A stretch of DNA of 63,109 nucleotides from Armatimonadota bacterium (lineage in GTDB: Bacteria > Armatimonadota > Hebobacteria > CAIYQO01). Where the stretch lies: the NCBI GenBank assembly GCA_029553475.1, contig JAKPKV010000038.1, positions 1 through 63,109 on the forward strand. Direction: 5' to 3'. Shown one piece after another: positions 1-63,109 of this stretch. Made by a program: the position numbers and the translations under genes. A model generated the notes under the pieces. It was not told the origin of the DNA, did no database searches, and was given only the letters and a program-made list of their open reading frames with translations. Within the stretch, counting starts at the first letter, position 1, and every line of letters starts with the position of its first letter.

Positions 1-2
1 CC

Positions 3-1427
3 ATCGCCTTCGTGCGCACGCGGCTGGCGGCGGAACTGCTCTTCAAACATACCCGCGACCGCCTGCGTCCCGTTTCACGCAAGCTGGCGGACGCCGTGCA
101 TGCCTACCGCGGCGGCTACCTGCCGGAGGAGAGGCGGGAAATCGAGCGCCGATTGGTGCAGCAGGACATCCTCGGCATCGCCAGCACCAACGCGCTGGAG
201 CTGGGCATTGATATCGGCAGCCTGGACGCCTGCCTGCTCGTCGGCTACCCGGGCACCATCGCCAGCTTGTGGCAGCAGGCCGGGCGCGCGGGCCGCGGGC
301 ACGAGGAGGCGCTGGTGGTGCTCATTGGGCAGAACTCGCCCATTGACCAGTACCTGATGACCTATTCCGACTACCTGTTCGCGCAGAATCCGGAGCAGGC
401 GGTGGTGGACCCGGACAACCCGCACGTCGCCGTCGGCCACCTGAAGTGCGCCGCGCACGAGCTGCCCTTCAGCGTCGAGGAAGCGGAACGTTTTGGTCCG
501 TACACGTCGGTGTTGCTGGAGTTGCTGGAGGAAGACGGCCTGCTGAAGGAGTTCGACCATCGCTGGTACTGGGCGAGCACGGAGTATCCGGCGGCATCGG
601 TGAACCTGCGCAATATCGCCGGCCCGGTCTACACCATTCAGGATGACGGCGACGGCGCGAAGGTGATCGGCACGCTGGACGAGATCAGCGCGCTGTCGCA
701 ACTCTTCACCCACGCCGTCTATCTGCACGGCGCCGACACGTATTTTGTCACCGCGCTGGACCTGGAGCAAAAAATCGCCCACGTCGAGCGGCGCGACCTG
801 GACTACTACACGCAGTCGGTGCAGGTGTCGCAGATTCGCATTGACGAGACGGAAGAGGAGCGCGCGTGGCGCGGCGCGCGGGTGGGCTTTGGCGACGTGA
901 CGGTGACCACCTCGACGCCGATGTTCAAAAAGATCAAATTCCACTCGCGCGACAGCCTGGGCTACGAGCAGTTGGAGCTGCCCCCGCAGAGCCTGGAGAC
1001 GGTGGCCTTCTGGTTCGCGCCGCCGGAGGAGTTGGTCCGCGCCATGCAGCAGCGCGGCATGCGCATGGGCGAGGCGCTCATCGGCATCGCCAACGTGCTG
1101 GTGGAGGTGGCGCCCATCTTCGTGATGTGCGACCCGCGGGATATCGGCGCGGTGGTGGACGCGAGCTGCCTGGGCCGCGACGCCCTCTTCTTCCACGATC
1201 GCTATCCCGGCGGCATGGGCTACGCCCGTCGCTGCCTGGATGCCCTCGATGCCATGATGCACACCGCGCTCACCGTCATCCGCGCATGCGGCTGCGCAGA
1301 CGGCTGCCCCTCCTGCGTCGGTTCCGCCATGCCCGCCTTCGCGCAGACCGACTTCGACAGCGCCGTTCGCGATCGCATTCCGAATAAGGCGGCGGCGGTG
1401 TTGATGCTGGAGCGGTTGTACGAGTGA
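3..1427 (+). CDS. MrfA/YprA-type DEAD/DEAH-box helicase, C-terminal part (5' end outside window)
   Basis: The reading frame is open to the left edge of the window, so the N-terminal helicase domain is missing. The visible part begins inside the second RecA-like domain. It shows a motif V-like stretch (ATNALELGIDIG) and a motif VI arginine-finger stretch (QQAGRAGR). A long C-terminal region follows, ending in a cysteine cluster CGCADGCPSC, the four-cysteine zinc site typical of the DUF1998 domain. This arrangement is that of the MrfA (YprA) family of 3'-5' DNA helicases. Bacillus MrfA acts in nucleotide-excision-independent repair of mitomycin damage; that role is transferred by family only. 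The gene converges on uppP. Other DUF1998 helicases share the same C-terminus, so the exact orthology needs the missing half. Confidence 0.85.
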   Translation: MAFVRTRLAAELLFKHTRDRLRPVSRKLADAVHAYRGGYLPEERREIERRLVQQDILGIASTNALELGIDIGSLDACLLVGYPGTIASLWQQAGRAGRGHEEALVVLIGQNSPIDQYLMTYSDYLFAQNPEQAVVDPDNPHVAVGHLKCAAHELPFSVEEAERFGPYTSVLLELLEEDGLLKEFDHRWYWASTEYPAASVNLRNIAGPVYTIQDDGDGAKVIGTLDEISALSQLFTHAVYLHGADTYFVTALDLEQKIAHVERRDLDYYTQSVQVSQIRIDETEEERAWRGARVGFGDVTVTTSTPMFKKIKFHSRDSLGYEQLELPPQSLETVAFWFAPPEELVRAMQQRGMRMGEALIGIANVLVEVAPIFVMCDPRDIGAVVDASCLGRDALFFHDRYPGGMGYARRCLDALDAMMHTALTVIRACGCADGCPSCVGSAMPAFAQTDFDSAVRDRIPNKAAAVLMLERLYE

Positions 1428-1442
1428 GAGTGGCCGGTGATT

Positions 1443-1459
1443 GCGGAGTGCAACTCCGC
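1443..1459. terminator. Short hairpin between convergent genes
   Basis: A 7-bp perfect stem (GCGGAGT / ACTCCGC) with a three-base loop lies between the convergent helicase gene and uppP. There is no T tract, so a terminator role is only a guess from its position. Confidence 0.3.
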
Positions 1460-1496
1460 GGCCCCGGTGTGGGCGGATTGCGGATAGGTTCCGGTG

Positions 1497-2477
1497 TTAC
1501 ACCTTCAACATCCCCAACAGGATGAGCACGATGAAAATGCCCGCCACCGCCACCCGGTACCAGCCGAAGACGGCGAGGCTGTGGCGGGTGAGGTAGCCGA
1601 CCATCCACTTCACCGAGACGAAGGCGGCGATGCCGGCGACGAGGAAGCCGATGACCGGGTTCACGATGCCGAACTGAGTGACGATCTCCCGGCCGCCCTT
1701 CACCAGGTCGAAAAGCGTCGCGGCGCTGAGCGTCACGAGGCCGAGGAGGAAGCTGAACTCCACCGCCGCGGCCACGCTGAGGCCCACCACCAGCCCGCCG
1801 ACGATGGTCATCAGGCTGCGGCTGGTGCCCGGCCACATGGCGATGCATTGCAGCAGGCCGATGCCCACCGCCTGCTTCCAGGTCATCGCCTCCAGCGCTT
1901 TCCCGGCGGGCGTCGCGCCGTCACCGTGCGGCGTGCGGGAAAAGACGATGATGGCCAGCCCGCCGACGAAGAGCGCGATCACCACCGGCCACGTGCCGAA
2001 GAGCCATTCCTTGATCCTGTCATTGAAGAGAAGCCCGATGACGGCGGCGGGGAGGAACGCGATGAGGGTATTGAGCGCCAGCCGGCGGCCGTCGGCGTCT
2101 TTGCCGAAGACGCCCGCCGCCATCTTCTTCACCCGCCCCCAATAAATGAAGAGCACCGCGAGGATCGCCCCCGCCTGGATGATGATGATATATGCTTCCA
2201 GCGCTGTTTTTTCTTCCGGCGTCTTGCCGATGCCCAGGAACTGGTTTGCCAGCAGCATGTGCCCGGTGGAGCTCACCGGCAGGTACTCCGTCACCCCTTC
2301 CACCACGCCGAGGATCGCCGCCTGCAGCACCGTCATCTTCTCCGTCGGCGCCGGGGTGTCGCCGGTGGCCTGCGCGAAGAGCGCCGGCAGGAATCCCGCC
2401 AGGAGCATGAGGGCGAAGAGGGCCGGCAGCGCCAGGCGCATCCAGGGGTGGCGGCGAGCAATGGTCGGCAATGTCAT
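1497..2477 (-). CDS. uppP: Undecaprenyl-diphosphatase UppP (BacA family)
   Basis: Integral membrane phosphatase that recycles undecaprenyl pyrophosphate to the monophosphate carrier for cell-wall synthesis. Loss or excess alters bacitracin sensitivity in other bacteria. Both family signatures are visible: GVVEGVTEYLPVSSTGHM near residue 57, containing the catalytic glutamates and Ser/Thr run, and the second motif PGTSRS near residue 220. Several hydrophobic segments follow the usual UppP pattern. The protein is 326 aa, longer than the typical 265-290 aa. The excess is an N-terminal hydrophobic segment that looks like a signal peptide or extra membrane helix, followed by a short polar linker. 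The family-like part begins at the internal methionine of MTVLQAAILG (about residue 48), so translation could also start there. Confidence 0.92.
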   Translation of the reverse strand: MTLPTIARRHPWMRLALPALFALMLLAGFLPALFAQATGDTPAPTEKMTVLQAAILGVVEGVTEYLPVSSTGHMLLANQFLGIGKTPEEKTALEAYIIIIQAGAILAVLFIYWGRVKKMAAGVFGKDADGRRLALNTLIAFLPAAVIGLLFNDRIKEWLFGTWPVVIALFVGGLAIIVFSRTPHGDGATPAGKALEAMTWKQAVGIGLLQCIAMWPGTSRSLMTIVGGLVVGLSVAAAVEFSFLLGLVTLSAATLFDLVKGGREIVTQFGIVNPVIGFLVAGIAAFVSVKWMVGYLTRHSLAVFGWYRVAVAGIFIVLILLGMLKV

Positions 2478-2593
2478 CGAAATCCTCGTGGTCCCAGTGT
2501 TTTTGCGCAGGACATCCGCGGGCGTGCCGCGAACAAGAGGGCACGCGGCTCACATCGTACCATGTATTCCGCGTCGCGTGAAGGCGATGACCT

Positions 2594-4624
2594 ATGTGCG
2601 ACTCCCCGAAAGCGTGGCTGTCCGGCAGCATGATGAATCTGCTGGTGGATTACTACACCGAAGTGCCCTTCCGTCCTTACGGCAGCGGCGCCACCCGCGA
2701 AAACGTGCTGCCGGTGCTGCGCGAGCTTGACCTCGGCTACATCTGCATCTATGCCAAAGGCCACAGCGGCTACACCACCTGGGAGAGCAGCCTGAAGACA
2801 CGTCATGTGATGCTGGTGCAGGACATGCCGCGTTTCTTTCGCGACGTGACGCGGGAGACGGGCACGAAGCTGGTGCTGTATTACAGCGGCCTGCTCGATG
2901 GCATCGCCGGGCTGCGCCATCCGGAGTGGCGAATGCTGCATCAGGATGGCTCTGAACAGCGCTACTTCGATGATTTCGCGTTTTTTACGTCCTACGCCAA
3001 CTGCCCGCACAGCGGCTACTTTGACGAATGGGTGGCGGTACATTTGCGCGAGCTGATCGAGGGTTACGACCCTGACGGCATCTGGGTGGATGGCGACTGG
3101 CCCTCTCCCTGCTACTGCGCGCGCTGCCAGGCTGTCTTTCGCGAGGAGATGGGGTGGACGGAGCCGTGGTCGGATTTGCAGCGCCGGTCGGAATTCACCG
3201 CAGAGTATACGACGTTCTGGAATCGCGTGACCGCCCGCTGGCGCGAGCGCTTCAACGGCTTCGTGAAGTCGCTCAAGCCTGACTGCGCATACAGCGCCGG
3301 CAACGTGAGTCCGCGCCGGGAATTCCTCGCGTCCTTCGATTGGCGCTCGGGTGACTTCTTTTCCCCCGGCTTCTTCCTCTTGCATGACATGGCGCGGATG
3401 ATGCGCTGGTACGATACGCTGGGCGTGCCGTATGACGCGTATGTCTGTGATACCAGCTTCACCCACGTGCGCAAGCACGTCCGCAGCCGCACGAAAACCC
3501 TCGACCGCATGCTGCAGGAGGCGGCCACCGTGGCGGCCAACGGCGGCGCGGTGGGGTACTGGACATATCCGAACGGCGACGGCGCCTTCGTGCCGTCGCG
3601 CATGGAGAAAGCGAAGCAGGTGCGCCGTTTTCTGTCCGAGCGCGAAGGGCTGTTCCTGCATGCGCAATCGGCGCACTGGACGGCGATCGTTGTGACCGAC
3701 CCGGCCACGCCTACCTTCGGCGGCGCCAACGTGGAAGGCGCGCACAAAGCGCTGGCCGCGCTGCACCGTTCGCCGGAACTGATGGACGAAACCGGCGTCT
3801 CAGCCGATATGCCGCACGCGCTGGTGGCGGTGCCGGAGCAGGCGGTGGTGGATGATGACACCGCGCGGAAACTGATAGCCTATGTCGAGCGCGGCGGACG
3901 ACTGCTCACGACCGGCGCGACGATCAATTCCTCCGCCCTGCGCGCGGCGCTGGGAGTAACGGAGGTACGCGCCGGCGCGGTGCAGGATGGCCACGTGCTG
4001 CTGAAGACGTATGATGAACCGACGGGCGTTGATGCCCCGTGGGATCAGGTGATCGGCGGCGAAGAATTGTATCCGCTGTACCTGTCCTGGGATCAGTTCA
4101 ATCCGGAGGCGCGCCACCTGCCGAATAACTGGCCGATGCACGGGCAGGTGGATGAGGAACGTCCTGAGCCGGCGGGATTTTCGGCGGCGATCACGCGCCG
4201 GGTAGGGCAGGGGGGTATCACGCACATCTGCACCGCTATCTTTGACCGGTATAAAACGCTGGGTGACCCGCAAATGCTGCGCTGGCTCCGCGAGATCGCA
4301 GATGCCCTCGATCCGCAGCCTTTCTTCCGCACCGACGCGCCTTCCTGGGTGGATGTCTCGCTGCGGCGGAAAGATAGCGCGCTGCTGGTGCATTTTGTCA
4401 ACCAGAACCCCGGACGAGACATAGCCAGGCTGGGCACGGATGATACCTGGGTGGACGAGATACCGGTCGTCGGTCCGTACCGCTGCGACATCCGCCTGCC
4501 GGAGGCGCCGCAAGCGGTAACGCTGGAACCTGGTGGGAAGTCGGCGGAGTGGCAGTATGCGAACGGGGTGTTGACGGTGACGCTGCCGAAGTTATGGATT
4601 CACGCGTGTGTGAAGATTGTGTAA
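2594..4624 (+). CDS. Putative glycoside hydrolase with TIM barrel and GATase-like domain
   Basis: 676 aa without a signal peptide, so probably cytoplasmic. Residues 1-330 look like a (beta/alpha)8 barrel of the alpha-fucosidase/beta-galactosidase kind. A stretch GIWVDGDW at the end of a predicted strand resembles the nucleophile strand of GH29-like enzymes, and a nearby CYCARC cluster could bind metal, as in GH42 proteins. Residues 345-480 resemble the class-I glutamine-amidotransferase-like trimerisation domain of GH42 enzymes (ERGGRLLTTGA). The C-terminal 80 residues are a probable beta-sandwich. Substrate cannot be read. The start at 2594 has a weak GAAGG upstream; an alternative ATG lies at 2630. 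The gene is divergent from uppP and followed by a sugar-type oxidoreductase, consistent with carbohydrate catabolism. Confidence 0.6.
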   Translation: MCDSPKAWLSGSMMNLLVDYYTEVPFRPYGSGATRENVLPVLRELDLGYICIYAKGHSGYTTWESSLKTRHVMLVQDMPRFFRDVTRETGTKLVLYYSGLLDGIAGLRHPEWRMLHQDGSEQRYFDDFAFFTSYANCPHSGYFDEWVAVHLRELIEGYDPDGIWVDGDWPSPCYCARCQAVFREEMGWTEPWSDLQRRSEFTAEYTTFWNRVTARWRERFNGFVKSLKPDCAYSAGNVSPRREFLASFDWRSGDFFSPGFFLLHDMARMMRWYDTLGVPYDAYVCDTSFTHVRKHVRSRTKTLDRMLQEAATVAANGGAVGYWTYPNGDGAFVPSRMEKAKQVRRFLSEREGLFLHAQSAHWTAIVVTDPATPTFGGANVEGAHKALAALHRSPELMDETGVSADMPHALVAVPEQAVVDDDTARKLIAYVERGGRLLTTGATINSSALRAALGVTEVRAGAVQDGHVLLKTYDEPTGVDAPWDQVIGGEELYPLYLSWDQFNPEARHLPNNWPMHGQVDEERPEPAGFSAAITRRVGQGGITHICTAIFDRYKTLGDPQMLRWLREIADALDPQPFFRTDAPSWVDVSLRRKDSALLVHFVNQNPGRDIARLGTDDTWVDEIPVVGPYRCDIRLPEAPQAVTLEPGGKSAEWQYANGVLTVTLPKLWIHACVKIV

Positions 4625-4685
4625 TTTACCGCAGAGCGCGCGGAGAACGCAGAGAGTTATTTTCCCTTCGGGGTTAGAGAAAGGA
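4622..4685. repeat. GCAGAG-type intergenic element, related copy near 52126
   Basis: Between two codirectional genes lies a short element beginning ATTTACCGCAGAG, with further GCGGAG/GCAGAG units, and ending TTTTCCCTTCGGGGTT. A shorter relative (ATTTACCGCGGAG, then ATTTCCCGTCGGGGTT) occurs at about 52126-52161. The shared ends with different middles suggest a dispersed non-coding repeat. Its function is unknown. Confidence 0.35.
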
Positions 4686-4692
4686 TATTTTA

Positions 4693-5595
4693 ATGGCTGA
4701 TGTGTTGAAGTTGGGGATGGTGGGGCTGGATACCTCGCATTGCGCGGCCTTCACCGCGCTGTTGAACGAGGAGGCGAACGCGTACCACGTGCCGGGGGCG
4801 CGCGTGGTGAAGGCGTTCCCCGGCGGCAGCGCGCTGACTACGGTGAGCACCGGCCGGGTCGAGACGATCACCGCGGAAATGCGGGAGCGTTTTGACATGG
4901 AGATCGCCGATTCCCTCGAAGCGCTGGCGGGGCTGGACGGCTACCTGCTGGAGAGCGTGGACGGCCGGCAGCACCTGGCGCAGTTCCGCGTGCTGGCGCA
5001 ATTCGGCAAGCCCGTCTTCATTGACAAGCCGCTGGCCTGCTCGGCGGAGGACGCGACGGCGATCTTCGCGCTGGCGCGACAGCATGGCGCGCCGGTGATG
5101 ACCGCCTCCTCGTTGCGCTACGCCGCCGGTGTTGACGGTATGGCGCCGGCGGACGCCGAGGTGTTCAGCGCCGAAGCCTTCGGCCCGATGAGCATCCTGG
5201 AGGATTACCCGACCTACTTCTGGTATGGCATCCACAGCGCCGAGATGCTTTTTGCGCTGATGGGCGCCGGCTGCCGCGCGGTCACCGCGCACCACGCCGA
5301 GCACTACGACGTGCTGGTGGGCGAGTGGGCGGACGGCCGCCTCGCCACCGTGCGCGGCACCCGCGGCGCGTGGCCGAGCTTCGGCGCCGTGGCCCTCACC
5401 AGTGACGGCCTCAAATCCGCCATCGCCCTCGGCACGCCGCCGTATTACTTCCGCCTGCTGCAGCGCGTGGTGCCGTTCCTGCAGACCGGCGTCTCCCCCA
5501 TCCCCGACGCCGAGTCCGTCGAAATCGCCGCCTTCCTCGAAGCCGCCGGGCAGAGCCTGGCCAGCGGGGGAATGCGCGTGGAACTGCCGCTGTGA
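4693..5595 (+). CDS. Gfo/Idh/MocA-family NAD(P)-dependent oxidoreductase
   Basis: 300 aa. The family oxidises or reduces sugars and inositols using a Rossmann fold followed by an alpha/beta substrate domain. The N-terminus (KLGMVGLDTSH) fits the first Rossmann strand, but the glycine signature is degenerate (GLDTSH in place of GxGxxG). The conserved E/DKP motif with its catalytic-site lysine is present as FIDKPLAC near residue 114. The C-terminal half includes a conserved histidine in a GIHSAEML segment, typical of this family. The start has a good AAAGGA site. The gene follows a glycosidase-like gene after 68 bp and is closed by a perfect palindrome. The substrate is unknown. Confidence 0.8.
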   Translation: MADVLKLGMVGLDTSHCAAFTALLNEEANAYHVPGARVVKAFPGGSALTTVSTGRVETITAEMRERFDMEIADSLEALAGLDGYLLESVDGRQHLAQFRVLAQFGKPVFIDKPLACSAEDATAIFALARQHGAPVMTASSLRYAAGVDGMAPADAEVFSAEAFGPMSILEDYPTYFWYGIHSAEMLFALMGAGCRAVTAHHAEHYDVLVGEWADGRLATVRGTRGAWPSFGAVALTSDGLKSAIALGTPPYYFRLLQRVVPFLQTGVSPIPDAESVEIAAFLEAAGQSLASGGMRVELPL

Positions 5596-5615
5596 GGCGG
5601 TGTCCAATCCTCTAG

Positions 5616-5668
5616 GTCCGCGCCCGGCGTCTATCCCGATAACATCGGGATAGACGCCGGGCGCGGAC
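5616..5668. terminator. Perfect 25-bp-arm palindrome, probable terminator or dispersed palindromic element
   Basis: Arms 5616-5640 and 5644-5668 are exact reverse complements over 25 bp, with a three-base loop (AAC). The element lies 20 bp after an oxidoreductase stop codon and 22 bp before the next start. No T tract follows. The stem is much longer than an ordinary intrinsic terminator, so it may instead be a mobile palindrome that also stops transcription. Confidence 0.6.
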
Positions 5669-5690
5669 GACATAATGATCTTGGGAGTCA

Positions 5691-8600
5691 ATGATGCGCA
5701 ACCTGCTATTCACGATGGTGATGCTGATGAGTACCACGACCCTGTTCGCCGGCGAGATGACCCTCACCGTGCGCGAACAGCTCAACCGCCGCTGGGCGAA
5801 CGAGCTGATGACGTACCCGGTGCAGTTCCCGCAGGGGCAGTGCACCGATGGCTCTGTTGTTGTGAGTGGTCCTGCCGGAGCAGTGCCGGTACAACTCTCA
5901 CAGGTTGAGTATTGGCCGGGCATTACTGCGATTAAGTCGGCCAACCTTTCCTTCATCGTCCCGGAGTTAATGCCGCAAACGGAACAGAAGTATCAGGTGG
6001 GATACAGTGACAAACAGAAGCATGTTCTAGGGCCGCCTGCCGATTTGATCGTAACCCGGCAGGACGGCGCCGTCGAACTCGCCACCTCCCGCTTCGGCGC
6101 CCGCCTGCTGCTCGGCGAAAACACCTATGACCCGCCCGTCGCGCCGGCCGACGTGCCGGCCCCGGTGCTGGCGATGCGCGCAGCCCAGGGCCCGTGGTTC
6201 GGCGGCGGCACGCTGTATGGGAAGACGGCGATCAAGGGCTGGTCGTCGAGACTCGTCGCCGGCGGTCCGGTCTTCGCCCGCGTGGAAACCACCTACGCCT
6301 ACGCTGACGGCAACACCCTCACCGTGGTCTGCCAGCTCAACGCCGGCGATTACGCGCTGCTCGTTGACATGCACGTCGGCGCGGACAGCGCGGCGGACGG
6401 GTTCACCCTGCACCTCGGCGAGGTGACCGGCGGCGCGAAACTCATCGGCGCGCGCACCTGGATGAAGGAGCAGCCGGTGGTACTCGACCCGCGGGCGACG
6501 GAGCCGGTCTGCTATCTAAGCCCGTGGCCGGGCGATGGCTGGTTCGCGGACAGCCCGGCGGGCGTGCGGCTGAAACGGAAGGGAGATGAAGGCGACAACC
6601 TGTTGCTTACCGTGCGCGATTCCGGCGCCTGGGTGCCGGCGCAGACGGAATTTGAGTGGAAGAATTTTACAAAATGGGTTCAGGACATGCCGCTCATCGC
6701 CTGGCAAGGCTGGATGTCGAAGCGCATCCCGGTCTTTGCCGAAGAGAACGGCGCGTATCTGCGCATCAATCTGCTGCGGGGGGAGCGGAAATTCGCGCTG
6801 GGGTATCGCTCCGATGCCAAACTGCTCTTCGATGCCTTCCAGTGCAAGGTGACGGATTTCCACACGCCGATCCTCCCCCGGCTGAACGCGGTGAAGGAGA
6901 TGCCGCTGGATTGGCCGGATGGCCAAAAACACCCCTATCTCTACATGAATGCCCAGGAGATGGCGGCGGGCGCGGCGCGCAGCGGGGCGGCGTATCGAGA
7001 CGCGATGAACCTGGACCGCATGCGCGCCCAGCTCGACGCCCTCGGCAATATGGACCTGATGCGCGCCGTCATGGATACCGCCGCGCGCTTCGATGCGCTC
7101 ATTGATTCCGGGCTGCTCTCGCCCGAAGAGCGCCGCCTGCGCAAGGCGCAGATGCTCTTCCTCTGCTACATGGTGGCGAATCCCGCGCATTGGTCCTATG
7201 AGCGCGGCTATTGCTCCGGCAACCCGAATATGACGGTGTCGCGCATCGCCAACCTGGGGGTGGCGGCGATGGCCATCCGCGAGAATCCCCAGGCGAAGAA
7301 ATGGGCGCAATACGCCGTGGACTGGGCGAAATACTGGCTCGCGGAGGTGGCGGATGACGCCGGCCAATGGCCGGAGAGCAGCCACTACGCCCGCGTCTCC
7401 TGGGCCGATTACGTGCAGATTGCCCTCACCGCGCGTCGGGCGGGGCTGCATGACTTCTTCAAAGAGCCGAAATTCCAGGCGATGGCATACTTTTACGAAA
7501 AAACCCTCACCCCGCCCGATCCCCTGCGCTGGACGTATAAGGCCGGCTTCCACCCGCGCGTCGGGGCGCCGTATGGCCGCGGCACGCGCGGCGACGCCTG
7601 GGGATTGAGCGGCCTGCTGGCGGCGGCGACGGCGACCAGTGATCCGGCATTCTCCCGCGTCATGCAGTGGTGCTGGCGCGAAGGCGGCTTCAACGCGAAT
7701 AACTCGCACGGCACCGCCGGCATGGCGGAGATGCTGGTAGACCGCGGCCTGCCCGCGGAACGGCCTGTTTGGGCCTCGGAGCAGTTCCCGCATCTGGGCT
7801 ACCTGCTGCGCAGCCACGTCGGCGATCCGGCGGAGAATTACCTGCTCTTCGTCTCGCGGTATCATCGCAACGCCGACGGCGAAATCTGGCCGGCGGATAC
7901 CGGCACCATCGCCAAATGGTTCGCCAACGGCGCCCCCATCGGCGGCAACTTCCACCGCATCCCCGACCTCTCCACCCCGCTCATGGAAAGCCGCGTGCTG
8001 CTGGCGACGAACTGGGACCCCGCCAATCCCGCGCAGCCGGATTCCTGGTATACCACGCGGGTGACGGATCACGGGTATGCCCCGCAGGGACGGGCGGACT
8101 ACGTCAGCGTGCATTTCGCCATCACCGAAAGCCGCCCGTACCACGCCTTCATGCCGAAGGATGTCCCCGCCTTCCCGAAACGGGAGAAAACCGGCGTCGC
8201 GCCGCTGCACTGGCAGCGGCAGGTGCTGCTGGCGAAGGATGATACGGCGGGCGGCGTCACCTACCTGGTCCTGCGCGATACGGTGAGCGGCAAGCAGCCC
8301 AGCCAGTGGCATTTCTGGACGCTCTCCGAGACGATCGGCGCGCCGGCGGAAGCCGCCGACCGCGCCGCCTTCCTCGCGGACGCGCCGGGCGCGAAGGCCG
8401 CCCCGCCGCGCGAGTTGACGGGCGACCGCTTCACCGCGCTCGGGCAATTCGGGACCGACCTGGACTACTATATTGCCAGCCCGGCGGGCACGCCGCGCTA
8501 CACGCTGCGCTACGGCTATAAGACCGGTGCGTATGGCGTGAGCAATCAATTCGCCGAGTACCAGGACCTGCTGCACCTGCAGCTCCCCGGCGACGGCGCC

Positions 8601-9056
8601 TACTTCGTGGCGATGGTGCCGCGCGCGGCGGGCGAACCCGCGCCGGCCTTTACCACGCTCGGCAACGGCACGGTGATCACAATCGCCGGCGCCTTCGGCA
8701 CGGATTACGCCTTCCTCGCCCCCGCCGCGACGAAAGCGGCGGCTGGCGACGCCGCCTTCGACGGCACGGCGGCGATGGTGCAGGACCGCGCGTCCGGCCT
8801 GGCGCTGATACTGTCGGCGCCGGGAGCCATCCGTTACCGGGAATTCGCCGTGCGCTCCGCGCAGCCCGCCACGCTCCGCGTCGCGCCCTACGGCCTGACG
8901 CTGGAGCTCGCGCACAGCGGCGCGGCGACCATCACCGCGCCCGGCGCCCTCGCCCTCGCCGCCGGCCAGCCCGGCGTCACCCTGGCGAAGAAAGGCAAAG
9001 ACTACGTGGTCACCATCCCCGCCGGCGTCACCACCGCCCGCCTGACGCGGAAATGA
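5691..9056 (+). CDS. Large exported heparinase II/III-like protein (putative polysaccharide lyase)
   Basis: 1121 aa with a clear N-terminal signal peptide (hydrophobic run, then FAGEM). After an N-terminal beta-rich region, residues about 400-740 are helical with repeated aromatic and alanine-rich segments that suggest an (alpha/alpha) toroid. The C-terminal third is beta-sandwich-like. This is the layout of heparinase II/III-type lyases that cleave uronic-acid polymers. I recognise the architecture rather than a diagnostic catalytic motif, so the enzymatic call is tentative. A second protein of the same layout is at 39237. The start is 5691 or 5694; GGGAG just upstream fits either. A 15-bp hairpin closes the gene. 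Confidence 0.55.
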   Translation: MMRNLLFTMVMLMSTTTLFAGEMTLTVREQLNRRWANELMTYPVQFPQGQCTDGSVVVSGPAGAVPVQLSQVEYWPGITAIKSANLSFIVPELMPQTEQKYQVGYSDKQKHVLGPPADLIVTRQDGAVELATSRFGARLLLGENTYDPPVAPADVPAPVLAMRAAQGPWFGGGTLYGKTAIKGWSSRLVAGGPVFARVETTYAYADGNTLTVVCQLNAGDYALLVDMHVGADSAADGFTLHLGEVTGGAKLIGARTWMKEQPVVLDPRATEPVCYLSPWPGDGWFADSPAGVRLKRKGDEGDNLLLTVRDSGAWVPAQTEFEWKNFTKWVQDMPLIAWQGWMSKRIPVFAEENGAYLRINLLRGERKFALGYRSDAKLLFDAFQCKVTDFHTPILPRLNAVKEMPLDWPDGQKHPYLYMNAQEMAAGAARSGAAYRDAMNLDRMRAQLDALGNMDLMRAVMDTAARFDALIDSGLLSPEERRLRKAQMLFLCYMVANPAHWSYERGYCSGNPNMTVSRIANLGVAAMAIRENPQAKKWAQYAVDWAKYWLAEVADDAGQWPESSHYARVSWADYVQIALTARRAGLHDFFKEPKFQAMAYFYEKTLTPPDPLRWTYKAGFHPRVGAPYGRGTRGDAWGLSGLLAAATATSDPAFSRVMQWCWREGGFNANNSHGTAGMAEMLVDRGLPAERPVWASEQFPHLGYLLRSHVGDPAENYLLFVSRYHRNADGEIWPADTGTIAKWFANGAPIGGNFHRIPDLSTPLMESRVLLATNWDPANPAQPDSWYTTRVTDHGYAPQGRADYVSVHFAITESRPYHAFMPKDVPAFPKREKTGVAPLHWQRQVLLAKDDTAGGVTYLVLRDTVSGKQPSQWHFWTLSETIGAPAEAADRAAFLADAPGAKAAPPRELTGDRFTALGQFGTDLDYYIASPAGTPRYTLRYGYKTGAYGVSNQFAEYQDLLHLQLPGDGAYFVAMVPRAAGEPAPAFTTLGNGTVITIAGAFGTDYAFLAPAATKAAAGDAAFDGTAAMVQDRASGLALILSAPGAIRYREFAVRSAQPATLRVAPYGLTLELAHSGAATITAPGALALAAGQPGVTLAKKGKDYVVTIPAGVTTARLTRK

Positions 9057-9066
9057 CCGCACGGGC

Positions 9067-9103
9067 CGGGTCACCGCTCCTCATTATAAGGAGCGGTGAC
9101 CCG
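9067..9103 (+). terminator. 15-bp perfect hairpin
   Basis: Arms 9067-9081 and 9089-9103 pair perfectly over 15 bp with a seven-base AT-rich loop, starting 10 bp after the stop codon of the heparinase-like gene. No T tract follows. It is probably a terminator of the tract-less kind. Confidence 0.65.
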
Positions 9104-9250
9104 CTGCATCGTCGTGCCCCTTCGCCTGTATCCGCGGCGCCGACGCCGGGTTTTGGAAGATCGTCACCGATTTCGCCCTCAACGCGGTAACATTTCACCG
9201 GGACAGACGTACTTATAGATGAGACAATGTGGCCCGGAGGGAGACTTCTG

Positions 9251-10864
9251 ATGCGGCGACGACGGATACTGCTGATCTTTATTGCTGTGATACTGCTTGG
9301 CGGCGCTTTGGCGATGGCGCATTTTCTCCATGCCCGCGGCGGTGCGGTATCGCTCGCGAGGCCGGCGCGCGCCTCCACGCCGGCATTGCCCGCCGCGATG
9401 CCGTTGCCGGATGGCGTGGCATGGGCGGAGATCGTCATCAGCGCCGATGGGCGCCACCTCGCTTTCGCTGCCCGTGACGCCGATGGCGCGACGCGGGTGC
9501 TGCGCGATGGCGAGATATTTGCCGCGCACCCCGCCACGGAGACCATCTACCGCCCGTCTTTTGTGATCGGCTGCATGGCAATGCCGGTGAATTCGCTGAC
9601 ATTGAGCGCCGATGGCTCGCGTATCGGCTATCTGCTCGAGATCAAGGAACCTGCCGACCCGGCTACCGCGGATCGTACTTTCCCCCTGCGCCGGGCCGTG
9701 GTGATTGATGGGAAGCGCTCGGGTGAGTATCTGGACGCCACCCCGCCGATCTTTAACGCCGATGGGACGCAGGTGGCGTATGCCGCGCACGAGCAGGGCA
9801 TCGGCTGGCGCATCTGGCGTAACGGGACGCCGGGACGCTCTTTCGAGCAGATCGCCCTGGGCGGCAGACAGGCGGCGGCGAAGTTCGCCCCGGACTGGAT
9901 GCAAAACGATTCAGGTTTTTCCGCCGATGGGCGCCATTTCTGTTATACCGGGTATCGGAAAGATGGCTGGTACGCGGTGGTGGATGATGCGGAATATGGC
10001 CCGTACGCGCGCATCCAGGGGCTGACGTTCGCCGGGGATGGCGGCGGAACCCATCTGTTCGGCTTTGTCGCGGCGCATCCTGACGGCACCATGGCCCTGG
10101 TGGTGGACGGCACGGTCGAACGAGGATATGCGCGGATCATCGGCCCGGTGTTCAGCGCCGACGGCGAGCGCATGACCTTCGCCGCCAGGCGTGCGACGGA
10201 GCGCGCCGATGTCATCGCAGGCATCGGCGAGAGAGATTTGATCGTGGACGGGACGGTGCGGACGCCGCCGGTGTTGAACGCTGACGGCACGCATGTGGCG
10301 TATCTCGTCTATGGGGCGAAGGGGGAATCGGCGGTCTGGCTCGATGGGGCGCGCGTCTATAGCCCGCCCGCGGGCGCACCCGCCCTGGGCACCAATCTCA
10401 TCACCTCCTTCACCTTCACCCCGGATGGGGAAAGCGTGGTGTTTTCCGACGGTCACGCGCTGGTTGTACGCGGCAAGGTGACGGCGGCATATCCTCGCGC
10501 CTCTTGGCGGTATGCGTTCACGCCCGATGGCAAGCTGGCCTATGTCCGCTATACCGATGATGGGAAACAACGGGTGGTCATCGGTGATCGCGCCTATCCG
10601 CCGGTCGAGGGCACCGTGATGGGTCTGACGTTCTCGCCGGACGGTGATCTCCTCTACGCGGCCGACTCCTGGACGCCTGGCAGTACGCGCGGCGACACAT
10701 CCCGCGTGAATATCTACGTGAACGACGCGCTGCATGGCAGCTATGACCTCATGCTGCCGTTTCCCTACGATATCCAGCCGCGCTTCTTCTTTGATGCGCC
10801 TGACCGCGCCCATTACTTTGCCGTGCGCGACGGACAGATCCACCGGGTAGCGGTGGCACTGTAG
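9251..10864 (+). CDS. Membrane-anchored TolB/WD40-like beta-propeller protein
   Basis: 537 aa. An N-terminal basic stretch (MRRRR) and one hydrophobic segment (ILLIFIAVILLGGALAMA) indicate an uncleaved anchor or signal peptide, with the rest outside the membrane. The body carries about nine repeats of the PD40 type, each with an F/L-S/N-A/P-D-G core followed by a beta strand (SADGRHLAF, NADGTQVAY, FSADGERMTF, FTPDGESVVF, FSPDGDLLY and others). Such propellers usually bind proteins or ligands, and no catalytic residue can be assigned. I chose the ATG at 9251, not the upstream 9227, because GGAGGGAG sits about 8 bases before it and the signal segment then begins at once. Confidence 0.7.
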   Translation: MRRRRILLIFIAVILLGGALAMAHFLHARGGAVSLARPARASTPALPAAMPLPDGVAWAEIVISADGRHLAFAARDADGATRVLRDGEIFAAHPATETIYRPSFVIGCMAMPVNSLTLSADGSRIGYLLEIKEPADPATADRTFPLRRAVVIDGKRSGEYLDATPPIFNADGTQVAYAAHEQGIGWRIWRNGTPGRSFEQIALGGRQAAAKFAPDWMQNDSGFSADGRHFCYTGYRKDGWYAVVDDAEYGPYARIQGLTFAGDGGGTHLFGFVAAHPDGTMALVVDGTVERGYARIIGPVFSADGERMTFAARRATERADVIAGIGERDLIVDGTVRTPPVLNADGTHVAYLVYGAKGESAVWLDGARVYSPPAGAPALGTNLITSFTFTPDGESVVFSDGHALVVRGKVTAAYPRASWRYAFTPDGKLAYVRYTDDGKQRVVIGDRAYPPVEGTVMGLTFSPDGDLLYAADSWTPGSTRGDTSRVNIYVNDALHGSYDLMLPFPYDIQPRFFFDAPDRAHYFAVRDGQIHRVAVAL

Positions 10865-11003
10865 CATGATGTGATCACCATCGCGGGGGCCGTCACCGCC
10901 TGGCCCGACGACGCTGACCGCGCGGCGCGGCCTTGCCTGCTGCAACCGCCAGCGGGTAAGATACGTATGGAGATCAGACCCCATCTCACCAAAGGAGTCG
11001 CGT

Positions 11004-12236
11004 ATGCGCCGTCTCATCCCGTTTTTCGTGTGCGGGTGCTGCCTGGGCGCGCTGTATCTGGGCACGCTCTTCCTCGGCGGCGCGCCGAAAGCCTCCGCCG
11101 CGGATTGGCCGCGCTTCCTGGGGCCGGCTGCCACCGGCGTCTCCCCGGAGACCGGCATTCATCAGCGCTGGCAGCAAAACCCGCCGAAGGTACTGTGGAA
11201 GGTCGCCCTGACGGATAACGGGTACGCCGGGCCCGCGGTGGCCGGCAAGCGCGTCTTCATCGTGGATCACCAGGGGGATCAGGATATTCTGCGCATGCTC
11301 GATCTGCGCACCGGCGAGGAGAAGGGGCGCTACAGCTACCCCGAGCCCGCCCGCGAGAATTACGGCTTCGCCCGCTGTACGCCGCTCATTGTCAACGACA
11401 AAATCTACACCGTCAGCTATTCCGGCACCGTGCTCTGCCTGGACCTGAACACCGGCAAGCCGGCGTGGACGCGCAATCTGGTGCGGGAGTTCGGCGGTCG
11501 CATCATTGACTGGGGCTATTCCTGGTCCATGATCATTGACGATAACAAGCTCATCGTGCAGCCGGGCGGCCCCAATGCCGCGGTGGCCGCGCTCGATCCC
11601 GCCACCGGCGCCACCGTCTGGGCCGGCGGCGGCAGCGACAAAAACGGCTACGCCACGCCGGTGGTCGCCACGCTGAACGGCAAGAAGCAGTACGTCATCT
11701 TCACCGCCGAACGGCTGATGGGCGTGGACCCGGCCAATGGCCGGATGATCTGGTCTTTCCCCTGGAAGACGGGGTGCGATGTCAACGCCGCGACGCCGAT
11801 CGTGATGGGGAATACCATCCTCATCACCACCAACTACGGGCATGGCACGGCGTTGGTGGAGGTCAATGGCGCCGCCGCGCGGCAGGTGTGGAAGAACGGC
11901 ATCATGTCGCGCTTCACCACGCCGCTCTATCTTGACGGCTACTGCTACGTCACCACCGAGGCGAACAAGCTCACCTGCTTTGACCCGAAAACGGGCGAGA
12001 CGAAATGGGCGCAATCCGGATTCGGCTGGGGTGGTCTCTGCGCGGTGGACGGCGTGATCATCGCCTGCGACGGCAATTCCGGCGACGTGGTGATGTTCGA
12101 CGCCGATCCCTCCGCATACCGGGAGCTGGGCCGCGTGAAACCGCTGGGCGGGCAAAGCTGGACCGCCCCCATCGTCGCGGACGGCACGCTCATCGTGCGC
12201 AACAAGAAAGCCATCGTGGCGCTGGCGTTGAAATAG
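11004..12236 (+). CDS. Exported PQQ-binding-like beta-propeller protein
   Basis: 410 aa with an N-terminal signal peptide containing a CGCCLGALYLG segment. The cysteines there could mark a lipoprotein, but no clean lipobox is seen. The mature protein begins with the DWPRFLGP...GVSPETG block that introduces PQQ-like (quinoprotein-type) propellers in Planctomycetota- and Armatimonadota-like genomes. Repeats with the D-x-x-T-G pattern follow (DLRTGEEKG, DLNTGKPAW, DPATGATVW, DPKTGETKW). Cofactor-coordinating residues cannot be confirmed, so this may be a structural propeller, not a dehydrogenase. The AAAGGAG site is 6 bases upstream of the ATG. A strong hairpin closes the gene. Confidence 0.8.
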   Translation: MRRLIPFFVCGCCLGALYLGTLFLGGAPKASAADWPRFLGPAATGVSPETGIHQRWQQNPPKVLWKVALTDNGYAGPAVAGKRVFIVDHQGDQDILRMLDLRTGEEKGRYSYPEPARENYGFARCTPLIVNDKIYTVSYSGTVLCLDLNTGKPAWTRNLVREFGGRIIDWGYSWSMIIDDNKLIVQPGGPNAAVAALDPATGATVWAGGGSDKNGYATPVVATLNGKKQYVIFTAERLMGVDPANGRMIWSFPWKTGCDVNAATPIVMGNTILITTNYGHGTALVEVNGAAARQVWKNGIMSRFTTPLYLDGYCYVTTEANKLTCFDPKTGETKWAQSGFGWGGLCAVDGVIIACDGNSGDVVMFDADPSAYRELGRVKPLGGQSWTAPIVADGTLIVRNKKAIVALALK

Positions 12237-12262
12237 CCGTCAGCGTATCCGGCGCGGAGAGG

Positions 12263-12298
12263 CCGCCGCCCTGTTCACCGTGACGAACAGGGCGGCGG
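12263..12298 (+). terminator. GC-rich hairpin followed by a short T run
   Basis: Perfect 14-bp arms (12263-12276 and 12285-12298) with an eight-base loop, followed by TTTGT. It lies 26 bp after the propeller gene stop codon and before the next gene. Typical intrinsic terminator shape. Confidence 0.75.
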
Positions 12299-12385
12299 TT
12301 TGTCGCAATATGCACACGTGACCGGTGCCGACGGGGCGTATACTCGCGAAAACGCATGGCCTCGCACGGCGCCTGGAGGTGAGCG

Positions 12386-14008
12386 GTGAAGCCGGATAAG
12401 GCGAAAGAGGCAGGCGTGAAGCGCGCCGTCCCGCTGGTCATGACCGCGGACATCGCCTTCGCCATGGATACGGAGGCGATTAACGCGCGGGATGCCTGCG
12501 GCCGCAATGCGCTGTTCCTCGCGGTCATGCAGGGCGCGCCGGAAATCGTGGATATCCTGCTGCAGCGCCACGCCGAGACGGACGTGCACGATCACCTGGG
12601 GCGCACGCCGCTGCATGAAGCGGTGGCGCAGAGCAATCCGCTGATCATCATCCACCTGCTGGATTTCGGCGCCGACATTGACGCGCCTACCCGCCTCAAG
12701 CAGACGCCCCTCTTTTTTGCCGTGCGCTTTGGCTTTCGCGACGTGGTAGAGATGTTGCTGGAACGCGGCGCGCAGGTCAACGCGCGGGATGTCTACGGGC
12801 GCACGCCGCTGCACGAGGCGATTGATACCGAAAATCTGCGCCTGGTTGAAATCCTGCTGCGCCATCATGCCGATCCGTGTGTGCAGAACGACCGCGGAGA
12901 GGATGCGCTGGCTACCGCGCAGGCGCATGGGTATGCCGCGATCGTCGCCGTGCTGCAGCGCGCCATGGCCGGGCGCGCGCGGGCGCCGGTCACGGAGCCG
13001 CTACCCGCACAGCCCGCACCTGAAGCGCCGCCTCCTGCTGAAATCCCCGTCATGGTAACTGAGGAACCGCCACCTCCTGTCGCGGCGCCTGTCGAGACGG
13101 TTGACGCACCGCCGTCAAGTCCGTCGTTGCCAGCGGTCTCACTGGATGCCGTGCTGGACGCGCTGCCGGGCAGCGTCTACCTGCTGCATCCCGATGGCAC
13201 GTATGCTTACCTGTCGCCGGCTGCCGCGCGGCGGCTGGCGGTGGCGCCGGAAAGCTGCCTGGGCAAGCCGTGGAACTGCGTGCCGCTGCCCCCGCAGGCG
13301 GCGGTGCCGTTTGCGGTGCGGCGACAGGAAGTCATCAGCACGGGCGAGGCGGTGTCCGGCGGATTGCGTATCGTCGGGGAACAGGGGTGTCGCTGGTACG
13401 ATTACACGGTGTCGCCGCTTTGCGATGCCGCGGGCGCGCTGGCGTATGTGATGGTGACGCTACGCGAAAATCCGGCGCGTCTCGCGCTCGAGGAACAGCT
13501 CACCCGCGCGCACTATGCGCTCCACGAGACGGAGACCAAGCTCAGTCGCGCGCGCACGGCGTATGAGCTGCTGGAGCGCGCCAGTCAGGCCGCACGGCTG
13601 GCCGACCAGGCCTTTCACGGCGCGGGGGTGCTGCTGGCGCTGCTCGATGCCAACGGGCATATCCTGCGCGCCAATCACGCCTGTGAAGCCGCCAGCGGGC
13701 AGCCGGAGCGCGCGCTGCGCGGGGAAGCGTTCTGGGCGGCGCTGGTGACGCCTGATGAAGCGGCGCGCGCGCGGGACGCCTTCGCGCGGGCGCTGGCCGC
13801 GCCGCCGTGCGCCTGCCGCCTGGTGCTCGCCGGCGGCGATACGTCGCGCCGCCAGGTGGAGTGGCTGCTGACGACGCTGACCGATGCGGACGGCGCGATG
13901 ACCGGCGTGGTCTGCGCCGGGCGGATATCCGCGGTTGCGGAAGTGGAAACGGCGCCGGTGCTCCTGCTCCCGGAAGAGGAGGAGGAACACCGGCAATCCG
14001 CGGCATAA
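12386..14008 (+). CDS. Ankyrin-repeat protein with two PAS domains and no output domain
   Basis: 540 aa, cytoplasmic. Residues about 32-190 form five ankyrin repeats (NARDACGRNALFLAV, HDHLGRTPLHEAV, NARDVYGRTPLHEAI are clear units). A proline-rich linker follows (about 195-245), then a PAS domain (about 250-370, LLHPDGTYAYLSPAAARR), a coiled coil (about 370-410) and a second PAS domain (about 410-520, LLDANGHILRANHACE). The C-terminus ends in an acidic EEEEEH tail. No histidine kinase, cyclase or DNA-binding domain is present, so the PAS sensors must signal through a partner, perhaps via the ankyrin surface. The GTG start is set by an adjacent GGAGGTGAG site. Ligands are unknown. Confidence 0.8.
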   Translation: MKPDKAKEAGVKRAVPLVMTADIAFAMDTEAINARDACGRNALFLAVMQGAPEIVDILLQRHAETDVHDHLGRTPLHEAVAQSNPLIIIHLLDFGADIDAPTRLKQTPLFFAVRFGFRDVVEMLLERGAQVNARDVYGRTPLHEAIDTENLRLVEILLRHHADPCVQNDRGEDALATAQAHGYAAIVAVLQRAMAGRARAPVTEPLPAQPAPEAPPPAEIPVMVTEEPPPPVAAPVETVDAPPSSPSLPAVSLDAVLDALPGSVYLLHPDGTYAYLSPAAARRLAVAPESCLGKPWNCVPLPPQAAVPFAVRRQEVISTGEAVSGGLRIVGEQGCRWYDYTVSPLCDAAGALAYVMVTLRENPARLALEEQLTRAHYALHETETKLSRARTAYELLERASQAARLADQAFHGAGVLLALLDANGHILRANHACEAASGQPERALRGEAFWAALVTPDEAARARDAFARALAAPPCACRLVLAGGDTSRRQVEWLLTTLTDADGAMTGVVCAGRISAVAEVETAPVLLLPEEEEEHRQSAA

Positions 14009-14023
14009 CGCGCCGCGCGAGCG

Positions 14024-14482
14024 TTACAGCTTCAGATCAATGATCGCCGATACGCCGGCGCCATTCACCCGGGCCAGGCTGCTGCCCGGCATCTTCGTGC
14101 TGATGGGGATGAGCAGCATGCCGCCGGCTTTCCCCATTTTGCCCTCCACTGCGGCCAGCGCCTGCACTTTCTGCACGGCGTGCGCGGCGCCCACGACCTG
14201 GGCCGCGCCGATGTAGGCCCCCTGCCCGACGGAGAAGATGGGCACGACCTTCGTCTGCCCGGCGGCCTCCGCCTTGCGCGCGCTCAGCAGGTCGTTGATG
14301 ACGTGGTTGATCTGCGGGCCGAGCTGGCTCACCGCCAGCAGTACGCCTCCCACTTTCAGCACGTCGGTGGCGCCGATTTTCAGGGCGTGCGCCGGACGTA
14401 GGGAAACGCTCATCGCCAGCGCGCCGACGAGGAACGCGCCGGTCACCGCCAACGCAATACTGCGGAATCGTCCTGGTGTCAT
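14024..14482 (-). CDS. Small exported protein, paralogue of its upstream neighbour
   Basis: 152 aa. The N-terminus has a signal peptide (IALAVTGAFLVGALAMSVSL, then AHA). I do not recognise a named family. The mature part is small and alanine/valine/glycine rich, with a core KVVPIFSVGQG ... QVVGAA ... KVQALAAVEG and ending AIIDLKL. The neighbouring gene encodes the same core (KIVPILSVGNP ... QVTGPA ... KVKAVLQLEG ... GVIDYQL), so the two are diverged tandem duplicates. The AAGGAGG site precedes the ATG. The two genes are 12 bp apart and probably cotranscribed. A beta-rich extracytoplasmic binding or structural role is possible, but this is a guess. Confidence 0.75.
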   Translation of the reverse strand: MTPGRFRSIALAVTGAFLVGALAMSVSLRPAHALKIGATDVLKVGGVLLAVSQLGPQINHVINDLLSARKAEAAGQTKVVPIFSVGQGAYIGAAQVVGAAHAVQKVQALAAVEGKMGKAGGMLLIPISTKMPGSSLARVNGAGVSAIIDLKL

Positions 14483-14494
14483 GGTCTTGCCTCC

Positions 14495-14974
14495 TTATCG
14501 GCCATGCGTGCAGCCGCGGTGGTGGCGGTGGCTGGGCGCGGCTTTGCGCGGGGATTTTGCGTGAGGCTTCGCTTTCGCCTTCGCCGCCGGCTTGGCGGTC
14601 TTCTTTTTCGCAAAATCCATCAACTGGTAGTCAATGACGCCGGTCACCGCCGTACCCTGCACGCGGCGCAGGTCCGTCATGCTGTTCGAGGGGATGAGCA
14701 GTTTCGCGCGCGCGCTGGTGAAGTCACCCTCAAGCTGCAGCACGGCTTTCACTTTCGGCACGTGCGTGGCGGGGCCGGTGACCTGCGCCAGTCCCATCTT
14801 CACGCCGGGATTGCCGACGCTGAGGATGGGCACGATTTTGGTGCTCACCCGCGTCCATGCCGGCCAGACCCCCGCCGCCTCCGCGACGCTGACCAGCAGG
14901 ACGGCGCCGCCCAGCAGCAGCGCCAGGCCCACGGCGACAATCGCCGCCCGGGGCCATCCGTTCTTTGGCCTCAT
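14495..14974 (-). CDS. Small exported protein with basic C-terminal tail, tandem paralogue
   Basis: 159 aa from the ATG at 14974, which has an excellent AAAGGAGG site. The frame is open further upstream but without such a site. It has a signal peptide or anchor (AAIVAVGLALLLGGAVLLVSV), then the core domain shared with the next gene downstream (KIVPILSVGNPG, KVKAVLQLEG, AKLLIPSNSM, GVIDYQL). Unlike its paralogue it carries a lysine/alanine/histidine-rich tail (KKKTAKPAAKAKAK, then HRHHRG). That tail could bind polyanions such as nucleic acid, teichoic or acidic polysaccharide, or metal through its histidines. No family name is known to me. Confidence 0.75.
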   Translation of the reverse strand: MRPKNGWPRAAIVAVGLALLLGGAVLLVSVAEAAGVWPAWTRVSTKIVPILSVGNPGVKMGLAQVTGPATHVPKVKAVLQLEGDFTSARAKLLIPSNSMTDLRRVQGTAVTGVIDYQLMDFAKKKTAKPAAKAKAKPHAKSPRKAAPSHRHHRGCTHGR

Positions 14975-15222
14975 GGCTGTCCTCCTTTGGGAACCGGTGA
15001 TGAAACCTGCTGTCCGATAGGGGGGAGAGGGACGGCTGGTGGAAGGCGCGCATACCGGCGTGATGGTCGGCATGACGCTCCCCTGAATGTAGAGGAGTTA
15101 TTCCTGATCCGTGACGTCCGTAAACATCATGCGCGTTGCCGGCTTGGCGGTGTCGCCACTGTGGTGGGAAAGGAAGGCGAAATGCCCCGGCGAAACAAAA
15201 GACCGAAAGCGAGGAAAGTCCC

Positions 15223-16320
15223 GTGAACGTCAACATCGTCGTCCTGCCCGGTGACGGCATCGGCCCGGAAGTGACCGCCGAAGGCGTGCGCGTGCTGCAC
15301 GCCGTGGCCGCGCGGTTCGGTCATGCGTTTGCGCTGTCCGAGGCGCTCATCGGCGGCGCCGCCATTGACAGGACCGGCACGGCGCTGCCCGCGGAGACGC
15401 TGGCGGCGTGCCGCGCGGCCGACGCCGTGCTGCTGGGCGCGGTCGGCGGCCCGCAGTGGGATCACCCGGACGCGCCGGCGCGCCCGGAACAAGGGCTGCT
15501 GGCGATCCGCAAAGCGCTCGACCTGTTCGCCAATCTTCGGCCCGTGTCGGTGCATCCCCGCCTGACCGCCTCCTCGCCGTTGCGGCCTGAGCGGTTGGCG
15601 GGGGTGGAGATGCTCGTCGTGCGTGAATTGACCGGTGGCATCTACTTCGGCGAGCGCGGGCGCAAGCAGCTTGCCGGCAGCGAGGAGTTTGTCTTCGATA
15701 CGCTGGCCTATTCCGAGCGCGAGGTGGGACGGCTGGTGCGCGTGGCGGCGACGCTGGCGCGGACCCGCCGAAAAACACTCACCTCCGTGGACAAGGCGAA
15801 CGTGCTGGAAACCTCGCGCCTCTGGCGGCGGGTGGCCACCCGCGTGGTGGCGGAGGAGTTCCCCGACATCGAGCTCGAGCATATCCTGGTAGACGCCTGC
15901 GCCATGCACCTGCTGCGCCGTCCCGCCGATTTCGATGTCATCATGACGGAGAATATGTTCGGCGATATCCTCACCGACGAAGCCTCCATGCTCGCCGGCT
16001 CCCTGGGCCTGCTCCCCTCGGCGTCGCTGGGCGTGGAGACGGGCGGCGCCACCCGCATGGGGCTGTATGAACCGATCCACGGCTCCGCGCCGGATATCGC
16101 CGGCCGCGGCATCGCCAACCCGCTGGCCGCCATCCTCAGCGTCGCCATGCTGCTGCGCTTCTCGCTGCGCCTGGAGGCGGAAGCCCGCGCCGTGGACGCG
16201 GCGGTCGCGGCCGCGGTGGACGCCGGCTTCGTCACCGGCGACATCGCCGCCCCCGGCGAGACGCCGCGCTCGACGGAAGAGGTGGGCCGCGCGGTCGCGG
16301 AACGGGTGGCCGCGGGATAA
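15223..16320 (+). CDS. leuB: 3-isopropylmalate dehydrogenase
   Basis: 365 aa, normal length for LeuB. It oxidises and decarboxylates (2R,3S)-3-isopropylmalate with NAD in leucine synthesis. Visible family blocks are [10 protein letters not shown] at the N-terminus, [42 protein letters not shown], the metal and substrate aspartate block [11 protein letters not shown], and [18 protein letters not shown] near the cofactor site. The GTG at 15223 is chosen because a GAGGAAAG site precedes it and the family begins with [12 protein letters not shown]-like sequence; an upstream ATG at 15136 would add about 29 unrelated residues. leuC, leuD and leuA are not adjacent. Isocitrate or tartrate dehydrogenases are less likely given the GGIYFGE block. 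Confidence 0.93.
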
Positions 16321-16347
16321 TGGGTGATGCGCCGGCAATGCCGGGAC

Positions 16348-16366
16348 CGCGGACGTACAGTCCGCG
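16348..16366. terminator. Short hairpin after leuB
   Basis: A 7-bp stem (CGCGGAC / GTCCGCG) with a five-base loop, 28 bp after the leuB stop codon. There is no T tract, so support is positional only. Confidence 0.3.
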
Positions 16367-16429
16367 CGACCTGTCCATGACGGCGTCACCTGTCGCGCGG
16401 ATGACAAATCCACGCCGCCGGTGCCGCGC

Positions 16430-16459
16430 TTTACAAGCCGATTGACCGATGGGTATAGT
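16430..16459 (+). promoter_or_regulatory. Sigma70-like promoter for the nucleotidyltransferase-kinase gene
   Basis: TTTACA (16430-16435) and TATAGT (16454-16459) are separated by 18 bp, 38 bp upstream of the ATG. Both boxes are close to consensus, and this is the only good match in the 177-bp gap after leuB. Confidence 0.5.
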
Positions 16460-16497
16460 ACACCGTAGCAGATTACGCCGTACGTCGGAGCATCACC

Positions 16498-19116
16498 ATG
16501 ACCGCGACACGTCCCATCACCGCCATCATCCTCGCCGCCGGCAAAGGCACGCGCATGCAGAGCCCGAACGTCCACAAGGTCTGCCTGCCGGTGGACGGCA
16601 AGCCGGTCATCGTGCGCGCGCTGGAAACGTATCAGCGCGCCGGGCTCGCCGCCCACCTGCTGGTGGTGGGGCAGCAGGCGGAACAGGTGATGCGCACCGC
16701 GTCCGCCGTGCCCGCGCAGGTGATGTATGCCTTCCAAGCGGAACAGCGCGGCACCGGGCACGCCACCCGCGTGGCCACCGATCTGCTGGAGGCGCACGGG
16801 TACCAGGGCGACATCATGATCGTCGCCGGCGACAAGGTGCTGGAAGAGGCGATCGTTGCGCGCCTGCTCGAGACGTTTTATGCGCGTGACTGCGAGCTGG
16901 CCTTTGTGGTCGGCGAGGCGGAGATCTTCACCGGCTCCGGCCGCATCGTGATCGAGGAAGACGGGCGCATCATCGGCAACGTGGAAACGTTCGACATCGC
17001 CCGCATGCGCCTGCTCATCAACCTGCGCGCGCTGGTACGCGAGCGCCCGCTCTCCCCGGAGGATGCCGAGCGGCTGGCGCGCGCCTACTTCTCCCGCGAG
17101 GAGAAAGCCGCCGTCGCCCTCGGCGCGGTATGGGAGGCGATCAAGCTCGGTCGTCCGATTGACCAGGAATTGCTCGACCGCAACTTCACCGAGGCGGACT
17201 ATCATCTGCGCATCAATGGGCGGAGCTATTCGCCCGCCTATCTTGACCGCGTGCGGTACGCCAACCTCTCCGTTTATCTGGTCAAGGGACCGGTGCTTTA
17301 CCGCGCGCTGCGCCGTATCGGCGCGGATAACGCGCAAAACGAGGTGTATCTGACTGACGTTATCGGCGTGCTGGCCGCGGAAGGCGCGAAGGTGGACATG
17401 GTGCCGTTGCGCTATCCTGAAGAGGCGATGGCCTTCAATACCCCGGAAGAACTGCAGGCCATCGAAGCATACTACAGCGCCCGCCGCCAGCCGGCCGTCG
17501 TCCACTGGCGCCCGCGCGAGCGGAAAGTGCGCGAGTGGCAGCGCCTGATCGGCGCCGGCGGTCACGAGGTGACGACGGCGCTGGAAGCGATCTACGGTGA
17601 GGGCCGCCCGGCGGTGGAGCAGAAACGGCAACTGCTGCTGCAGCTGCTGGCGGACTACCGCGAGCGGTATGGCGATGGCGCGGTGGTCATCGCGCGCGCG
17701 CCCAGCCGGGTGAACCTGATGGGTCGCCACGTGGATCATCAGGGCGGCATGAATAATCACGTGGCGCTTGACCGCGACCTGTTCATCGTCGCCGGACGGC
17801 GCGAGGATCGCCGGGTGCACATCGCGAACCTGGATGCCCGCCATTTCGCGGAGCGCGCGTTCACGCTGGACGAGATGATGGCGGGGTATACCGGCCAGCC
17901 GTGGCTCGATTTCGTCAGCGGGCCGGAGGTGACGCGCCGGGCGGAAGCCGCGGCCGGTGATTGGAGCCAGTACGTCATCGCCCCGCTGGCCCGGCTGCGC
18001 GCGGAATATCCGGACGCGCCCTTTGTCGGCCTGAACTGCCTGCTCGGCGGCAACGTGCCCATCGCCAGCGGCCTCTCCTCGTCCTCCGCGGTGGTGGTGG
18101 CGACCATGGAAGCCGCCGCCTTCCTCAACCGGCTGGACCTGACGCCCGAGCGCTTCGTCGAGCTCTGCGGGGAAGGGGAGTGGTACGTCGGCACCCGCGG
18201 CGGCGCCGGCGACCACGGCGCGATGAAGTTCGCCCGCCGCGGCGACGTGGTGCAGGTGGGTTTCTTCCCCTTCCGACTGGTCACCACCGTGCCCTTCCCG
18301 TCGGACTATATGCTGCTGGTGTGCCATTCGGGGATTCACGCCCGCAAGACGGTGGGGGCGAAGGATATCTTCAATCACCGCGTGGCCTGCTACCAAATCG
18401 GGCGGGAGCTGTTCAAGCAGGAGTTCCCCGCCTATGCGGACCGCATCACCCACCTGCGCGACCTCGACCCCGCGCACCTGGGGGTGAGCTATCCCGACTT
18501 TGTGGCGATGCTGGCGCGACTGCCGGAGCAGATGGACCGCGACCAGCTCATCGCGCGCCTTGATGAAGCCTTCTGCCGACGCGTCTTCGCCACGCATGAC
18601 GCGAGCATGCGCCGGTATCAGGTGCGGCCGGTGGTGCTCTACGGGCTGGCGGAGATCGCGCGCGGCAAGGCGGCTCCCGAGGTGCTCGCGCATGGGCATG
18701 CCGCCGAGTTCGGCCAGTGGATGAATCGCTCGCATGACGGCGACCGCGTGGTGCAGTGGGCCGGGAAGGAGCCGAGGCCGTTCCTGGCGGCGTGCGATGA
18801 CGCGGCGCTGGCCGCCCTCGCCGCTCGCGCGCGTGCCGGCGACCCGGAGGCCGCGCTGGTCCGACAGACCGGCGCATATGCCTGCAGCGTGCCGGAAATA
18901 GACCAGATGGTGGACATCGCCCTCTCCGTCAACGGCGTGGCGGGCGCGCAGATCGCCGGCGCCGGCCTGGGCGGGTGTATCATGGTGCTGGTGAAACAGG
19001 AAGCCGCCGACTACCTGGCGACGGTGCTCACCGCGCGGTATTATGCTCCGCGCAACCTGGACGCGGACATGTATCCCTGCTGTCCCACTGCCGGCAGCGG
19101 GATTTTCGCGGTATAA
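16498..19116 (+). CDS. Bifunctional sugar-1-phosphate nucleotidyltransferase / GHMP galactokinase-like fusion
   Basis: 872 aa. Residues 1-320 are a GlmU/RmlA-type nucleotidyltransferase: the nucleotide-binding loop is LAAGKGTRM (residues 12-20) and the sugar-phosphate end includes GDKVLEE. Residues 395-865 are a galactokinase-type GHMP kinase: signature APSRVNLMGRHVDHQGG, ATP loop PIASGLSSSSAVV, and a GGAGDHGAMK block that supplies the catalytic aspartate. The order matches the FKP logic of a kinase making sugar-1-phosphate and an attached pyrophosphorylase making the NDP-sugar, although the transferase domain here is of GlmU type. The likely job is salvage of a free sugar (galactose-, arabinose- or HexNAc-like) to an NDP-sugar. 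The acetyltransferase half of GlmU is absent. The substrate is not determined. Confidence 0.8.
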   Translation: MTATRPITAIILAAGKGTRMQSPNVHKVCLPVDGKPVIVRALETYQRAGLAAHLLVVGQQAEQVMRTASAVPAQVMYAFQAEQRGTGHATRVATDLLEAHGYQGDIMIVAGDKVLEEAIVARLLETFYARDCELAFVVGEAEIFTGSGRIVIEEDGRIIGNVETFDIARMRLLINLRALVRERPLSPEDAERLARAYFSREEKAAVALGAVWEAIKLGRPIDQELLDRNFTEADYHLRINGRSYSPAYLDRVRYANLSVYLVKGPVLYRALRRIGADNAQNEVYLTDVIGVLAAEGAKVDMVPLRYPEEAMAFNTPEELQAIEAYYSARRQPAVVHWRPRERKVREWQRLIGAGGHEVTTALEAIYGEGRPAVEQKRQLLLQLLADYRERYGDGAVVIARAPSRVNLMGRHVDHQGGMNNHVALDRDLFIVAGRREDRRVHIANLDARHFAERAFTLDEMMAGYTGQPWLDFVSGPEVTRRAEAAAGDWSQYVIAPLARLRAEYPDAPFVGLNCLLGGNVPIASGLSSSSAVVVATMEAAAFLNRLDLTPERFVELCGEGEWYVGTRGGAGDHGAMKFARRGDVVQVGFFPFRLVTTVPFPSDYMLLVCHSGIHARKTVGAKDIFNHRVACYQIGRELFKQEFPAYADRITHLRDLDPAHLGVSYPDFVAMLARLPEQMDRDQLIARLDEAFCRRVFATHDASMRRYQVRPVVLYGLAEIARGKAAPEVLAHGHAAEFGQWMNRSHDGDRVVQWAGKEPRPFLAACDDAALAALAARARAGDPEAALVRQTGAYACSVPEIDQMVDIALSVNGVAGAQIAGAGLGGCIMVLVKQEAADYLATVLTARYYAPRNLDADMYPCCPTAGSGIFAV

Positions 19117-19146
19117 CGATCCTGCTGAAGGAAGGGGAGGGCCGAT

Positions 19147-20082
19147 TCATCCTGCCGGCGGCGGGCCGACATCCCCACACGCCGGCATCTCCCAGCCCAG
19201 CTCCTCGCGCAGGCGGCGGAGGGCGAGATCTTTCCCTTTGCACTCGGCCATCACGTCCACGGTGAGCGCGTGCAGGTGCGCGGCGAAGGCGAGGAATTCT
19301 TGCGTCTCCAGCCAGTAGGCGTGCGCGCCGGGCTTCTTCTCGCGATCCTGACTGCTGAAATGCACCTTCGGTGGGCCGTCGTGCGGCTGCCACGTTTGGG
19401 CGACTTCCGCCAGAATCTCCGCCACCGGGCGCTCGGCCCAGCTCCCGGGCCGGGCGTGGTGGTGCAGCCAGTCGAAGACCAGCGGCACGCCCCACGCGCG
19501 GCAGACGGGCAGCAGGTCTTCGACGCTGAAGACGCGGTCGTCGTTCTCCAGCACCAGCCGCGCCCGCACATGGGCCGGCACGCGCGTCCAGCCCGCGCGC
19601 AGCCGCGCCAGCGCCGACGCCGCCTCCGGCTTGCCGGCGCCGCCGTGGATGACGATCTTGTGCATCGGCGGCAGCCCCAGGGCGTCCAGCACCCGGCAGG
19701 TGCCCGCCAGCTCGGCCAGCGCCGCCTCCACCACCGCGGGATTTTCCGAGTTCAGCACGGTATACTGCCCCGGATGCATGCTCACCCGCAGGCCATGCGC
19801 GCGAATATACTCGCCGTTCTCCCGCAGCAGCGGCGCGAACTCCTCCCACCACGCCAGCGTATTGATCGGATGCGAGACGAAGGGGATGATCCCCTGGTTG
19901 ATGCGGAAGAGGCAGAAGCGCTCCCGCACGTTATAGGCGAGAATCGCCAGCAGGTCGGTCAGATTCAGCCGAATCAACGCGCGCAGCCGCTCCGGCGTGG
20001 CATGCGCCAGCCGCGTCGTGCGCGTGATGGAGCGCGCCGGCAACCCCAGGCAAATCCCCGCGTATCCCACCGCGCGTATCAT
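19147..20082 (-). CDS. uvsE: UV DNA-damage endonuclease UvsE/UVDE
   Basis: 311 aa, normal for the family. The enzyme nicks DNA directly 5' to UV photoproducts to begin alternative excision repair. It has a TIM-barrel fold with a metal cluster. Visible family blocks are VGYAGICLG at the start, RINQGIIPFVSHP, SMHPGQYTVLNS, IVIHGGAGKP, LENDDRVFSVEDLLP and VFDWLHHH, which together supply the metal-binding His, Glu and Asp residues. VHFSSQD near residue 240 fits the last metal ligand strand. The ATG at 20082 is where family similarity begins; a longer in-frame extension to 20328 overlaps the divergent neighbour and lacks family sequence. The gene is transcribed divergently from the mutarotase. Confidence 0.93.
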   Translation of the reverse strand: MIRAVGYAGICLGLPARSITRTTRLAHATPERLRALIRLNLTDLLAILAYNVRERFCLFRINQGIIPFVSHPINTLAWWEEFAPLLRENGEYIRAHGLRVSMHPGQYTVLNSENPAVVEAALAELAGTCRVLDALGLPPMHKIVIHGGAGKPEAASALARLRAGWTRVPAHVRARLVLENDDRVFSVEDLLPVCRAWGVPLVFDWLHHHARPGSWAERPVAEILAEVAQTWQPHDGPPKVHFSSQDREKKPGAHAYWLETQEFLAFAAHLHALTVDVMAECKGKDLALRRLREELGWEMPACGDVGPPPAG

Positions 20083-20151
20083 CCGCCCCCCTTGTGTTTC
20101 TCCTACCCCGCGCGCGGCCGTCGTGTTGTGCGGAGCGCGCGACACCGCGGG

Positions 20152-20181
20152 TTGCCCTCTTGCCCCCATCTGGTCTACACT
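20152..20181 (+). promoter_or_regulatory. Candidate promoter for the mutarotase gene
   Basis: TTGCCC (20152-20157) and TACACT (20176-20181) with an 18-bp spacer lie in the 139-bp divergent intergenic region, 40 bp before the start. Moderate match. Confidence 0.4.
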
Positions 20182-20221
20182 CAAAGGGGCGCCTCCGCGG
20201 CGCCCGTCGGGGGAGCGAGCG

Positions 20222-21109
20222 ATGCTGGAAGAGCTGACGCTACAATTCGGCATTCCCGGCGCGGTGGGCTTCGTGCCGGGGGTGAATGGCCTGCCCAAGG
20301 CGATGCTGAGCCACCAATCCGGGGCCACCGCCGAGATCTACCTGCACGGCGCGCACGTCACGTCCTGGCGGGCCGTGGGCGGCGACGACCTGTTGTTCAT
20401 GAGCGCGGCATCCGCGTTCGAAGCGGGAAAGCCCATCCGCGGCGGCATCCCCGTCATCTTCCCGCAGTTCGGCGGCGGGCCGCTGCCCGCGCACGGGTTC
20501 GCGCGCCTCACCGAGTGGGAGCCGACGCTCTCCGCCGTCGAGGAGAACGGCGACGTGGAATGCGTCCTGCACCTGGAAGATACCCCCGCCACGCGCCAGC
20601 TCTGGCCGCATCCTTTCCGCCTGGAGCTGGCGGTGACGCTGGCCGCGCGCGCCCTCGCCGTGCGCATGACCGTCGAGAACTCCGGCGCCGCGCCGTTCAG
20701 CTTCACCGCCGCGCTGCACACCTACTTCAGCGTCGCCGACGTGCGCCGCGTCGCCGTCCGCGGCCTGCGGGGCGTCACCTACCTCGACACGCTGCGCGAT
20801 GACGCGCGCGCGGTGGAGACGCCCGAGGCGATCACCTTCAGCGCGGAGACCGACCGCATTTACGTCGCCGCGCCGGACGTCGTCCAGGTGGAGGACGCCA
20901 GCCGCCGCCGCACGATCACGATCCACAAGCACAACATGCCGGACGTCGTCGTCTGGAACCCCTGGACCGCCAAGGCGCAGCGCATGCCCGATTTCGGCGA
21001 CACCGAATACCCGCGCATGGTCTGCGTGGAAACCGGCCACGTGGCCGAACCCCACGCCGTGCCCGCCGGGGGTGTCTGGCAGGGGAGCACGCGGTTCCGC
21101 GTGTCGTGA
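20222..21109 (+). CDS. D-hexose-6-phosphate mutarotase (YeaD family)
   Basis: 295 aa, cytoplasmic aldose-1-epimerase fold. The family interconverts alpha and beta anomers of hexose 6-phosphates such as glucose 6-phosphate. Diagnostic blocks are AEIYLHGAHVTSW, FEAGKPIRGGIPVIFPQFG, LPAHGFARLTEW (first active-site histidine) and AALHTYFSV (second histidine); VVWNPWTAKAQRMPDF and YPRMVCVETGHV close the domain. The ATG at 20222 follows GGGGGAGCGAG; the frame is open further upstream but runs back over uvsE. The gene faces away from uvsE across 139 bp. It fits the sugar-processing theme of the region. Confidence 0.9.
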   Translation: MLEELTLQFGIPGAVGFVPGVNGLPKAMLSHQSGATAEIYLHGAHVTSWRAVGGDDLLFMSAASAFEAGKPIRGGIPVIFPQFGGGPLPAHGFARLTEWEPTLSAVEENGDVECVLHLEDTPATRQLWPHPFRLELAVTLAARALAVRMTVENSGAAPFSFTAALHTYFSVADVRRVAVRGLRGVTYLDTLRDDARAVETPEAITFSAETDRIYVAAPDVVQVEDASRRRTITIHKHNMPDVVVWNPWTAKAQRMPDFGDTEYPRMVCVETGHVAEPHAVPAGGVWQGSTRFRVS

Positions 21110-21547
21110 TTTCGACGGATGCACCCCGCGAGACGGCCGTCTCCGGTCCGTCAAAGCTGAACGCCGCCGCCTCCGCGCCCATGCAGCCGCCCGAGCGCAC
21201 AGCGGCGAAGGGGAGAATCCGTCGCCATGCCCCGACTTTTTCGCCTGCGCTCTTTGATCGTCGCCTGTCGCTATGGTGGGGGATGCGGGCACTGAAGTAC
21301 CCCCTGCGGGGCCATCCCCCTTCGCCAACGCTACGGGGGACAAGTAACGGCCAGGCGTCCCTCTCCAGGGACGCGGCGGATCGAACAGACCAACCGGAGG
21401 CTGGAGATCGCCATATGCATGTATCAAAAAGCCTGCGCGAAAAATCCCCGCGCATCTCACCGAGATATGACTTCTGTCATAGCTGGCGAGGAATAACAAC
21501 AGTAAGATACTTGTGTTCGCGATACACCAGAGAAAAGGAGCATCGAG
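21110..21547. other. 438-bp intergenic region with palindromes and regulatory candidates
   Basis: No convincing gene. It holds a 14-bp perfect palindrome at 21130-21143 (GAGACGGCCGTCTC), possibly ending the mutarotase transcript. An 8-bp stem near 21354 (GCGTCCCT / AGGGACGC) follows. The last 100 bp are markedly AT-richer than the surroundings and carry the promoter and Crp/Fnr-like site of the DUF2249 gene, listed separately. Confidence 0.6.
21466..21508 (+). promoter_or_regulatory. Crp/Fnr-type operator with -10 box before the DUF2249 gene
   Basis: TATGAC-TTCT-GTCATA (21466-21481) is a perfect 6-4-6 inverted repeat of the Crp/Fnr superfamily shape. A TAAGAT -10 box lies at 21503-21508. If transcription starts 7 bases after that box, the palindrome centre is near -41.5, the standard position for direct activation. 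No protein of this family is encoded in the window, so the regulator is unknown. Confidence 0.45.
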
Positions 21548-21787
21548 ATGGCAGAGTCCGCGATTGTCGCTGAAGTGGACGTGCGCCCGTTGCCGGCGCC
21601 GCAAAAGCATCCGGCGATTTTCACCGCCTACGCGTCGCTGAATCCCGGACAGAGCATGTTGCTCATCAATGACCATGAGCCGCGCCCGCTGTACTACCAG
21701 TTCCTGATTGAGCTGCCCGACCAGTTTGAGTGGGAGTATCTGGAGACGGGCCCGGAGGTCTGGCAGGTGCGCATCGGCAAAAAATAA
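21548..21787 (+). CDS. DUF2249 domain protein
   Basis: 79 aa, a complete single-domain DUF2249 protein. The family features are all visible: an N-terminal VDVRPLPAPQKHP block, the central GQSMLLINDHEPRPLYYQF block, and the closing FEWEYLETGPEVWQVRIGK. The fold is TusA-like, and members often sit beside hemerythrin, nitrite/nitric-oxide or cytochrome genes, where a role in redox or metal handling is suspected but unproven. Here it stands alone, with a strong AAAAGGAG site and a possible Crp/Fnr-type control site upstream. A 13-bp perfect hairpin follows it. It is small and lacks cysteines, so a sulfur-carrier role like TusA is unlikely. Confidence 0.9.
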   Translation: MAESAIVAEVDVRPLPAPQKHPAIFTAYASLNPGQSMLLINDHEPRPLYYQFLIELPDQFEWEYLETGPEVWQVRIGKK

Positions 21788-21855
21788 TCCGGCCGGCACG
21801 CGGCGACATGCGCCGCGAACGCCGGCGGCATATTCAGGACGAGACGTCAGCGCCC

Positions 21856-21886
21856 CGCGCGGCCCGGCCAGGTGCCGGGCCGCGCG
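21856..21886 (+). terminator. 13-bp perfect GC hairpin after the DUF2249 gene
   Basis: Arms 21856-21868 and 21874-21886 are exact complements with a five-base loop. The hairpin lies 69 bp after the DUF2249 stop codon and before the next promoter. No T tract follows. Confidence 0.55.
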
Positions 21887-21924
21887 CATGCGGCGGATAA
21901 TGGTATGCCGCGCGCGAATGCCTA

Positions 21925-21933
21925 TGGTACAAT
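21925..21933 (+). promoter_or_regulatory. Extended -10 promoter element
   Basis: TGG-TACAAT forms an extended -10 box 45 bp before the next start codon. No good -35 is seen, which is usual for extended -10 promoters. Confidence 0.35.
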
Positions 21934-21977
21934 AGTACTTCGCACGATACCATCGCTGAGAGGGCACTCGACGGATC

Positions 21978-23402
21978 ATGAGCAGAAGGAGGGGCATTAG
22001 GGAGTGGGGGATCGCGCTCGCGCTGCTGCTGTGTGCGTCCGCGGTCGCCCAGGTGCGCCGCGATTGGCGCGAGTGGGAGGTCTACCGCGCCGAACACCCG
22101 GAAACCGCCGAGCTGGATGCCACCGGCCCGGACCTCGCCTGGACCTCCGTCACCCCGCGCGGCGCTACCCGTCTTTTCGTCTCCAATCATCCGGAAGGTA
22201 TTGGGCGCCCGCAGGATCCAGGGCGCCCGGAGGACACGCGCTGGCCGCCGCGCGCGATGGAGGGCAAGCTCTGGATGGATGAGGTGACGGCGGACGACGC
22301 GGTGAATTACCGCCTCTTCGCCTATCACCAGAACTGGTTTGCCGAGCCGATCTGTCTCGGCGTGGTCGTGGAGAATCTGTCAACGGAGAATCGCCTGGCC
22401 GTCAGCGGCGAACAGGTGGGGCTGGCGGTGGGCGCCTCGGAGCGTAATCCGCTGGGCCTGGATAATCTGACGGTCATCGGCAAGCGCAACGCCTACGCCG
22501 AGCTCACCAATGCGCTGTTTACCCCCACGCCGGTCTTGCTGCTCGATCCCGCGCCGGCGCCGGATGCCGGCACGCCGGGCATGCGCGAACACCTCCTGCA
22601 CGTCTGGGCCATCGGCGGCGGCAGCACCTTTGGCGCGCGCATGCGCCTGTACCTGCGCAAGGTGGTCGGCGATCCCGGCCCGCTGCGCGCGCGCGTCTCC
22701 ACCGTCTGGGCCTGGCGCCAGGAGACGCTGACCACCGGCCTGCCGCTCATCCCCGCCAGCGGCCCGCACGTCCGCGGCTCCTGGCCCCACGCGGAAATCC
22801 GTCTCGACAACGCCGGCGATCCCTTTGACGTGGGCCGCAATGAGCGCCGCGCGGCCGCGGTGCGCTGGCTCTGGCTCTGCCGGCCCATCATGGACGCGCA
22901 GGGGAATAAGACCTATCGCGATGACGTCTACTTCACCGCCGAGCGCAGCTTCAACCCGGCGCAGGCGAAGACGAATAACGGCAGCTACGGCGCCAGCACG
23001 GTGATGCAGCTCACGGTGACCAACAGCGCCAACACCGATGAACGGGTGGGGATCTACCTGCGCTATCCGCACAAAACGCTGCCCGGCGTGTATGTCGGCG
23101 CCGCCGCCACCGCCGTCTACGATGAGCGCCTGCAAACCTGGATGCCCGGCGATGCGCGCAGCGTGGAGCTCGCCAACTGGACCTATACCGACCGCGCGAC
23201 GAACCGCGTCACCTTCCGCGACTGGCGCTGGAGCACCAAAACCCTCGCCACCTATCCCGTTCCCGCCGGCGCCACCCGCGTCATCCCCCTCACCGTCACC
23301 CACGACGGCCCCGCCATGCTCCCGCTGGCGGTGGTGCTGCGGAAGGAGCCGAAACCGCTGCCGCCTCCGCCGCCCGGGCCGGGGGTCACCCCCGCGGATT
23401 GA
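21978..23402 (+). CDS. Exported protein of unknown function
   Basis: 474 aa. A signal peptide (GIALALLLCASAVAQ) directs export. I recognise no named domain. The mature protein is rich in beta-strand-like, tryptophan-containing segments (LAWTSVTPRG, WRQETLTTGLPL, ANWTYTDR) with regularly spaced charged turns. It ends in a proline-rich tail (PKPLPPPPPGPG) that may be an exposed linker. The middle contains FTAERSFNPAQ followed by an LTVTNSANTDERVGIYLRYP stretch that reads like an immunoglobulin-like or adhesion module. It is convergent with the GH172 gene, leaving 36 bp. A role at the cell surface, perhaps polysaccharide binding, is only inferred from its neighbours. Confidence 0.7.
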   Translation: MSRRRGIREWGIALALLLCASAVAQVRRDWREWEVYRAEHPETAELDATGPDLAWTSVTPRGATRLFVSNHPEGIGRPQDPGRPEDTRWPPRAMEGKLWMDEVTADDAVNYRLFAYHQNWFAEPICLGVVVENLSTENRLAVSGEQVGLAVGASERNPLGLDNLTVIGKRNAYAELTNALFTPTPVLLLDPAPAPDAGTPGMREHLLHVWAIGGGSTFGARMRLYLRKVVGDPGPLRARVSTVWAWRQETLTTGLPLIPASGPHVRGSWPHAEIRLDNAGDPFDVGRNERRAAAVRWLWLCRPIMDAQGNKTYRDDVYFTAERSFNPAQAKTNNGSYGASTVMQLTVTNSANTDERVGIYLRYPHKTLPGVYVGAAATAVYDERLQTWMPGDARSVELANWTYTDRATNRVTFRDWRWSTKTLATYPVPAGATRVIPLTVTHDGPAMLPLAVVLRKEPKPLPPPPPGPGVTPAD

Positions 23403-23438
23403 GCGGCGATCCACCAACGAGGTGCGGTGAGAGAGCCG

Positions 23439-24524
23439 CTAAATGATTTCCAGCTCATCCCGACCGGGCAGCGCGGGGAAGGGCGTGGTGGGCAGCGTCT
23501 GATACCAGAAGGCCACCGAGGCGATGTCGTCCTGCAGGGGCAGGTATCGGCCGCCGCTGCGCCAGCCCAGCGCCTGGATGGTGACGCGCAGGTCGGCGGT
23601 GAAACGCACCGGGTCCATGATGTGCCAGCGGTAGAGGCTGAAGCGCTGCTGCGAGGTATACAGCCCGTCCGGGCGCACCACGTGCGGCATGCCCGCGTAG
23701 GCGGTGGTGAACTCCTGGTACTGCCGGGCCGCCTTGTTCTCGAAGTTATAGGAGCCGCAGAAGTAGTCCTCCGTGCCGGTGCCGCAGATGGTGGGGAAGG
23801 CGCCGTCGCCGTCCAGGAAGAATTTGATCTCACCCTCGCCCCACCAGCCATTGTTGTTCACGCCCCAGGCCAGGTAGGTGCCCACGTAGTGCCCCTGGCC
23901 GCGCACGCCGTCGAGGATGGTGTAGACGGATTTGAAGGGCAGGGGATTGACGCGGCGGAACTGCGCGTGAAAATAGGCGCACTCCTCCGGCACCTCGGTG
24001 AGGGTGTAGTTGATCTGGTAGAAGAGCGTCATCGCCTCCGGGCCGATATTCTCCACGGTGATGCGACAGCGCCGGCGGAAGGGCATCTCCCAGTAGCAGT
24101 TGAAGGCGTTGCCGGGGTTCACGCACACCGCCAGCGAGTTAAGCGGCGCGTAGACGTTGAAGCTGGTATAAGCGCTGGCGAAGAAATCGCCGAGGGGGCA
24201 CTCCACCGCCGGCTGCTCCTGATCGTCCCAGTAGATGCGCAGGATGCTGAAGCGGTAGTTGCCGGTGGGCGTCATCCAGAGCTGCTGAATCGCGCCGGAC
24301 CCCTCAATCTGCGCCAGCTCCGCCGTTTCACCGGGCGCGATACCGATGCACGGCCGTACCTTCCACCCCTGCCCGAGCTCGCGCGACGGCCCGTGCTCCG
24401 GGTTGATGGCCATCCCGCCTTTCCCCTTCTCGCCCGTCGGGTTCTCCGCGCTGATGGAGCGCGTCCGCGCCGCCGACAGGCGCGACAGATTGCCCAGGTG
24501 CATATTGAGGCCATTGAATGTCAT
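23439..24524 (-). CDS. GH172 (DUF2961) family glycoside hydrolase
   Basis: 361 aa, the usual size of the single catalytic jelly-roll unit. GH172 members act on fructofuranose or D-arabinofuranose linkages, e.g. difructose dianhydride I synthase/hydrolase; which substrate applies here cannot be read. The diagnostic block is CGTGTEDYF near residue 255, containing the conserved Glu-Asp-Tyr; also visible are GEIKFFLDGD, FNCYWEMPF and the N-terminal GAIQQLWMTPTG. No signal peptide is present, so the enzyme is likely cytoplasmic or takes another route out. The ATG at 24524 has an AAGGAG site. Upstream there is a readable promoter on the same strand. Trimer-forming family knowledge is consistent with the compact length. 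Confidence 0.85.
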   Translation of the reverse strand: MTFNGLNMHLGNLSRLSAARTRSISAENPTGEKGKGGMAINPEHGPSRELGQGWKVRPCIGIAPGETAELAQIEGSGAIQQLWMTPTGNYRFSILRIYWDDQEQPAVECPLGDFFASAYTSFNVYAPLNSLAVCVNPGNAFNCYWEMPFRRRCRITVENIGPEAMTLFYQINYTLTEVPEECAYFHAQFRRVNPLPFKSVYTILDGVRGQGHYVGTYLAWGVNNNGWWGEGEIKFFLDGDGAFPTICGTGTEDYFCGSYNFENKAARQYQEFTTAYAGMPHVVRPDGLYTSQQRFSLYRWHIMDPVRFTADLRVTIQALGWRSGGRYLPLQDDIASVAFWYQTLPTTPFPALPGRDELEII

Positions 24525-24567
24525 CGGGGAACTCCTTGCCCGGCGGTCGGCGCCGATAGCTGGCGGT

Positions 24568-24597
24568 ATGATAGCAGGAAACGCGATGGCATGCCAA
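24568..24597 (-). promoter_or_regulatory. Sigma70-like promoter for the GH172 gene
   Basis: On the minus strand TTGGCA (24597-24592) and TATCAT (24573-24568) are 18 bp apart, 43 bp upstream of the GH172 start codon. Good match at both boxes. Confidence 0.5.
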
Positions 24598-24665
24598 CAA
24601 CTGAATATCGCGCGCGTACACGCTCCCGCTCCTGTCCCCGACCAGGCGAACAGCGCGCAGGCGAA

Positions 24666-24693
24666 TTGACAACGGCACACGCCGGTGTATACT
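24666..24693 (+). promoter_or_regulatory. Sigma70 promoter for the FGE-like gene
   Basis: A perfect TTGACA (24666-24671) and a near-perfect TATACT (24688-24693) with a 16-bp spacer, 113 bp before the start codon. It is one of the two best promoter matches in the window and implies a leader of about 105 bases. Confidence 0.65.
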
Positions 24694-24806
24694 GAGGCAA
24701 GCAACGTGATATGCGCGCTCGCCACGCCGGGGACTGCTCCGCGTAGCACCACGCTGGAAGCGGTCATGCAGGCAATGTCTGCCGACCCAGGCGAAGGGAG
24801 GAGGCC

Positions 24807-26261
24807 ATGATGCGCATGATGGGACTCGCGCTGCTGGCGCTGCTGGCGGCGTGGGCGTCTGCCGACACCGTGCCACTCGATGCGAAGATCCGCCCGGTGG
24901 GCGGCTCCGCCGGCCGCACCTGGCACTTCGCCGCCGAGGAGGTCAAACTGGGCGGGAAGCCCTATCGGACCCACGCCTACCTGCAGAACGCCGACGGTGA
25001 CCGGGCCGACGGCTGGATCCGCTTCGATGTGACGGACTGGGAACGCTTCACGGCGACCGTGGGCGTGAACGACCGCTGGCTGGACACGGCCGGCGCGCTG
25101 ATCATCGAAGTGGACGGGAAAAAGACGGCGGAGATCACGAAGCGCAGCGGGGAGGCGCCGCAGCAGGTGGATCTCCCGCTTATCGGCGCGACAACCCTCA
25201 CGTTCCGCTTTGTGCTCGCCATCCTGCTGGCGGAGCCGGCGCTGGCGAGGCTCGATCCCGCTGTTCTCCAGATCACCACCACCCCGGCGGGCGCCACGGT
25301 GGTAGTCGAGGGGCAACCCGCCGCTACCGTTTCGCCCTGCACCGTGGCGGTGCCGATGCGCGGCCGGGCGACCCGCGAGGTGGAGATACGCGTTGATCTG
25401 CGCAATTATTCCACCTTGACCCGCACGGTCGCCGTGAACGCGGGACAGACCATACCCCTGGCGCTCACCCTTGAGGCGATACCAATACTCCCCCCCGGCA
25501 CGCGCGCGGGGGAAGGGCGGACGAACCCGAAGGACGGGGCGGCGCTGGTGTGGGTGCCGGCCGGGGACTTCCTGATGGGGAGCACGGCCAATGATGGCTT
25601 CGGCGATGAGCGCCCGCAGCGCCGGGTGTACCTGGACGGCTACTGGATCTATCAGTACGAGGTGACGGTGGCGCAATACCGGGCGTTCTGCGCGGCGACC
25701 GGACGGGCGCTGCCGCCGTTCCCAATCACCCGCCCCTATAGCTGGAAGGGAAAGGTCGGCTGGGCGGACCCGGCGCTGCAGGGGCATCCCATCGTCATGG
25801 TGAGTTGGGACGACGCGGCGGCCTACGCCGCCTGGGCGGGGGCGCAGTTGCCGACGGAAGCGCAATGGGAGAAGGCGGCGCGGGGCGCGGACGGGCGCCG
25901 CTACCCGTGGGGGGACGCCTGGGACCCGGCGAAGTGCGCGAATTACTACACCGCGCGCGCACAGCAGCAGAGCACCTGGCCGGTAGGCAGCTTCCCGGCG
26001 GGGGCGAGCCCCTACGGGGCGCACGACATGGCGGGCAACGCCTTGGAGTGGTGCGCGGACTGGTACGAGCCAGGATACTACCGGACGGCGCCGGCGCGCA
26101 ACCCGCCCGGGCCGGCGACGGGCGAAGTTCGCGTGCTGCGCGGCGGGTCGTGGAGCAACAACGCCAGCTCTACCCGCAGCGCGTTCCGCATCGGCAGCAC
26201 CCCGTCCTTCAGGTTCAACTATATGGGCTTCCGGTGCGTGGTGCTCCCGCCGGCACCTTGA
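24807..26261 (+). CDS. Exported SUMF1/FGE-like protein with NPCBM-like and PEGA domains
   Basis: 484 aa. Signal peptide (MGLALLALLAAWASA), then an NPCBM-like carbohydrate-binding segment (about 35-145, WIRFDVTDWERFTATVGVND), a PEGA surface-layer-type domain (about 152-225, LQITTTPAGATVVVEG), and a formylglycine-generating-enzyme (FGE) fold (about 240-484, WVPAGDFLMGS, QLPTEAQWEKAARG, YPWGDAW, DMAGNALEWCADWY, LRGGSW). In true FGE the block after GGS holds two catalytic cysteines spaced C-x4-C. Here the equivalent is GGSWSNNASSTRS with no cysteine, so sulfatase-activating activity is unlikely. A paralogue lacking PEGA is at 60958. The start has GGGAGGAGG just upstream. Probably a carbohydrate- or wall-associated binding protein. 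Confidence 0.85.
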   Translation: MMRMMGLALLALLAAWASADTVPLDAKIRPVGGSAGRTWHFAAEEVKLGGKPYRTHAYLQNADGDRADGWIRFDVTDWERFTATVGVNDRWLDTAGALIIEVDGKKTAEITKRSGEAPQQVDLPLIGATTLTFRFVLAILLAEPALARLDPAVLQITTTPAGATVVVEGQPAATVSPCTVAVPMRGRATREVEIRVDLRNYSTLTRTVAVNAGQTIPLALTLEAIPILPPGTRAGEGRTNPKDGAALVWVPAGDFLMGSTANDGFGDERPQRRVYLDGYWIYQYEVTVAQYRAFCAATGRALPPFPITRPYSWKGKVGWADPALQGHPIVMVSWDDAAAYAAWAGAQLPTEAQWEKAARGADGRRYPWGDAWDPAKCANYYTARAQQQSTWPVGSFPAGASPYGAHDMAGNALEWCADWYEPGYYRTAPARNPPGPATGEVRVLRGGSWSNNASSTRSAFRIGSTPSFRFNYMGFRCVVLPPAP

Positions 26262-26313
26262 GTATCCTTGGTACTCCTCCCGTGCATCATCAAGCGCGTA
26301 AGCGCTCGTTTCA

Positions 26314-26450
26314 TACTCGTGCTCGTACTCGAATATGGGCTTCGATTCTTCACAGCGTGTCTGATCGCCAGGCGCCGGACTGCCCGACGCGCGGTAACAC
26401 AGCGCTCGGCTTCAGGACAACCGTTTCGAGTATGAGTACGAGTACGAGTA
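26314..26450. repeat. Inverted pair of ACTCGT/GAGTAC hexamer tracts
   Basis: A tract built of ACTCGT-like units (26314-26333) is matched about 90 bp later by an inverted, longer tract (26425-26450) of GAGTAC-like units. Both lie in the 440-bp convergent gap after the FGE-like gene. Between them is no gene. The rest of this gap contains the dispersed repeat at 26566 and nothing else I can identify. Confidence 0.5.
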
Positions 26451-26565
26451 TAAAGGATACGCGAACCCTATCGTGACGCCTCTGCGGAGTGAGGATGAGG
26501 GATCGTGACGAGCTCAATGCGCGCATCAGTAATACCGCTTTGGAGGGCTGGGCATGGGTCGGCTT

Positions 26566-26620
26566 CCGTCCCCCGGATTGAAATCCGGGGCTGGAGCCAC
26601 GAAGTCCACCGGCGTGGACT
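26566..26620. repeat. Dispersed two-hairpin repeat, copy 1 (43 bp identical to copy at 63067)
   Basis: Bases 26566-26608 are identical to 63067-63109. The element forms two hairpins: CCCCGGATT/AATCCGGGG at 26571-26590 (9-bp arms, two-base loop) and AGTCCAC/GTGGACT at 26603-26620 (7-bp arms, four-base loop). It lies between convergent genes. The pattern suggests a REP-like mobile palindrome. Confidence 0.8.
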
Positions 26621-26701
26621 GGCCGGAGCGGGCCGATGGACCGGATATCGAGCAACACGGGAGGGATGTATCTCCCTGATACACTCTCGAACATCCACTT
26701 C

Positions 26702-28786
26702 TCACCCCAGCTCATCCTTCAGCACCTTCCCCGACGGATTGCGCGGCAGCGCGTCCAGGAAGGCGACGAAGGCGGGCACTTTGTACGACGGCAGGCTGGC
26801 GTAGCAGTGCTGCAGGATGTCGCGCTCGGTGAGGGCGGGGTCGGCAGGGACGACGAAGGCTTTCACTAATTCCCCCAGGTGGGCGCGGATGCCGGTGGCT
26901 GGCACCCCCTTCACCGCCGCCTCACGCACCAGCGGGTGGGCGGCGAGCACCGCCTCCACCTCGGCGGCGAAGACGTTTTCGCCCCCGACGATGATCATGT
27001 CCTTCTTCCGCCCGCGGATGTAGAAGAAGCCGTCCGCATCCGCCGCGGCCAGGTCGCCGGTGCGGAACCAGGTGCGGCCGTCCAGCTCGACGAGGGCGTC
27101 CCGCAGGCGCTCCGGCTGCCGGTAATAGCCGGGGATGATCTCCTCGCGCGCGAAGAGCAGCTCGCCGACGGCGCCCGGCTCCACCGGCCGGTCGTCGGCG
27201 TCCACGATGATCGCCTCCACGAAGGGCAGCAGCCGGCCGATGGAATCGGGGCGGGCGGCCAGGTCCTCATTGCGCAGCACGTGCGTCATGCTGATCGTCT
27301 CGGTGAGGCCGAAGAAGTTGTGCAGCGCCACCGCCGGGAAACGCGCGCGCAACTGCAGGATGGTCGGCACGGGCATCGGCGAGCCGGCGTAGGCCATCAC
27401 CCGCAGCGACGAGCAGTCGTACGCATCGAGGGTGGGCAGGTTGACGATGCGCTGAAAGACGGCGGGCACGCTGAGGAAGGTGGTGATACGCTCCCGCTGC
27501 ACCAGCCGCAGCAGGTCCTCCGGCTCGCTGGAGGCGGTGATGACCACCGGCGCCTGCTGATAGGCGGCGGTGGGCAGCGAGCTGTAGAGCGCCGTGCAGT
27601 GGAACATCGGGTTCACCAACAGGTGCACGTCGCGCGGGCTGAAGGCGTGGGCGTTGATGGCGGCGCACACGTTGAACATCAGGTCGCGGTGGCGCATCAT
27701 CGCCCCCTTGGGCGTCGCGGTGGTGCCGGAGGTGTGCATGATGATGGAGAGATCGTCGCCGCTCAGCGGCGGGCACGCCTCCGGCGGCAGCGGGTCGCCA
27801 GTCGGCGCGGCGGAGACGTGCAGCATCGGCGTGTTGAGCGATTTCGCCACGTGCAAGACGCTGGCCGGCTGCGCGCCCGGGCGGAGACAGAGCAGGTCCG
27901 GCTGCACGGTGCCGAAGATGCCGAGCAGGCTCTCGCTCTTCAGCCAGGTGTTCAGCGGCACGATCACCCCGCCCAGCGCCTGCACCGCCCAGTAGAGGAG
28001 GTAGTATTCCAGGCCGTTGGGCATGTAGACGGCGACCGCCGGGCGCGCGACGCCGGTGGCGGCGCGCAGCGCGTGTGCCACCTGCATCACGCGCGCGTCC
28101 GCTTCCGCGTAGGTGAGGCGGGTCTCGCCATCCACCACCGCCAGCCGGTCGGGCGCCAGCGTCACGGCTTCGCGCCAGCAGTCGCGGGTGGTTTCCAGCG
28201 TCGGCGTGCGCACCGGCAGCGGGTCGGCGTAGAGCAGACCCGCCAGCACCGGCTCGATGGTATCGGCGACGAAGCGGTTGCCGTATTCGTTCGGGTGGTT
28301 GCTGTCCGCCCAGCAGCGCCGGTTGCCAATGATGGATTCCTGGATGTTGGCGATGTAGGGGCAGCCGTGGCGGCGGGCGATCTGCTCCTCCAGCGCCGTG
28401 AAGGCGATGGCGCGCTCGTCACTGCCGCGGCGCTTGGGCGTGTAGGCGCCGGTGCTGTCGCGGTACGCGCCGAAGACGCCCAGCACCACCGGCTGCGCGC
28501 CTGCCCACTTGATGCGGGCCACGCACTCCTCCAGGTCCTTCGCCCACGCGCGGTAGGGGCGCTCGTCGCGCCACCAGTCGTTGGCGCCCAGCTCGATGAG
28601 CACGATATCCGGGTGCTCGTCCAGCACGTCGGCTTTCAGACGCGCCAGCCCCTCCACGAAGGTGTCGCCGCCCACGCCGCGGTTGAGAAACGCGTGGCCG
28701 GGGAAGCGGTCGGCGAGAATATCGCTGAAGCGGCCGCCCTCGCCGCCGCACGCCGTCAAACTGTCGCCGAAACAGACGATCTTCAT
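26702..28786 (-). CDS. SGNH/GDSL hydrolase fused to an acyl-CoA synthetase (AMP-binding) domain
   Basis: 694 aa from the ATG at 28786 (GGAGGG upstream); the frame stays open further upstream but into the divergent gene. Residues 1-200 are an SGNH hydrolase with all four blocks: FGDSLT (catalytic Ser), NRGVGGDT, ELGANDWW (oxyanion Asn) and DSNHPNEYG (catalytic Asp and His). Residues about 210-694 are an adenylate-forming ligase: MHTSGTTATPKG, GLTETISMTHV, FRTGDLAAADADGFFYIRGR and the catalytic-lysine end NPSGKVLKDEL. Such a protein could release an acyl group by esterase action and activate the acid to acyl-CoA in one chain. Substrates are unknown. There is no carrier-protein domain. Confidence 0.85.
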   Translation of the reverse strand: MKIVCFGDSLTACGGEGGRFSDILADRFPGHAFLNRGVGGDTFVEGLARLKADVLDEHPDIVLIELGANDWWRDERPYRAWAKDLEECVARIKWAGAQPVVLGVFGAYRDSTGAYTPKRRGSDERAIAFTALEEQIARRHGCPYIANIQESIIGNRRCWADSNHPNEYGNRFVADTIEPVLAGLLYADPLPVRTPTLETTRDCWREAVTLAPDRLAVVDGETRLTYAEADARVMQVAHALRAATGVARPAVAVYMPNGLEYYLLYWAVQALGGVIVPLNTWLKSESLLGIFGTVQPDLLCLRPGAQPASVLHVAKSLNTPMLHVSAAPTGDPLPPEACPPLSGDDLSIIMHTSGTTATPKGAMMRHRDLMFNVCAAINAHAFSPRDVHLLVNPMFHCTALYSSLPTAAYQQAPVVITASSEPEDLLRLVQRERITTFLSVPAVFQRIVNLPTLDAYDCSSLRVMAYAGSPMPVPTILQLRARFPAVALHNFFGLTETISMTHVLRNEDLAARPDSIGRLLPFVEAIIVDADDRPVEPGAVGELLFAREEIIPGYYRQPERLRDALVELDGRTWFRTGDLAAADADGFFYIRGRKKDMIIVGGENVFAAEVEAVLAAHPLVREAAVKGVPATGIRAHLGELVKAFVVPADPALTERDILQHCYASLPSYKVPAFVAFLDALPRNPSGKVLKDELG

Positions 28787-28813
28787 CACGCCCTCCAGAC
28801 AGGGGGATGCACG

Positions 28814-28822
28814 ATTGTAGCA
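28814..28822 (-). promoter_or_regulatory. Extended -10 element before the SGNH-acyl-CoA synthetase gene
   Basis: On the minus strand TGC-TACAAT lies 28 bases upstream of the start codon, in the 108-bp divergent gap. No clear -35. Confidence 0.35.
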
Positions 28823-28894
28823 CAGGAAGGAACTCGTTGCCCACCGTGGAAAAAAGCGATGAAACGCACGGCGTGTGCGAGCCGGGAGGGGGCG

Positions 28895-30343
28895 ATGATC
28901 GCAATCGGATCGCGGCGGGAGCTGCTGGTGGATGACGCGCTGATGGAACGGCTGGAGGGCGGGGCGGCGCTGTGCCTGCACCAGCCGGTGATGCGGGAAG
29001 TCGCGCTGGTGTGTGACCGGCCGTGGGAAGGCAACATGTGCGGCGGATATAAGACCTACTTCCGCGACGGCGACCGCTTCCGCCTGTATTACCAGGCCTG
29101 GCACGGCGATATCGTTGAGGATGGCGAGCAGACCTCCCTGCGCGAGGCGCCCATCCGCATCGGCTACCTGGAGAGCGGCGACGGCATCCACTGGGAACGC
29201 CCGGAACTCGGCCTCATCGAGTTCAACGGCTCCTCGGCGAACAACATCACCTTCATAGGGTTCGGGCCGGACGCCATCGGCGTGCACGGCTTCGCGCCGT
29301 TCAAGGATTCCAATCCCGATTGCGCCCCGGAGGCGCGCTACAAAGCCGTCGGCGCGTCGGATACCTGGCCCTCCGCTCTGTACGCGCTGCAGTCGCCGGA
29401 CGGCCTGCGCTGGTCACTGATGCGCGAGGAAAAACTGGCGATGGCGGGGGATTTCGACTCGCAGAACCTGGCCTTCTGGGATGCGCGGCGCGGGGAATAC
29501 CGCCTCTACTTCCGCCAGAGCAATGCGCACGGCCGCGATATCCGCACCTGCACCTCGCCGGATTTCCTCCACTGGTCGGAGCCTGAGTGGCTGGCGTATC
29601 CCGGCGCGCCGCACGAGCAATTGTACACGAATATGATCCTGCCGTATTACCGCGCGCCGCATCTCTTCGTCGGCTTCCCGGCGCGCTACGTGGAGCGCCC
29701 CTGGTCGCCGTCCATCGAGGCGCTGCCGGAGCTGGAGCACCGCCGCCTGCGCGCGAAAGCGAGCGAGCGCTACGGCGCGGCGGTGTCGGACGGCCTGTTC
29801 ATGAGCAGCCGCGATGGGCGCACCTTCCGGCGCTGGGGCGAAGCGTTCATCCGCCCCGGCCTGCGCCCGACGGGAAGCTGGGCCTACGGCGACTGCTACC
29901 AGGGGTGGGGACTGCTGGAAACCGCGTCGGACATTCCCGGCGCGCCGAACGAGCTCTCCTGCTACGTGAGCGACGGCTACTGGCGCGGCACGGCGAACGC
30001 CATCCGCCGCTATACGCTGCGGCTGGACGGGTTTGTCTCCCTCACCGCCCCGCTGGCCGGCGGCGAGATGGTCACGCAACCGTTCACCTTCGCCGGGGAG
30101 CGCCTGTCGCTGAACATCGCCACCTCCGCCGGCGGCTCCGCGAAGGTGGAGCTGCAGGACGCCGGCGGCATCCCCCTCCCCGGCTACGCGCTCGACGACT
30201 GCTGGGAGATCATCGGCGATACGCTGGACTATACCGTGCGCTGGAAAGCGGGGGCGGACGTGCGCGCGCTGTCCGGACGACCGGTGCGGATGCGGGTGGC
30301 GCTGCGGGATGCGGATTGGTATAGCTTCGCCTTCTGTCCGTAG
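28895..30343 (+). CDS. Five-bladed-propeller glycosidase-like protein (GH43/GH32 type)
   Basis: 482 aa, no signal peptide. The body alternates short beta motifs of a five-bladed propeller, with recurrent S-x-D-G/F-x-x-W elements (ESGDGIHWERP, QSPDGLRWSLM, TSPDFLHWSEP, SSRDGRTFRRW). Bacterial glycosidases of clan GH-F/J (arabinanases, fructosidases) and related uncharacterised proteins share this. The N-terminal RELLVDDALMERL block is typical of a group of uncharacterised proteins found in Planctomycetota/Armatimonadota-like genomes. Acidic catalytic residues cannot be assigned with confidence. The last 110 residues look like a beta-sandwich. The start at 28895 is fixed by GGGAGGGGG. The gene is divergent from the SGNH-ligase fusion, and the next element is a large structured repeat at its stop codon. 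Confidence 0.6.
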   Translation: MIAIGSRRELLVDDALMERLEGGAALCLHQPVMREVALVCDRPWEGNMCGGYKTYFRDGDRFRLYYQAWHGDIVEDGEQTSLREAPIRIGYLESGDGIHWERPELGLIEFNGSSANNITFIGFGPDAIGVHGFAPFKDSNPDCAPEARYKAVGASDTWPSALYALQSPDGLRWSLMREEKLAMAGDFDSQNLAFWDARRGEYRLYFRQSNAHGRDIRTCTSPDFLHWSEPEWLAYPGAPHEQLYTNMILPYYRAPHLFVGFPARYVERPWSPSIEALPELEHRRLRAKASERYGAAVSDGLFMSSRDGRTFRRWGEAFIRPGLRPTGSWAYGDCYQGWGLLETASDIPGAPNELSCYVSDGYWRGTANAIRRYTLRLDGFVSLTAPLAGGEMVTQPFTFAGERLSLNIATSAGGSAKVELQDAGGIPLPGYALDDCWEIIGDTLDYTVRWKAGADVRALSGRPVRMRVALRDADWYSFAFCP

Positions 30344-30453
30344 TCCGCGCCCCCCGCGGCGCGTGTTGACGCATCTCTACACTGTGCCCGACGCTGGTGT
30401 TGTCGGACACGGTGTCGCCTTTTGGTCACACGCGCCACGGAGGGCGCGGACTA
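30341..30453. repeat. Compound inverted repeat with nested hairpin
   Basis: Outer arms 30341-30366 and 30428-30453 match as inverted repeats at 24 of 26 positions. Inside them a second hairpin pairs 30379-30392 with 30402-30415 (12 of 14, the rest G-U). The left arm overlaps the preceding stop codon. The whole can fold into an extended RNA or cruciform stem. It may be a terminator, a small mobile palindrome, or both. Confidence 0.65.
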
Positions 30454-30475
30454 CACAACGGCTGCGGAACAGCGC

Positions 30476-30522
30476 TTGACACCTGGCCAACATCGGCGCA
30501 TAATAAAACCAACCAGTTAGTT
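30476..30522 (+). promoter_or_regulatory. Sigma70 promoter with TetR-type operator
   Basis: TTGACA (30476-30481), a 17-bp spacer and CATAAT (30499-30504) form a near-consensus promoter. Immediately downstream, AACCAACCAGTTAGTT (30507-30522) is an imperfect inverted repeat of the kind bound by TetR-family repressors, overlapping the expected transcription start. It sits 16 bp before the tetR-like gene, so autorepression is likely. Confidence 0.65.
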
Positions 30523-30538
30523 AGTTTCGTGAGGGGCC

Positions 30539-31183
30539 ATGCAGCAGCGGGCAGTGGAGACGCGGGGGCGCATCCTCGAGGCGGCGGTGCGGGAGTTTTC
30601 CGACAAGGGCTTCCACGGCGCGCGCGTGGATGTCATCGCCACTGCAGCCGGCGTCAACAAGCAGCGCATCTACGCCTACTTCGCCAACAAGGAGACGCTC
30701 TTCTCCGAAGTGATCCGTCACATCTTCACCCTCATCGGCGACGAGGAAGCGCTCTTTCTCGACCTCGGCGACGACGATGCTCCGCACATGAGCGAAATCC
30801 TGCTGCGCCACTACATGTTTTTCCACGCGCGCGTGCCGGAATTCTGGCGCCTGCTCGCCTGGGAGAACCTGGAGAGCGGCCGCCACGCCCACGTGCTGAA
30901 GGACGTGCGCGAGACGGCCTTCGCCCATCTCCGCCGTATCTACCATGCCGGACAGCGGACGGGCATCTTTCACGAGCGCGTTTCCTTCGCGACGTACCTG
31001 TTCGTCCTCTCCGCCATCGCCTTTTTCTACTACGCCAATCAGCGCACACTCAGCCAGACGCTCAACCGCGACCTGGCCGACCCCGCCGTGCGGGAGCAGG
31101 TCATCCGCGAGTGCCTGTCCCTGCTGGCGACGCACGATCACCTGGCCTCCACCGAGGCCATGCACCAAGGAGTATCCCGATGA
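30539..31183 (+). CDS. TetR/AcrR-family transcriptional repressor
   Basis: 214 aa. The N-terminal helix-turn-helix is clear: TRGRILEAAVREFSDKGFHG, then VIATAAGVNKQRIYAYFANK with the usual YxYFxxK end (residues about 8-55). The C-terminal ligand domain has many aromatic residues (RHYMFFHARVPEFWRLLAWE, FFYYANQR), suggesting a hydrophobic ligand. The gene is preceded by a strong promoter and an operator-like repeat, so it probably represses itself and the epimerase-like gene whose ATG overlaps its stop codon by four bases. Start at 30539 after GAGGGG. The ligand is unknown. Confidence 0.9.
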   Translation: MQQRAVETRGRILEAAVREFSDKGFHGARVDVIATAAGVNKQRIYAYFANKETLFSEVIRHIFTLIGDEEALFLDLGDDDAPHMSEILLRHYMFFHARVPEFWRLLAWENLESGRHAHVLKDVRETAFAHLRRIYHAGQRTGIFHERVSFATYLFVLSAIAFFYYANQRTLSQTLNRDLADPAVREQVIRECLSLLATHDHLASTEAMHQGVSR

Positions 31184-32211
31184 CGACTGACACGCTCCCC
31201 AACGTCGTTACCACCACCGAGCAGCTCGATGAGCTGCTCAGCCGCCCATCCGCGCACCTGATCGCCTCCATGAAGACGCTGGACGGCGACATCATGATCC
31301 TCGGCGCCGGCGGGAAAGTCGGCCCGACCATCGCCCGCATGGCGAAGCGCGCCATTGACGCCGCCGGGGTGCGGAAGCGCGTGGTGGCGGTAGACCTCTT
31401 CCCCATGCCGGCGCTGGAAGCGATGGGCATCGAGACCATCACCTGCGACATGATGGACCTGGACGCGGTGGCCGCGCTGCCGAAGGTGGAGAACGTCGTC
31501 TACATGATCGGCCGCAAGTTCGGCTCCACCGGGCAGGAGCACCTGACCTGGGCGACCAACGTCATCGTGCCGTACCACGTGGCCCGCGCCTTCACCACCT
31601 CGCGCATCGCCGCCTTCTCCACCGGCTGCGTCTACCCGCTGGTGCACGTGAGCACAGGCGGCTGCACGGAAGACGTGCCGGCCGATCCGGTGGGCGAATA
31701 CGCGCAGTCCTGCCTCGGCCGTGAGCGCATGTTCGACTACTTCGCCGCGGAGCAGGGGGAAAAAGTGGTGCATATCCGCCTGAACTACGCCGTGGAGCTG
31801 CGCTACGGCGTGCTTTACGACATCGCCAGCCGCGTGTGGGCGGGCGAGCCGGTAGACATCACCACCGGCTACGCCAACGTCATCTGGCAGGGGGATTGCA
31901 GCAACCAGGTGCTGCAGAGTTTCGCGCTTGCGAGCGCCCCGGCGGCGATCCTCAACATCACCGGCCCGGAGATCATCTCCATCCAGGAGACCGCGGAGAC
32001 GTTCGCTAGGCTGATGGGCAAATCCGTGACCTTCACCGGCGAGACGAACGGCATCGGCTATCTGAACAACAGCGCGCGGGCGACGGCGCTCTTCGGCGCC
32101 CCCGCCGTCTCCGTCCCGCAGGTCATCGAGTGGATCGCCGCGTGGATCATGCGGGGCGGCGAAAGCCTGGGCAAGGCCACCCACTTCGAGACGCAGAACG
32201 GGAAATATTGA
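31180..32211 (+). CDS. NAD-dependent epimerase/dehydratase-like protein with altered catalytic lysine
   Basis: 343 aa, extended short-chain dehydrogenase fold. The NAD-binding loop is ILGAGGKVGPTIARMA near residue 39 (GxGGxxG). A serine-containing strand FSTGCVYP and a tyrosine block EYAQSCLGRERMFDYF stand where the YxxxK catalytic pair is expected. Here the residue four after the tyrosine is cysteine, not lysine, so normal epimerase chemistry is doubtful. The AAGGAG site and ATGA overlap with the tetR-like gene indicate one transcript. The gene ends before a hairpin. It could be a sugar-nucleotide or lactone oxidoreductase that uses another base, or a binding protein. The substrate is not inferable. 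Confidence 0.75.
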   Translation: MTTDTLPNVVTTTEQLDELLSRPSAHLIASMKTLDGDIMILGAGGKVGPTIARMAKRAIDAAGVRKRVVAVDLFPMPALEAMGIETITCDMMDLDAVAALPKVENVVYMIGRKFGSTGQEHLTWATNVIVPYHVARAFTTSRIAAFSTGCVYPLVHVSTGGCTEDVPADPVGEYAQSCLGRERMFDYFAAEQGEKVVHIRLNYAVELRYGVLYDIASRVWAGEPVDITTGYANVIWQGDCSNQVLQSFALASAPAAILNITGPEIISIQETAETFARLMGKSVTFTGETNGIGYLNNSARATALFGAPAVSVPQVIEWIAAWIMRGGESLGKATHFETQNGKY

Positions 32212-32225
32212 ACGTCCTCCGCGAT

Positions 32226-32273
32226 AGGCCGACCAACCGCCCCTGCTGCCTGGCAGGGTCGGTCGGTCGGCCT
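32226..32273 (+). terminator. Branched hairpin after the TetR-epimerase operon
   Basis: AGGCCGACC (32226-32234) pairs with GGTCGGCCT (32265-32273), enclosing further pairing of CCCTGC with GCAGGG. It starts 15 bp after the operon's last stop codon. The remaining 170 bp to the next gene show nothing recognisable. Confidence 0.5.
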
Positions 32274-32444
32274 CCGGACCCGATCACCGTTGCGTATCTG
32301 CCAGCAGCAATGCGATGAAAGCGGGACAGCCTGACAAGCGAACTGACGATGCCGCGGGGTGATGCACCTGTCACGCGGCTTTTCACCCGCCCCCTCTTCG
32401 ATGCACAGCAGGAGTGATTCTCCCCGCGGCGAATCCCTTTCCCC

Positions 32445-34586
32445 ATGGAACGCTTCCCTTTTCTCTTCGGCGCACAGTATTACCGCGCCCCGACCCCCGA
32501 ACCTGAGTGCTGGGCGGGGGATTTCGCGCATATGCGCGAGCTCGGCTTCAATGCGGTGAAGTTCTTCGTGCAGTGGCGGTGGTCGCATCGCGCGCCGGAG
32601 CAGTGGTATTTCGCTGACCTCGATGCGCTGATGGACCTGGCCGGCGCGCATGGGTTGGGAGTCACGCTGAACTTCGTCCTCGATGTGGCGCCGACGTGGC
32701 TCTATGCCCGCTGCCCGGACGCGCGGCAGGTGGATGCGATGGGGCACGCCGTGGAGCCGTATGCCGTGTCGCACCGCTCGGCCGGCGGGCATCCGGGGCC
32801 GTGCTACAACCATCCGGAAGCGCTGTTGCTGCGACGGTCTTTCGTGGCAGAGACGATCTACCGCTACCGCGCCCACCCGGCGCTGCAGATGTGGGATGTG
32901 TGGAACGAGCCGGAACTGTCCTTCCAGCAGCGCACGCCGAGCATGACGAACATGGTCTGCTACTGCGACCATTGCCACCGCGGCTTCATCGGCTGGCTGC
33001 AGCGCAAGTATGACAGCCTCGACCACGTGAATGCCGTGTGGGGCCGTCCCTACGTTGAGTGGTCGCAGGTCGAAATGCCGCGGGTGACCGGCTCCATTCA
33101 GGACTTCATTGACTGGCGCGAATTCCACCTGGACACGATGACCGCGGAGGCCCGCTGGCGGCTGGCGCTGGTCGAATCGCTCGATCCGGCGCATGGGCGC
33201 TACCTGCACGTGGTGCCGGGGTGGTTCAGCGCGGTCACCTGCGTGGATGATTTCGCGGTGGCGGAACCCTGCGAGGTGTTCGCCGCCACCATGAACGCCT
33301 CGCCCGCGGCCATCACCCAGGTGGTGTCCGCGGCGCGGGAGAAGCGCTGCTACAACGTGGAGAGCCACGTCAATCATGGTTGTACCGACGTGCACCAGCC
33401 CATCGTCACCGACGCGGCGCTGCGGCGCGATCTGCTGCCGCAGGTGGGCCTGGGCATCAAGGGATTCCTCTTCTGGCAGTATCGGCCCGAGGTGCTGGGC
33501 TGTGAGGCGCCGGCGTGGGGGTTGGTGCGGCTGGACGGCGCCGATCGCCCGGTGACGCATGCCGCCCGCGGATTCTGGGAGGCCATACGCCCGCACGCCG
33601 AGGCGCTGCTGGAAGCGCGACCCGCGCGGCCACAGGTCGCCATCTGGAAAAGCCGAAAGAACGAGATTTTTCACTTCTGCACGCAGAATACCGTGCAGAC
33701 GCTCAACGCTGCCATTGAGGCCTACACGCAGGCGTTATACTGGCGGAGCGTACCGTTCACGTACATCAATGACGCCATGCTCGCTGACGGCGCGCTGGAT
33801 GGCATCCGCCTGCTCATCATGCCGTGCTGTTACTATCTGACGCAGCCGGAGATTGACGCGCTGGACCGCTGGGTGCGCGCGGGCGGCATATTGCTCAATG
33901 AGGCGCACCTGGCCGGCTACAACGGCACCACGGGCCGCCACAGCCGCGTGCTGCCCGGCGGCGGATTGGCGGAGAGATGGGGGATTCACGAGATGGAGAG
34001 CACCTCATCCTTCCATCTCCAGCTCGATGAACAGGAACTGCTCGCGGGCGCCATGCCTGAAGACGTGCGCAAGGCGCTGCACCAATACGGCACCGCTGGC
34101 GGGACGCATTACCCCATCCGCCTCGCTGACGGCGGGGTGGCGTGGGGCGCGCACCGCTACGCGGAGCTGGCGGGGGCGCGCATCGTCGCCGAAGGGATGT
34201 TCAATGAGGCGCCCTGTCTCGCCTCCGTGCGCGTGGGCGACGGCGCCGTTTTCTACTGCGGTACGAATTTCGGCCAGGCGGAACCGGGGCGCGATGGCCT
34301 GCACCACGTACTCGAACACACGCTGCGGCTGGCTGACGTCCGCGCGACGGCCGATCTCCTCTCCCCCACGGACCGTGTGCACCTGGACCTGCTGTATCGC
34401 GATGGCCGCCCGGCTTTCGCCGTCGTCCTCAACCGCACGACGGAGGAGCAGCCTGTCACGCTGAACTGCGCCGGAGCGTGGCGCGGTCTTTTCAGCGGAG
34501 CGCAGTGGCGACTGACACCAGGCAGCGTCCAACGGATTCCCGCGGAGATGGCGGAGTTGTTCGTCATCTATCGCGGGCCGTCGTAA
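32445..34586 (+). CDS. GH42-family beta-galactosidase
   Basis: 713 aa, typical for GH42. It removes terminal beta-galactosyl (sometimes alpha-arabinosyl-like) residues. The catalytic acid/base is the glutamate of WDVWNEPE (near residue 151), and the nucleophile is the glutamate of CYNVESHVN (near residue 306). A CYCDHC cluster near residue 175 supplies the zinc site seen in this family. The C-terminal half has the GATase-like trimerisation domain (WVRAGGILLNEAHL) and a small beta domain. There is no signal peptide, so it hydrolyses imported oligosaccharides. The start ATG lacks a close ribosome binding site, which is unusual here; the sequence upstream is pyrimidine-rich. Confidence 0.9.
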   Translation: MERFPFLFGAQYYRAPTPEPECWAGDFAHMRELGFNAVKFFVQWRWSHRAPEQWYFADLDALMDLAGAHGLGVTLNFVLDVAPTWLYARCPDARQVDAMGHAVEPYAVSHRSAGGHPGPCYNHPEALLLRRSFVAETIYRYRAHPALQMWDVWNEPELSFQQRTPSMTNMVCYCDHCHRGFIGWLQRKYDSLDHVNAVWGRPYVEWSQVEMPRVTGSIQDFIDWREFHLDTMTAEARWRLALVESLDPAHGRYLHVVPGWFSAVTCVDDFAVAEPCEVFAATMNASPAAITQVVSAAREKRCYNVESHVNHGCTDVHQPIVTDAALRRDLLPQVGLGIKGFLFWQYRPEVLGCEAPAWGLVRLDGADRPVTHAARGFWEAIRPHAEALLEARPARPQVAIWKSRKNEIFHFCTQNTVQTLNAAIEAYTQALYWRSVPFTYINDAMLADGALDGIRLLIMPCCYYLTQPEIDALDRWVRAGGILLNEAHLAGYNGTTGRHSRVLPGGGLAERWGIHEMESTSSFHLQLDEQELLAGAMPEDVRKALHQYGTAGGTHYPIRLADGGVAWGAHRYAELAGARIVAEGMFNEAPCLASVRVGDGAVFYCGTNFGQAEPGRDGLHHVLEHTLRLADVRATADLLSPTDRVHLDLLYRDGRPAFAVVLNRTTEEQPVTLNCAGAWRGLFSGAQWRLTPGSVQRIPAEMAELFVIYRGPS

Positions 34587-34605
34587 TAGACCGTGTCCGT
34601 CGCCA

Positions 34606-34721
34606 GGGGTTAGGGATTAGGGATTGAGGCGCGCCGGGTTTCTTCGTAGCGCGCGCGACGGTTTGCCTGGCAAGCTACAACGTGACAACCCGCTACCCCT
34701 AACCCCCAATCCCTAACCCCT
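34606..34721. repeat. Inverted G-rich GGGGTTAGGGATT repeat
   Basis: A 14-base unit (AGGGGTTAGGGATT) at 34606-34619 recurs inverted and identical at 34708-34721, with extra GATTAGG-like units beside each copy. It lies between convergent genes and overlaps the stop codon of the nitronate monooxygenase-like gene. Similar tracts are dispersed in many bacterial genomes. Confidence 0.6.
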
Positions 34722-35982
34722 ACCCGGCAGGCGCCGCGCCCGTCAGATATTCCCGGAGAACCTCTGCCGCCGTCGGCTGCTCGTAGGTGCCGTCGGGCAG
34801 GCGATGGACGGTTTCTTTCAACCGGGAGACGGTATGCCCGCAGGTCCAGATAGTGTAGTTGCGCATGTGCGCGCACAGGCAGGTTTTCTCCGTGCTGCCG
34901 GAGGCGTGCGCGTCCAGGTAACTGCAGTGGCCGTCGCCGTCCAGCGCGTAGCCGAGGGACTCGCACTGCGGGGGCAGCGTGGAGCCGATGGCGGGCGACT
35001 GCCGCAGCATGCGCATCGGGTAACCGGTGGCGGAGATGGTGTTCACCACCACGTCCTCGGCGTTCGCGGCGAAGAAAGCCTGCTTGACGTGGTCCGGCAG
35101 GCCGCTCTCCCGCGCCACGGCGAAGCGGGTGGCCACTTGAATGCCCGCGGCGCCTTCGCGCAGCATCGCCACGCCGTCCGCGCCGGTGAAAATACCGCCG
35201 GCGGCGATAACCGGGATCGTCCCGGCAACTCCGTCAAGGCACTGCCGCACCTCGCGCAGGATGGTGCGCAGGTCGAAATCCTGCCACTGTTCGGGGAAGC
35301 CGAGATGACCGCCGGCCAGCGGGCCTTCCACCACGATATAATCCGGCATGCGCCCGACTTTTGCCGCGCGGATCAGGAAGAGCTTTAACGCCCGCGCCGA
35401 GGAGACGATGATGCCGACGAGGGTCTCGCTGAAGCGCGGGTGTTCCTGCATCAACGCCAGCGACCCCAGGTGCAATCCCGCCCCCAGCGTGATGCCGTCC
35501 ACTTCGGCATCCATCGCGGCATGCAGGCGGGCGCGCAACGTCTCGCGCGGGCTGCCCATCGTCAACTTCTCCATCACGTTCAGGAAGATGGCGCCGAGGC
35601 GCTTGCGGCTCATCGCGTCGCGGACCAGGCGGAAGGTGGCCTCGCGCACGGATTCCAGGTCGAACAGCAGTCCCGCTTTCTCCGTGCTCCCGACGAAATG
35701 GCGATTCTGCTGGAACCGGCGGCGCACGAACGACGTGCCGTAGCGCAGATCCGAGACGGATAGCGCGCCGGCGTCGGACAGGTGCCCAATGCCGCCGGCG
35801 TTGGCGACGGCCAGCGCGAGCTCCGGTACGGAAATGTTGACGCCCATGCCGCCGAGGATGAGCGGGAGAAACTCCCGGCCACCGAGGCGGAGGACGAAAT
35901 CAGCTAATGGCGGTATGGCGAACTCCTGACTGCCTGCACGGGACGTGCACGATGATGACAGTATACCCGATTCCGTCAGCAA
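34720..35982 (-). CDS. Nitronate monooxygenase-like FMN protein
   Basis: Up to 420 aa. The fold is an FMN-dependent TIM barrel of the 2-nitropropane dioxygenase/NMO family: LILGGMGVNIS at the first strand, AVANAGGIGHLS, the EGPLAGGHLG block whose histidine is catalytic in NMOs, and the phosphate loop VIAAGGIFTGADG with GIQVATRF. The C-terminal 80 residues contain several cysteines (CSYLDA, KTCLCAHMRNYTIWTC) that could bind a metal and are not part of classical NMOs, so a related enoyl-reductase or other role is possible. The 35982 start is TTG with no ribosome binding site; an ATA at 35916 has AGGAG at ideal spacing and fits homologue length (398 aa), so it may be the true start. Confidence 0.75.
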   Translation of the reverse strand: MLTESGILSSSCTSRAGSQEFAIPPLADFVLRLGGREFLPLILGGMGVNISVPELALAVANAGGIGHLSDAGALSVSDLRYGTSFVRRRFQQNRHFVGSTEKAGLLFDLESVREATFRLVRDAMSRKRLGAIFLNVMEKLTMGSPRETLRARLHAAMDAEVDGITLGAGLHLGSLALMQEHPRFSETLVGIIVSSARALKLFLIRAAKVGRMPDYIVVEGPLAGGHLGFPEQWQDFDLRTILREVRQCLDGVAGTIPVIAAGGIFTGADGVAMLREGAAGIQVATRFAVARESGLPDHVKQAFFAANAEDVVVNTISATGYPMRMLRQSPAIGSTLPPQCESLGYALDGDGHCSYLDAHASGSTEKTCLCAHMRNYTIWTCGHTVSRLKETVHRLPDGTYEQPTAAEVLREYLTGAAPAG

Positions 35983-36108
35983 CTACCGCGTCAGTAATTG
36001 TGCCGCCGGAAGTATTGACCGAAAAAAATGCCGGGGAAAAAAGGCACCGCAAGGAAGCGAGTGGGGGAAAGTGGAATGATACGACAACTGTATACTGGAG
36101 GTTTCCCC

Positions 36109-36876
36109 ATGCTGCAACGCATCGCCGTGCTGCTTCTGCTGGCGTGCGCGCTCGGCGCTCTGGCGCAGGCGCCGCAGGAGACGCTCTATCAGGTCTCCAC
36201 GCTCAACGCGCTCATGCTGGGCATCTACGATGGGCAGATGCCGGTGAGGACGCTGCTGCGCCACGGCGATTTCGGCCTGGGCACCTTCACCGGGCTCGAT
36301 GGCGAGATGCTGATACTCGACGGGACGTGCTATCAGATCAAATCTGACGGCACGGTGGCGAAGGTGGACGGCGCGGTGACCACGCCCTTCGCCGCGGTGA
36401 CGACCTTCAACGCCGACCAGACATGGAAAGTCGAAACGCCGGTGAGCCTGACTGAGCTGGAGAAGCGGATTGACGCCGCGCTGCCCACGGCGAACTGGTT
36501 TTACGCGATTAAGGTGACCGGCGTCTTCACGCTGGTGAAAGCGCGCAGCGTGCCGAAGCAGCAGGCGCCCTATCCGCCGCTGGTGGAGGTGGTGAAGACG
36601 CAGCCCGTCTTTCAACTACCGCAGGTGAAGGGTACGCTGGTCGGCTTCCGCTGTCCGGCCTTCGCCGCCGGGGTGAACGTGCCCGGCTATCACTTCCACT
36701 TCCTCAGCGAGGATGCGCGCGCCGGCGGCCACGTGCTGGAGGCGCAGCTCCTCGCCGGCACGGTGAGCATTGACGCCACTCCCGCCTTGCTGCTGGCGCT
36801 CCCCTCCGACGACGCATTCAAACGCGCCGATCTCTCCACCGCTACCGCGGCGGACGTGCAGAAGGTTGAGAAATGA
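36109..36876 (+). CDS. Exported alpha-acetolactate decarboxylase
   Basis: 255 aa from the ATG at 36109, set by GGAGG seven bases upstream. A signal peptide (IAVLLLLACALGALAQA) precedes the enzyme. The family converts acetolactate to acetoin and uses zinc. The three zinc histidines are visible in GYHFHFLSEDARAGGH. Other family blocks are STLNALMLGIYDGQMPV, HGDFGLGTFTGLDGE, YPPLVEVVKTQPVF and GTLVGFRCPAF. Secretion is known for Bacillus/Brevibacillus enzymes, but here the gene overlaps a rhamnosidase gene by four bases, so it belongs to a polysaccharide operon, not an acetoin operon. No acetolactate synthase is in the window. Confidence 0.92.
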   Translation: MLQRIAVLLLLACALGALAQAPQETLYQVSTLNALMLGIYDGQMPVRTLLRHGDFGLGTFTGLDGEMLILDGTCYQIKSDGTVAKVDGAVTTPFAAVTTFNADQTWKVETPVSLTELEKRIDAALPTANWFYAIKVTGVFTLVKARSVPKQQAPYPPLVEVVKTQPVFQLPQVKGTLVGFRCPAFAAGVNVPGYHFHFLSEDARAGGHVLEAQLLAGTVSIDATPALLLALPSDDAFKRADLSTATAADVQKVEK

Positions 36877-39203
36877 CGATGACGGATGACGCGCTGGCGC
36901 AAGGCCGCCTGCTCACCGCGTGGCGCGGGAAGTGGGTCTGGACGGCGGACGTGGCGGCGGGCCGCAACGTCTACGCGTTCTTCACGCGGTCATTTCAGTG
37001 CGATACCGCGGCCACCCTCGACATTGCCATCACCGCGGACAGCCACTACCTGCTGTATCTGGACGGCGCGTTCATCGCCCGCGGCCCGGCGCGGGCGCAT
37101 CTGGCGTATTACACCGTTGATGCTTTCTCGCTGCCGGTCGCTCCGGGTCTGCACGAACTGCGGGTGCTCGTCCACCACGTCGGCGAAATCAACGCGACGA
37201 TGATGCGCGGACGGCCCGGCCTGCTGACGGATGTCACGCTGAAAACAGCAGGCGAGACGCGGGATCTGTCCACGGGACCGGACTGGCAGGCGACACTGTC
37301 GAACGCCTGGAAGCGCAACCTCCCGTGTATGATGTCGCACTTCGGATTCTGGGAGGAATTGAACCTCGCCGAACTCGTCCGGGAGCGGCGGCTGTCACCC
37401 CGGCACGCCGCCGTGGTCATCGGCGAGCCCGGCGGCGCGCCGTGGACGCGCCTGGTGGCGCGGGACATCGCGCCGGCAGAGTATACGCCGGTGTGCTCCG
37501 CGCTGGTCGGCGGGGGGAGGTGGACCGGCGGCACGGACGATCCGATTCCCGCCGTCACCGCCGCCTCGCGGGCGCGCGCGCCGGCGCCCGTCGCGCTGCC
37601 CTGCACCTTCACGGAGACCGGCTACCTGACGGTGGATTTCGGCCGCACGGTGTCCGGGTACGTCATCGTGACACTGGCGGACGCGCGCGGCGGGCAGGTG
37701 GTGGACGTGTCCTACGACGAGCTCCTCACGCCGGACGGCGCGGTGAATCCGGAGCGCACTTACGCGCACCTGACCGATCGTTATCTGCTGGCGGACGAGA
37801 CGCCGGACATCCGCGCCACCCATCCGCGCGGCTTTCGCTATGTCACGCTCGATGTCACGCCCGGCGGAAAGCCGGTGACCATTGAGTCCGTCGCGGCGCT
37901 GGAGGAAACCTATCCCTTCCGCCTGCAAGGGGCGTTCCAGTGCGCCGATTCACGGCTGCAGCGCTTCATGCTGAAGAGCGCGGAGAACGTGCGCATCTGC
38001 ACCACCGACTGCTTCACCGATTGCCCCACCCGCGAGCGCGTGCACTGGACGGAAGACCTCTATCTGCACAGCCGGGCGGCCGCCTATGCCTTCGGCGATA
38101 CGGCGATGATGCGGCATGCCCTCTTCCAGGCGGCGCAGTGCGCCCTGCCCGATGGCCGCATCAACGGCTTCATGCCCTCCGAGCGCACCAACTGCGCCTT
38201 CGCCGCCAGCAGCATCATGTGGCTGCACACGTTGGTGGATTACTGGCTGCACGCGGGGGACGAGGATATCCGCGCGCTGCTCCCGACCGCCAGCCGCCTG
38301 CTGGCGTGTATGGATTCGCAAATGGACGACGATCTCATCGCCCGCTGGCCGGCCGGGCAGTTCTGGGACTGGGCGCCGGTGGAGCTGGAAGGCGGCCTGC
38401 TGCTGACGAACGCCGCCTATGCCTGGGCGCTGGCGCGGTTGAGCGAGCACACAGTCTTCGCCGAATTGGGCGATCACCCGCGGGAACGCGCGGAGCGCAT
38501 CCGCGCAACGGCGCATGCGCGCTTTTGGGATGCCGAACGCGGTTTCTATCGCGATGCCCTCCCCGCCGAAGGGCAGACCGCCATCTACAGTCAGCAGGCC
38601 AACACGATGGCGATACTGGCGGGTATATGTCCCCAAGGAGAGCGGGTACCATTACTCCGGAGGCTCATTGACCCGGCGAACCTGGGGCCGGTGCCGGTGG
38701 GCGAGGACAGTTTGCGGACGCACAACCGGCCATCGCCGGAAAAACTGGTGCCGATGGGCACGCTGTGGTTCGCGCATTTCCTGGTGCAGGCGCTCTTTGA
38801 ACACGGGCTGACCGATGAAGCGCTGGCGCAGCTGCGCTCGTTGTGGGGGGCGTATGACGACCTGCCCACCTTCCCGGAGACGCGCATCCAGCACGGCAAC
38901 ACCGGCCTCTGCCACGGCTGGGCCGCCGGCCCCGCCTACCTGCTGCCGGCCTTCGTGCTGGGCCTGCAGCCGCTGGAGGCCGGCTGGCGCGCGGCGCGCT
39001 TCGCGCCCCATCCCGGCGACGTGGCGCGGGCCGGCGGCTCCTTCCGCACGCCGCACGGCGAGGTGTGCGCGCAGTGGTATCGCCAGGATGACTGCTATCA
39101 CGCCCGCCTCGCCGTGCCGGACGGCGTACGCCTGCGCATTGTCGTGCCGGGCCGTGATGAAACGGTCACCGGTCCGCTGGCATGGCGGGGCGAATGGGCG
39201 TGA
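36873..39203 (+). CDS. GH78-type alpha-L-rhamnosidase
   Basis: 776 aa. The protein has N-terminal beta domains (GKWVWT, with a carbohydrate-binding-like SHYLLYLDGAFIARGP), a bridging domain (GYLTVDFGRTVSGYV) and an (alpha/alpha)6 barrel from about residue 350. The barrel holds the GH78 block DCFTDCPTRERVHWTED, which carries the catalytic acidic cluster; the usual D-E-R-x-G-W is altered to R-E-R-V-H-W. FWDWAPVE, GNTGLCHGW and the C-terminal sandwich complete the family pattern. No signal peptide is seen, so it acts inside the cell or is exported otherwise, unlike its neighbours. Start overlaps the upstream stop by ATGA. Confidence 0.88.
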   Translation: MTMTDDALAQGRLLTAWRGKWVWTADVAAGRNVYAFFTRSFQCDTAATLDIAITADSHYLLYLDGAFIARGPARAHLAYYTVDAFSLPVAPGLHELRVLVHHVGEINATMMRGRPGLLTDVTLKTAGETRDLSTGPDWQATLSNAWKRNLPCMMSHFGFWEELNLAELVRERRLSPRHAAVVIGEPGGAPWTRLVARDIAPAEYTPVCSALVGGGRWTGGTDDPIPAVTAASRARAPAPVALPCTFTETGYLTVDFGRTVSGYVIVTLADARGGQVVDVSYDELLTPDGAVNPERTYAHLTDRYLLADETPDIRATHPRGFRYVTLDVTPGGKPVTIESVAALEETYPFRLQGAFQCADSRLQRFMLKSAENVRICTTDCFTDCPTRERVHWTEDLYLHSRAAAYAFGDTAMMRHALFQAAQCALPDGRINGFMPSERTNCAFAASSIMWLHTLVDYWLHAGDEDIRALLPTASRLLACMDSQMDDDLIARWPAGQFWDWAPVELEGGLLLTNAAYAWALARLSEHTVFAELGDHPRERAERIRATAHARFWDAERGFYRDALPAEGQTAIYSQQANTMAILAGICPQGERVPLLRRLIDPANLGPVPVGEDSLRTHNRPSPEKLVPMGTLWFAHFLVQALFEHGLTDEALAQLRSLWGAYDDLPTFPETRIQHGNTGLCHGWAAGPAYLLPAFVLGLQPLEAGWRAARFAPHPGDVARAGGSFRTPHGEVCAQWYRQDDCYHARLAVPDGVRLRIVVPGRDETVTGPLAWRGEWA

Positions 39204-39236
39204 ACGGTGTCAAAATCGCATGAAACGAGGTGGCGT

Positions 39237-42200
39237 ATGCAACGATTTTTCATATCGCTTGGCCTGTTTACCCTTGGGGCGCTGGCGTTCGCCCAGGCCC
39301 CGAAAACCCTCGGCACCTTCACCCTGCACGAGGATTTCGGCGTCGCACACCCGGAGCAGATCGTCATGCTGGAGCCGGGGATAAAACTCCCGGCGGCGGT
39401 GGCGCTCCTCGATGAGCAGGGCAAGCCGGCGCCGTTTCAGGTGATGGGGGATGGGCGCATCGCCCTGCGTACCGACCTGCCGGCGGGGGCGACGAAAAGC
39501 TGGAAACTCGTGGCGGCAAAAGCGAGTGCCGTCGCGCCCGGCGTGGCGGTGGTCGAGCGGCCGGACGGCTACGAGATCGTCAATGACCGGGTGGGCATCC
39601 GCATCCCGAAAGCGTCCGCCGATCCGGCGAAAACGCCGTCGCCCATCCAGGGCTTGCGCTTCCAGGATGGCACCTGGACCGCCGTCGGCCCGAACTACAT
39701 GCCTCGCCCGGCGAAGGCGATGCGCGTCGAGTTCCTCGACCGCGGCCCGCTGGTGGTGCGCGTCCGCGTCGCCTACCTCTATGACCGGGCGCTGCTGCGC
39801 TCGCACCGGCCCGAACTGCCCGAAATCCCCGCCGGCGAGGCGCCCTATGCCACCACCATCGAAATGCAGGCCGGTCAGCCGGTCATCCTCTTCGAGGAAG
39901 CGTGCGAGGTGGATATCTCGTATGGGGTGGACATCACCGACGGCCTCACCCCCGACCGCGCCCAATATCGCGGCCACCACGCCAACTCGACGGAGGCCGG
40001 CATGGGCCCGGACGGCGGCGTCTACAGCTACACGGGCAATCGCCGCCATGACGCGCTGGTCCACCTGAAGTTCGACGGCGCGGCGAAGGACCGCTGGTCG
40101 CGTACCACCTATCCGTATCTCTCCCACTGGGACCCGTGGGGGGTGAATACCGGCTTCTACTGGCAGCTCTACGATTCCCGCCCGAACGGCAGCGACAATC
40201 TCTTCGGCATCTTCGCGGGCAGGGCGTCACGGCTCATCAAGCCCGGCTTGTCCGGCGTCAGCTTCGATACCGGCATGGTGGACGGCAAGCCGCGTATTGG
40301 ATTGCAGGTGCGTTTCCAGCGCCTCATGCCCACGCAGTTCTACTCCACCCACATGCGCTTCGGCTGGGGCATTTACCTGGGGAAAAAGCGCGCCGACGTG
40401 AAGCCGCAGCTGGAGGTCCAGCAGATGAACCGGGTGATGAATCTGCACAGCGGCGTCAACCTGACGGCGCTGGCGCCGCTGCCCGCCGATTACCCCGACC
40501 CGAAGGAAGGCTACGGCAACCTCTACGCGCCGGCCAACGCCTGGCAAGGACTGGCGGACGCGTTGCGCGAGGAGCGCAAGCAGGGCGGCAAGACGCGCTA
40601 TCAGCAGCAATACAACCTGAATCCCTACTTCCACCCGATCCTTGATTACTGGGCGGATCCGAGCCCGGCCACCGCGAAGAAGGCCGCGGACGTGGTGACC
40701 GGTTTCGCGACGGCGTACCTCGATACCCAGGTCAACGGCGAGGGCATCTACCAGCACACCACGCACTACTTCATGGGCGCGTCGAATATGTCGTCCTACG
40801 TGAGCTGGGCGGACCTGCTGCTGGCGTCCGCGCATCTGCCGGCGGACGAGCGGGCGAAGCTGAAGCGGGCGATGGCGCTTTTCGCCTCCTGCCTCTGGAA
40901 CCACGATGTCGCCCCCATGCACGCCGACTGCGGCATGAACTGGGGGCCGCAGAATATGTCCGCCATGTGGCTGGGCACGCGCTACACCTTCACCCTCTTC
41001 CTCTCGGATCACCCGATATTCAGCCGGAAAGTCGAGGAGGTGCGGAAAGAGGCGCTGAAGCTGCTCTACAGCTTCACCAATGACGCCGGCGCCTGCAGCG
41101 CCTGCGCGCATTACGCCGGCGCCTCCATGGTGCCGATCCTCAATCTGCTGCAGCAGATGCAGCGGCGCGGGGTGATGGACGCCTTCGCCACCGAGCCGCG
41201 GTTGGCGAGATACGCCGAGTGGGAGATGCAGCTCCTCACCCCGCCGGAGCCGCGTTTCGGCGGCCTGCGCAAGATCGTCGCGGTGGGCGACGGCTCCACC
41301 GAGCAGAGCACGCGCATCGGGCAGATCGGCACCGGTTTCGCGCGGAGCAACCCGGCGCTCTCCGCCCGCCTGATGGGCGCCTGGCAGGCGATGGGCCAGC
41401 CGCACGACAATTTTTATGGCGCGTCGGCGCTGAAGATTGATCCCACGCTGCCGGCCGTCTCGCCGAAGCTGGGCAGCGCGCAATTCGACGGCTGGATGAG
41501 CGTGCTCCGCCACGGCTGGGAGACGCCGAATGAGACCGCGATCCACTTCATCAACGGCGACTATCTGACCGACCATCGCCACGGCGACATGGGCTCGCTG
41601 GTGATCTACGCGCTGGGCGCGCCGCTGTCGCTGGACTGGGGGCCGATCTATTACCCGCGCGTGGCCGGCTCGTATATGCACAGCATGGCGCTGCCGGAAT
41701 CCGTGCTCGGTTTCCCCTGGGCCGGCGATCGCCCGCCGCTCGACAAGCCGGCGGAGGGCTGGTCCGTGTGGCACGGGCAGACGCGTCATACCCCGCTGCT
41801 CGACTTCACCGAAAGCAGCAGCGCCAGCGCCGACTTTGGCCGCGGCAAGGACCGCGCGATGAGCTGGCGGCGCACCGTGCGCAACCTGCATCCCGACCCG
41901 GCGCACCCGGTGATCGTCATCGAAGACACCTTCGGCGGCAACGATCTCGCCGGCAAGCCGGTCATCTCCACCCTCAATATGATGGCCGAGGGCGAGGTGG
42001 ACACGCCCGCCGGTGTGCAGGCGCCGGAGTTGCGCATGCATACCCCGGATCAGAATACGGCGCCGGAGAAGCTCCCCTCCGCCGGTCCCGTCTTCCCGCT
42101 GCCCGCCGGCCTGAACAAGTTCGCCTTCACCGGCCAATGGGGCATTGACTGGGAGCTGTATACCGACGCCGAGGTCGCCATGCAGGCCTCCCTCGGCAAC

Positions 42201-42725
42201 TGGGGCAACTCCTGGCACCCCTCCACCGAGCAGAGCCAGTTCCGCAAGGCCAACAATAATAAACCGTACGAGGAGCGCCAGCACATCCTGCGCCTGCGCG
42301 GGCAGGACGCCATGCGCGTGATCATCCTGCCGTATCGCAAAGGCGACCGCCCGAATCCCTTCACCGTGGAGAAGCGGGATGGCCAGCTCCTCATCCGCGG
42401 CAACATGACGGCGCTGGCGTTGACCGAACAGGGCTATAGCGCTGAGATCTTCACCGCCGCCGGCAGGCGCCAGAGTCTCACCGCCTTCGGCGCGGAACCG
42501 GTGGAAGATTTCGGCCTGCGCATCGCTGGCGGCCCGGCGGAGCTGGTCATCACCGAGACAGGCGGCACGCTGACGGTGGGTGGCCCGGCGGGCGAGCGCA
42601 CCATCACCGTGCCGCGGGAGATGCAGCCGGCGGCGCATGCCGCTGTGCGCAAAGCTGGCGAGAACTGGATCGTGACCTATGCGGGCGGCGCTCGGCTGGC
42701 GCTGAAAGTGGATTTCGTCAAATAA
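39237..42725 (+). CDS. Large exported heparinase II/III-like protein (putative polysaccharide lyase)
   Basis: 1162 aa with a signal peptide (FFISLGLFTLGALAFAQA). The ATG at 39237 is preferred because the signal peptide follows directly; an upstream GTG at 39207 adds ten residues. N-terminal beta domain, then a helical toroid-like region (about 430-720), then a beta-sandwich with the block DYLTDHRHGDMGSLVIYA, whose histidines and flanking tyrosines resemble the catalytic part of heparinase II/III and alginate lyases. The layout parallels the protein at 5691. It is probably extracellular, cleaving uronic-acid-containing glycans in step with the rhamnosidase next door, as in rhamnogalacturonan or ulvan-like breakdown. 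The substrate is inference. Confidence 0.6.
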   Translation: MQRFFISLGLFTLGALAFAQAPKTLGTFTLHEDFGVAHPEQIVMLEPGIKLPAAVALLDEQGKPAPFQVMGDGRIALRTDLPAGATKSWKLVAAKASAVAPGVAVVERPDGYEIVNDRVGIRIPKASADPAKTPSPIQGLRFQDGTWTAVGPNYMPRPAKAMRVEFLDRGPLVVRVRVAYLYDRALLRSHRPELPEIPAGEAPYATTIEMQAGQPVILFEEACEVDISYGVDITDGLTPDRAQYRGHHANSTEAGMGPDGGVYSYTGNRRHDALVHLKFDGAAKDRWSRTTYPYLSHWDPWGVNTGFYWQLYDSRPNGSDNLFGIFAGRASRLIKPGLSGVSFDTGMVDGKPRIGLQVRFQRLMPTQFYSTHMRFGWGIYLGKKRADVKPQLEVQQMNRVMNLHSGVNLTALAPLPADYPDPKEGYGNLYAPANAWQGLADALREERKQGGKTRYQQQYNLNPYFHPILDYWADPSPATAKKAADVVTGFATAYLDTQVNGEGIYQHTTHYFMGASNMSSYVSWADLLLASAHLPADERAKLKRAMALFASCLWNHDVAPMHADCGMNWGPQNMSAMWLGTRYTFTLFLSDHPIFSRKVEEVRKEALKLLYSFTNDAGACSACAHYAGASMVPILNLLQQMQRRGVMDAFATEPRLARYAEWEMQLLTPPEPRFGGLRKIVAVGDGSTEQSTRIGQIGTGFARSNPALSARLMGAWQAMGQPHDNFYGASALKIDPTLPAVSPKLGSAQFDGWMSVLRHGWETPNETAIHFINGDYLTDHRHGDMGSLVIYALGAPLSLDWGPIYYPRVAGSYMHSMALPESVLGFPWAGDRPPLDKPAEGWSVWHGQTRHTPLLDFTESSSASADFGRGKDRAMSWRRTVRNLHPDPAHPVIVIEDTFGGNDLAGKPVISTLNMMAEGEVDTPAGVQAPELRMHTPDQNTAPEKLPSAGPVFPLPAGLNKFAFTGQWGIDWELYTDAEVAMQASLGNWGNSWHPSTEQSQFRKANNNKPYEERQHILRLRGQDAMRVIILPYRKGDRPNPFTVEKRDGQLLIRGNMTALALTEQGYSAEIFTAAGRRQSLTAFGAEPVEDFGLRIAGGPAELVITETGGTLTVGGPAGERTITVPREMQPAAHAAVRKAGENWIVTYAGGARLALKVDFVK

Positions 42726-42726
42726 T

Positions 42727-45579
42727 ATGCTCACACTGACACAACGTATCGTCCTCATCCTGCTGTGCGCCGGCGCCGGCGCGCTTGCCGTGCTCGCGCC
42801 GGCGCCGGTGGTGGCGGACGGCGCCGCGTCGCAGGCGTTCATCGCGCGAGCGCTGGCCGCCGGCCGCTGCGTGGCGGTGGATACCGAGGTGGACAAAGAC
42901 GGCGTGCTCCTCGCCGGCGCGCCGGAGGCGCCGCTGGCGCCGGGACGCTACCGGCTGCACGTCCTCCTCTCCCGCGCGCCGCTGGGCGATCGCTACAGCA
43001 ACGCGGTCGAGGTGACCATCAAAGCCGGCGATGTCGCACACCGGGTGAATCCGCTGCGCTACGCCCTGCCGAATGCCTTCATCCACGTGCCGGTGGACTT
43101 CACCGTGAAACCGGGCAGCCGGGATGTCGGGTACGCGGTGAGCTGGCGCGTCTCGCCCGAAGCGAAGAAGCTGCACAAAACCGGCGGCGCCGCGGCGATG
43201 GAAACGGGACCCGGCGATGAAGACCTGATCCCCGATATCCTCGTCAACCGCCCGAAAACCGCCGCCGACGGCACCATCAGCGTGAAGGACCTCTCGGCGC
43301 TGCCGTACAACCTGGCGGTGAGCGGCGTGCACATCGAGCGCCGCTGCCCGGTGCGCGCCTCGGTATCGGCCGATAAAGTCGTCTACACGCCGGGGGAGAC
43401 CGGCACGGCGACGGTGACGCTGGCGAATGCCGCTGACACCCCGGCGGCGGTGACCGTGGCCCTGGAGGTGTGCGCCGGGCTGGAGGCCGGGAAACCCCTC
43501 GCGACGCGGAAGCTGGAAATACCCGCCGGCGGCGAGCAGACGTGGCGCGAAATCTTCTCCACGGCGGGCATGCGGTGGGGGGCGGACGTGCGCGCCGCCG
43601 TCACGGCGGACGACGGGCGGGGGGATGAGGCGTGCGCCGTCTTCGCCGTCTCACGGAACCCGTATGAGGTTGCCATGCTCGCCGCCCAGGGGCCGAATCT
43701 CGGCCTGGGGTGGAAAGATCCCGCCGATGCCGAACGCCAGGTGCGGGAGTGGCGAGAGAAGGGCATGACCGGCGCCGAACTCTTCTTCTGGGCGCCGTGC
43801 GATTTCGGCGATTTCACCCCGCACATCGAGGACTTCTTCAGCGGGCAGACCCAATACACCCACTCGGTGACCGGCACGAGGAATCTGCTCGCCGCCCTGC
43901 ACAAACACGGCATGGCCGGCGCTGTGTATTCCAACCTCTGGGGCACCGACGGCGCGTCGGGCTTCGAGCTGCTGCGCACGCACCCGGAGTGGTTCGCGCC
44001 CAACGTGCAATACGCCTCGGACTACCTCGAATTCTGGCGGCTGATGGAAGAGAAAAAGGTCACCACCATGCACCAGTGGTGCGAAACGTGGCTGGTGACC
44101 GATGAAAAGATCACCGCCGGCGCGATTGACCACCACGCGAACGAGTTGATCGAAAGCCAAAAACTGTTCGGCTGGGATGCCGTGCGCTACGACACCTACA
44201 TCAGCTCGTCGTGGACGAAGTGGGCGACGCGGAAAACCCGCGACCGGGTCGGCGCCGCCGTGCCTGCCTTTCAATTCGGCTACAACACCTTCCCCGGCAC
44301 CGATGCCAAGGTGGGGGCGCTGGATGCCATGTATGACGGCGGCGGCATGGCGATGCTGGAGTATATCCGCCAGGAGACGTATCCGAAACTGGCCGATTAC
44401 GCCGGGGAGCTCTGGTATTGCCGCGATATCGTCTGGCCCTCCGGCGGGCAGATCGGGCCGCTCTACCGCCATCCGGCGCCGCCCGATACCAAACCGACCA
44501 CGGCCTCGGATATTGACGCGATCTACGTCTCGGCGGCCATCCTCGCCTGCGGCGGCCACCCGTATTACCACCCGCTGGAGAGCGCGGTGGGCGATCACCC
44601 CCGCTTCGCCCTGCGCTACGCGGAATACCTCTGGGACAGCCGCATGCGCGGGCTGAAAGACCCGGCGGCGGTGGTCAGCTTCGGCAACGGCGCTAATCCC
44701 TTCCTCTGGGAGAAGCTGGCGCAGACGGTGACGCTGGACGGCCAGCGCCGGCGGCTGGTGCTGCACCTCCTCAACGTGGACCCGCGGTATACGCTCTTCA
44801 CCAACCTCGACCAGAAGATGCCCGCGCCGCTGCGCAACCTGCCTATTCGTCTGAATTTGCCGGCGGGGGCGCAGCTCACCGGCGCGTGGAACCTCTGCCC
44901 GGCCCCCGATGCCCGGCACGAACGGCTGGAAACGCGGCAGGACGGCGGCGCGGTCACCCTCACCGTGCCGGAGGTGCGCTTCTGGAACGTCATTGTCGTG
45001 GATTACACGTCACCGCGGCCGCTGCCGGAACGCGCGACCACCCGCCAGATTACCGAGACCTGCATCCAGGACTGGTACATCGCCGGGCCGTTCCCGAACA
45101 CGGGGGCGCGCTGCCCGGGCTACGACGCGGTCTACCCGCCCGAAGAAAGGGTTGACCTGGCAGCTACCTATACCGGAAAAGATGAGGCGGAGGTGCGCTG
45201 GCAGCGCACGCGCAAGGCCGGCGAGCCGGCGCTGGGCGGCGGCATGGTGGATTTCGCGCGGTATTATCCGCCCGGCACGGAGGCCTGCGCGTACGCGTAT
45301 ACGACAGTGGCCGCCGATCGCGGCCGCGAGGCGCTGCTGCTGGTGGGCAGCGACGACACCGTGCAAATCTGGCTGAACGGCGCCCCGGTGCATGCCAACC
45401 GCGCCTTCCGCGCCGCCTCGCTCGATGATGACCGCGTGCCGGTGACGCTGAAACAGGGCGACAACACGCTGCTCGTGAAGATTTGCAGCGGCGGCGGCGG
45501 GTGGGAGTTCGTGCTGCGGCTGGCGGAGAAAGACGGCTCGCCGCTGATGGATGGAGTGCGCTATGGTTTTGAAAAGTAA
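42727..45579 (+). CDS. Exported TIM-barrel glycoside hydrolase-like protein with C-terminal binding module
   Basis: 950 aa starting one base after the preceding stop codon. Signal peptide (IVLILLCAGAGALAVLAP). N-terminal beta-sandwich segments lead to an Ig-like region (VVYTPGETGTATVTLANAA). A barrel region (about 300-650) follows, with GAELFFWAPCDFGDF, LFGWDAVRYDTYISS and DAMYDGGGMAMLEYI; the aspartates in the last two could be catalytic. The layout recalls GH66 dextranase-like or GH-13-clan enzymes, but no signature is decisive. The C-terminal 190 residues (DWYIAGPFPNTG, VGSDDTVQIWLNGAPVH, GDNTLLVKICSG) form a lectin-like carbohydrate-binding beta-sandwich. The family is not certain; secretion and carbohydrate binding are well supported. 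Confidence 0.6.
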   Translation: MLTLTQRIVLILLCAGAGALAVLAPAPVVADGAASQAFIARALAAGRCVAVDTEVDKDGVLLAGAPEAPLAPGRYRLHVLLSRAPLGDRYSNAVEVTIKAGDVAHRVNPLRYALPNAFIHVPVDFTVKPGSRDVGYAVSWRVSPEAKKLHKTGGAAAMETGPGDEDLIPDILVNRPKTAADGTISVKDLSALPYNLAVSGVHIERRCPVRASVSADKVVYTPGETGTATVTLANAADTPAAVTVALEVCAGLEAGKPLATRKLEIPAGGEQTWREIFSTAGMRWGADVRAAVTADDGRGDEACAVFAVSRNPYEVAMLAAQGPNLGLGWKDPADAERQVREWREKGMTGAELFFWAPCDFGDFTPHIEDFFSGQTQYTHSVTGTRNLLAALHKHGMAGAVYSNLWGTDGASGFELLRTHPEWFAPNVQYASDYLEFWRLMEEKKVTTMHQWCETWLVTDEKITAGAIDHHANELIESQKLFGWDAVRYDTYISSSWTKWATRKTRDRVGAAVPAFQFGYNTFPGTDAKVGALDAMYDGGGMAMLEYIRQETYPKLADYAGELWYCRDIVWPSGGQIGPLYRHPAPPDTKPTTASDIDAIYVSAAILACGGHPYYHPLESAVGDHPRFALRYAEYLWDSRMRGLKDPAAVVSFGNGANPFLWEKLAQTVTLDGQRRRLVLHLLNVDPRYTLFTNLDQKMPAPLRNLPIRLNLPAGAQLTGAWNLCPAPDARHERLETRQDGGAVTLTVPEVRFWNVIVVDYTSPRPLPERATTRQITETCIQDWYIAGPFPNTGARCPGYDAVYPPEERVDLAATYTGKDEAEVRWQRTRKAGEPALGGGMVDFARYYPPGTEACAYAYTTVAADRGREALLLVGSDDTVQIWLNGAPVHANRAFRAASLDDDRVPVTLKQGDNTLLVKICSGGGGWEFVLRLAEKDGSPLMDGVRYGFEK

Positions 45580-47365
45580 CGGGCTGCTGCTGGTGATGGT
45601 CGCCTGCCTGCTCGCCCTCCCCGCCGTTGCCGGTGACGACGAGGAGGCGCGGAAACTCGGCGTGACGCCCCCGGCGGAGTGGGCCTTCCCGCCCGCGCAG
45701 CCGCTGCAGGTGTGGAGCGTCCGCGGCCTCTGGTATGACCAGTATGGGTTGGACCGCGCGCTGGCCCGCGTCGGCGGCTGCGTCGAGCGCTCGAGCTGGG
45801 TGCAGGGCAATTGGATTCGCTGGTACAGTCCTGATAGCTACGACGAGCTGATGCGGTATCACCTGGCGATCATCGCCAACACCAACGGCCATGCCTTCGC
45901 CAATGGGCGGAATCCCGCCCCGGCGCGCACGCGGCTGAAGGACTACGCCGCCAACGGCGGGGCGGTGCTCTTTCTCGGCGGTTTCTTCGCCTTCGGGAGA
46001 GAATACCACGGCACCGCGCTGGAGGAGATGGCGCCGGTGACGTTCGCCGCGCACCGCGACCTGGAGCGGCATCCCGCGGGCGTGCCGCTCGCCGCCGGTC
46101 CGGACGCGCCGGCGGGCTTCGCGAAATTGAACTGGGCGGCGGCGCCGCGCGTCTACTGGACGCACGCGGTCACCCTGAAGCCGGGCGCGAAAGTGCTCTT
46201 GACCGCCGGCGGCAAGCCGCTGCTCGTCGCCTGGCCGTATGGCAACGGGCGCGTGGCGGTCTTCGCCGGCACCGTGATGGGCGACCCGCCCGCGGGGCAT
46301 CAGCCCTTCTGGCAATGGGACGGCTGGCCCGCGGTGATGGCGGACACGATACGCTGGCTGACGACGAATCCGGCGCGTCCCGGAAATGCCGGCCGCGCGG
46401 ACTACGCGAAAACGCTCAACGCCGCGCTGGCCAAAGCCGGCGGCAAAGCGGAGGCCGAGCGGGCGGTGATGACCGCCTTCCTGCGTCAGTGCGCCGATCC
46501 CGCGGCGGCGCGCGCGGTGACCGATGCCCTCGCCAGCCTCTTTTGGGACATTACGCTCGATGAGGCGGACGCCTATTATGCCGCGGTACTGCCCTATGCG
46601 CGGGGGGGATTCGGCGGGATCGCGGATGCGCTGCTCGCCTCCGGCCACACGCATAAAACGATGCTCGGCCTGCGCCTGCTGGGGTGTGAAAACTCCCCCG
46701 GCACGCGGGAACGCCTCCTCGACGCCCTGAAACGCGGCGACGTGGACGTCGAGGAGATGGGCGACGACCTGGACCCCGGCAGGGCGGGCGAAGATGCCGG
46801 TTATCGCGCGTATGCGTACCGCCTGGCCGCGCTGGAAGGTCTGGGCAATCTGGGCGATCCGGCAGCGCTGCCGGCCATCCGCGCGGTGGTGAAGCAGTAT
46901 GAGGGCAAACGTCCCCGTCGCGAGGAGTTCCCGAAAGACGTCACGCGCGAGCACGAACTCTATCAGGCGGCGCTGCAGGCCGCGCTGCGCTGCGGTGACG
47001 CCGCTGCCGCCGGCCCGCTAGTTGATCTGCTCATGCAGAACCGCTATACGCTGGTCAATATGATGTTCGCCGCGTTCTCCGACGTGAAAGGTCCCGCCGG
47101 CGAAGCCCAGCGCGCCAGGGCCCAGCGCGCTTACGCCCGGCTGCAGGCCCGCCAGCAGTTGGCCTGCGGCCGCCTGGCGCCGCTGCCCGCGTCCGTGCTC
47201 TCCGCGCTGGCCGCGCGCCTGGCCGCCGAAGACGACCCCTGGGTCGCCCCCATCGCCTTTGCCGCTTTCGGCAAGGGGTTTGGCGCGGGGCCGCCCGCCG
47301 ACGCGCTGGCGATCCTCACCCGCGCGACCGTGCCGGCGGTGGCGGATTTAGCCGGCGGGCGGTGA
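45563..47365 (+). CDS. Exported GATase-like and HEAT-repeat protein
   Basis: 600 aa. The ATG at 45563 overlaps the end of the upstream gene by 17 bases; GGAG lies nearby. Signal peptide ([18 protein letters not shown]). Residues 30-280 resemble a class-I glutamine-amidotransferase-like or ThuA-like fold ([35 protein letters not shown]), without the catalytic cysteine of true amidotransferases. The rest contains helical HEAT-like repeats ([52 protein letters not shown]). Such proteins may act as periplasmic scaffolds for polysaccharide processing. It closes the four-to-five-gene operon. Confidence 0.6.
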
Positions 47366-47450
47366 GGCGGGCGCGAGCTGGGGCGATGACCGTCACAACC
47401 GGCGCGGGTGCACGCAAAAACTGTGAGACAGTACTGATACTTCCCCCGGC

Positions 47451-47517
47451 GGCGCTCCCCTCTTCCCCCGGCCCCCTCCCCTCCATGGGGAGGGGGCCGG
47501 GGGAAGAGGGGAGCGCC
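47451..47517. repeat. Perfect 31-bp-arm palindrome
   Basis: Arms 47451-47481 and 47487-47517 are exact reverse complements over 31 bp with a five-base loop. Composition is strongly pyrimidine on one arm and purine on the other. It lies in the gap after the operon. It may act as terminator for the operon and belongs to a class of CCCCTC-rich palindromes that I have seen dispersed in other bacterial genomes. Confidence 0.75.
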
Positions 47518-47630
47518 GGTCGAAAGGAAGCGCACAAGCTGTGCGGGCACCCGTTTTCGGCGCGCGTCGGCAGGAACCCCCGGCGCGAAGGCGAATTTCC
47601 CTCCAGAGCTTCATCATCAAGGACGGCACC

Positions 47631-48638
47631 ATGTTCATCGCGCTGGCGATCGCCATTCTCCTGCTCGCGCTGGCCTTTGGCCTCTATCTGCTGCTGCGTT
47701 CGCTGGGCGGGGAGCGCCCGGCGGCGGATGCGCGTACTCCGCCGCGTCCCGACTGGGCGAATTTCTTCTCGCTGGCCGAGTGGGAAGCCTTCATCCGCGA
47801 GGTGCGGCGCTATTTTGACGCGACCGGGGCGCGCTACCAGCTGGATGTGAACGGCGTGCACCTCGCTGACGGCTCGATGCATTACGGACTCGCCAATATG
47901 GCGCAGGTGTGCCGTCAGCTCGCGCGCGCGGAGTGGGCGGCGTTCATCGCCCATCACTTCACCACCATGGAGCAGAGCAAGAGCGAAGAGGCCGAGCTGG
48001 AGCGGAAGATCGGCGACTTCGAACAGGTGAAAGCGTTGCTCATGGTGCGGCTGGGCGCCGAGAAGGCTTTCCCGGCCGACGCGCCGCTCATCAAGCGCGT
48101 GGACCTGCCGGGCACGCTCAGCTATCTCGCCTTCGATCTGCCGTCCACCGTGCGCAGCGTCTCCGCCGACGAAGCGGCGCCGTGGGGGAAATCGCACGCC
48201 GAGCTGCTGGCGGTGGGGCTGGCGAATGTGCGCCGCACCGTGCGCCCGGAGATCTCCCGCCAGGAGCTCAAGCCCGGACAGGAGGCGTATGTCTTCACCG
48301 GCGACAGCTTCTTCATCGCCTCGCATGCGCTGCTGCTGGAGGAGCACCCGCACTGCCTGGGGACGGGCGGCGCGCTGCTGGCCGTGCCGCATCGCCATTG
48401 CCTCATCGCCTACCCGATCAACACCATGGAGGTGGTGACGGTGGTGGATGTGCTGGGCATCATTGCGATGGGCATGGAGCGCGAAGGCCCCGGCTCTATC
48501 TCGCCGCGCCTCTACTGGTACCATGACGGCCGCTACCGGGACCTGCCCTTCACCTTCACCAATAAGGCGTTTCAATTGCAGCCGCCGGAGGAGTTTATCG
48601 CCATGTTGGACACGCTGGCGAGCTCATCGGCGGAGTAG
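47631..48638 (+). CDS. Membrane-anchored protein of unknown function (DUF1444-like?)
   Basis: 335 aa with one N-terminal transmembrane helix (FIALAIAILLLALAFGLYLLL) and a short basic-acidic linker; the rest is soluble. The ATG at 47631 is set by AAGGA and by the helix at the N-terminus. The region around DLPGTLSYLAFDLP, and the AELLAVGLANVRRTV stretch, resemble DUF1444 (YtpQ) proteins, but I am not certain. No catalytic motif is seen. Residues 60-120 have the conserved-looking FSLAEWEAFIREVRRYF and VNGVHLADGSMHYGLANM. The gene sits between two repeat elements and is not obviously in an operon. Confidence 0.55.
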   Translation: MFIALAIAILLLALAFGLYLLLRSLGGERPAADARTPPRPDWANFFSLAEWEAFIREVRRYFDATGARYQLDVNGVHLADGSMHYGLANMAQVCRQLARAEWAAFIAHHFTTMEQSKSEEAELERKIGDFEQVKALLMVRLGAEKAFPADAPLIKRVDLPGTLSYLAFDLPSTVRSVSADEAAPWGKSHAELLAVGLANVRRTVRPEISRQELKPGQEAYVFTGDSFFIASHALLLEEHPHCLGTGGALLAVPHRHCLIAYPINTMEVVTVVDVLGIIAMGMEREGPGSISPRLYWYHDGRYRDLPFTFTNKAFQLQPPEEFIAMLDTLASSSAE

Positions 48639-48673
48639 GAGCCGTCGCCCCCGCACCCGGCACCACCAAAACC

Positions 48674-48849
48674 CGTTCGTCGTGAGGCACGCAGCGGAGT
48701 GGAGTGCCGTCCGAGTCTGCCGCCGGTTGCGTCCACGCACCAGGAGGACAGTCCCGGTGAAAAGCCTGTGGATCATCTGGTCACGACGTTCAGGGGGACA
48801 GTCCCCGTTTTGACGGCACTCCGCTCCGCTGCGTGCCTCACGACGAACG
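48674..48849. mobile_element. MITE/REPIN-like element with 38-bp terminal inverted repeats
   Basis: Outer arms 48674-48711 and 48812-48849 are 38-bp inverted repeats with one mismatch. Inside lie two 15-base direct repeats of CAGGRGGACAGTCCC type (48741-48755 and 48791-48805), exactly 50 bp apart. The total is 176 bp, with no gene inside. The GGGGACAGTCCCC-type core is reminiscent of sequences linked to REP-associated (Y1) transposases; none is encoded in the window, so it would be non-autonomous. Confidence 0.6.
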
Positions 48850-48939
48850 AGATGGTATGCTGACCTTGCCTATATTCGCAGCCCCAAGCACTCCATTGGT
48901 AAACAAGCGTTTTTATGCTGGATTCCCGCCATGCCCGTC

Positions 48940-51000
48940 CTACCGCCAGGCCGCTGCCGCCGACAGCAGCGCGTCCAGCGTCATCGTCCAGCGCAGGAGG
49001 TAGTAGGCGCGCAGCAGGGCGGCGGCGGGAAGGGCCGGGTCGGCGTCGGCGCTGCCGCGGGCAGCATCCAGCGCCGTGAGCAGTGCTCCCAGCGCCTCCG
49101 CGCAGGCAGTCAGGCCGAGGGCGTGCAGCCGCGCGGCGTCGGCGCGGAGCGTATCGAGGCGGCGGGCGGCAAGGAGGCCGCTTTCCGCGAGGATTTCCAG
49201 CTCCGCCGCCAGCGCGGCAAGCAGGCGGCTGACGGCGGAATGCCCGCGATCATCCCCGGCATCGTCGCCGCTAAGCGGGGAACACGGGCGAGCGGCCGTT
49301 TGCGGAGGACACCGCGGCGCGTCCAGCGTCAGGTTGATCCGCGTCGTGCCGGCGTAAAGCGTGAACGGTTCGACGGTGATGGCCCCCGCGCGCAGCCGCA
49401 GCAGGCCGAGCAGGCGCGTGCCGGGGGTGGGGCGCCAGCCTTCCAGCGTGGCGATGGCGCCCTGGTATTCGGCGGTATAGGGGAGCACCAGGCACACCCC
49501 GCGATCGTCGGCATCGAAGACCGGGCGCACCAGCTCCTGGCGCACGTCGTCAAAGCTGGCGTCTTCCCAGCGCGCCGGCTGCAGCAGCACCAGCGCCCCC
49601 CGCTCGTCGCCGTCGCGAAAGCCGTCGCCGAACGCGGTCAGCGCGCGGTCGGTGAGGGCGCGCCAGTCGGTACTGATCGGCAGCCCGGCAGGCCAGCCGG
49701 CATCGCCGATGATCAGTGCCTGCGTGGCGGCGCGCCCGGACAGGCGGCCGATGGCGTTGCGCCAGGCCGGCATCAACCGCAGGCGGCTGCGGGCGGCCTC
49801 GCCGGGGCATGCGCAGCCCGGCCAGGGACCGTCCGCCAGGTAGCGGCGGGCTGGGTCGAACTGTTCGGCCTGCTCAGCCGGGCGCGCATCGCTCCAGGTG
49901 GCCCAGGCGTGGCTCACCGCGTCCCAGAAGTAGACGGTGAGGCCGACGTAGCCGCTGCGCGTGCGCCAGCGCCGCGCGCCCATGCCGGCCAACTCCAGCG
50001 TGCCGATGTCGTCATAGCGCGAGCGGTGTTCGCCGACCAGTCGCGCGGTAGGCCGGGCGGCCAGCGCCAGCCGCAGCGCCGCTGCCTGCGCCGCCGCTCC
50101 CAGCAGGTTGTGGGTATCGGCCGCCGCACTGCGCGCCAGCAGCAGGCGGGTTTCCTCCGCCAGCGTCTCCAGCAGGCGCTCCAGCCGCGGCAGGTCCACC
50201 CCGTGCGCGGAGACGGCCAGCGTCTGCATGCGCTCGACGGTGGCGTCCGCCGCGCACGAAAAGCCGTGGATGACCAGTTCGTGCAGCATGCCGCCCACCG
50301 CCGCCAGCACTTCCGCCCGCGTGCGTGGCGCGCCGGAAGCGGCTTCCAGCATCGCCGCAGCTTCGGCGACGATTGCGCGCCCGTGCCGGGCCTGTACGCC
50401 GAGTATCGCCAGTACGCGGTGCTCGCATGGCCCGGCGGCATGGCAGCCACAGAGCATGCCGTCGAACCCCGCGCCGGGGAACCAGCGGCAGGTGATCTGC
50501 AGCGCCGGGATGGCGATCGTCAGCGGTGCGCCGCCTTCAATGACGACCTCCAGGCCGTTGGCGAGCCGCCGCAGCGCCTTGCGAAAGAGCGGTTTACCGG
50601 CCCACTTCTGGAGGGTGGCGTCATCGAGGGCGAGGACTTCGGGCAGCGCGGAGGCGGGGGAACCCGCGGATGGAGAATCCGTGATCCCCGGTTCCGGCGC
50701 GACGGCGTCTCGCCCGCCAGAGCGCATGGCGAGGATGGCGACGAGGATATGCCGGCAGGCGCCGCCGGCGGGACAGGTGCAGGACGCGCGCTGGGGCGCG
50801 TCGGGCAGGGTGACGGTGGCGTCGCCCACCGCGAGCTGCAGGGTGTCGCCCGTCTCGCCGATCACCGTCACGGCGGTGGTGTCCAGATCTTTATAGGCGC
50901 GGCGCAGCAGCCCGCGGTTCGCCAGGGCTTCAAGCGCGGCGTCATCGAAGAGCGCCAGTTGGGCGCGTATGCGTGTCAGGAGAGGGCGTTGTCCATCCAT
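48940..51000 (-). CDS. Double SWIM zinc-finger protein of the MoxR-VWA-DUF5682 module
   Basis: 686 aa. Two zinc motifs of the form C-x-C-x5-C-x-H are exactly spaced in the N-terminal third: C74-C76-C82-H84 (SCTCPAGGACRH) and C184-C186-C192-H194 (CGCHAAGPCEH). SWIM domains bind DNA or protein. The rest is long, alanine/leucine-rich and includes WPGCACPGEAARSRLRLMPAW and a YLLRWTMTLDALL C-terminal helix; no enzyme motif is seen. The start at 51000 lies 25 bp inside the VWA gene, so translation is probably coupled. It is the last gene of a module MoxR - DUF5682 - VWA - SWIM. It may recognise a target for the AAA+/VWA machine. Confidence 0.85.
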   Translation of the reverse strand: MDGQRPLLTRIRAQLALFDDAALEALANRGLLRRAYKDLDTTAVTVIGETGDTLQLAVGDATVTLPDAPQRASCTCPAGGACRHILVAILAMRSGGRDAVAPEPGITDSPSAGSPASALPEVLALDDATLQKWAGKPLFRKALRRLANGLEVVIEGGAPLTIAIPALQITCRWFPGAGFDGMLCGCHAAGPCEHRVLAILGVQARHGRAIVAEAAAMLEAASGAPRTRAEVLAAVGGMLHELVIHGFSCAADATVERMQTLAVSAHGVDLPRLERLLETLAEETRLLLARSAAADTHNLLGAAAQAAALRLALAARPTARLVGEHRSRYDDIGTLELAGMGARRWRTRSGYVGLTVYFWDAVSHAWATWSDARPAEQAEQFDPARRYLADGPWPGCACPGEAARSRLRLMPAWRNAIGRLSGRAATQALIIGDAGWPAGLPISTDWRALTDRALTAFGDGFRDGDERGALVLLQPARWEDASFDDVRQELVRPVFDADDRGVCLVLPYTAEYQGAIATLEGWRPTPGTRLLGLLRLRAGAITVEPFTLYAGTTRINLTLDAPRCPPQTAARPCSPLSGDDAGDDRGHSAVSRLLAALAAELEILAESGLLAARRLDTLRADAARLHALGLTACAEALGALLTALDAARGSADADPALPAAALLRAYYLLRWTMTLDALLSAAAAWR

Positions 51001-52124
51001 TCGGCTAATCGCCGCGGCGTCAGGGCCGCGATCTCCGCGCCGGCGTCGGCGCAGCGCTGGGCAAGGGCGTGGTCGTAGACGGGGCGGGCGTCGGCGTCCA
51101 ACGCGGCGAGGCCGAGCACGCGCACGCCCGCCTCGCGATAATGCGTCACCATGCTGATCACGCCCTCGGGGGAATTCCCCTCGAAGAAATCGGTGATGAG
51201 GACGAGGATGGTGCGCGCCGGCGACTCCACCAACCCTTCGCAGTAGCGCAGCGCGTTGTAGATGTCCGTGCCGCCGCCGAGCTGCACGCTCATCAGCACC
51301 GCCAGCGGATCGTCTACCTGCGCGGTCATATCTACGATACTGGTATCGAAGGCGACCAGGCTCACGCGCACCGCGGGCAGCCCGTGGAAGATGCCGGCCA
51401 TCACCGCGCTGTGAATCACCGAGTCGAGCATGGAGCCGCTGCAATCCACGCACAGGATGATGTGCCAGGGGAGGTGTCGCTTCGTGCGCGAGGCGAAGAA
51501 GATCTGCTCCACCAGCAGGCGCCGGCGCTCGGGATCGTAGTGCTTCAGGTTGGCGCGGATGGTGCGCGGCACGTCCAGATTGGCGGCGGTCTGCTGCCGG
51601 CTGCGCTGGCGGCGATTCAGCCGGCCCCACAGCACCGGGCGCACTTCGCTCGCGAGCGTGCGGCTGAGTTCGTCCACCATCTGGCGGACGATGCGGCGGG
51701 CGACCTCCAGCGTCTCCGCCGGCATCAATTCGCGGAAGGTCAGGATCGCCTTCATCAGTTCGTAGCTGGGCTCCAATCGCTCCAGCACCCGCGGGTCGGT
51801 GACGAGCTCCGTCATGCCGTAGCGATGCAGCGCGTGCTGCTCCAGCGTTTCCATGGTCTCGCGCGGAAAGAGCGCGCGGGCTTCGCGTATCCACGCCGGC
51901 ACGGAGAGCATGCTGGCGTCCATCCCGCCCGTGCGCGCTTCGTCTTCGCGCACGCCGCGGTCGCCGTATTCGCGGCCGTAGAGGTATTGCAGCACGCGGT
52001 CCATCCGCGGGTAATCGTCGCCCATGCCCAGCGCGCCGGGCAGTTGCTGCTCGGCGAAGCGCCCCAGGATGAGGCGCCAGCGGGCAAGGGCGGTATTGGA
52101 GTCGTGGTGGTCTGTATGAGACAT
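50976..52124 (-). CDS. VWA domain protein with MIDAS motif
   Basis: 382 aa from ATG 52124; an in-frame ATG at 52232 gives 36 more residues overlapping the upstream gene, and neither has a strong ribosome binding site. The C-terminal VWA fold has a complete metal-ion-dependent adhesion site: DCSGS (227-231), the threonine in GGGTD (286) and aspartate in LITDFFEG (312). The N-terminal 190 residues are helical with a basic patch (WGRLNRRQRSRQQ). VWA proteins of this kind pair with MoxR AAA+ ATPases as substrate- or client-binding partners. Overlaps the SWIM gene by 25 bp and follows DUF5682 after 58 bp. Confidence 0.9.
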   Translation of the reverse strand: MSHTDHHDSNTALARWRLILGRFAEQQLPGALGMGDDYPRMDRVLQYLYGREYGDRGVREDEARTGGMDASMLSVPAWIREARALFPRETMETLEQHALHRYGMTELVTDPRVLERLEPSYELMKAILTFRELMPAETLEVARRIVRQMVDELSRTLASEVRPVLWGRLNRRQRSRQQTAANLDVPRTIRANLKHYDPERRRLLVEQIFFASRTKRHLPWHIILCVDCSGSMLDSVIHSAVMAGIFHGLPAVRVSLVAFDTSIVDMTAQVDDPLAVLMSVQLGGGTDIYNALRYCEGLVESPARTILVLITDFFEGNSPEGVISMVTHYREAGVRVLGLAALDADARPVYDHALAQRCADAGAEIAALTPRRLAEWMDNALS

Positions 52125-52182
52125 ATATTTACCGCGGAGGAGATGATTTCCCGTCGGGGTTTGATAGTCTGTGTGTTCCTCA

Positions 52183-54567
52183 TTATGAGGCAGTCGCGGG
52201 GTCTCCTTTCGTGAGGAGTAGTTCCAAACCATCCGCCAGCAGTGCTTCCCGCACGCGGCGGTTCACCTCCGCGGCGTGCAGGAGGTCATCGCTGCTGAAT
52301 TCGCGGGTGTGCGGCAGCGGCAGCGCCGCCACGCCATGCTGGCGCGCGACCACGGCGGCGACGCGGTCCGTCTCGCGCGGGGTGAGCGTGCTGAACGCGA
52401 GGCGGAGGGTGGGGAGCTGGGTGAGGAAGCGCGCCTCATCCCAATCCGCCAGCACGCCGGTCAGCGCCGCGCAGAGCTCCGGCTCCTGCCAGAGCACGCC
52501 GCGGGCGGTCCGCAGCAGGCCGCGCAGGAAAGCCGGGCCGGATCCGCCGTCGTCCTTCACGCTGTGCAGGAAGCCGGTGAAACGCCGGGTGAGCGCATCC
52601 AGCGGCATCCGCCCGTCATCCACCAACAGGCCGGTGGCGGCGCCGATGACGGCGGCATTGCCATCGGCGGCATCGGCCAGCTCACGCAGGCGGTCCCAGA
52701 GCATCGCCCGGTGCGCGGGCCGGTTGCCGAACGGCGCGGGCATCTGCGACAGGCTGTTCAGCGCGTCCAGCACCGCGTCCTCCGCCTCCCCCGCGGTGGC
52801 GACCAATGCCGGCAGCAGGTAGCAGGCGCGCTGAAAGGCCCGCAGCGCCAGCTCGGCGACATCGGTGAGCCGGTGCGCTTCCAGCGGCTCACGGGAGAGG
52901 TGGAGCATCAGCAGGTCGGCGGCGGCGCGCACCAGCGAGGGGAAGTCGGCATCCGCGGCAATCAGCGCGCCGGTGCGGTCGAGCAGCGCCTGGCTCTGGC
53001 GGTGCAGGCCCATGCGGCAGGATTCCACCACCAGCGCGGTGCCGAGCCGCGCGCGCCCGCCCTGTCCGGCGGCCTCCGCCTCGGCGAAGCGCTCCTGCAG
53101 CATGGCGGCGGCCGCTTCCTCCAACGAGGCCCCGTACATCGCGCGTTCGATGAGGGTGGCGTCCGTCATCGGCGACCAACAATACTGCCAGACCTCCTGC
53201 ACGCGGTCGAGGTGTGTTCCGGCCACGAAATCCGGCCCGCGCTGCAGGGTGGCGAACGGGACGTCGAGGAAGCGCAGGCGATAGAGCAGGCGGCTGGCGG
53301 CGCGGTGGCCGGCGCTGCGGTAGAGGTCGAGGGTGAGGGTGCGCGTCTCGCCGCCGTCGAGGGCCAGCTTCAGGCCGGCGGCGGCGGAGCGGAAGTCATG
53401 GACGATGGGCGGCTGGCCGGCATCCTTCGGCACCTCGCCGACCCGCGCGCCGGCGAGCAGCGCGCGGGCGAGGGTGAGCACGGCCACGCCCTCGATATCG
53501 GCCGCGCCCTTGATAAAACTGGCGCGGATGCCGTCCAGCAGGTCTTCGCGGGTGGGGCCGCGGTGCCCGCGCAGGCGCGCCAGCCGCTCGGTCTGCGCCA
53601 GCGCCTGAATCTCGTCATCCGTGGAGGAATCGCCCTTCTGCCTGCGCAGTCGTTGGCCGAGCTCGACGAGAATCGGCGCCATCGGCTGTCCTTCCCAGCA
53701 CCGCTGGTAGAACTCCGGCGAGGGCATGCCGCTGCCGTAACCGTTCAGGCGGTCAAGCTGCTCGAAGCTGTAGCGGGTCAGCACCACCTGGGCATCGCCG
53801 GGCGCCACGTCCACCGCTTTCGGCACGTCCGGCGCGGTGTCCCGCAGGGCGACGGTGTGAAAGCCGCCGGTGACCACCACCACGCGCCCCGTCTCCCGCG
53901 CGATTTCCGCGGCCATCCCGGCTTCGCGAGCAACGTTCCCCTCGGCGCGCAGCATGTCGTCGGTATAGTCCTCGCGCGCCAGCGCGCAGTAGGCCAGCAC
54001 GTTGCGGAAGAAGGCGGCGGCGTCCAGTTCCTGGTAGCCGTCCTCGTACAGGTGGTCCCACAGGTCGTCGGGGTCGCGGGCGCCGGCGCGCTGGCAGGCG
54101 GCGGCGAGGAAGCGGCTGTGGGTGAAGTAACGCTCCTCGAGCAGGCTGGCGACCCTCCCTTCGGGCCGCTCACCGTGCGCTACCTGCTCCGGATACGTCA
54201 GGTCAATAAACTTCGCGGGGATCTCGAGCGCGGCGGCGGCGCGGATGGCCGCCAGCTCCGGCGAGAAATCGCAGAACGGGTAGTAGGCGGCGTAGTGCGC
54301 CGGCTGCGCGCCGCGGGCGCGCGCGATGTAGGTGGTGAAGATCGCCACCGGCATGCGCGTTTCAGGGTGGATGAGCAGCGGGATGAGCGGCGTCGCGTCG
54401 CGCGGACCCTCGATGAGCACGGCGTCGGGCCGCAGGTGGCGGATGAGTCGGTCCACGTGCCAGGCGCAGGCGGGGCTATGGTGGCGAATGGGCAGGTAGA
54501 CGACGCGGGCATCGAGGTCCAGCGCGGCTAGGCCAGCCACTTGCGGGCTTTCAGGAAGTCCGTCCAT
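52183..54567 (-). CDS. DUF5682 family protein
   Basis: 794 aa. DUF5682 has no assigned biochemistry. N-terminal residues 1-240 carry conserved-looking polar motifs: PIRHHSPACA (H29, H30), LIEGPRD (E53), a REAGMAAEI segment near 214-222, and VVTGGFH (H237). This set and order recall the TIKI/TraB/EreA/ChaN superfamily, where His and Glu residues line the active site; that link is my inference. Residues 300-794 are alpha-helical and rich in Ala/Leu, including a GMPSPEFYQRCWEG block and the 90-residue C-terminal region. The start at 54567 overlaps the moxR end by 40 bp, with AAGGGGG upstream. The gene is the largest of the module and likely gives it its specific activity. Confidence 0.88.
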   Translation of the reverse strand: MDGLPESPQVAGLAALDLDARVVYLPIRHHSPACAWHVDRLIRHLRPDAVLIEGPRDATPLIPLLIHPETRMPVAIFTTYIARARGAQPAHYAAYYPFCDFSPELAAIRAAAALEIPAKFIDLTYPEQVAHGERPEGRVASLLEERYFTHSRFLAAACQRAGARDPDDLWDHLYEDGYQELDAAAFFRNVLAYCALAREDYTDDMLRAEGNVAREAGMAAEIARETGRVVVVTGGFHTVALRDTAPDVPKAVDVAPGDAQVVLTRYSFEQLDRLNGYGSGMPSPEFYQRCWEGQPMAPILVELGQRLRRQKGDSSTDDEIQALAQTERLARLRGHRGPTREDLLDGIRASFIKGAADIEGVAVLTLARALLAGARVGEVPKDAGQPPIVHDFRSAAAGLKLALDGGETRTLTLDLYRSAGHRAASRLLYRLRFLDVPFATLQRGPDFVAGTHLDRVQEVWQYCWSPMTDATLIERAMYGASLEEAAAAMLQERFAEAEAAGQGGRARLGTALVVESCRMGLHRQSQALLDRTGALIAADADFPSLVRAAADLLMLHLSREPLEAHRLTDVAELALRAFQRACYLLPALVATAGEAEDAVLDALNSLSQMPAPFGNRPAHRAMLWDRLRELADAADGNAAVIGAATGLLVDDGRMPLDALTRRFTGFLHSVKDDGGSGPAFLRGLLRTARGVLWQEPELCAALTGVLADWDEARFLTQLPTLRLAFSTLTPRETDRVAAVVARQHGVAALPLPHTREFSSDDLLHAAEVNRRVREALLADGLELLLTKGDPATAS

Positions 54568-55615
54568 ATGCCCCCTTTGCTCTTGCTCCGCTGGGTCACC
54601 ACGATATCGAAATAATGCTTCAGCTTCTTCTCCTCGCCCTGGGCGTCTTTGGTCATCGCCGTGGCCAGGTGCCGGCAGATGAACTCCGGCGTCAGCATGC
54701 CCGTGCCGAAGTAATGGCAGTCGAGGCCGGCGGAAAGGGCGACGGAGACCGCCTCCGCGGTGGACATCACCGCGGCCGCCTTCTCGAGTTGAATGCCTTC
54801 CGCCGTGACGCCCTCGCGCAGATCGTGGAAGGCGGTGACGAGCAGCTCCACGACCGGCCGCTCCACCGTCACCGGAGCGGCGGCCTCCGCCAGCAGGCGC
54901 GCGCACTCCTGCTGCACCAGCGCGATCTCCAGGTTGATATCGCGGATGGGCGATACCGTTTCGAAGTTGAAGCGGCGCTTCAAAGCGCTGGACATTTCAT
55001 GCACCCCGCGGTCGCGGGTGTTGGCGGTGGCGATGACGTTGAAGCCGGGCGTTGCCAGCAGCACGCGGTCGTCGCCGGGCAGCTCCGGCACGATGAGCAT
55101 CTTCTCGGAGAGGATGCCGATGAGGGCGTCCTGAATCTCCGGCGCGCAGCGGGTGATCTCCTCAAAACGCACCAGCACGCCGTCACGCATGCCGGTGTAG
55201 ATGGCCGACGGCACCAGCGCGCGCGGCGTCGGCCCTTCGCCAGCAGCAGCGCGTAGTTCCAGGAATACTTCACCTGGTCCTCGCTCACGCCGGCGCTGCC
55301 CTGGATGGTGTGCGTGGAATTGCCGCTGATGGCGGCGGCCAGCAGTTCGGAGAGCATGGATTTCGCCGTGCCCGGCTCGCCCACCAGCAGCAGCCCGCGC
55401 GTCCCCGCCAGGCTCACGATGGCGCGCTCCACCAGCGTGTCGTCCCCGTAGAATTTTCGCGCGATCCCCCGTTTCGCGTCCCCGCAGACGAAAGCCTTCA
55501 CCGCCAGCGGCGACAACCGCCACCCCGGCGGCTTCGGCCCACCGTCAGTCCGCGCGAGGGTCGCCAATTCGTCCGCGTACGCCAGCTCGGCCGGCGGGCG
55601 AAGCATGGTCGCCAT
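54528..55615 (-). CDS. MoxR-family AAA+ ATPase, interrupted by a one-base frameshift
   Basis: The protein is split over two minus-strand frames. The first frame (from ATG 55615, GGAGG upstream) gives the N-terminus with Walker A GEPGTAKS (79-86) and runs to ALLLAKG near 55232. The second frame continues with [12 protein letters not shown], the Walker B-like [10 protein letters not shown], sensor 1 [12 protein letters not shown] and arginine finger SALKRRF. Inserting one C in the GGCC run at 55231-55235 would restore a single 362-aa protein of the expected length. It may be an assembly error, a real lesion or a recoded shift. MoxR ATPases drive remodelling of client proteins with VWA partners, and this gene heads the module. 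Overlaps DUF5682 by 40 bp. Confidence 0.88.
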
Positions 55616-55693
55616 GGGCTATCAGCCTCCTGTGCTGCGTGCTGGCACGAATAATTTGCCGGGAGCGGGGGAATTCCCTGCCTCTTCGGCGCG

Positions 55694-57451
55694 CTAGCGC
55701 TGAAACTTCTTATCCAGCTCATACCGCGTGATCGTCATGATGATCGGGTCGCCATGGGGGCAGATTCCCGGATTCGGCAGTTGGCATAACGCATCGAGGA
55801 GTTTGGTCTGTTCCTCGGGGGCGAGCCACTTGCCGGCGGTGATGGCGCCCTTGCAGGCGATACTGGCGAGCAAGCGGCGGCGGCCTTCTTCCAGCGCGCG
55901 ACGGGCGGGGTCTTCCGGGGTGAAGGCGGCGATGGTGATCCCCGCGTCCAGGTCGGCGAGAATCTCCTGCAGCACCGTCTCCGGGTTGTGCCCGGCGAGG
56001 ACGGCGGGCATGGCGCGCACCAGGTAGCTCTGCCCGCTCATCGGCTCGATGTCGAAGCCGAAGGCGGCGAGGTTCTCGCGCTGGGCGTCGAGCAGCGCCG
56101 CCTCGCGATGGCCGAGATGCACCGTCGCCGGCAGCACCAGCCGCTGGGCGAGGACGTGATCGCGGGCCGCCCACAGGCGCTCGAAGATGACGCGCTCGTG
56201 CGCGCGGTGCTGGTTGATGACGAGGAGCGCGTCGCGCCCTTCGGCCAGCAGAAAGATGCCGTGGAACTGCCCCAGCGCGCGCAGGCCGGTCTGCGGCACG
56301 GCGGCGGCGGGGGTGGGGTGGGCGGCGGGCAGCGCCGGCGTCCCCACCGGGGCCGCGGCGCTGCCAGGGGGGAAGGCGATGGCCGGCTGCGCGGCGCGCG
56401 CCGGCGCGGTGGCGCGCGCCGCGCCGGCGCTGCCGGGATTCCAGACCGCGAGCTCCTGGATCATGCTCACCCCGGCGAGGGCGCTCTTCACCGCGCGCAC
56501 CACGACGGCGTGCACCTCCTGCTCGCGGTGGAAGCGCACCTCCGCCTTGGCGGGGTGGACATTCACGTCCAACTGGCGCGGGTCGAGCGTCAACCGCAGC
56601 ACAGCGACGGGGAAGCGCCCGCGGTCGAGCAGGCCCTCGTAGGCGTATTCCAGCGCGTGGGTGATGGTGCGGTTGAGAATGCGGCGGCCATTGACGATGA
56701 CGAGCTGGCCGGAACGGTTGCCGCGCGCCGCGTCCGGTTTGCCGACGTAGCCGTCCACGCGCACGCCGGGGGTATCGAGTTCCACCGGCACCATCGCCTC
56801 CGCCGTCTGCCGGCCCAGCCAGGCGGCGATGTGCGTCGGCAGCGATGGGGTGGCGGGCCGGGAGAGCGTTTCACGGCCCTGAATCAGCAGGCGAAAATTC
56901 ACGCTGGGGTAGGCGAGGGAGATGGCGTTGAGCAGGTCGGCGATCTGCCCGCATTCCGTCTGGTCGCTCTTCAGGAATTTCAGCCGCGCGGGGGTGTTGA
57001 AGAACAGTTGGCGTACCTCGAAGCGCGTGCCCGGCGGGCAGCCGATGTCGTTCAGGTCCACGATGGTGCCGCCGCGCGCCAGCAGTTCGGTGCCGATCTC
57101 CTCGTCGTGCGGACGGGTGACCATGCGCAGGTGGCTGACGGCGGCGATGCTGGGCAGCGCCTCCCCGCGGAAGCCCAGGGTGCGAATCTCGAACAGGTCG
57201 TCGGCGACGGCGATCTTGCTGGTGGCGTGCCGCTGCAGCGAGAGCACCGCGTCCTCGCGCGCCATCCCGCCGCCGTTATCGGTGACCTGGATGAGTTTGC
57301 GTCCGGCTTCCTCGATCACCACCTCGATATCGGTGGCGCCGGCGTCGAGCGCGTTCTCCACCAGTTCCTTCACCACCGAGGCGGGACGCTCGATGACTTC
57401 GCCGGCGGCGATCTTGTTGGCCAGTGATTCGTCTAAAATGCGAATGGGCAT
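55694..57451 (-). CDS. mutL: DNA mismatch repair protein MutL
   Basis: 585 aa, normal length. N-terminal GHKL ATPase motifs are complete: KELVENALDAGA, DNGGGM and TLGFRGEALPSIA; the segment GTRFEVRQLFFNTPARLKF follows. The linker (about 330-390) is proline/alanine-rich. In the C-terminal domain the endonuclease metal motif D-Q-H-A-x2-E-x4-E appears as NQHRAHERVIFE: the first aspartate is asparagine and the alanine is arginine. CKGAITAGKWL and CPHGDPI replace the usual ACHxA and CPHGRP blocks. Latent nicking activity may therefore be weak or lost. It sits 78 bp before moxR and 11 bp after a metallophosphoesterase. mutS is not in the window. Confidence 0.95.
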   Translation of the reverse strand: MPIRILDESLANKIAAGEVIERPASVVKELVENALDAGATDIEVVIEEAGRKLIQVTDNGGGMAREDAVLSLQRHATSKIAVADDLFEIRTLGFRGEALPSIAAVSHLRMVTRPHDEEIGTELLARGGTIVDLNDIGCPPGTRFEVRQLFFNTPARLKFLKSDQTECGQIADLLNAISLAYPSVNFRLLIQGRETLSRPATPSLPTHIAAWLGRQTAEAMVPVELDTPGVRVDGYVGKPDAARGNRSGQLVIVNGRRILNRTITHALEYAYEGLLDRGRFPVAVLRLTLDPRQLDVNVHPAKAEVRFHREQEVHAVVVRAVKSALAGVSMIQELAVWNPGSAGAARATAPARAAQPAIAFPPGSAAAPVGTPALPAAHPTPAAAVPQTGLRALGQFHGIFLLAEGRDALLVINQHRAHERVIFERLWAARDHVLAQRLVLPATVHLGHREAALLDAQRENLAAFGFDIEPMSGQSYLVRAMPAVLAGHNPETVLQEILADLDAGITIAAFTPEDPARRALEEGRRRLLASIACKGAITAGKWLAPEEQTKLLDALCQLPNPGICPHGDPIIMTITRYELDKKFQR

Positions 57452-57462
57452 GACGCTCTATC

Positions 57463-58281
57463 TTACCCGCCGCGGGTCAGCGTGAACACCGTCGCTTCCG
57501 GCCCGCAGTTGAGCCGGATGCGCAACCGGGTGGAGCCGATGCCGCGGCTGACGTAGAGGACGGCATTCCCCACCTGGTGGCGGCCGGCGACGTAGCGCTG
57601 GGGCAGGCGTATATTCGTATACGGCGCATAGCCGCCGGGCAGGCAGATTTGCCCGCCGTGGGTATGCCCGGAGAGAATGAGGCGAATGTGCGGATCGAGC
57701 GTGTCGCGGATGATCTCCGGCGAGTGCGCGAGCAGAATGATGGGCACGTCGGGCGGGGCAAGGGCCAGCGCCGCATCCAGCTCCGCATACCCGTCGTGCG
57801 GGTCTTCCACCCCGGCGAACCAGAGCCGCTGGCCATCACGGGCAATCGCGGCGGGCGCATTTTGCAGGAAGGGGATGATGCGTGCCAACTCCCGCCGCTG
57901 GGCCTGGGTGAGCAGCGCCTCCCGGTAATCGGCATTGCCGAACACCGCGACGACGTTTTCAACGGCAGTGGCAAGCTCGCCGAGCAACGACACCAGGCGC
58001 GGATACGCCCCGCGCTGCATGATGTAATCGCCGGTGAGGCAGACGCAGTCCGGCTGCAGGTCGCGGGCGAGGGCCAGCAGGCGCGCCGGCCAGCGCGAGG
58101 CGGTGCGCAGGTGTAGATCGGTGAGGTGCAGCAGCGTGAAGCCGTCAAAGGCGGTGGGCAAATCCGGGATGACGATCGTCTCACGGGTGACGGATAATTG
58201 CTGTGTATTGGCGATGCCCCTGGCGATGAGTCCGACAGCGACGGCGCCCAGGGTCATGGCGGCAACCGGTGCCCAGCGCAC
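57463..58281 (-). CDS. YkuE-type membrane-anchored metallophosphoesterase
   Basis: 272 aa, GTG start after GGAAAGGGG. One N-terminal hydrophobic helix precedes a calcineurin-like fold. The metal motifs are in order: HLTDLHLR, LTGDYIM, GNADYRE, LLAHSPE and SGHTHGGQ. The GNHD motif is GNAD here, as in many YkuE-like enzymes. Members hydrolyse phosphoesters at the membrane, e.g. UDP-diacylglucosamine-like or lipid phosphates. Substrate is unknown. It is 11 bp upstream of mutL, so they are probably cotranscribed. Confidence 0.9.
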   Translation of the reverse strand: MRWAPVAAMTLGAVAVGLIARGIANTQQLSVTRETIVIPDLPTAFDGFTLLHLTDLHLRTASRWPARLLALARDLQPDCVCLTGDYIMQRGAYPRLVSLLGELATAVENVVAVFGNADYREALLTQAQRRELARIIPFLQNAPAAIARDGQRLWFAGVEDPHDGYAELDAALALAPPDVPIILLAHSPEIIRDTLDPHIRLILSGHTHGGQICLPGGYAPYTNIRLPQRYVAGRHQVGNAVLYVSRGIGSTRLRIRLNCGPEATVFTLTRGG

Positions 58282-58363
58282 GCGAGTCCCCTTTCCGAGA
58301 TGGTTTCTTAAAAAACTCTTTCGCGTTGCGCGCGGGATTGTCCTGCCGGATACGCGATGCGTG

Positions 58364-58549
58364 CTACAGCGACGCGGGAATCTGGGACGCCGATGAGGGC
58401 ACGGATTTGCCGTCCCGTTGCCGTTCCGGGAGCGGTCGAGGGGTCATCTGCTGGAGCAGGCGCGCGCGCTGCTCATCATAGGACTCGACGGCTTCTTCCC
58501 AGGAGCCGGGGCGCGGCTGCCAGCCGATCTCTCGCGTGCGGCGTTTCAT
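58364..58549 (-). CDS. Small hypothetical protein
   Basis: 61 aa. A GGGGGAGG site about nine bases before the ATG supports translation. The composition is charged and polar with tryptophans (GWQPRPGSWEEAVESYDEQR), like a small soluble protein, not random sequence. No known family. It lies 82 bp upstream of the metallophosphoesterase gene on the same strand, so it could lead that transcript. Alternatively it is a chance frame. Confidence 0.45.
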   Translation of the reverse strand: MKRRTREIGWQPRPGSWEEAVESYDEQRARLLQQMTPRPLPERQRDGKSVPSSASQIPASL

Positions 58550-58828
58550 CAGCGTTATCCTCCCCCTCATCCCCGGCGATATGCAGCGAGACGATTGTAG
58601 CATGACGGATAGCGGTGAAGGAGCATGCGTTGGGAGGTTTTTCTGACACCGCGGCTGCGGATAGCAGACGGGGATACCGGGTCCCGCGCCTGATTGGGCC
58701 GATCCCCGCACATTTTCCGCTCCTTGCCATCAAGGCGAAAGGGAGAGCGAGCGATAGCGCAGAAATAGGGAAATGCCGCACGCGATCGGGTCACCGGTCT
58801 GAAGACAGAGGCGAGAGAGGTGTGAACA

Positions 58829-60130
58829 ATGGCGACTGAACGCCCGTTGCTGCAGGTAGCCCTGGATTTTGTTGATCTGGACCGCGCGCTGCTGCTGGCG
58901 GAAGAGTCCGTCGCCGGCGGCGCGGATTGGATCGAGGCCGGCACGCCGCTCATCAAGAGCGTCGGCCTGGACGCCGTGCGCGAATTGAAGCGCCGCTTCC
59001 CCGACAAGACCGTGGTGGCGGATTTGAAAATCATGGATGCCGGCCGCATCGAAGTCGAATATGCCGCCAAAGCCGGCGCGGGCGCGGTGACGGTGCTGGC
59101 GCTCGCCTCGGACGCCACCATTGCCGAGTGTATCGAGGCCGGCCGGCATTACGGGGCGAAGGTGATCGCCGATCTGGTGAATGTGCCGGACCCGGTGAGC
59201 CGCGCGCGCGAAGTGGAGGCCCTGGGGGTGGACGCGGTGAACGTCCATACCCCCATTGACGTGCAAATGCAGGGGCTGTTTCCCTTCGATACGCTGCGCG
59301 CGGTGGCGGGAGCGGTGGGCGTTCCCGTCAGCGTGGCGGGGGGCATCACCAGTGAAACGATCGCCGACGCCGTGGCCAGCGGGGCGCGTATCGTCATCGT
59401 CGGGGGGGCCATCACCAAGGCGACGGATGCGACGGCGGCAACGCGGGCTCTCCGCACGGCCATCGAGACCGGTCAGACGATAGAAAGCGGGCTTTTCCGC
59501 CGCGCGACGGCGGACACGATTGGCGCGGTGCTGGCGCAGGTCTCGGTCGCCAACGTCTCGGATGCCATGCATCGCGGCGGGGTGGCGCCGGGCATTTATC
59601 CGCTGGCGCCGGGCATGCGGTGCTTTGGCCGCGCGGTGACCGTGCGCACGGCGCCGGGCGACTGGGCGAAACCGGTGCAGGCCGTAGACCAGGCCGGTCC
59701 CGGCGACGTGCTGGTGATTGAGGCCGGCGGCGTGGCCCCCGCCATCTGGGGAGAGCTGGCGACGAATTCGGCGATCATGCGCGGCATCGCCGGGGTGATC
59801 ATTGACGGGGCGGCGCGCGACGCCGGTGATATCCGCCGGCTCACGTTGCCGCTCTTCAGCAAGCTGGTCTGCCCGAACGCCGGCGAGCCGAAAGGTTTCG
59901 GCGAGATCGGCGCCAGCGTGCGCATCAGCGGGGTGGAGGTCCATCCTGGCGACTGGATCCTCGCCGATGACGACGGCGTGGTCGTCATCCCAGGGGCGCA
60001 GGCGGTGGAGATCACCAACCGCGCCATGGACGTGCTGGAGCGCGAAAACCGCATCCGCGAAGAGATTCAGCGCGGCAGTACCCTGGCGGCGGTGGCTGAG
60101 TTGTTGAAATGGGAAAAACGATCCGGGTAA
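58829..60130 (+). CDS. Bifunctional 3-hexulose-6-phosphate synthase / RraA-like fusion
   Basis: 433 aa. Residues 1-205 are a 3-hexulose-6-phosphate synthase (Hps) of the orotidine-decarboxylase fold: LLQVALDFVD, GADWIEAGTPLIKS, the catalytic VVADLKIMD (K-x-x-D), and SVAGGI phosphate loop. Residues about 225-433 are an RraA/HMG-aldolase-type domain: GDVLVIEAGG, WGELAT, IIDGAARD with the usual Arg and Asp, and WILADDDGVVVIP. The same domain pair is annotated elsewhere as a bifunctional hexulose-6-phosphate synthase/ribonuclease regulator. Hps condenses formaldehyde with ribulose 5-phosphate, or runs backwards to make ribulose 5-phosphate. The partner hexulose-6-phosphate isomerase is not in view. 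AGAGAGG precedes the ATG. The next gene is 34 bp downstream. Confidence 0.92.
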   Translation: MATERPLLQVALDFVDLDRALLLAEESVAGGADWIEAGTPLIKSVGLDAVRELKRRFPDKTVVADLKIMDAGRIEVEYAAKAGAGAVTVLALASDATIAECIEAGRHYGAKVIADLVNVPDPVSRAREVEALGVDAVNVHTPIDVQMQGLFPFDTLRAVAGAVGVPVSVAGGITSETIADAVASGARIVIVGGAITKATDATAATRALRTAIETGQTIESGLFRRATADTIGAVLAQVSVANVSDAMHRGGVAPGIYPLAPGMRCFGRAVTVRTAPGDWAKPVQAVDQAGPGDVLVIEAGGVAPAIWGELATNSAIMRGIAGVIIDGAARDAGDIRRLTLPLFSKLVCPNAGEPKGFGEIGASVRISGVEVHPGDWILADDDGVVVIPGAQAVEITNRAMDVLERENRIREEIQRGSTLAAVAELLKWEKRSG

Positions 60131-60164
60131 GTGATCACCACGCTAGGTAGTAAGGAGTGCACCG

Positions 60165-60929
60165 ATGTATGCATCAATCGTCCTGACCGTCGCCCAGAGC
60201 AAGCGACTCATCGCGAAAGCGGTCGCCGCGCTGCCGGAGGTACGGCGGGCACTGGAGGAAGGCACGGTGGCCATCGGGCGTGGGACGACGAACGCCTACG
60301 TCGCCGAAGAGGTGCTCGGTCACGAGATTCCCAAGGGCGAGTATGTGGCGGGGCGCACCATGCCGAAGCGCGTGCCGGGGAATCTGCTGGGCACGGGGGC
60401 GTATCCCGATATCGTGCTGAAGAAGGGGGAGGCGGTGGACAATGCGACCGTGGTGGGCGCGGTTGCGGAGATGGGCCCGGATGATGTCTTCATCAAAGGC
60501 GGCAACGCGTTGAATTATCCGGAGAGGGTGGTGGGCATCCTCGTCGGCCATCCCACCGGCGGCACCATTGGCGGCACGTACGGCACGATCATCTCACGAA
60601 AAATCCACCTCATCATCCCCATCGGTTTGGAAAAGCTCATTCACGAGGACATCAACGCGCTGTCCCGCGTCACCCGCGACGCGGCAGCCCATCCCGCGGC
60701 GCCGGTGGTCTCGCTCTTTCCGATCACCGGCACGGTGATCACCGAGATCGAAGCGTTCCATCTCCTGTGCGACGTGGAAGCGCGACTGCTCTCCGCCGGC
60801 GGCGTGGCCGGCGCGGAGGGCGCGGTGTGGCTGCTGTTGGAAGGCGGCGCGCGCGAGCTCGACGCGGCGCTGACCCTCTACGAACGCCTGGCTGATGAGC
60901 CGAACCTGGCGGTACATCAACAGACCTGA
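60165..60929 (+). CDS. Conserved protein of unknown function beside Hps-RraA
   Basis: 254 aa, cytoplasmic, with AAGGAG before the ATG. I do not recognise a named family. Conserved-looking features are RGTTNAYVAEEVLG, the glycine-rich GHPTGGTIGGTYGTI block near residue 130, FIKGGNALNYP, and VITEIEAFHLLCDVEARLLSAGGV near the C-terminus. The glycine-rich block could bind a phosphate or nucleotide. It lies 34 bp after the Hps-RraA fusion, so a linked metabolic role with a sugar phosphate or formaldehyde is likely but unproven. Confidence 0.8.
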   Translation: MYASIVLTVAQSKRLIAKAVAALPEVRRALEEGTVAIGRGTTNAYVAEEVLGHEIPKGEYVAGRTMPKRVPGNLLGTGAYPDIVLKKGEAVDNATVVGAVAEMGPDDVFIKGGNALNYPERVVGILVGHPTGGTIGGTYGTIISRKIHLIIPIGLEKLIHEDINALSRVTRDAAAHPAAPVVSLFPITGTVITEIEAFHLLCDVEARLLSAGGVAGAEGAVWLLLEGGARELDAALTLYERLADEPNLAVHQQT

Positions 60930-60957
60930 CGACGATATATACAAGGAGGTGGAGATC

Positions 60958-62148
60958 ATGCCGCGATATCTCGGAATACTGCTGGTGCTCATCGGCCTCG
61001 CCGCCCGCGCGGTTGAGCAGCCGCTCGACGACGCCGTGAAGGTCACCGCCACATCCGCGGGCCACGCCTGGCACTATGCCGCCGAAGACGTCACACTGGA
61101 TGGGAAGACATACTTGAGCTACGCCTACCTGAAGGACGACCAGGGTGAGCGCGCCCGCGGCTGGATCAGCTTCGACGTGACGGGGTGGGGGCGCTTCACG
61201 GCGACGGTGGGCGTGAGCGATGCGTGGAAGAACCACCGCGGCGCGCTCGTCATCGAAGTGGACGGCGAGCAGAAGCACGAGATCACGAAGCGCAGCGGCG
61301 AGAAACCGCACGACGTGGAGCTCTCGCTGGCCGGGGCGAAGACGCTCACCGTCCGCTTCGAGCCCTCCATCCTGCTGGCGGCGCCGACAATGATACGCGC
61401 GGAACAGGTCAACCCGAAGGACGGCGCGGCGATGGTGTGGGTGCCGGCGGGCGAGTTTGTGATGGGGAGCACGGATGCGGACAAAGACGCCGGTTCCGCC
61501 GAGCAGCCCCAGCGCCGCGTCTACCTGGACGGCTACTGGATCTACAAGTACGAGGTGACAGTGGCGCAGTACCGGGCATTCTGCGCGGCCACGATGCGGG
61601 CGCTGCCGAACTTCCCGCTGGGCCGGAGTTGGGCAGGGAAGAGGGGCTGGGCCGACCCGGCGCTGCAAGGGCACCCTATCGTCAACGTCACCTGGCACGA
61701 CGCGACAGCCTACGCTGCCTGGGCGGGGGCGCACCTCCCCACCGAAGCGCAGTGGGAGAAGGCGGCGCGGGGGGCGGATGGGCGCATCTACCCCTGGGGG
61801 AACGCCTGGGACGGGGCGAAGTGCGCGAACTCCTCCAACTCATCGAGCAAGGACATCAGCACCTGGCCGGCCGGCAGTTTCCCGGCGGGCGTAAGCTGGT
61901 GCGGGGCGCACGATATGGCGGGCAATGTGTGGGAGTGGTGCGCGGACTGGTATCAGTCGGAGTACTACCAGACGGCCCCTGCCCGGAATCCCGCCGGTCC
62001 GGCGATGGGTGACTGCCGCGTGCTGCGGGGCGGCTCGTGGGACAACGGCGAGAAGTACTGCCGCGGCGCGGACCGCAACAACTACATCCCGGACTACTGG
62101 TACGGCAGCGTCGGGTTCCGTTGTCTCTCTTTCTCGCCAGGACCGTAA
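60958..62148 (+). CDS. Exported SUMF1/FGE-like protein with NPCBM-like domain
   Basis: 396 aa. The ATG at 60958 has a perfect AAGGAGGTG site. Signal peptide (MPRYLGILLVLIGLAARA), NPCBM-like segment (about 35-135, WISFDVTGWGRFTATVGVSD), then an FGE fold (about 155-396: MVWVPAGEFVMGS, HLPTEAQWEKAARG, YPWGNAWDGAKC, DMAGNVWEWCADWY, LRGGSW). It resembles the protein at 24807 but lacks the PEGA domain. In the catalytic block GGSWDNGEKYCRG only the second cysteine of the C-x4-C pair is present, so FGE activity is doubtful. It may bind glycans. The gene follows the unknown protein by 28 bp. Confidence 0.85.
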   Translation: MPRYLGILLVLIGLAARAVEQPLDDAVKVTATSAGHAWHYAAEDVTLDGKTYLSYAYLKDDQGERARGWISFDVTGWGRFTATVGVSDAWKNHRGALVIEVDGEQKHEITKRSGEKPHDVELSLAGAKTLTVRFEPSILLAAPTMIRAEQVNPKDGAAMVWVPAGEFVMGSTDADKDAGSAEQPQRRVYLDGYWIYKYEVTVAQYRAFCAATMRALPNFPLGRSWAGKRGWADPALQGHPIVNVTWHDATAYAAWAGAHLPTEAQWEKAARGADGRIYPWGNAWDGAKCANSSNSSSKDISTWPAGSFPAGVSWCGAHDMAGNVWEWCADWYQSEYYQTAPARNPAGPAMGDCRVLRGGSWDNGEKYCRGADRNNYIPDYWYGSVGFRCLSFSPGP

Positions 62149-62398
62149 ATTTCCCCTTATCCCATAGCGCCTTTTTCCCTTACGCGGGGGCAGGGCTTGT
62201 CCGCCATAGCCTGGAAGGCGACGGCGGAAGCCCCCGCAATCCGCCAGGATGGCGGCAGGCGCGTAGCGCCTGCGCGACCGGCAAACGGAAACAGCGAATA
62301 GCGGAGGCGTGTGCGGATGACGGAGGCCTGCGCCGGCCTCACCGCGCTGGAAGAGTTGATGCGGGCGGTGTACGCCGACCCCGGATAAGGAGCACACA
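62149..62398. other. 250-bp intergenic stretch with a possible micro-ORF
   Basis: No convincing gene. A 23-codon frame at 62317-62388 has GGAGG upstream and ends just before the KDPG aldolase start. It reads like a relic or a leader peptide. Confidence 0.3.
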
Positions 62399-63052
62399 GT
62401 GAGAACCCCTGCGGAGGTAATTGCGGGCGTGAAAGCCTGCGGCGTGGTGGCGGTGATTCGCGCGGATACCGCCGACGAAGCCCTGGGCGCGGTACATGCC
62501 GTGCGCGAGGGCGGCGTGCTGGCGATTGAAGTGACCTTCACCGTGCCGAATGCGGAACAGATCATCGCCAGGCTTGCCGGCGAATTGGGCGATGATGTCT
62601 ATCTGGGCGCCGGCACGGTGACCACGGTGGAGCAGGCGAAGATGGCCATCGAAGCGGGCGCGCAGTACATGGTGAGCCCGGCGTACGATGCCGAGGTGTT
62701 CGCCTACGCGACGGGCCGGAACGTCGCCTTCTTCCCCGGCGTGCTCACCCCCACGGAGGTGCTGGCGGCGAAAAAGGCGGGCGCGGAAGTCTTCAAAATC
62801 TTCCCCTCCTCCCGCATGGGACCCGCCTACCTGAAAGACCTGCGCGCCCCCTTCCCCGGCCTGCAGTTGCTGCCCACCGGCGGCATTGACGTGCACAACG
62901 CTGCCGACTACATCACGGCCGGCGCCATGGCGCTGGGCGTTGGCGGCAAGCTGGTGGACCGCGCGGCGATCAAGGCCGGCAATTGGACCGCGCTCACCGC
63001 GACCGCGAAAGAACTGATGCGCGTGGTCGCGGCGGCGCGCGCCGCGCTGTAA
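62399..63052 (+). CDS. eda: KDPG aldolase family protein
   Basis: 217 aa, normal length. The enzyme cleaves 2-keto-3-deoxy-6-phosphogluconate to pyruvate and glyceraldehyde 3-phosphate, in Entner-Doudoroff or uronate catabolism. Diagnostic sites are AIEVTFTVPNAEQ (catalytic glutamate), YLGAGTV, VSPAYD, FFPGVLTPTE and VFKIFPSS (Schiff-base lysine), with LPTGGI near the phosphate site. The GTG start has AAGGAG seven bases away. Closely related KHG or 2-dehydro-3-deoxy-galactonate aldolases share these motifs, so the substrate may differ. It suits the uronic-acid lyases predicted in the window. Confidence 0.9.
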   Translation: MRTPAEVIAGVKACGVVAVIRADTADEALGAVHAVREGGVLAIEVTFTVPNAEQIIARLAGELGDDVYLGAGTVTTVEQAKMAIEAGAQYMVSPAYDAEVFAYATGRNVAFFPGVLTPTEVLAAKKAGAEVFKIFPSSRMGPAYLKDLRAPFPGLQLLPTGGIDVHNAADYITAGAMALGVGGKLVDRAAIKAGNWTALTATAKELMRVVAAARAAL

Positions 63053-63066
63053 GCTCTTTGACACAG

Positions 63067-63109
63067 CCGTCCCCCGGATTGAAATCCGGGGCTGGAGCCA
63101 CGAAGTCCA
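63067..63109. repeat. Dispersed two-hairpin repeat, copy 2 (truncated by window)
   Basis: These 43 bp are identical to 26566-26608. The second hairpin is cut by the window edge. It lies 15 bp after the eda stop codon. Confidence 0.8.

Follow-up and report, generated by a model that had tools for sequence, protein, structure and literature searches.

The window, that is, the whole stretch of DNA analysed, comprises positions 1-63,109 of contig JAKPKV010000038.1 from an Armatimonadota bacterium (assembly GCA_029553475.1). At 48940-55615 it contains a compact group of four genes, all on the minus strand, which encode in order a MoxR ATPase, a DUF5682 protein, a VWA protein and a SWIM protein (Table 1). 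The DUF5682 gene overlaps moxR by 40 bp and is separated from the VWA gene by 58 bp, and the VWA and SWIM genes overlap by 25 bp. A preliminary description, made from the letters of the DNA, had reported this arrangement with the same junctions, as well as a large DUF5682 protein, an intact MIDAS in the VWA protein (DCSGS...T...D) and two SWIM motifs (CxC-x5-CxH) in the last protein; all these features were confirmed. Pfam models matched AAA_5 in MoxR, DUF5682 and VWA_CoxE, and the SWIM model fell just under its threshold (18.8 bits, cut-off 19.6).

Table 1. Positions and assignment of the module genes and of the adjoining mutL gene in the window
Feature	Positions	Strand	Evidence
moxR, yehL orthologue; AAA+ MoxR ATPase of the YehL subfamily; frameshifted at about 55225-55240	54528..55615	-	blastp to YehL, 55% then 45% identity in two frames; codon comparison with relatives
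DUF5682 gene, yehM orthologue; 794 aa; predicted TraB/TIKI/ChaN-like alpha/beta domain (about 20-265) and helical repeats (about 284-790)	52183..54567	-	Pfam PF18934, E 1.6e-111; AlphaFold2, pLDDT 90.5; VIA; profile comparison with TraB and ChaN-like
VWA (CoxE-like) gene, yehP orthologue; 382 aa; MIDAS intact	50976..52124	-	Pfam PF05762, E 1.4e-54; 46% identity to YehP over the full length
SWIM protein gene, yehQ orthologue; 686 aa; two SWIM zinc motifs; predicted tandem OB folds (about 327-553)	48940..51000	-	sequence; blastp to YehQ, E 8e-12; AlphaFold2, pLDDT 88.8; Foldseek and VIA to RPA70
mutL	55694..57451	-	Pfam DNA_mis_repair, MutL_C

The mutL gene lies upstream of moxR on the same strand, at a distance of 78 bp; the two may share transcription, and membership of mutL in the module is not established. 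More than 20 relatives have precisely the same 25-bp overlap of the VWA and SWIM genes (50976-51000 in the window), suggesting that translation of the two genes is coupled.

The first gene had rightly been described as encoding an AAA+ MoxR ATPase, but it is not a single open frame as had been assumed. A one-base frameshift splits it over two frames: the first, from the ATG at 55615, tracks E. coli YehL to about ..NYALLLAKG, and the second resumes the match up to the stop at 54528. Comparison of the codons showed that relatives encode LLLAEGP at this point (an Ala-Glu-Gly-Pro stretch), the window being one G short. A programmed frameshift was considered and dropped, the slippery heptamer being absent at the junction. 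Either a mistake in the assembly or a genuine mutation would account for the shift. If the mutation is real, this copy of the module could be decaying and the operon no longer working, a reading that concerns the window alone and is compatible with any functional model. The missing G agrees with it, as does the absence of DUF5682 from the same-genus and same-family genomes searched. However, the other three genes are intact, the shifted remainder of moxR has retained its 45% identity to YehL, and single bases can drop out of draft metagenome-type assemblies, so that we consider decay possible but on the doubtful side.

The yehLMPQ module and its distribution

On the basis of sequence homology and gene order, the module is the orthologue of the collinear yehL-yehM-yehP-yehQ genes of E. 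coli K-12. The two share the four families, their order and the short junctions. The homology is near full-length for MoxR (55/45% identity by blastp), DUF5682 (33%) and VWA (46%), and for the SWIM protein an identity of 26% was found in the N-terminal part. They differ in that the window moxR is frameshifted and that E. coli carries yehF/yehH/yehI (WGR, DUF4132) immediately upstream, whereas the DUF4132 genes of the window genome are located on other contigs. The module is therefore not the undescribed system that had been proposed, as YehL is already recognized by name among the MoxR subfamilies (PMC3893208). The operon is of a known kind, and no function was found for yehLMPQ in the papers searched, which name the four genes together only in strain descriptions and in which DUF5682 was not found. 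What is new here is the linkage to DUF4132, the prediction of a TraB/TIKI/ChaN-like domain and that of tandem OB folds.

The main test suggested for the module was a survey of gene neighbourhoods. Scanning of a genome collection with a DUF5682 profile gave 80 loci from Proteobacteria, Planctomycetes, Actinobacteria, Firmicutes, Bacteroidota, Cyanobacteria and others, to which E. coli was added. All four genes were present in 64 of the 81 loci, almost always in the order moxR-DUF5682-VWA-SWIM; MoxR, DUF5682 and VWA were found in 11, and other or fewer combinations in 6. Conservation of one order in so many loci from many phyla means that the clustering is far beyond chance, and the expected co-occurrence was thus borne out. 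Partners were present even when scattered: four genomes with DUF5682 but no adjacent VWA gene had the latter elsewhere (4/4), and three of them also had the SWIM protein. In seven three-gene loci, mainly from Bacteroidota and cyanobacteria, a variant SWIM-DUF5691-MoxR-DUF5682-VWA was found, in which a shorter SWIM protein (~440 aa) and DUF5691 lie just upstream of MoxR. The distance matrices of MoxR, DUF5682, VWA, SWIM and DUF4132 (47 loci) correlated with r 0.90-0.95, a value that partly reflects shared species history. The module is thus homologous, ordered and co-inherited across these loci, and frequently linked to DUF4132.

Within the phylum of the window, DUF5682 is patchy (18 of 201 genomes), and the sampled genes have a MoxR or VWA neighbour. 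Most of these proteins belong to an RHHGPGSAR type that shares about 25% identity with the RHHSPACA (YehM) type of the window, so that the window copy may have been horizontally acquired.

The patchiness in this phylum, and the use of MoxR-VWA pairs in described conflict systems (PMC7159879), could be taken to mean that the module works against phages or rival bacteria in the manner of the MoxR-vWA ternary conflict systems, in which a core of MoxR and vWA is likewise combined with additional fixed components. In those systems the third component is VMAP, iSTAND, FtsH or a beta-propeller, in contrast to DUF5682 here. Pfam showed none of these partner families in the module, only DUF5682 and SWIM, the bpMoxR model scoring 24.7 bits (cut-off 27), and no effector domain, variable or other, was seen. 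PADLOC gave no meaningful match in any component, DUF5682 had no match in phages, and the 132 neighbouring genes were mostly ordinary chromosomal or metabolic ones with a handful of scattered defence matches. A defence-island reading was thus unsupported by PADLOC on the components and neighbours and by the phage and plasmid searches. Moreover, yehM was found in 5284 of the 5426 complete E. coli genomes (97%), so that the operon belongs to the core genome of this species, and its distribution extends across many phyla. The conflict analogy drawn in the preliminary description is accordingly weak; a conflict system appears quite improbable and, given the core status in E. coli, the ordinary neighbours and the lack of phage and meaningful PADLOC matches, a mobile defence system is unlikely.

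Predicted folds of the DUF5682 and SWIM proteins

Structure prediction, which had been recommended, was applied to these two proteins. The AlphaFold2 model of DUF5682, built from 66 sequences (mean pLDDT 90.5), comprises an alpha/beta domain followed by helical repeats. The alpha/beta domain contains the motifs RHHxP, EGP, SPE, RExxM and GGxH, and the residues R28, H29, H30, E53, R214, M218, G234 and H237 are invariant in the 66 sequences. This arrangement matches the pattern of the TraB/TIKI/ChaN/EreA proteins, namely a His near the first strand, a Glu after the second, an R-x(3)-[MW] helix and G-x-x-H. Among the Foldseek candidates, a chain of Tetrahymena complex IV ranked first in VIA-align (Z 10.9, 196 residues, rmsd 4.3, model residues 6-245). 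This complex is reported to hold a TraB-family subunit (PMC10060162), which is probably the matched chain; a bacterial TraB profile gave no sequence match to the chain. In the BFVD viral library a 'TraB family protein' ranked third (E 0.15, probability 0.92). Profile comparison of the domain by hhalign gave P 7.5e-4 against TraB and 2e-4 against ChaN-like proteins, both aligned at RExxM...GGxH; three unrelated families gave 0.15-0.5, and the comparison of TraB with ChaN-like gave 3.3e-5.

Searched with the whole protein, Foldseek returned weak matches, mostly to helical-repeat proteins (E at least 0.04). No match to Pfam PF01963 (TraB_PrgY_gumN) was found at E 0.1, so that DUF5682 is at most a distant TraB relative; a PF01963 search in this phylum yielded almost no relatives, and searches of PDB sequences with the DUF5682 and SWIM profiles gave nothing credible. 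Taken together, the comparisons point to a distant TraB/TIKI/ChaN-like N-terminal domain, probably metal-dependent. The likeness to the TraB/GumN, TIKI, ChaN-like and EreA superfamily consists in HH...E...RExxM...GxxH being in register and in a predicted fold that may be shared; DUF5682 differs in being too distant for the Pfam models and in being fused to long helical repeats.

In the SWIM protein the two motifs involve C74, C76, C82, H84 and C183, C185, C191, H193 (approximate positions); in relatives a simple motif pattern usually finds one copy. In the AlphaFold2 model (mean pLDDT 88.8) residues ~327-553 matched RPA70 (DBD-A/B) with a Foldseek E of 1.1e-3 and a probability of 1.00, and with a VIA Z of 8.3 over 181 residues. 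The same segment also matched HIN-200 domains, Teb1, Stn1 and single OB folds of tRNA synthetases; as these OB-family matches were tied, they support the fold and not any one relative. The C-terminal half is therefore predicted to contain two consecutive OB folds. The resemblance to the tandem OB folds of RPA70 and HIN-200 extends over ~170-180 superposed residues, but the sequence identity is ~4-10%, and in the YehQ type the OB folds are fused to SWIM zinc motifs. The combination of SWIM motifs with a predicted tandem OB fold points to nucleic-acid binding, although OB folds also bind RNA and protein. These models fit two earlier suggestions, that the SWIM protein would recognize nucleic acid and that DUF5682, here with a predicted TIKI/TraB-like domain and invariant His/Glu residues, would carry out chemistry.

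The DUF4132 partner and links to DNA damage

The module had been seen as one of four genes. The co-occurrence of the four families stands, but a usual fifth partner had escaped notice: a MolR-like protein of ~1240 aa, with HEAT repeats and DUF4132 (Pfam), clusters with the module in 55 of the 81 loci, usually directly before MoxR. The link is strengthened by loci rearranged to VWA-SWIM-DUF4132-MoxR-DUF5682. When 21 genomes were checked, mostly ones with no adjacent copy, DUF4132 was found somewhere in 14, and those lacking it mostly carried the DUF5691 variant. DUF4132 beside yehLMPQ is therefore common, not universal, and is not a defining feature. No DUF4132 gene lies beside the module in the window, and three are present on other contigs of the same genome. 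Two divergent ones (contig C26, 6619-17339) adjoin genes for an SbcD-like metallophosphoesterase and an SbcC/Rad50-like AAA/SMC-type ATPase, the Sbc names being ours and Pfam giving broad families only.

In E. coli, DUF4132 is carried by YehI and a WGR domain by yehF (Pfam). The molR/DUF4132 segment opens with a LexA-type box, AACTGGATAAAATTACAGGG, at a distance of 7 bp from the start of yehF; the box is thus not directly before yehL. It matches the sequence of the molR site exactly, and it was missed by a scan with a strict LexA pattern. A clear box was found only in E. coli, with a weaker one in a close relative and none clear in the other gammaproteobacteria examined. In lists of LexA-regulated genes molR is included (PMC11039860), and in Deinococcus DUF4132 and WGR genes are upregulated on depletion of the damage repressor DdrO (PMC8533742). 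Together with the SbcCD-like genes and mutL these are hints, not proof that YehLMPQ itself responds to damage.

In Proteus and Xenorhabdus the motif CTGTTTATnCATACAT was observed 14 bp before the first gene, in one case a DUF4132 gene; it is possibly a diverged LexA box.

Candidate functions of YehLMPQ

The NorQ-NorD and CoxD-CoxE systems resemble the module in joining a MoxR AAA+ protein to a CoxE-type VWA, whose known relatives serve metal-cluster assembly, but they have no DUF5682, SWIM/OB or DUF4132 partner. The strongest rival explanation follows from them: MoxR-VWA would load metal into DUF5682 as client metalloenzyme, with the SWIM protein as specificity factor. The strong CoxE match of the VWA protein (Table 1) and the invariant His-His-Glu-His set of DUF5682, which suits a metal, agree with such a role, and so does metal insertion driven by NorQD (PMC13036017); the name of the adjoining molR locus refers to molybdate use (Lee 1990, as cited in PMC8533742). 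No gene for a metalloenzyme client of the cNOR or CO dehydrogenase kind recurs near the module, and neither the LexA link and WGR nor the RPA-like tandem OB folds are explained; we consider metal insertion rather unlikely. It would be compatible with the model favoured below as an activation step, and both may belong to a single process.

RavA-ViaA is another MoxR and VWA pair of E. coli, and RavA, the other MoxR protein of this species, acts in general proteostasis or as a respiratory-complex chaperone (PMC3893208). For YehLMPQ a similar role seems very improbable: YehL belongs to a different subfamily, its regular partners are a hydrolase-like and an OB-fold protein in place of LdcI and respiratory partners, and no respiratory genes recur nearby.

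We favour, tentatively and at somewhat less than an even chance, a reading in which a MoxR-VWA machine remodels targets at nucleic acid together with a TIKI-like hydrolase, probably in connection with DNA damage; the mechanism that we infer is as follows. YehL, as MoxR ring, and YehP, as VWA adaptor, would form an ATP-driven remodelling machine, which YehQ, through its SWIM motifs and predicted tandem OB folds, would recruit to nucleic acid, the probable sites being single-stranded DNA or DNA-protein lesions. In YehM, a scaffold of helical repeats would carry a hydrolase domain of the TIKI/TraB kind that probably depends on metal, and the protein would either act upon the remodelled target or be activated by it; an additional sensor or scaffold may be provided by DUF4132/MolR proteins. 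Of the possible settings, DNA damage or nucleic-acid stress is the most likely. Several points count against this reading: the VWA is of the CoxE type, the LexA-type box is confined to E. coli and, in weaker form, one close relative and does not directly precede yehL, the TraB likeness is distant, and OB folds have RNA and protein as ligands too. It is tempting to speculate further that yehLMPQ and DUF4132 form an undescribed, widespread DNA-damage machine, in which single-stranded DNA or DNA-protein crosslinks are flagged by the RPA-like SWIM protein, the protein bound there is unfolded by MoxR-VWA, and YehM, as a TIKI-like metal hydrolase, cuts it; we regard this specific version as distinctly unlikely. 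If true, eukaryotic p97 with SPRTN would be its functional parallel. The operon is core in E. coli and widespread, yet has no assigned function in the papers searched, and the predicted folds of two of its proteins, with the damage-linked fifth partner, provide hypotheses that are testable in the standard K-12 strain.

Elsewhere in the window, positions 45551-47365 encode a 604-aa protein with a GATase1-like domain and HEAT/PBS repeats, which overlaps the end of an upstream 950-aa ORF.

What the first reader, a model, noticed from the sequence alone, without database searches (positions are those of the whole stretch)
53857..54484. DUF5682 N-terminus may be a TIKI/TraB/EreA/ChaN-like hydrolase
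The order of residues H29-H30 in RHHSP, E53 in LIEGP, an R-E-A-G-M segment near 214 and H237 in GGFH matches the spacing logic of that superfamily, whose conserved His and Glu residues form the active site. If right, DUF5682 would be an enzyme (peptidase- or esterase-like) in the module, not just a scaffold.
Basis: inference. Interest (0 to 1): 0.65.

Follow-up and report, generated by a model that had tools for sequence, protein, structure and literature searches.

The report
Hidden hydrolase domain in DUF5682/YehM
A bacterial protein family of unknown function, which includes YehM of E. coli, appears to begin with a Tiki-type enzyme domain with a conserved active site, so this AAA+ ATPase operon probably carries a hydrolase rather than just a scaffold.

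Summary
The motifs lie where stated. Across 77 aligned homologues (75 distinct genes) H29, E53, R214, M218, G234 and H237 never vary; H30 varies once. They stay fixed in four far more divergent paralogues. An AlphaFold2 model of residues 1-350 (pLDDT 91) matches solved TIKI-superfamily structures: a Tetrahymena complex IV chain that is probably its TraB-family subunit (Z 10.6), ChaN (8.5), HopBA1 (7.6), then RRSP, BcR135 and EreC (5.6-6.2). Sequence profiles agree weakly but above controls: DUF5694 (TraB-like) P 9e-5, ChaN P 2e-4, against 0.036 for the best of 25 reversed decoys. The best fit is the TraB/Tiki type: H29 rather than H30 probably fills the GX2H position, and the first Glu of RRSP/Ere/ChaN is missing (Ile/Val). 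New here: residues 295-350 look like a AAA+ lid; residues 466-780 are a helical repeat. The family includes E. coli YehM, in the yehLMPQ (MoxR-DUF5682-VWA-SWIM) operon. Hydrolysis itself, and peptidase versus esterase, remain inferred. No paper in the searched library names DUF5682. In this assembly the neighbouring MoxR gene is split by a frameshift.

The parts
52183..54567 (-). DUF5682 (YehM-family) protein, 794 aa
   Evidence: PF18934, E 1.6e-111, 374 bits.
53743..54546 (-). TIKI-superfamily alpha/beta domain, about residues 8-275
   Evidence: AlphaFold2 model; structural matches; profile comparisons.
54472..54486 (-). R28-H29-H30-S31-P32, first His motif directly after strand 22-27; H29 is the likely GX2H histidine
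   Evidence: H29 77 of 77 rows, H30 76 of 77.
54403..54417 (-). L51-I-E53-G-P, catalytic Glu candidate at the end of strand 49-55
   Evidence: E53 77 of 77.
54202..54204 (-). D122 at the end of strand 118-122, invariant; same place as the N-x-P of ChaN in the profile alignment
53914..53928 (-). R214-E-A-G-M218, conserved Arg (candidate for the basic residue of TIKI proteases) and Met
53857..53868 (-). G234-G-F-H237, second GX2H motif; H237 lies in helix 235-241 after strand 229-234
53518..53685 (-). AAA+ lid-like helical domain, residues 295-350
   Evidence: Structural rows to MCM/RuvBL/ORC/proteasomal ATPase lids, Z 5.1-6.9; Pfam AAA_lid_2 in 6 of 58 members, best E 0.0077; profile match to the lid of the partner MoxR, P 0.0049. 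Suggestive only.
52228..53172 (-). C-terminal all-helical repeat (HEAT/ARM-like), residues 466-780
   Evidence: Model secondary structure and helical-repeat rows at Z 8.2 or less.
54528..55615 (-). MoxR (YehL-like) AAA+ ATPase gene, split by a frameshift near 55235 in this assembly
   Evidence: Two overlapping tblastn pieces to YehL in two frames; Pfam AAA_5 on both halves.
50976..52232 (-). VWA (CoxE-like, YehP-like) protein with an intact DxSxS motif as read from the translation
   Evidence: PF05762 E 1.8e-54; translation.
48940..51894 (-). ORF that holds the SWIM zinc-finger protein (YehQ-like); its real start is probably near 50979
   Evidence: PF04434 E 0.0018, 18.2 bits against a cut-off of 19.6; tblastn to YehQ.

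Best explanation
The N-terminal ~275 residues of DUF5682 are a divergent TIKI-superfamily hydrolase domain of TraB/Tiki character. The invariant residues lie at the C-terminal ends of the sheet strands: H29 (with H30) after strand 1, E53 on strand 2, D122 after a later strand, R214 on the helix before the last motif strand, and H237 after that strand. By analogy with Ere and RRSP the His-Glu pair would activate water and the Arg would hold the substrate; whether a metal is needed is open. A AAA+ lid-like domain and a helical-repeat tail follow. The protein works with the MoxR AAA+ ATPase and the VWA protein encoded beside it: MoxR/VWA binds or remodels a target, and DUF5682 hydrolyses a peptide or ester bond in it. 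Shown by computation: fold match, conservation, gene neighbourhood. Inferred: catalysis, its chemistry, and the physical contact with MoxR.
For: Conservation: H29, E53, R214, M218, G234, H237 in 77 of 77 rows, H30 in 76 of 77, and the same residues kept in 4 of 4 divergent paralogues where R28 becomes Cys. Model pLDDT 91.0, pTM 0.90. VIA second look: 8b6h_DQ Z 10.6 (rmsd 4.4, 194 aligned), ChaN 2g5g Z 8.5 (6.2, 171), HopBA1 5t09 Z 7.6 (4.4, 150), 6a7h_C (RRSP by its residue numbers; titled only 'bacterial protein toxins') Z 6.2 (4.8, 144), BcR135 3b55 Z 5.9 (5.5, 164), PMT 2ec5_A Z 5.9 (5.7, 143), EreC 6xcq Z 5.6 (6.1, 166). Foldseek: 7w5z_E E 9.2e-4; best viral hit a TraB family protein, E 1.4e-3, next row 0.69. 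Profiles: ChaN P 2.1e-4 and Ere P 0.08, ranks 1 and 2 of 22 clusters; DUF5694 P 8.9e-5 over the whole domain; best reversed decoy 0.036 of 25. In the Ere profile alignment H30, E53, R214 and H237 fall on the Ere His, Glu, Arg and His. Pfam scan of 71 members: the commonest non-self families are TraB (6) and ChaN (6). YbaP of E. coli, a TraB protein, shows the same order GSIH / VEAD / RN / GALH. Neighbourhood: MoxR on the same strand in 74 of 76 loci, VWA in 63 of 76.
Against: No Pfam TIKI model reaches its cut-off (ChaN 14.8 bits against 27.7). hhalign probabilities are only 46-60% for ChaN and DUF5694, and Ere is at P 0.08. Foldseek TM-scores are low (0.35/0.32). The first Glu of the 2His/2Glu motif is Ile or Val in 77 of 77. 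The first GX2H reads PIRH in this protein (Pro in 16 of 77). Some TIKI members are not shown to be hydrolases (ChaN binds haem, PMT lacks the catalytic motif).
Confidence: 0.8

Rival explanations
1. The domain has the TIKI fold but binds a ligand (haem, metal or a peptide) without hydrolysing it, as ChaN does for haem; DUF5682 would be a sensor or cofactor carrier for a MoxR/VWA insertion machine.
For: ChaN is among the best solved matches (Z 8.5) and a good profile match (P 2.1e-4); MoxR/VWA pairs such as NorQ/NorD serve metal insertion (PMC9976466, passages seen); the first Glu is missing.
Against: The set His-Glu-Arg-His is invariant, and the corresponding residues are needed for catalysis in RRSP (PMC6254334, section 7).
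Confidence: 0.2
2. The domain is a histidine phosphatase: RHH after strand 1 would be the RHG motif.
For: RHH sits at the end of strand 1 as RHG does (motif recalled); a few histidine phosphatases appear in Foldseek at E about 1 or above.
Against: Profile comparison with 30 His_Phos_1 open frames gives P 0.14, no better than decoys (the choice of frame for two of the four frames printed looks doubtful, so this is a rough test); R28 is Cys in 4 of 4 divergent paralogues; the TIKI matches stand far above.
Confidence: 0.02
3. DUF5682 is only a scaffold or adaptor for MoxR/VWA and the N-terminal motifs are structural.
For: Most of the C-terminal half is a helical repeat and a AAA+ lid-like domain is present.
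Against: Invariant polar residues at strand ends of an enzyme fold are hard to explain as structure.
Confidence: 0.08

Closest known systems
TraB/PrgY/gumN and Tiki (PF01963)
   Same: Order of GX2H, Glu, Arg, GX2H; GX2H without an acid at the second position (YbaP); the probable TraB-family chain of Tetrahymena complex IV is the best solved match.
   Different: Below the Pfam cut-off; fused to a lid-like domain and a helical repeat; encoded with MoxR and VWA.
DUF5694 (PF18950)
   Same: Colinear profile match over the whole domain, P 8.9e-5, with GTYH, LEWP, RN and GSGH-type motifs; one DUF5694 protein matches TraB at E 3.4e-4.
   Different: Short stand-alone open frames of 253-305 aa; no lid or repeat.
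ChaN (PF04187)
   Same: Profile P 2.1e-4, solved structure 2g5g Z 8.5.
   Different: ChaN has Glu after the first Gly (GExH) and binds haem; DUF5682 has Ile/Val there.
Erythromycin esterases, BcR135, EreC (PF05139)
   Same: Fold (Z 5.6-6.0); His, Glu, Arg, His in register.
   Different: Lacks the Glu of the Ere GE-x-[ST]-H motif; profile match weak (P 0.08).
MoxR-vWA ternary conflict systems with VMAP (eLife 2020, PMC7159879)
   Same: MoxR, vWA and a third protein whose N-terminus is an enzyme, often a peptidase (passages seen).
   Different: The third protein is DUF5682, with a TIKI domain; no VMAP model was listed for it in Pfam; the words TIKI, TraB, EreA and SWIM do not occur in that paper's main text.
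E. coli yehLMPQ
   Same: Same gene order MoxR-DUF5682-VWA-SWIM; YehL is a named MoxR subfamily (PMC3893208, passage).
   Different: None in kind: YehM is the E. coli member.

Membership tests
TIKI superfamily | Parallel beta-sheet core flanked by helices, matching solved members | tested here: met
   the N-domain rows are members named as TIKI in PMC6254334 or Ere proteins, plus the Tetrahymena complex IV chains; two of these reach Z 8 or more.
TIKI superfamily | His in a first GX2H-type motif after strand 1 (GX2H recalled) | tested here: met
   H29 77 of 77 rows; the Gly is present in 61 of 77 and is Pro in 16, the window protein included.
TIKI superfamily | Catalytic Glu on the second strand | tested here: met
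   E53 77 of 77, strand 49-55.
TIKI superfamily | Conserved basic residue near the active site (Arg-4001 in RRSP) | tested here: met
   R214 77 of 77, aligned with the Ere RD..M. That it is near the site in space was not measured.
TIKI superfamily | Second His motif | tested here: met
   G234 and H237 77 of 77.
TIKI superfamily | Sequence profile significance | tested here: inconclusive
   P 2e-4 and 9e-5 against a decoy floor of 0.036, but no Pfam cut-off reached.
TIKI superfamily | Hydrolytic activity | not testable with these tools
   Needs an experiment.
Ere / RRSP / ChaN subset | Glu in the first motif (first Glu of 2His/2Glu) | tested here: not met
   Ile 39 and Val 38 of 77 at residue 27. 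Not filed in these families.
TraB/PrgY/gumN (PF01963) | Pfam gathering score | tested here: not met
   6 of 71 members match at E up to 10, best 0.011; not listed for the window protein at E up to 1.
ChaN (PF04187) | Pfam gathering score 27.7 bits | tested here: not met
   14.8 bits on residues 200-238.
Histidine phosphatase (PF00300) | Profile relation to RHG proteins | tested here: not met
   P 0.14 with 30 open frames; a rough test.
AAA+ lid (PF17863 type), residues 295-350 | Helical lid fold and sequence profile | tested here: inconclusive
   Z 5.1-6.9, rmsd about 2 over 48-56 residues; 6 of 58 members at best E 0.0077; P 0.0049-0.0067 to MoxR; pairwise median z 0.44 in 53 pairs.
VMAP ternary systems | VMAP core domain | tested here: inconclusive
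   No VMAP model among Pfam matches; no profile comparison made.

The most novel reading that the evidence does not exclude
YehLMPQ-type operons are a further class of MoxR-vWA ternary machine: a AAA+ ring that controls a TIKI hydrolase, docked through a AAA+ lid that the hydrolase itself carries. The module would be an ATP-gated protease or esterase acting on a target held by the VWA protein, comparable in logic to the VMAP systems whose third protein carries a trypsin- or caspase-like domain.
Probability: 0.3. Interest if true: 0.8.

Novelty: new variant of a known kind. Interest (0 to 1): 0.62.

Why it matters
It gives a first testable function to a family of unknown function that is present in E. 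coli K-12 (YehM) and in several phyla, and names the residues to mutate. If the enzyme is real, one MoxR subfamily (YehL) would be linked to a hydrolase instead of only to chaperoning or metal insertion, which would open the question of how MoxR ATPases control an enzyme. The missing first Glu also makes the family a test of which TIKI residues are needed for chemistry.

Tried and rejected
Histidine phosphatase reading of RHH: rejected after profile comparison (P 0.14). Direct sequence search of solved structures: none at E up to 10 for the window protein, and only two chance matches to helical fusion proteins for the alignment. Pairwise comparison of the lid region with the lid of the MoxR of the same locus: mostly no signal (4 of 53 pairs with z over 3; the best-matching segment of DUF5682 was spread over the whole protein), so the lid claim rests on structure and profiles only. 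TraB proteins for a profile: 1 of 61 genomes, below the cut-off, and 2 of 246 actinobacterial genomes, too few. NCBIfam and PADLOC: no match for DUF5682. Phage records: no match by tblastn, although PHROG 30700 of unknown function matches residues 25-537 (E 1.6e-50). Ere profiles built from trimmed regions were weaker (P 0.05 on one short stretch; P 0.2 out of register) than the one from whole open frames (P 0.08, in register); I tell all three.

Papers. No paper in the library holds DUF5682. Two hold at least two of the four names yehL/M/P/Q; in both yehM occurs once, in a deletion list (passages seen). Three hold DUF4132 or DUF5691 (listing only). PMC7159879, PMC10910872, PMC9976466, PMC3893208, PMC10060162, PMC12329661 and PMC8939145 were searched by term and passages read; of PMC6254334 section 7 and passages were read. 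The Tiki superfamily papers of 2013 are not held, so GX2H is recalled. The identity of chains 8b6h_DQ/8bqs_DQ/7w5z_E as the TraB-family subunit is inferred from a figure legend that names a TraB-family protein in that complex, not checked chain by chain. Checks: the ChaN protein L086 matches 2g5g at E 0.008 and the ChaN Pfam model at E 1.1e-64.

Rows dropped: of 82 ORFs found, three duplicates (L006, L042, L043) and two fragments without the N-terminus (L005, second L018 piece) were left out before the count of 77; two further pairs (L004/L008, L059/L068) are two windows on one gene, so 77 rows are 75 genes. In one search five loci (L005, L006, L042, L043, L068) were left out and L004/L008 count as two.

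Full report
Observation. Pfam assigns DUF5682 (PF18934) at E 1.6e-111, starting at residue 38, and also lists a sub-threshold ChaN match to residues 202-238 (E 0.16; E 0.029 for the first 350 residues). That stretch holds exactly the R-E-A-G-M and GGFH motifs.

Homologues. I collected DUF5682 genes from the phylum of the window (35 of 291 genomes), from the phylum of a Gordonia genome (19 of 246), by a scan of genome contigs (5 loci), from plasmid-collection records (24 records; 12 of these fetched) and from E. coli K-12. The E. coli member is YehM, between YehL (MoxR) and YehP (VWA), followed by YehQ (SWIM). In 77 aligned N-termini (75 distinct genes) the following do not vary: R28, H29, P32, E53, P73, A75, P97, S102, E104, D122, W170, E175, R214, M218, G234, H237. 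H30 is Phe in one Fusobacterium protein. Four actinobacterial paralogues that the first search missed keep H29, H30, E53, R214, M218, G234 and H237, while R28 becomes Cys. The residues that stay are the ones expected of the active site.

Fold. AlphaFold2 with 58 sequences gives a confident model of residues 1-350 (pLDDT 91.0, pTM 0.90). H29/H30 follow strand 22-27, E53 is on strand 49-55, D122 ends strand 118-122, R214 is on helix 211-223 and H237 is at the start of the helix after strand 229-234: in an alpha/beta fold this would be one end of the sheet. Foldseek's best PDB chain is from Tetrahymena complex IV (7w5z_E, E 9.2e-4), a complex said to hold a TraB-family protein (PMC10060162, figure legend). 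In the VIA second look the listed rows fall into two groups. Rows covering the N-terminal domain are the Tetrahymena chains (Z 10.4-10.6), ChaN (8.5), HopBA1 (7.6), two chains titled bacterial protein toxins whose residue numbers are those of RRSP (6.0-6.2), BcR135 entries (5.8-6.0), PMT (5.9) and EreC (5.6). Rows covering residues 295-350 are AAA+ ATPases. ChaN, HopBA1, BcR135 and PMT are named as TIKI relatives of RRSP in PMC6254334. The tool warns that Z under 8 may mean only a common arrangement; the Tetrahymena chains and ChaN exceed it. Among viral models the best is a TraB family protein (E 1.4e-3, next 0.69).

Sequence profiles with controls. I compared the DUF5682 N-terminal profile with profiles of 22 gene clusters built from the fetched loci. 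The ChaN cluster ranked first (P 2.1e-4) and the Ere cluster second (P 0.08). Over 25 reversed profiles the best was P 0.036. A DUF5694 profile from six proteins gave P 8.9e-5 along the whole domain, and one of five DUF5694 proteins scanned matches TraB over its length (E 3.4e-4). The yardstick pair ChaN-Ere gives P 2.3e-6 in the same setting, and histidine phosphatases give P 0.14. In the ChaN alignment G-V-R-H29 falls on G-E-E-H; in the Ere alignment H30, E53, R214 and H237 fall on the Ere residues. YbaP, a TraB protein, reads GSIH, VEAD, RN and GALH in the same order. These are recognisable but weak sequence signals; structure and conservation carry the case.

What differs. RRSP needs two His and two Glu, and a nearby Arg, for cleavage (PMC6254334, section 7). 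DUF5682 has both His, one Glu and the Arg, but Ile or Val instead of the first Glu in 77 of 77. YbaP also lacks it. I therefore place the domain in the TIKI superfamily, nearest to TraB, and outside the Ere/RRSP/ChaN families.

Rest of the protein. Residues 295-350 match lids of MCM, RuvBL, ORC and proteasomal ATPases (Z 5.1-6.9, rmsd about 2). Pfam AAA_lid_2 is the commonest non-self family in that region, 6 of 58 members, best E 0.0077, and the region's best profile partner is the lid of the neighbouring MoxR family (P 0.0049; 0.0067 with another alignment, against a best reversed decoy of 0.047). Pairwise tests are weak. I regard a lid-like domain as likely, and its use as a MoxR dock as a guess. 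Residues 466-780 form helical repeats.

Context and mechanism. A YehL-like MoxR lies on the same strand in 74 of 76 loci and a VWA gene in 63 of 76, most loci having short flanks. NorQ/NorD shows how a MoxR ring can carry a VWA protein in its pore and remodel a target (PMC9976466, abstract and passages). In the MoxR-vWA ternary conflict systems the third protein often carries a peptidase domain (PMC7159879, passages). The simplest reading is that MoxR/VWA presents or remodels a target which DUF5682 hydrolyses. The chemistry, the substrate and the contact are not shown.

Novelty. No paper in the library names DUF5682, and in the two papers found for the yeh genes yehM appears only in deletion lists; papers outside the library could not be searched. 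The superfamily is known; the family, its lid-like domain and its AAA+ partnership make it a new variant.

Noticed in passing
window 54528-55615, break near 55235: The MoxR gene is split into two frames by a frameshift, while relatives L010 and L011 have it as one open frame; assembly error or a real lesion cannot be told apart here.
   Followed up: partly
PF18934 against window residues 1-37: The Pfam DUF5682 match starts at residue 38 with model position 1, so the RHH motif is outside the model; this may be why the TIKI relation was not noticed.
   Followed up: partly
L010 and L041 (one genome, G291): A Singulisphaera genome has two DUF5682 genes: a canonical one (983 bits) and one close to the window's (57% identical, 368 bits), so the window belongs to a divergent subfamily shared with Gordonia.
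   Followed up: partly
L075 (NZ_CP103756.1, 109380-126747): A 181-kb conjugative IncF plasmid of E. coli carries a yehI-to-mlrA segment in the same order as the K-12 chromosome.
   Followed up: no
L076, L077, L078, L079, L080, L081: DUF4132 or DUF5691 genes accompany MoxR-DUF5682 in these plasmid loci, so the module may have further parts.
   Followed up: no
window protein residues 25-537, PHROG 30700: A viral protein family of unknown function matches the window protein (E 1.6e-50), although no phage record matched by tblastn.
   Followed up: no
DUF5694 proteins, L164-L169: DUF5694 proteins carry GTYH, LEWP, RN and GSGH-type motifs and one matches TraB at E 3.4e-4; they look like a further TIKI-superfamily family.
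   Followed up: partly
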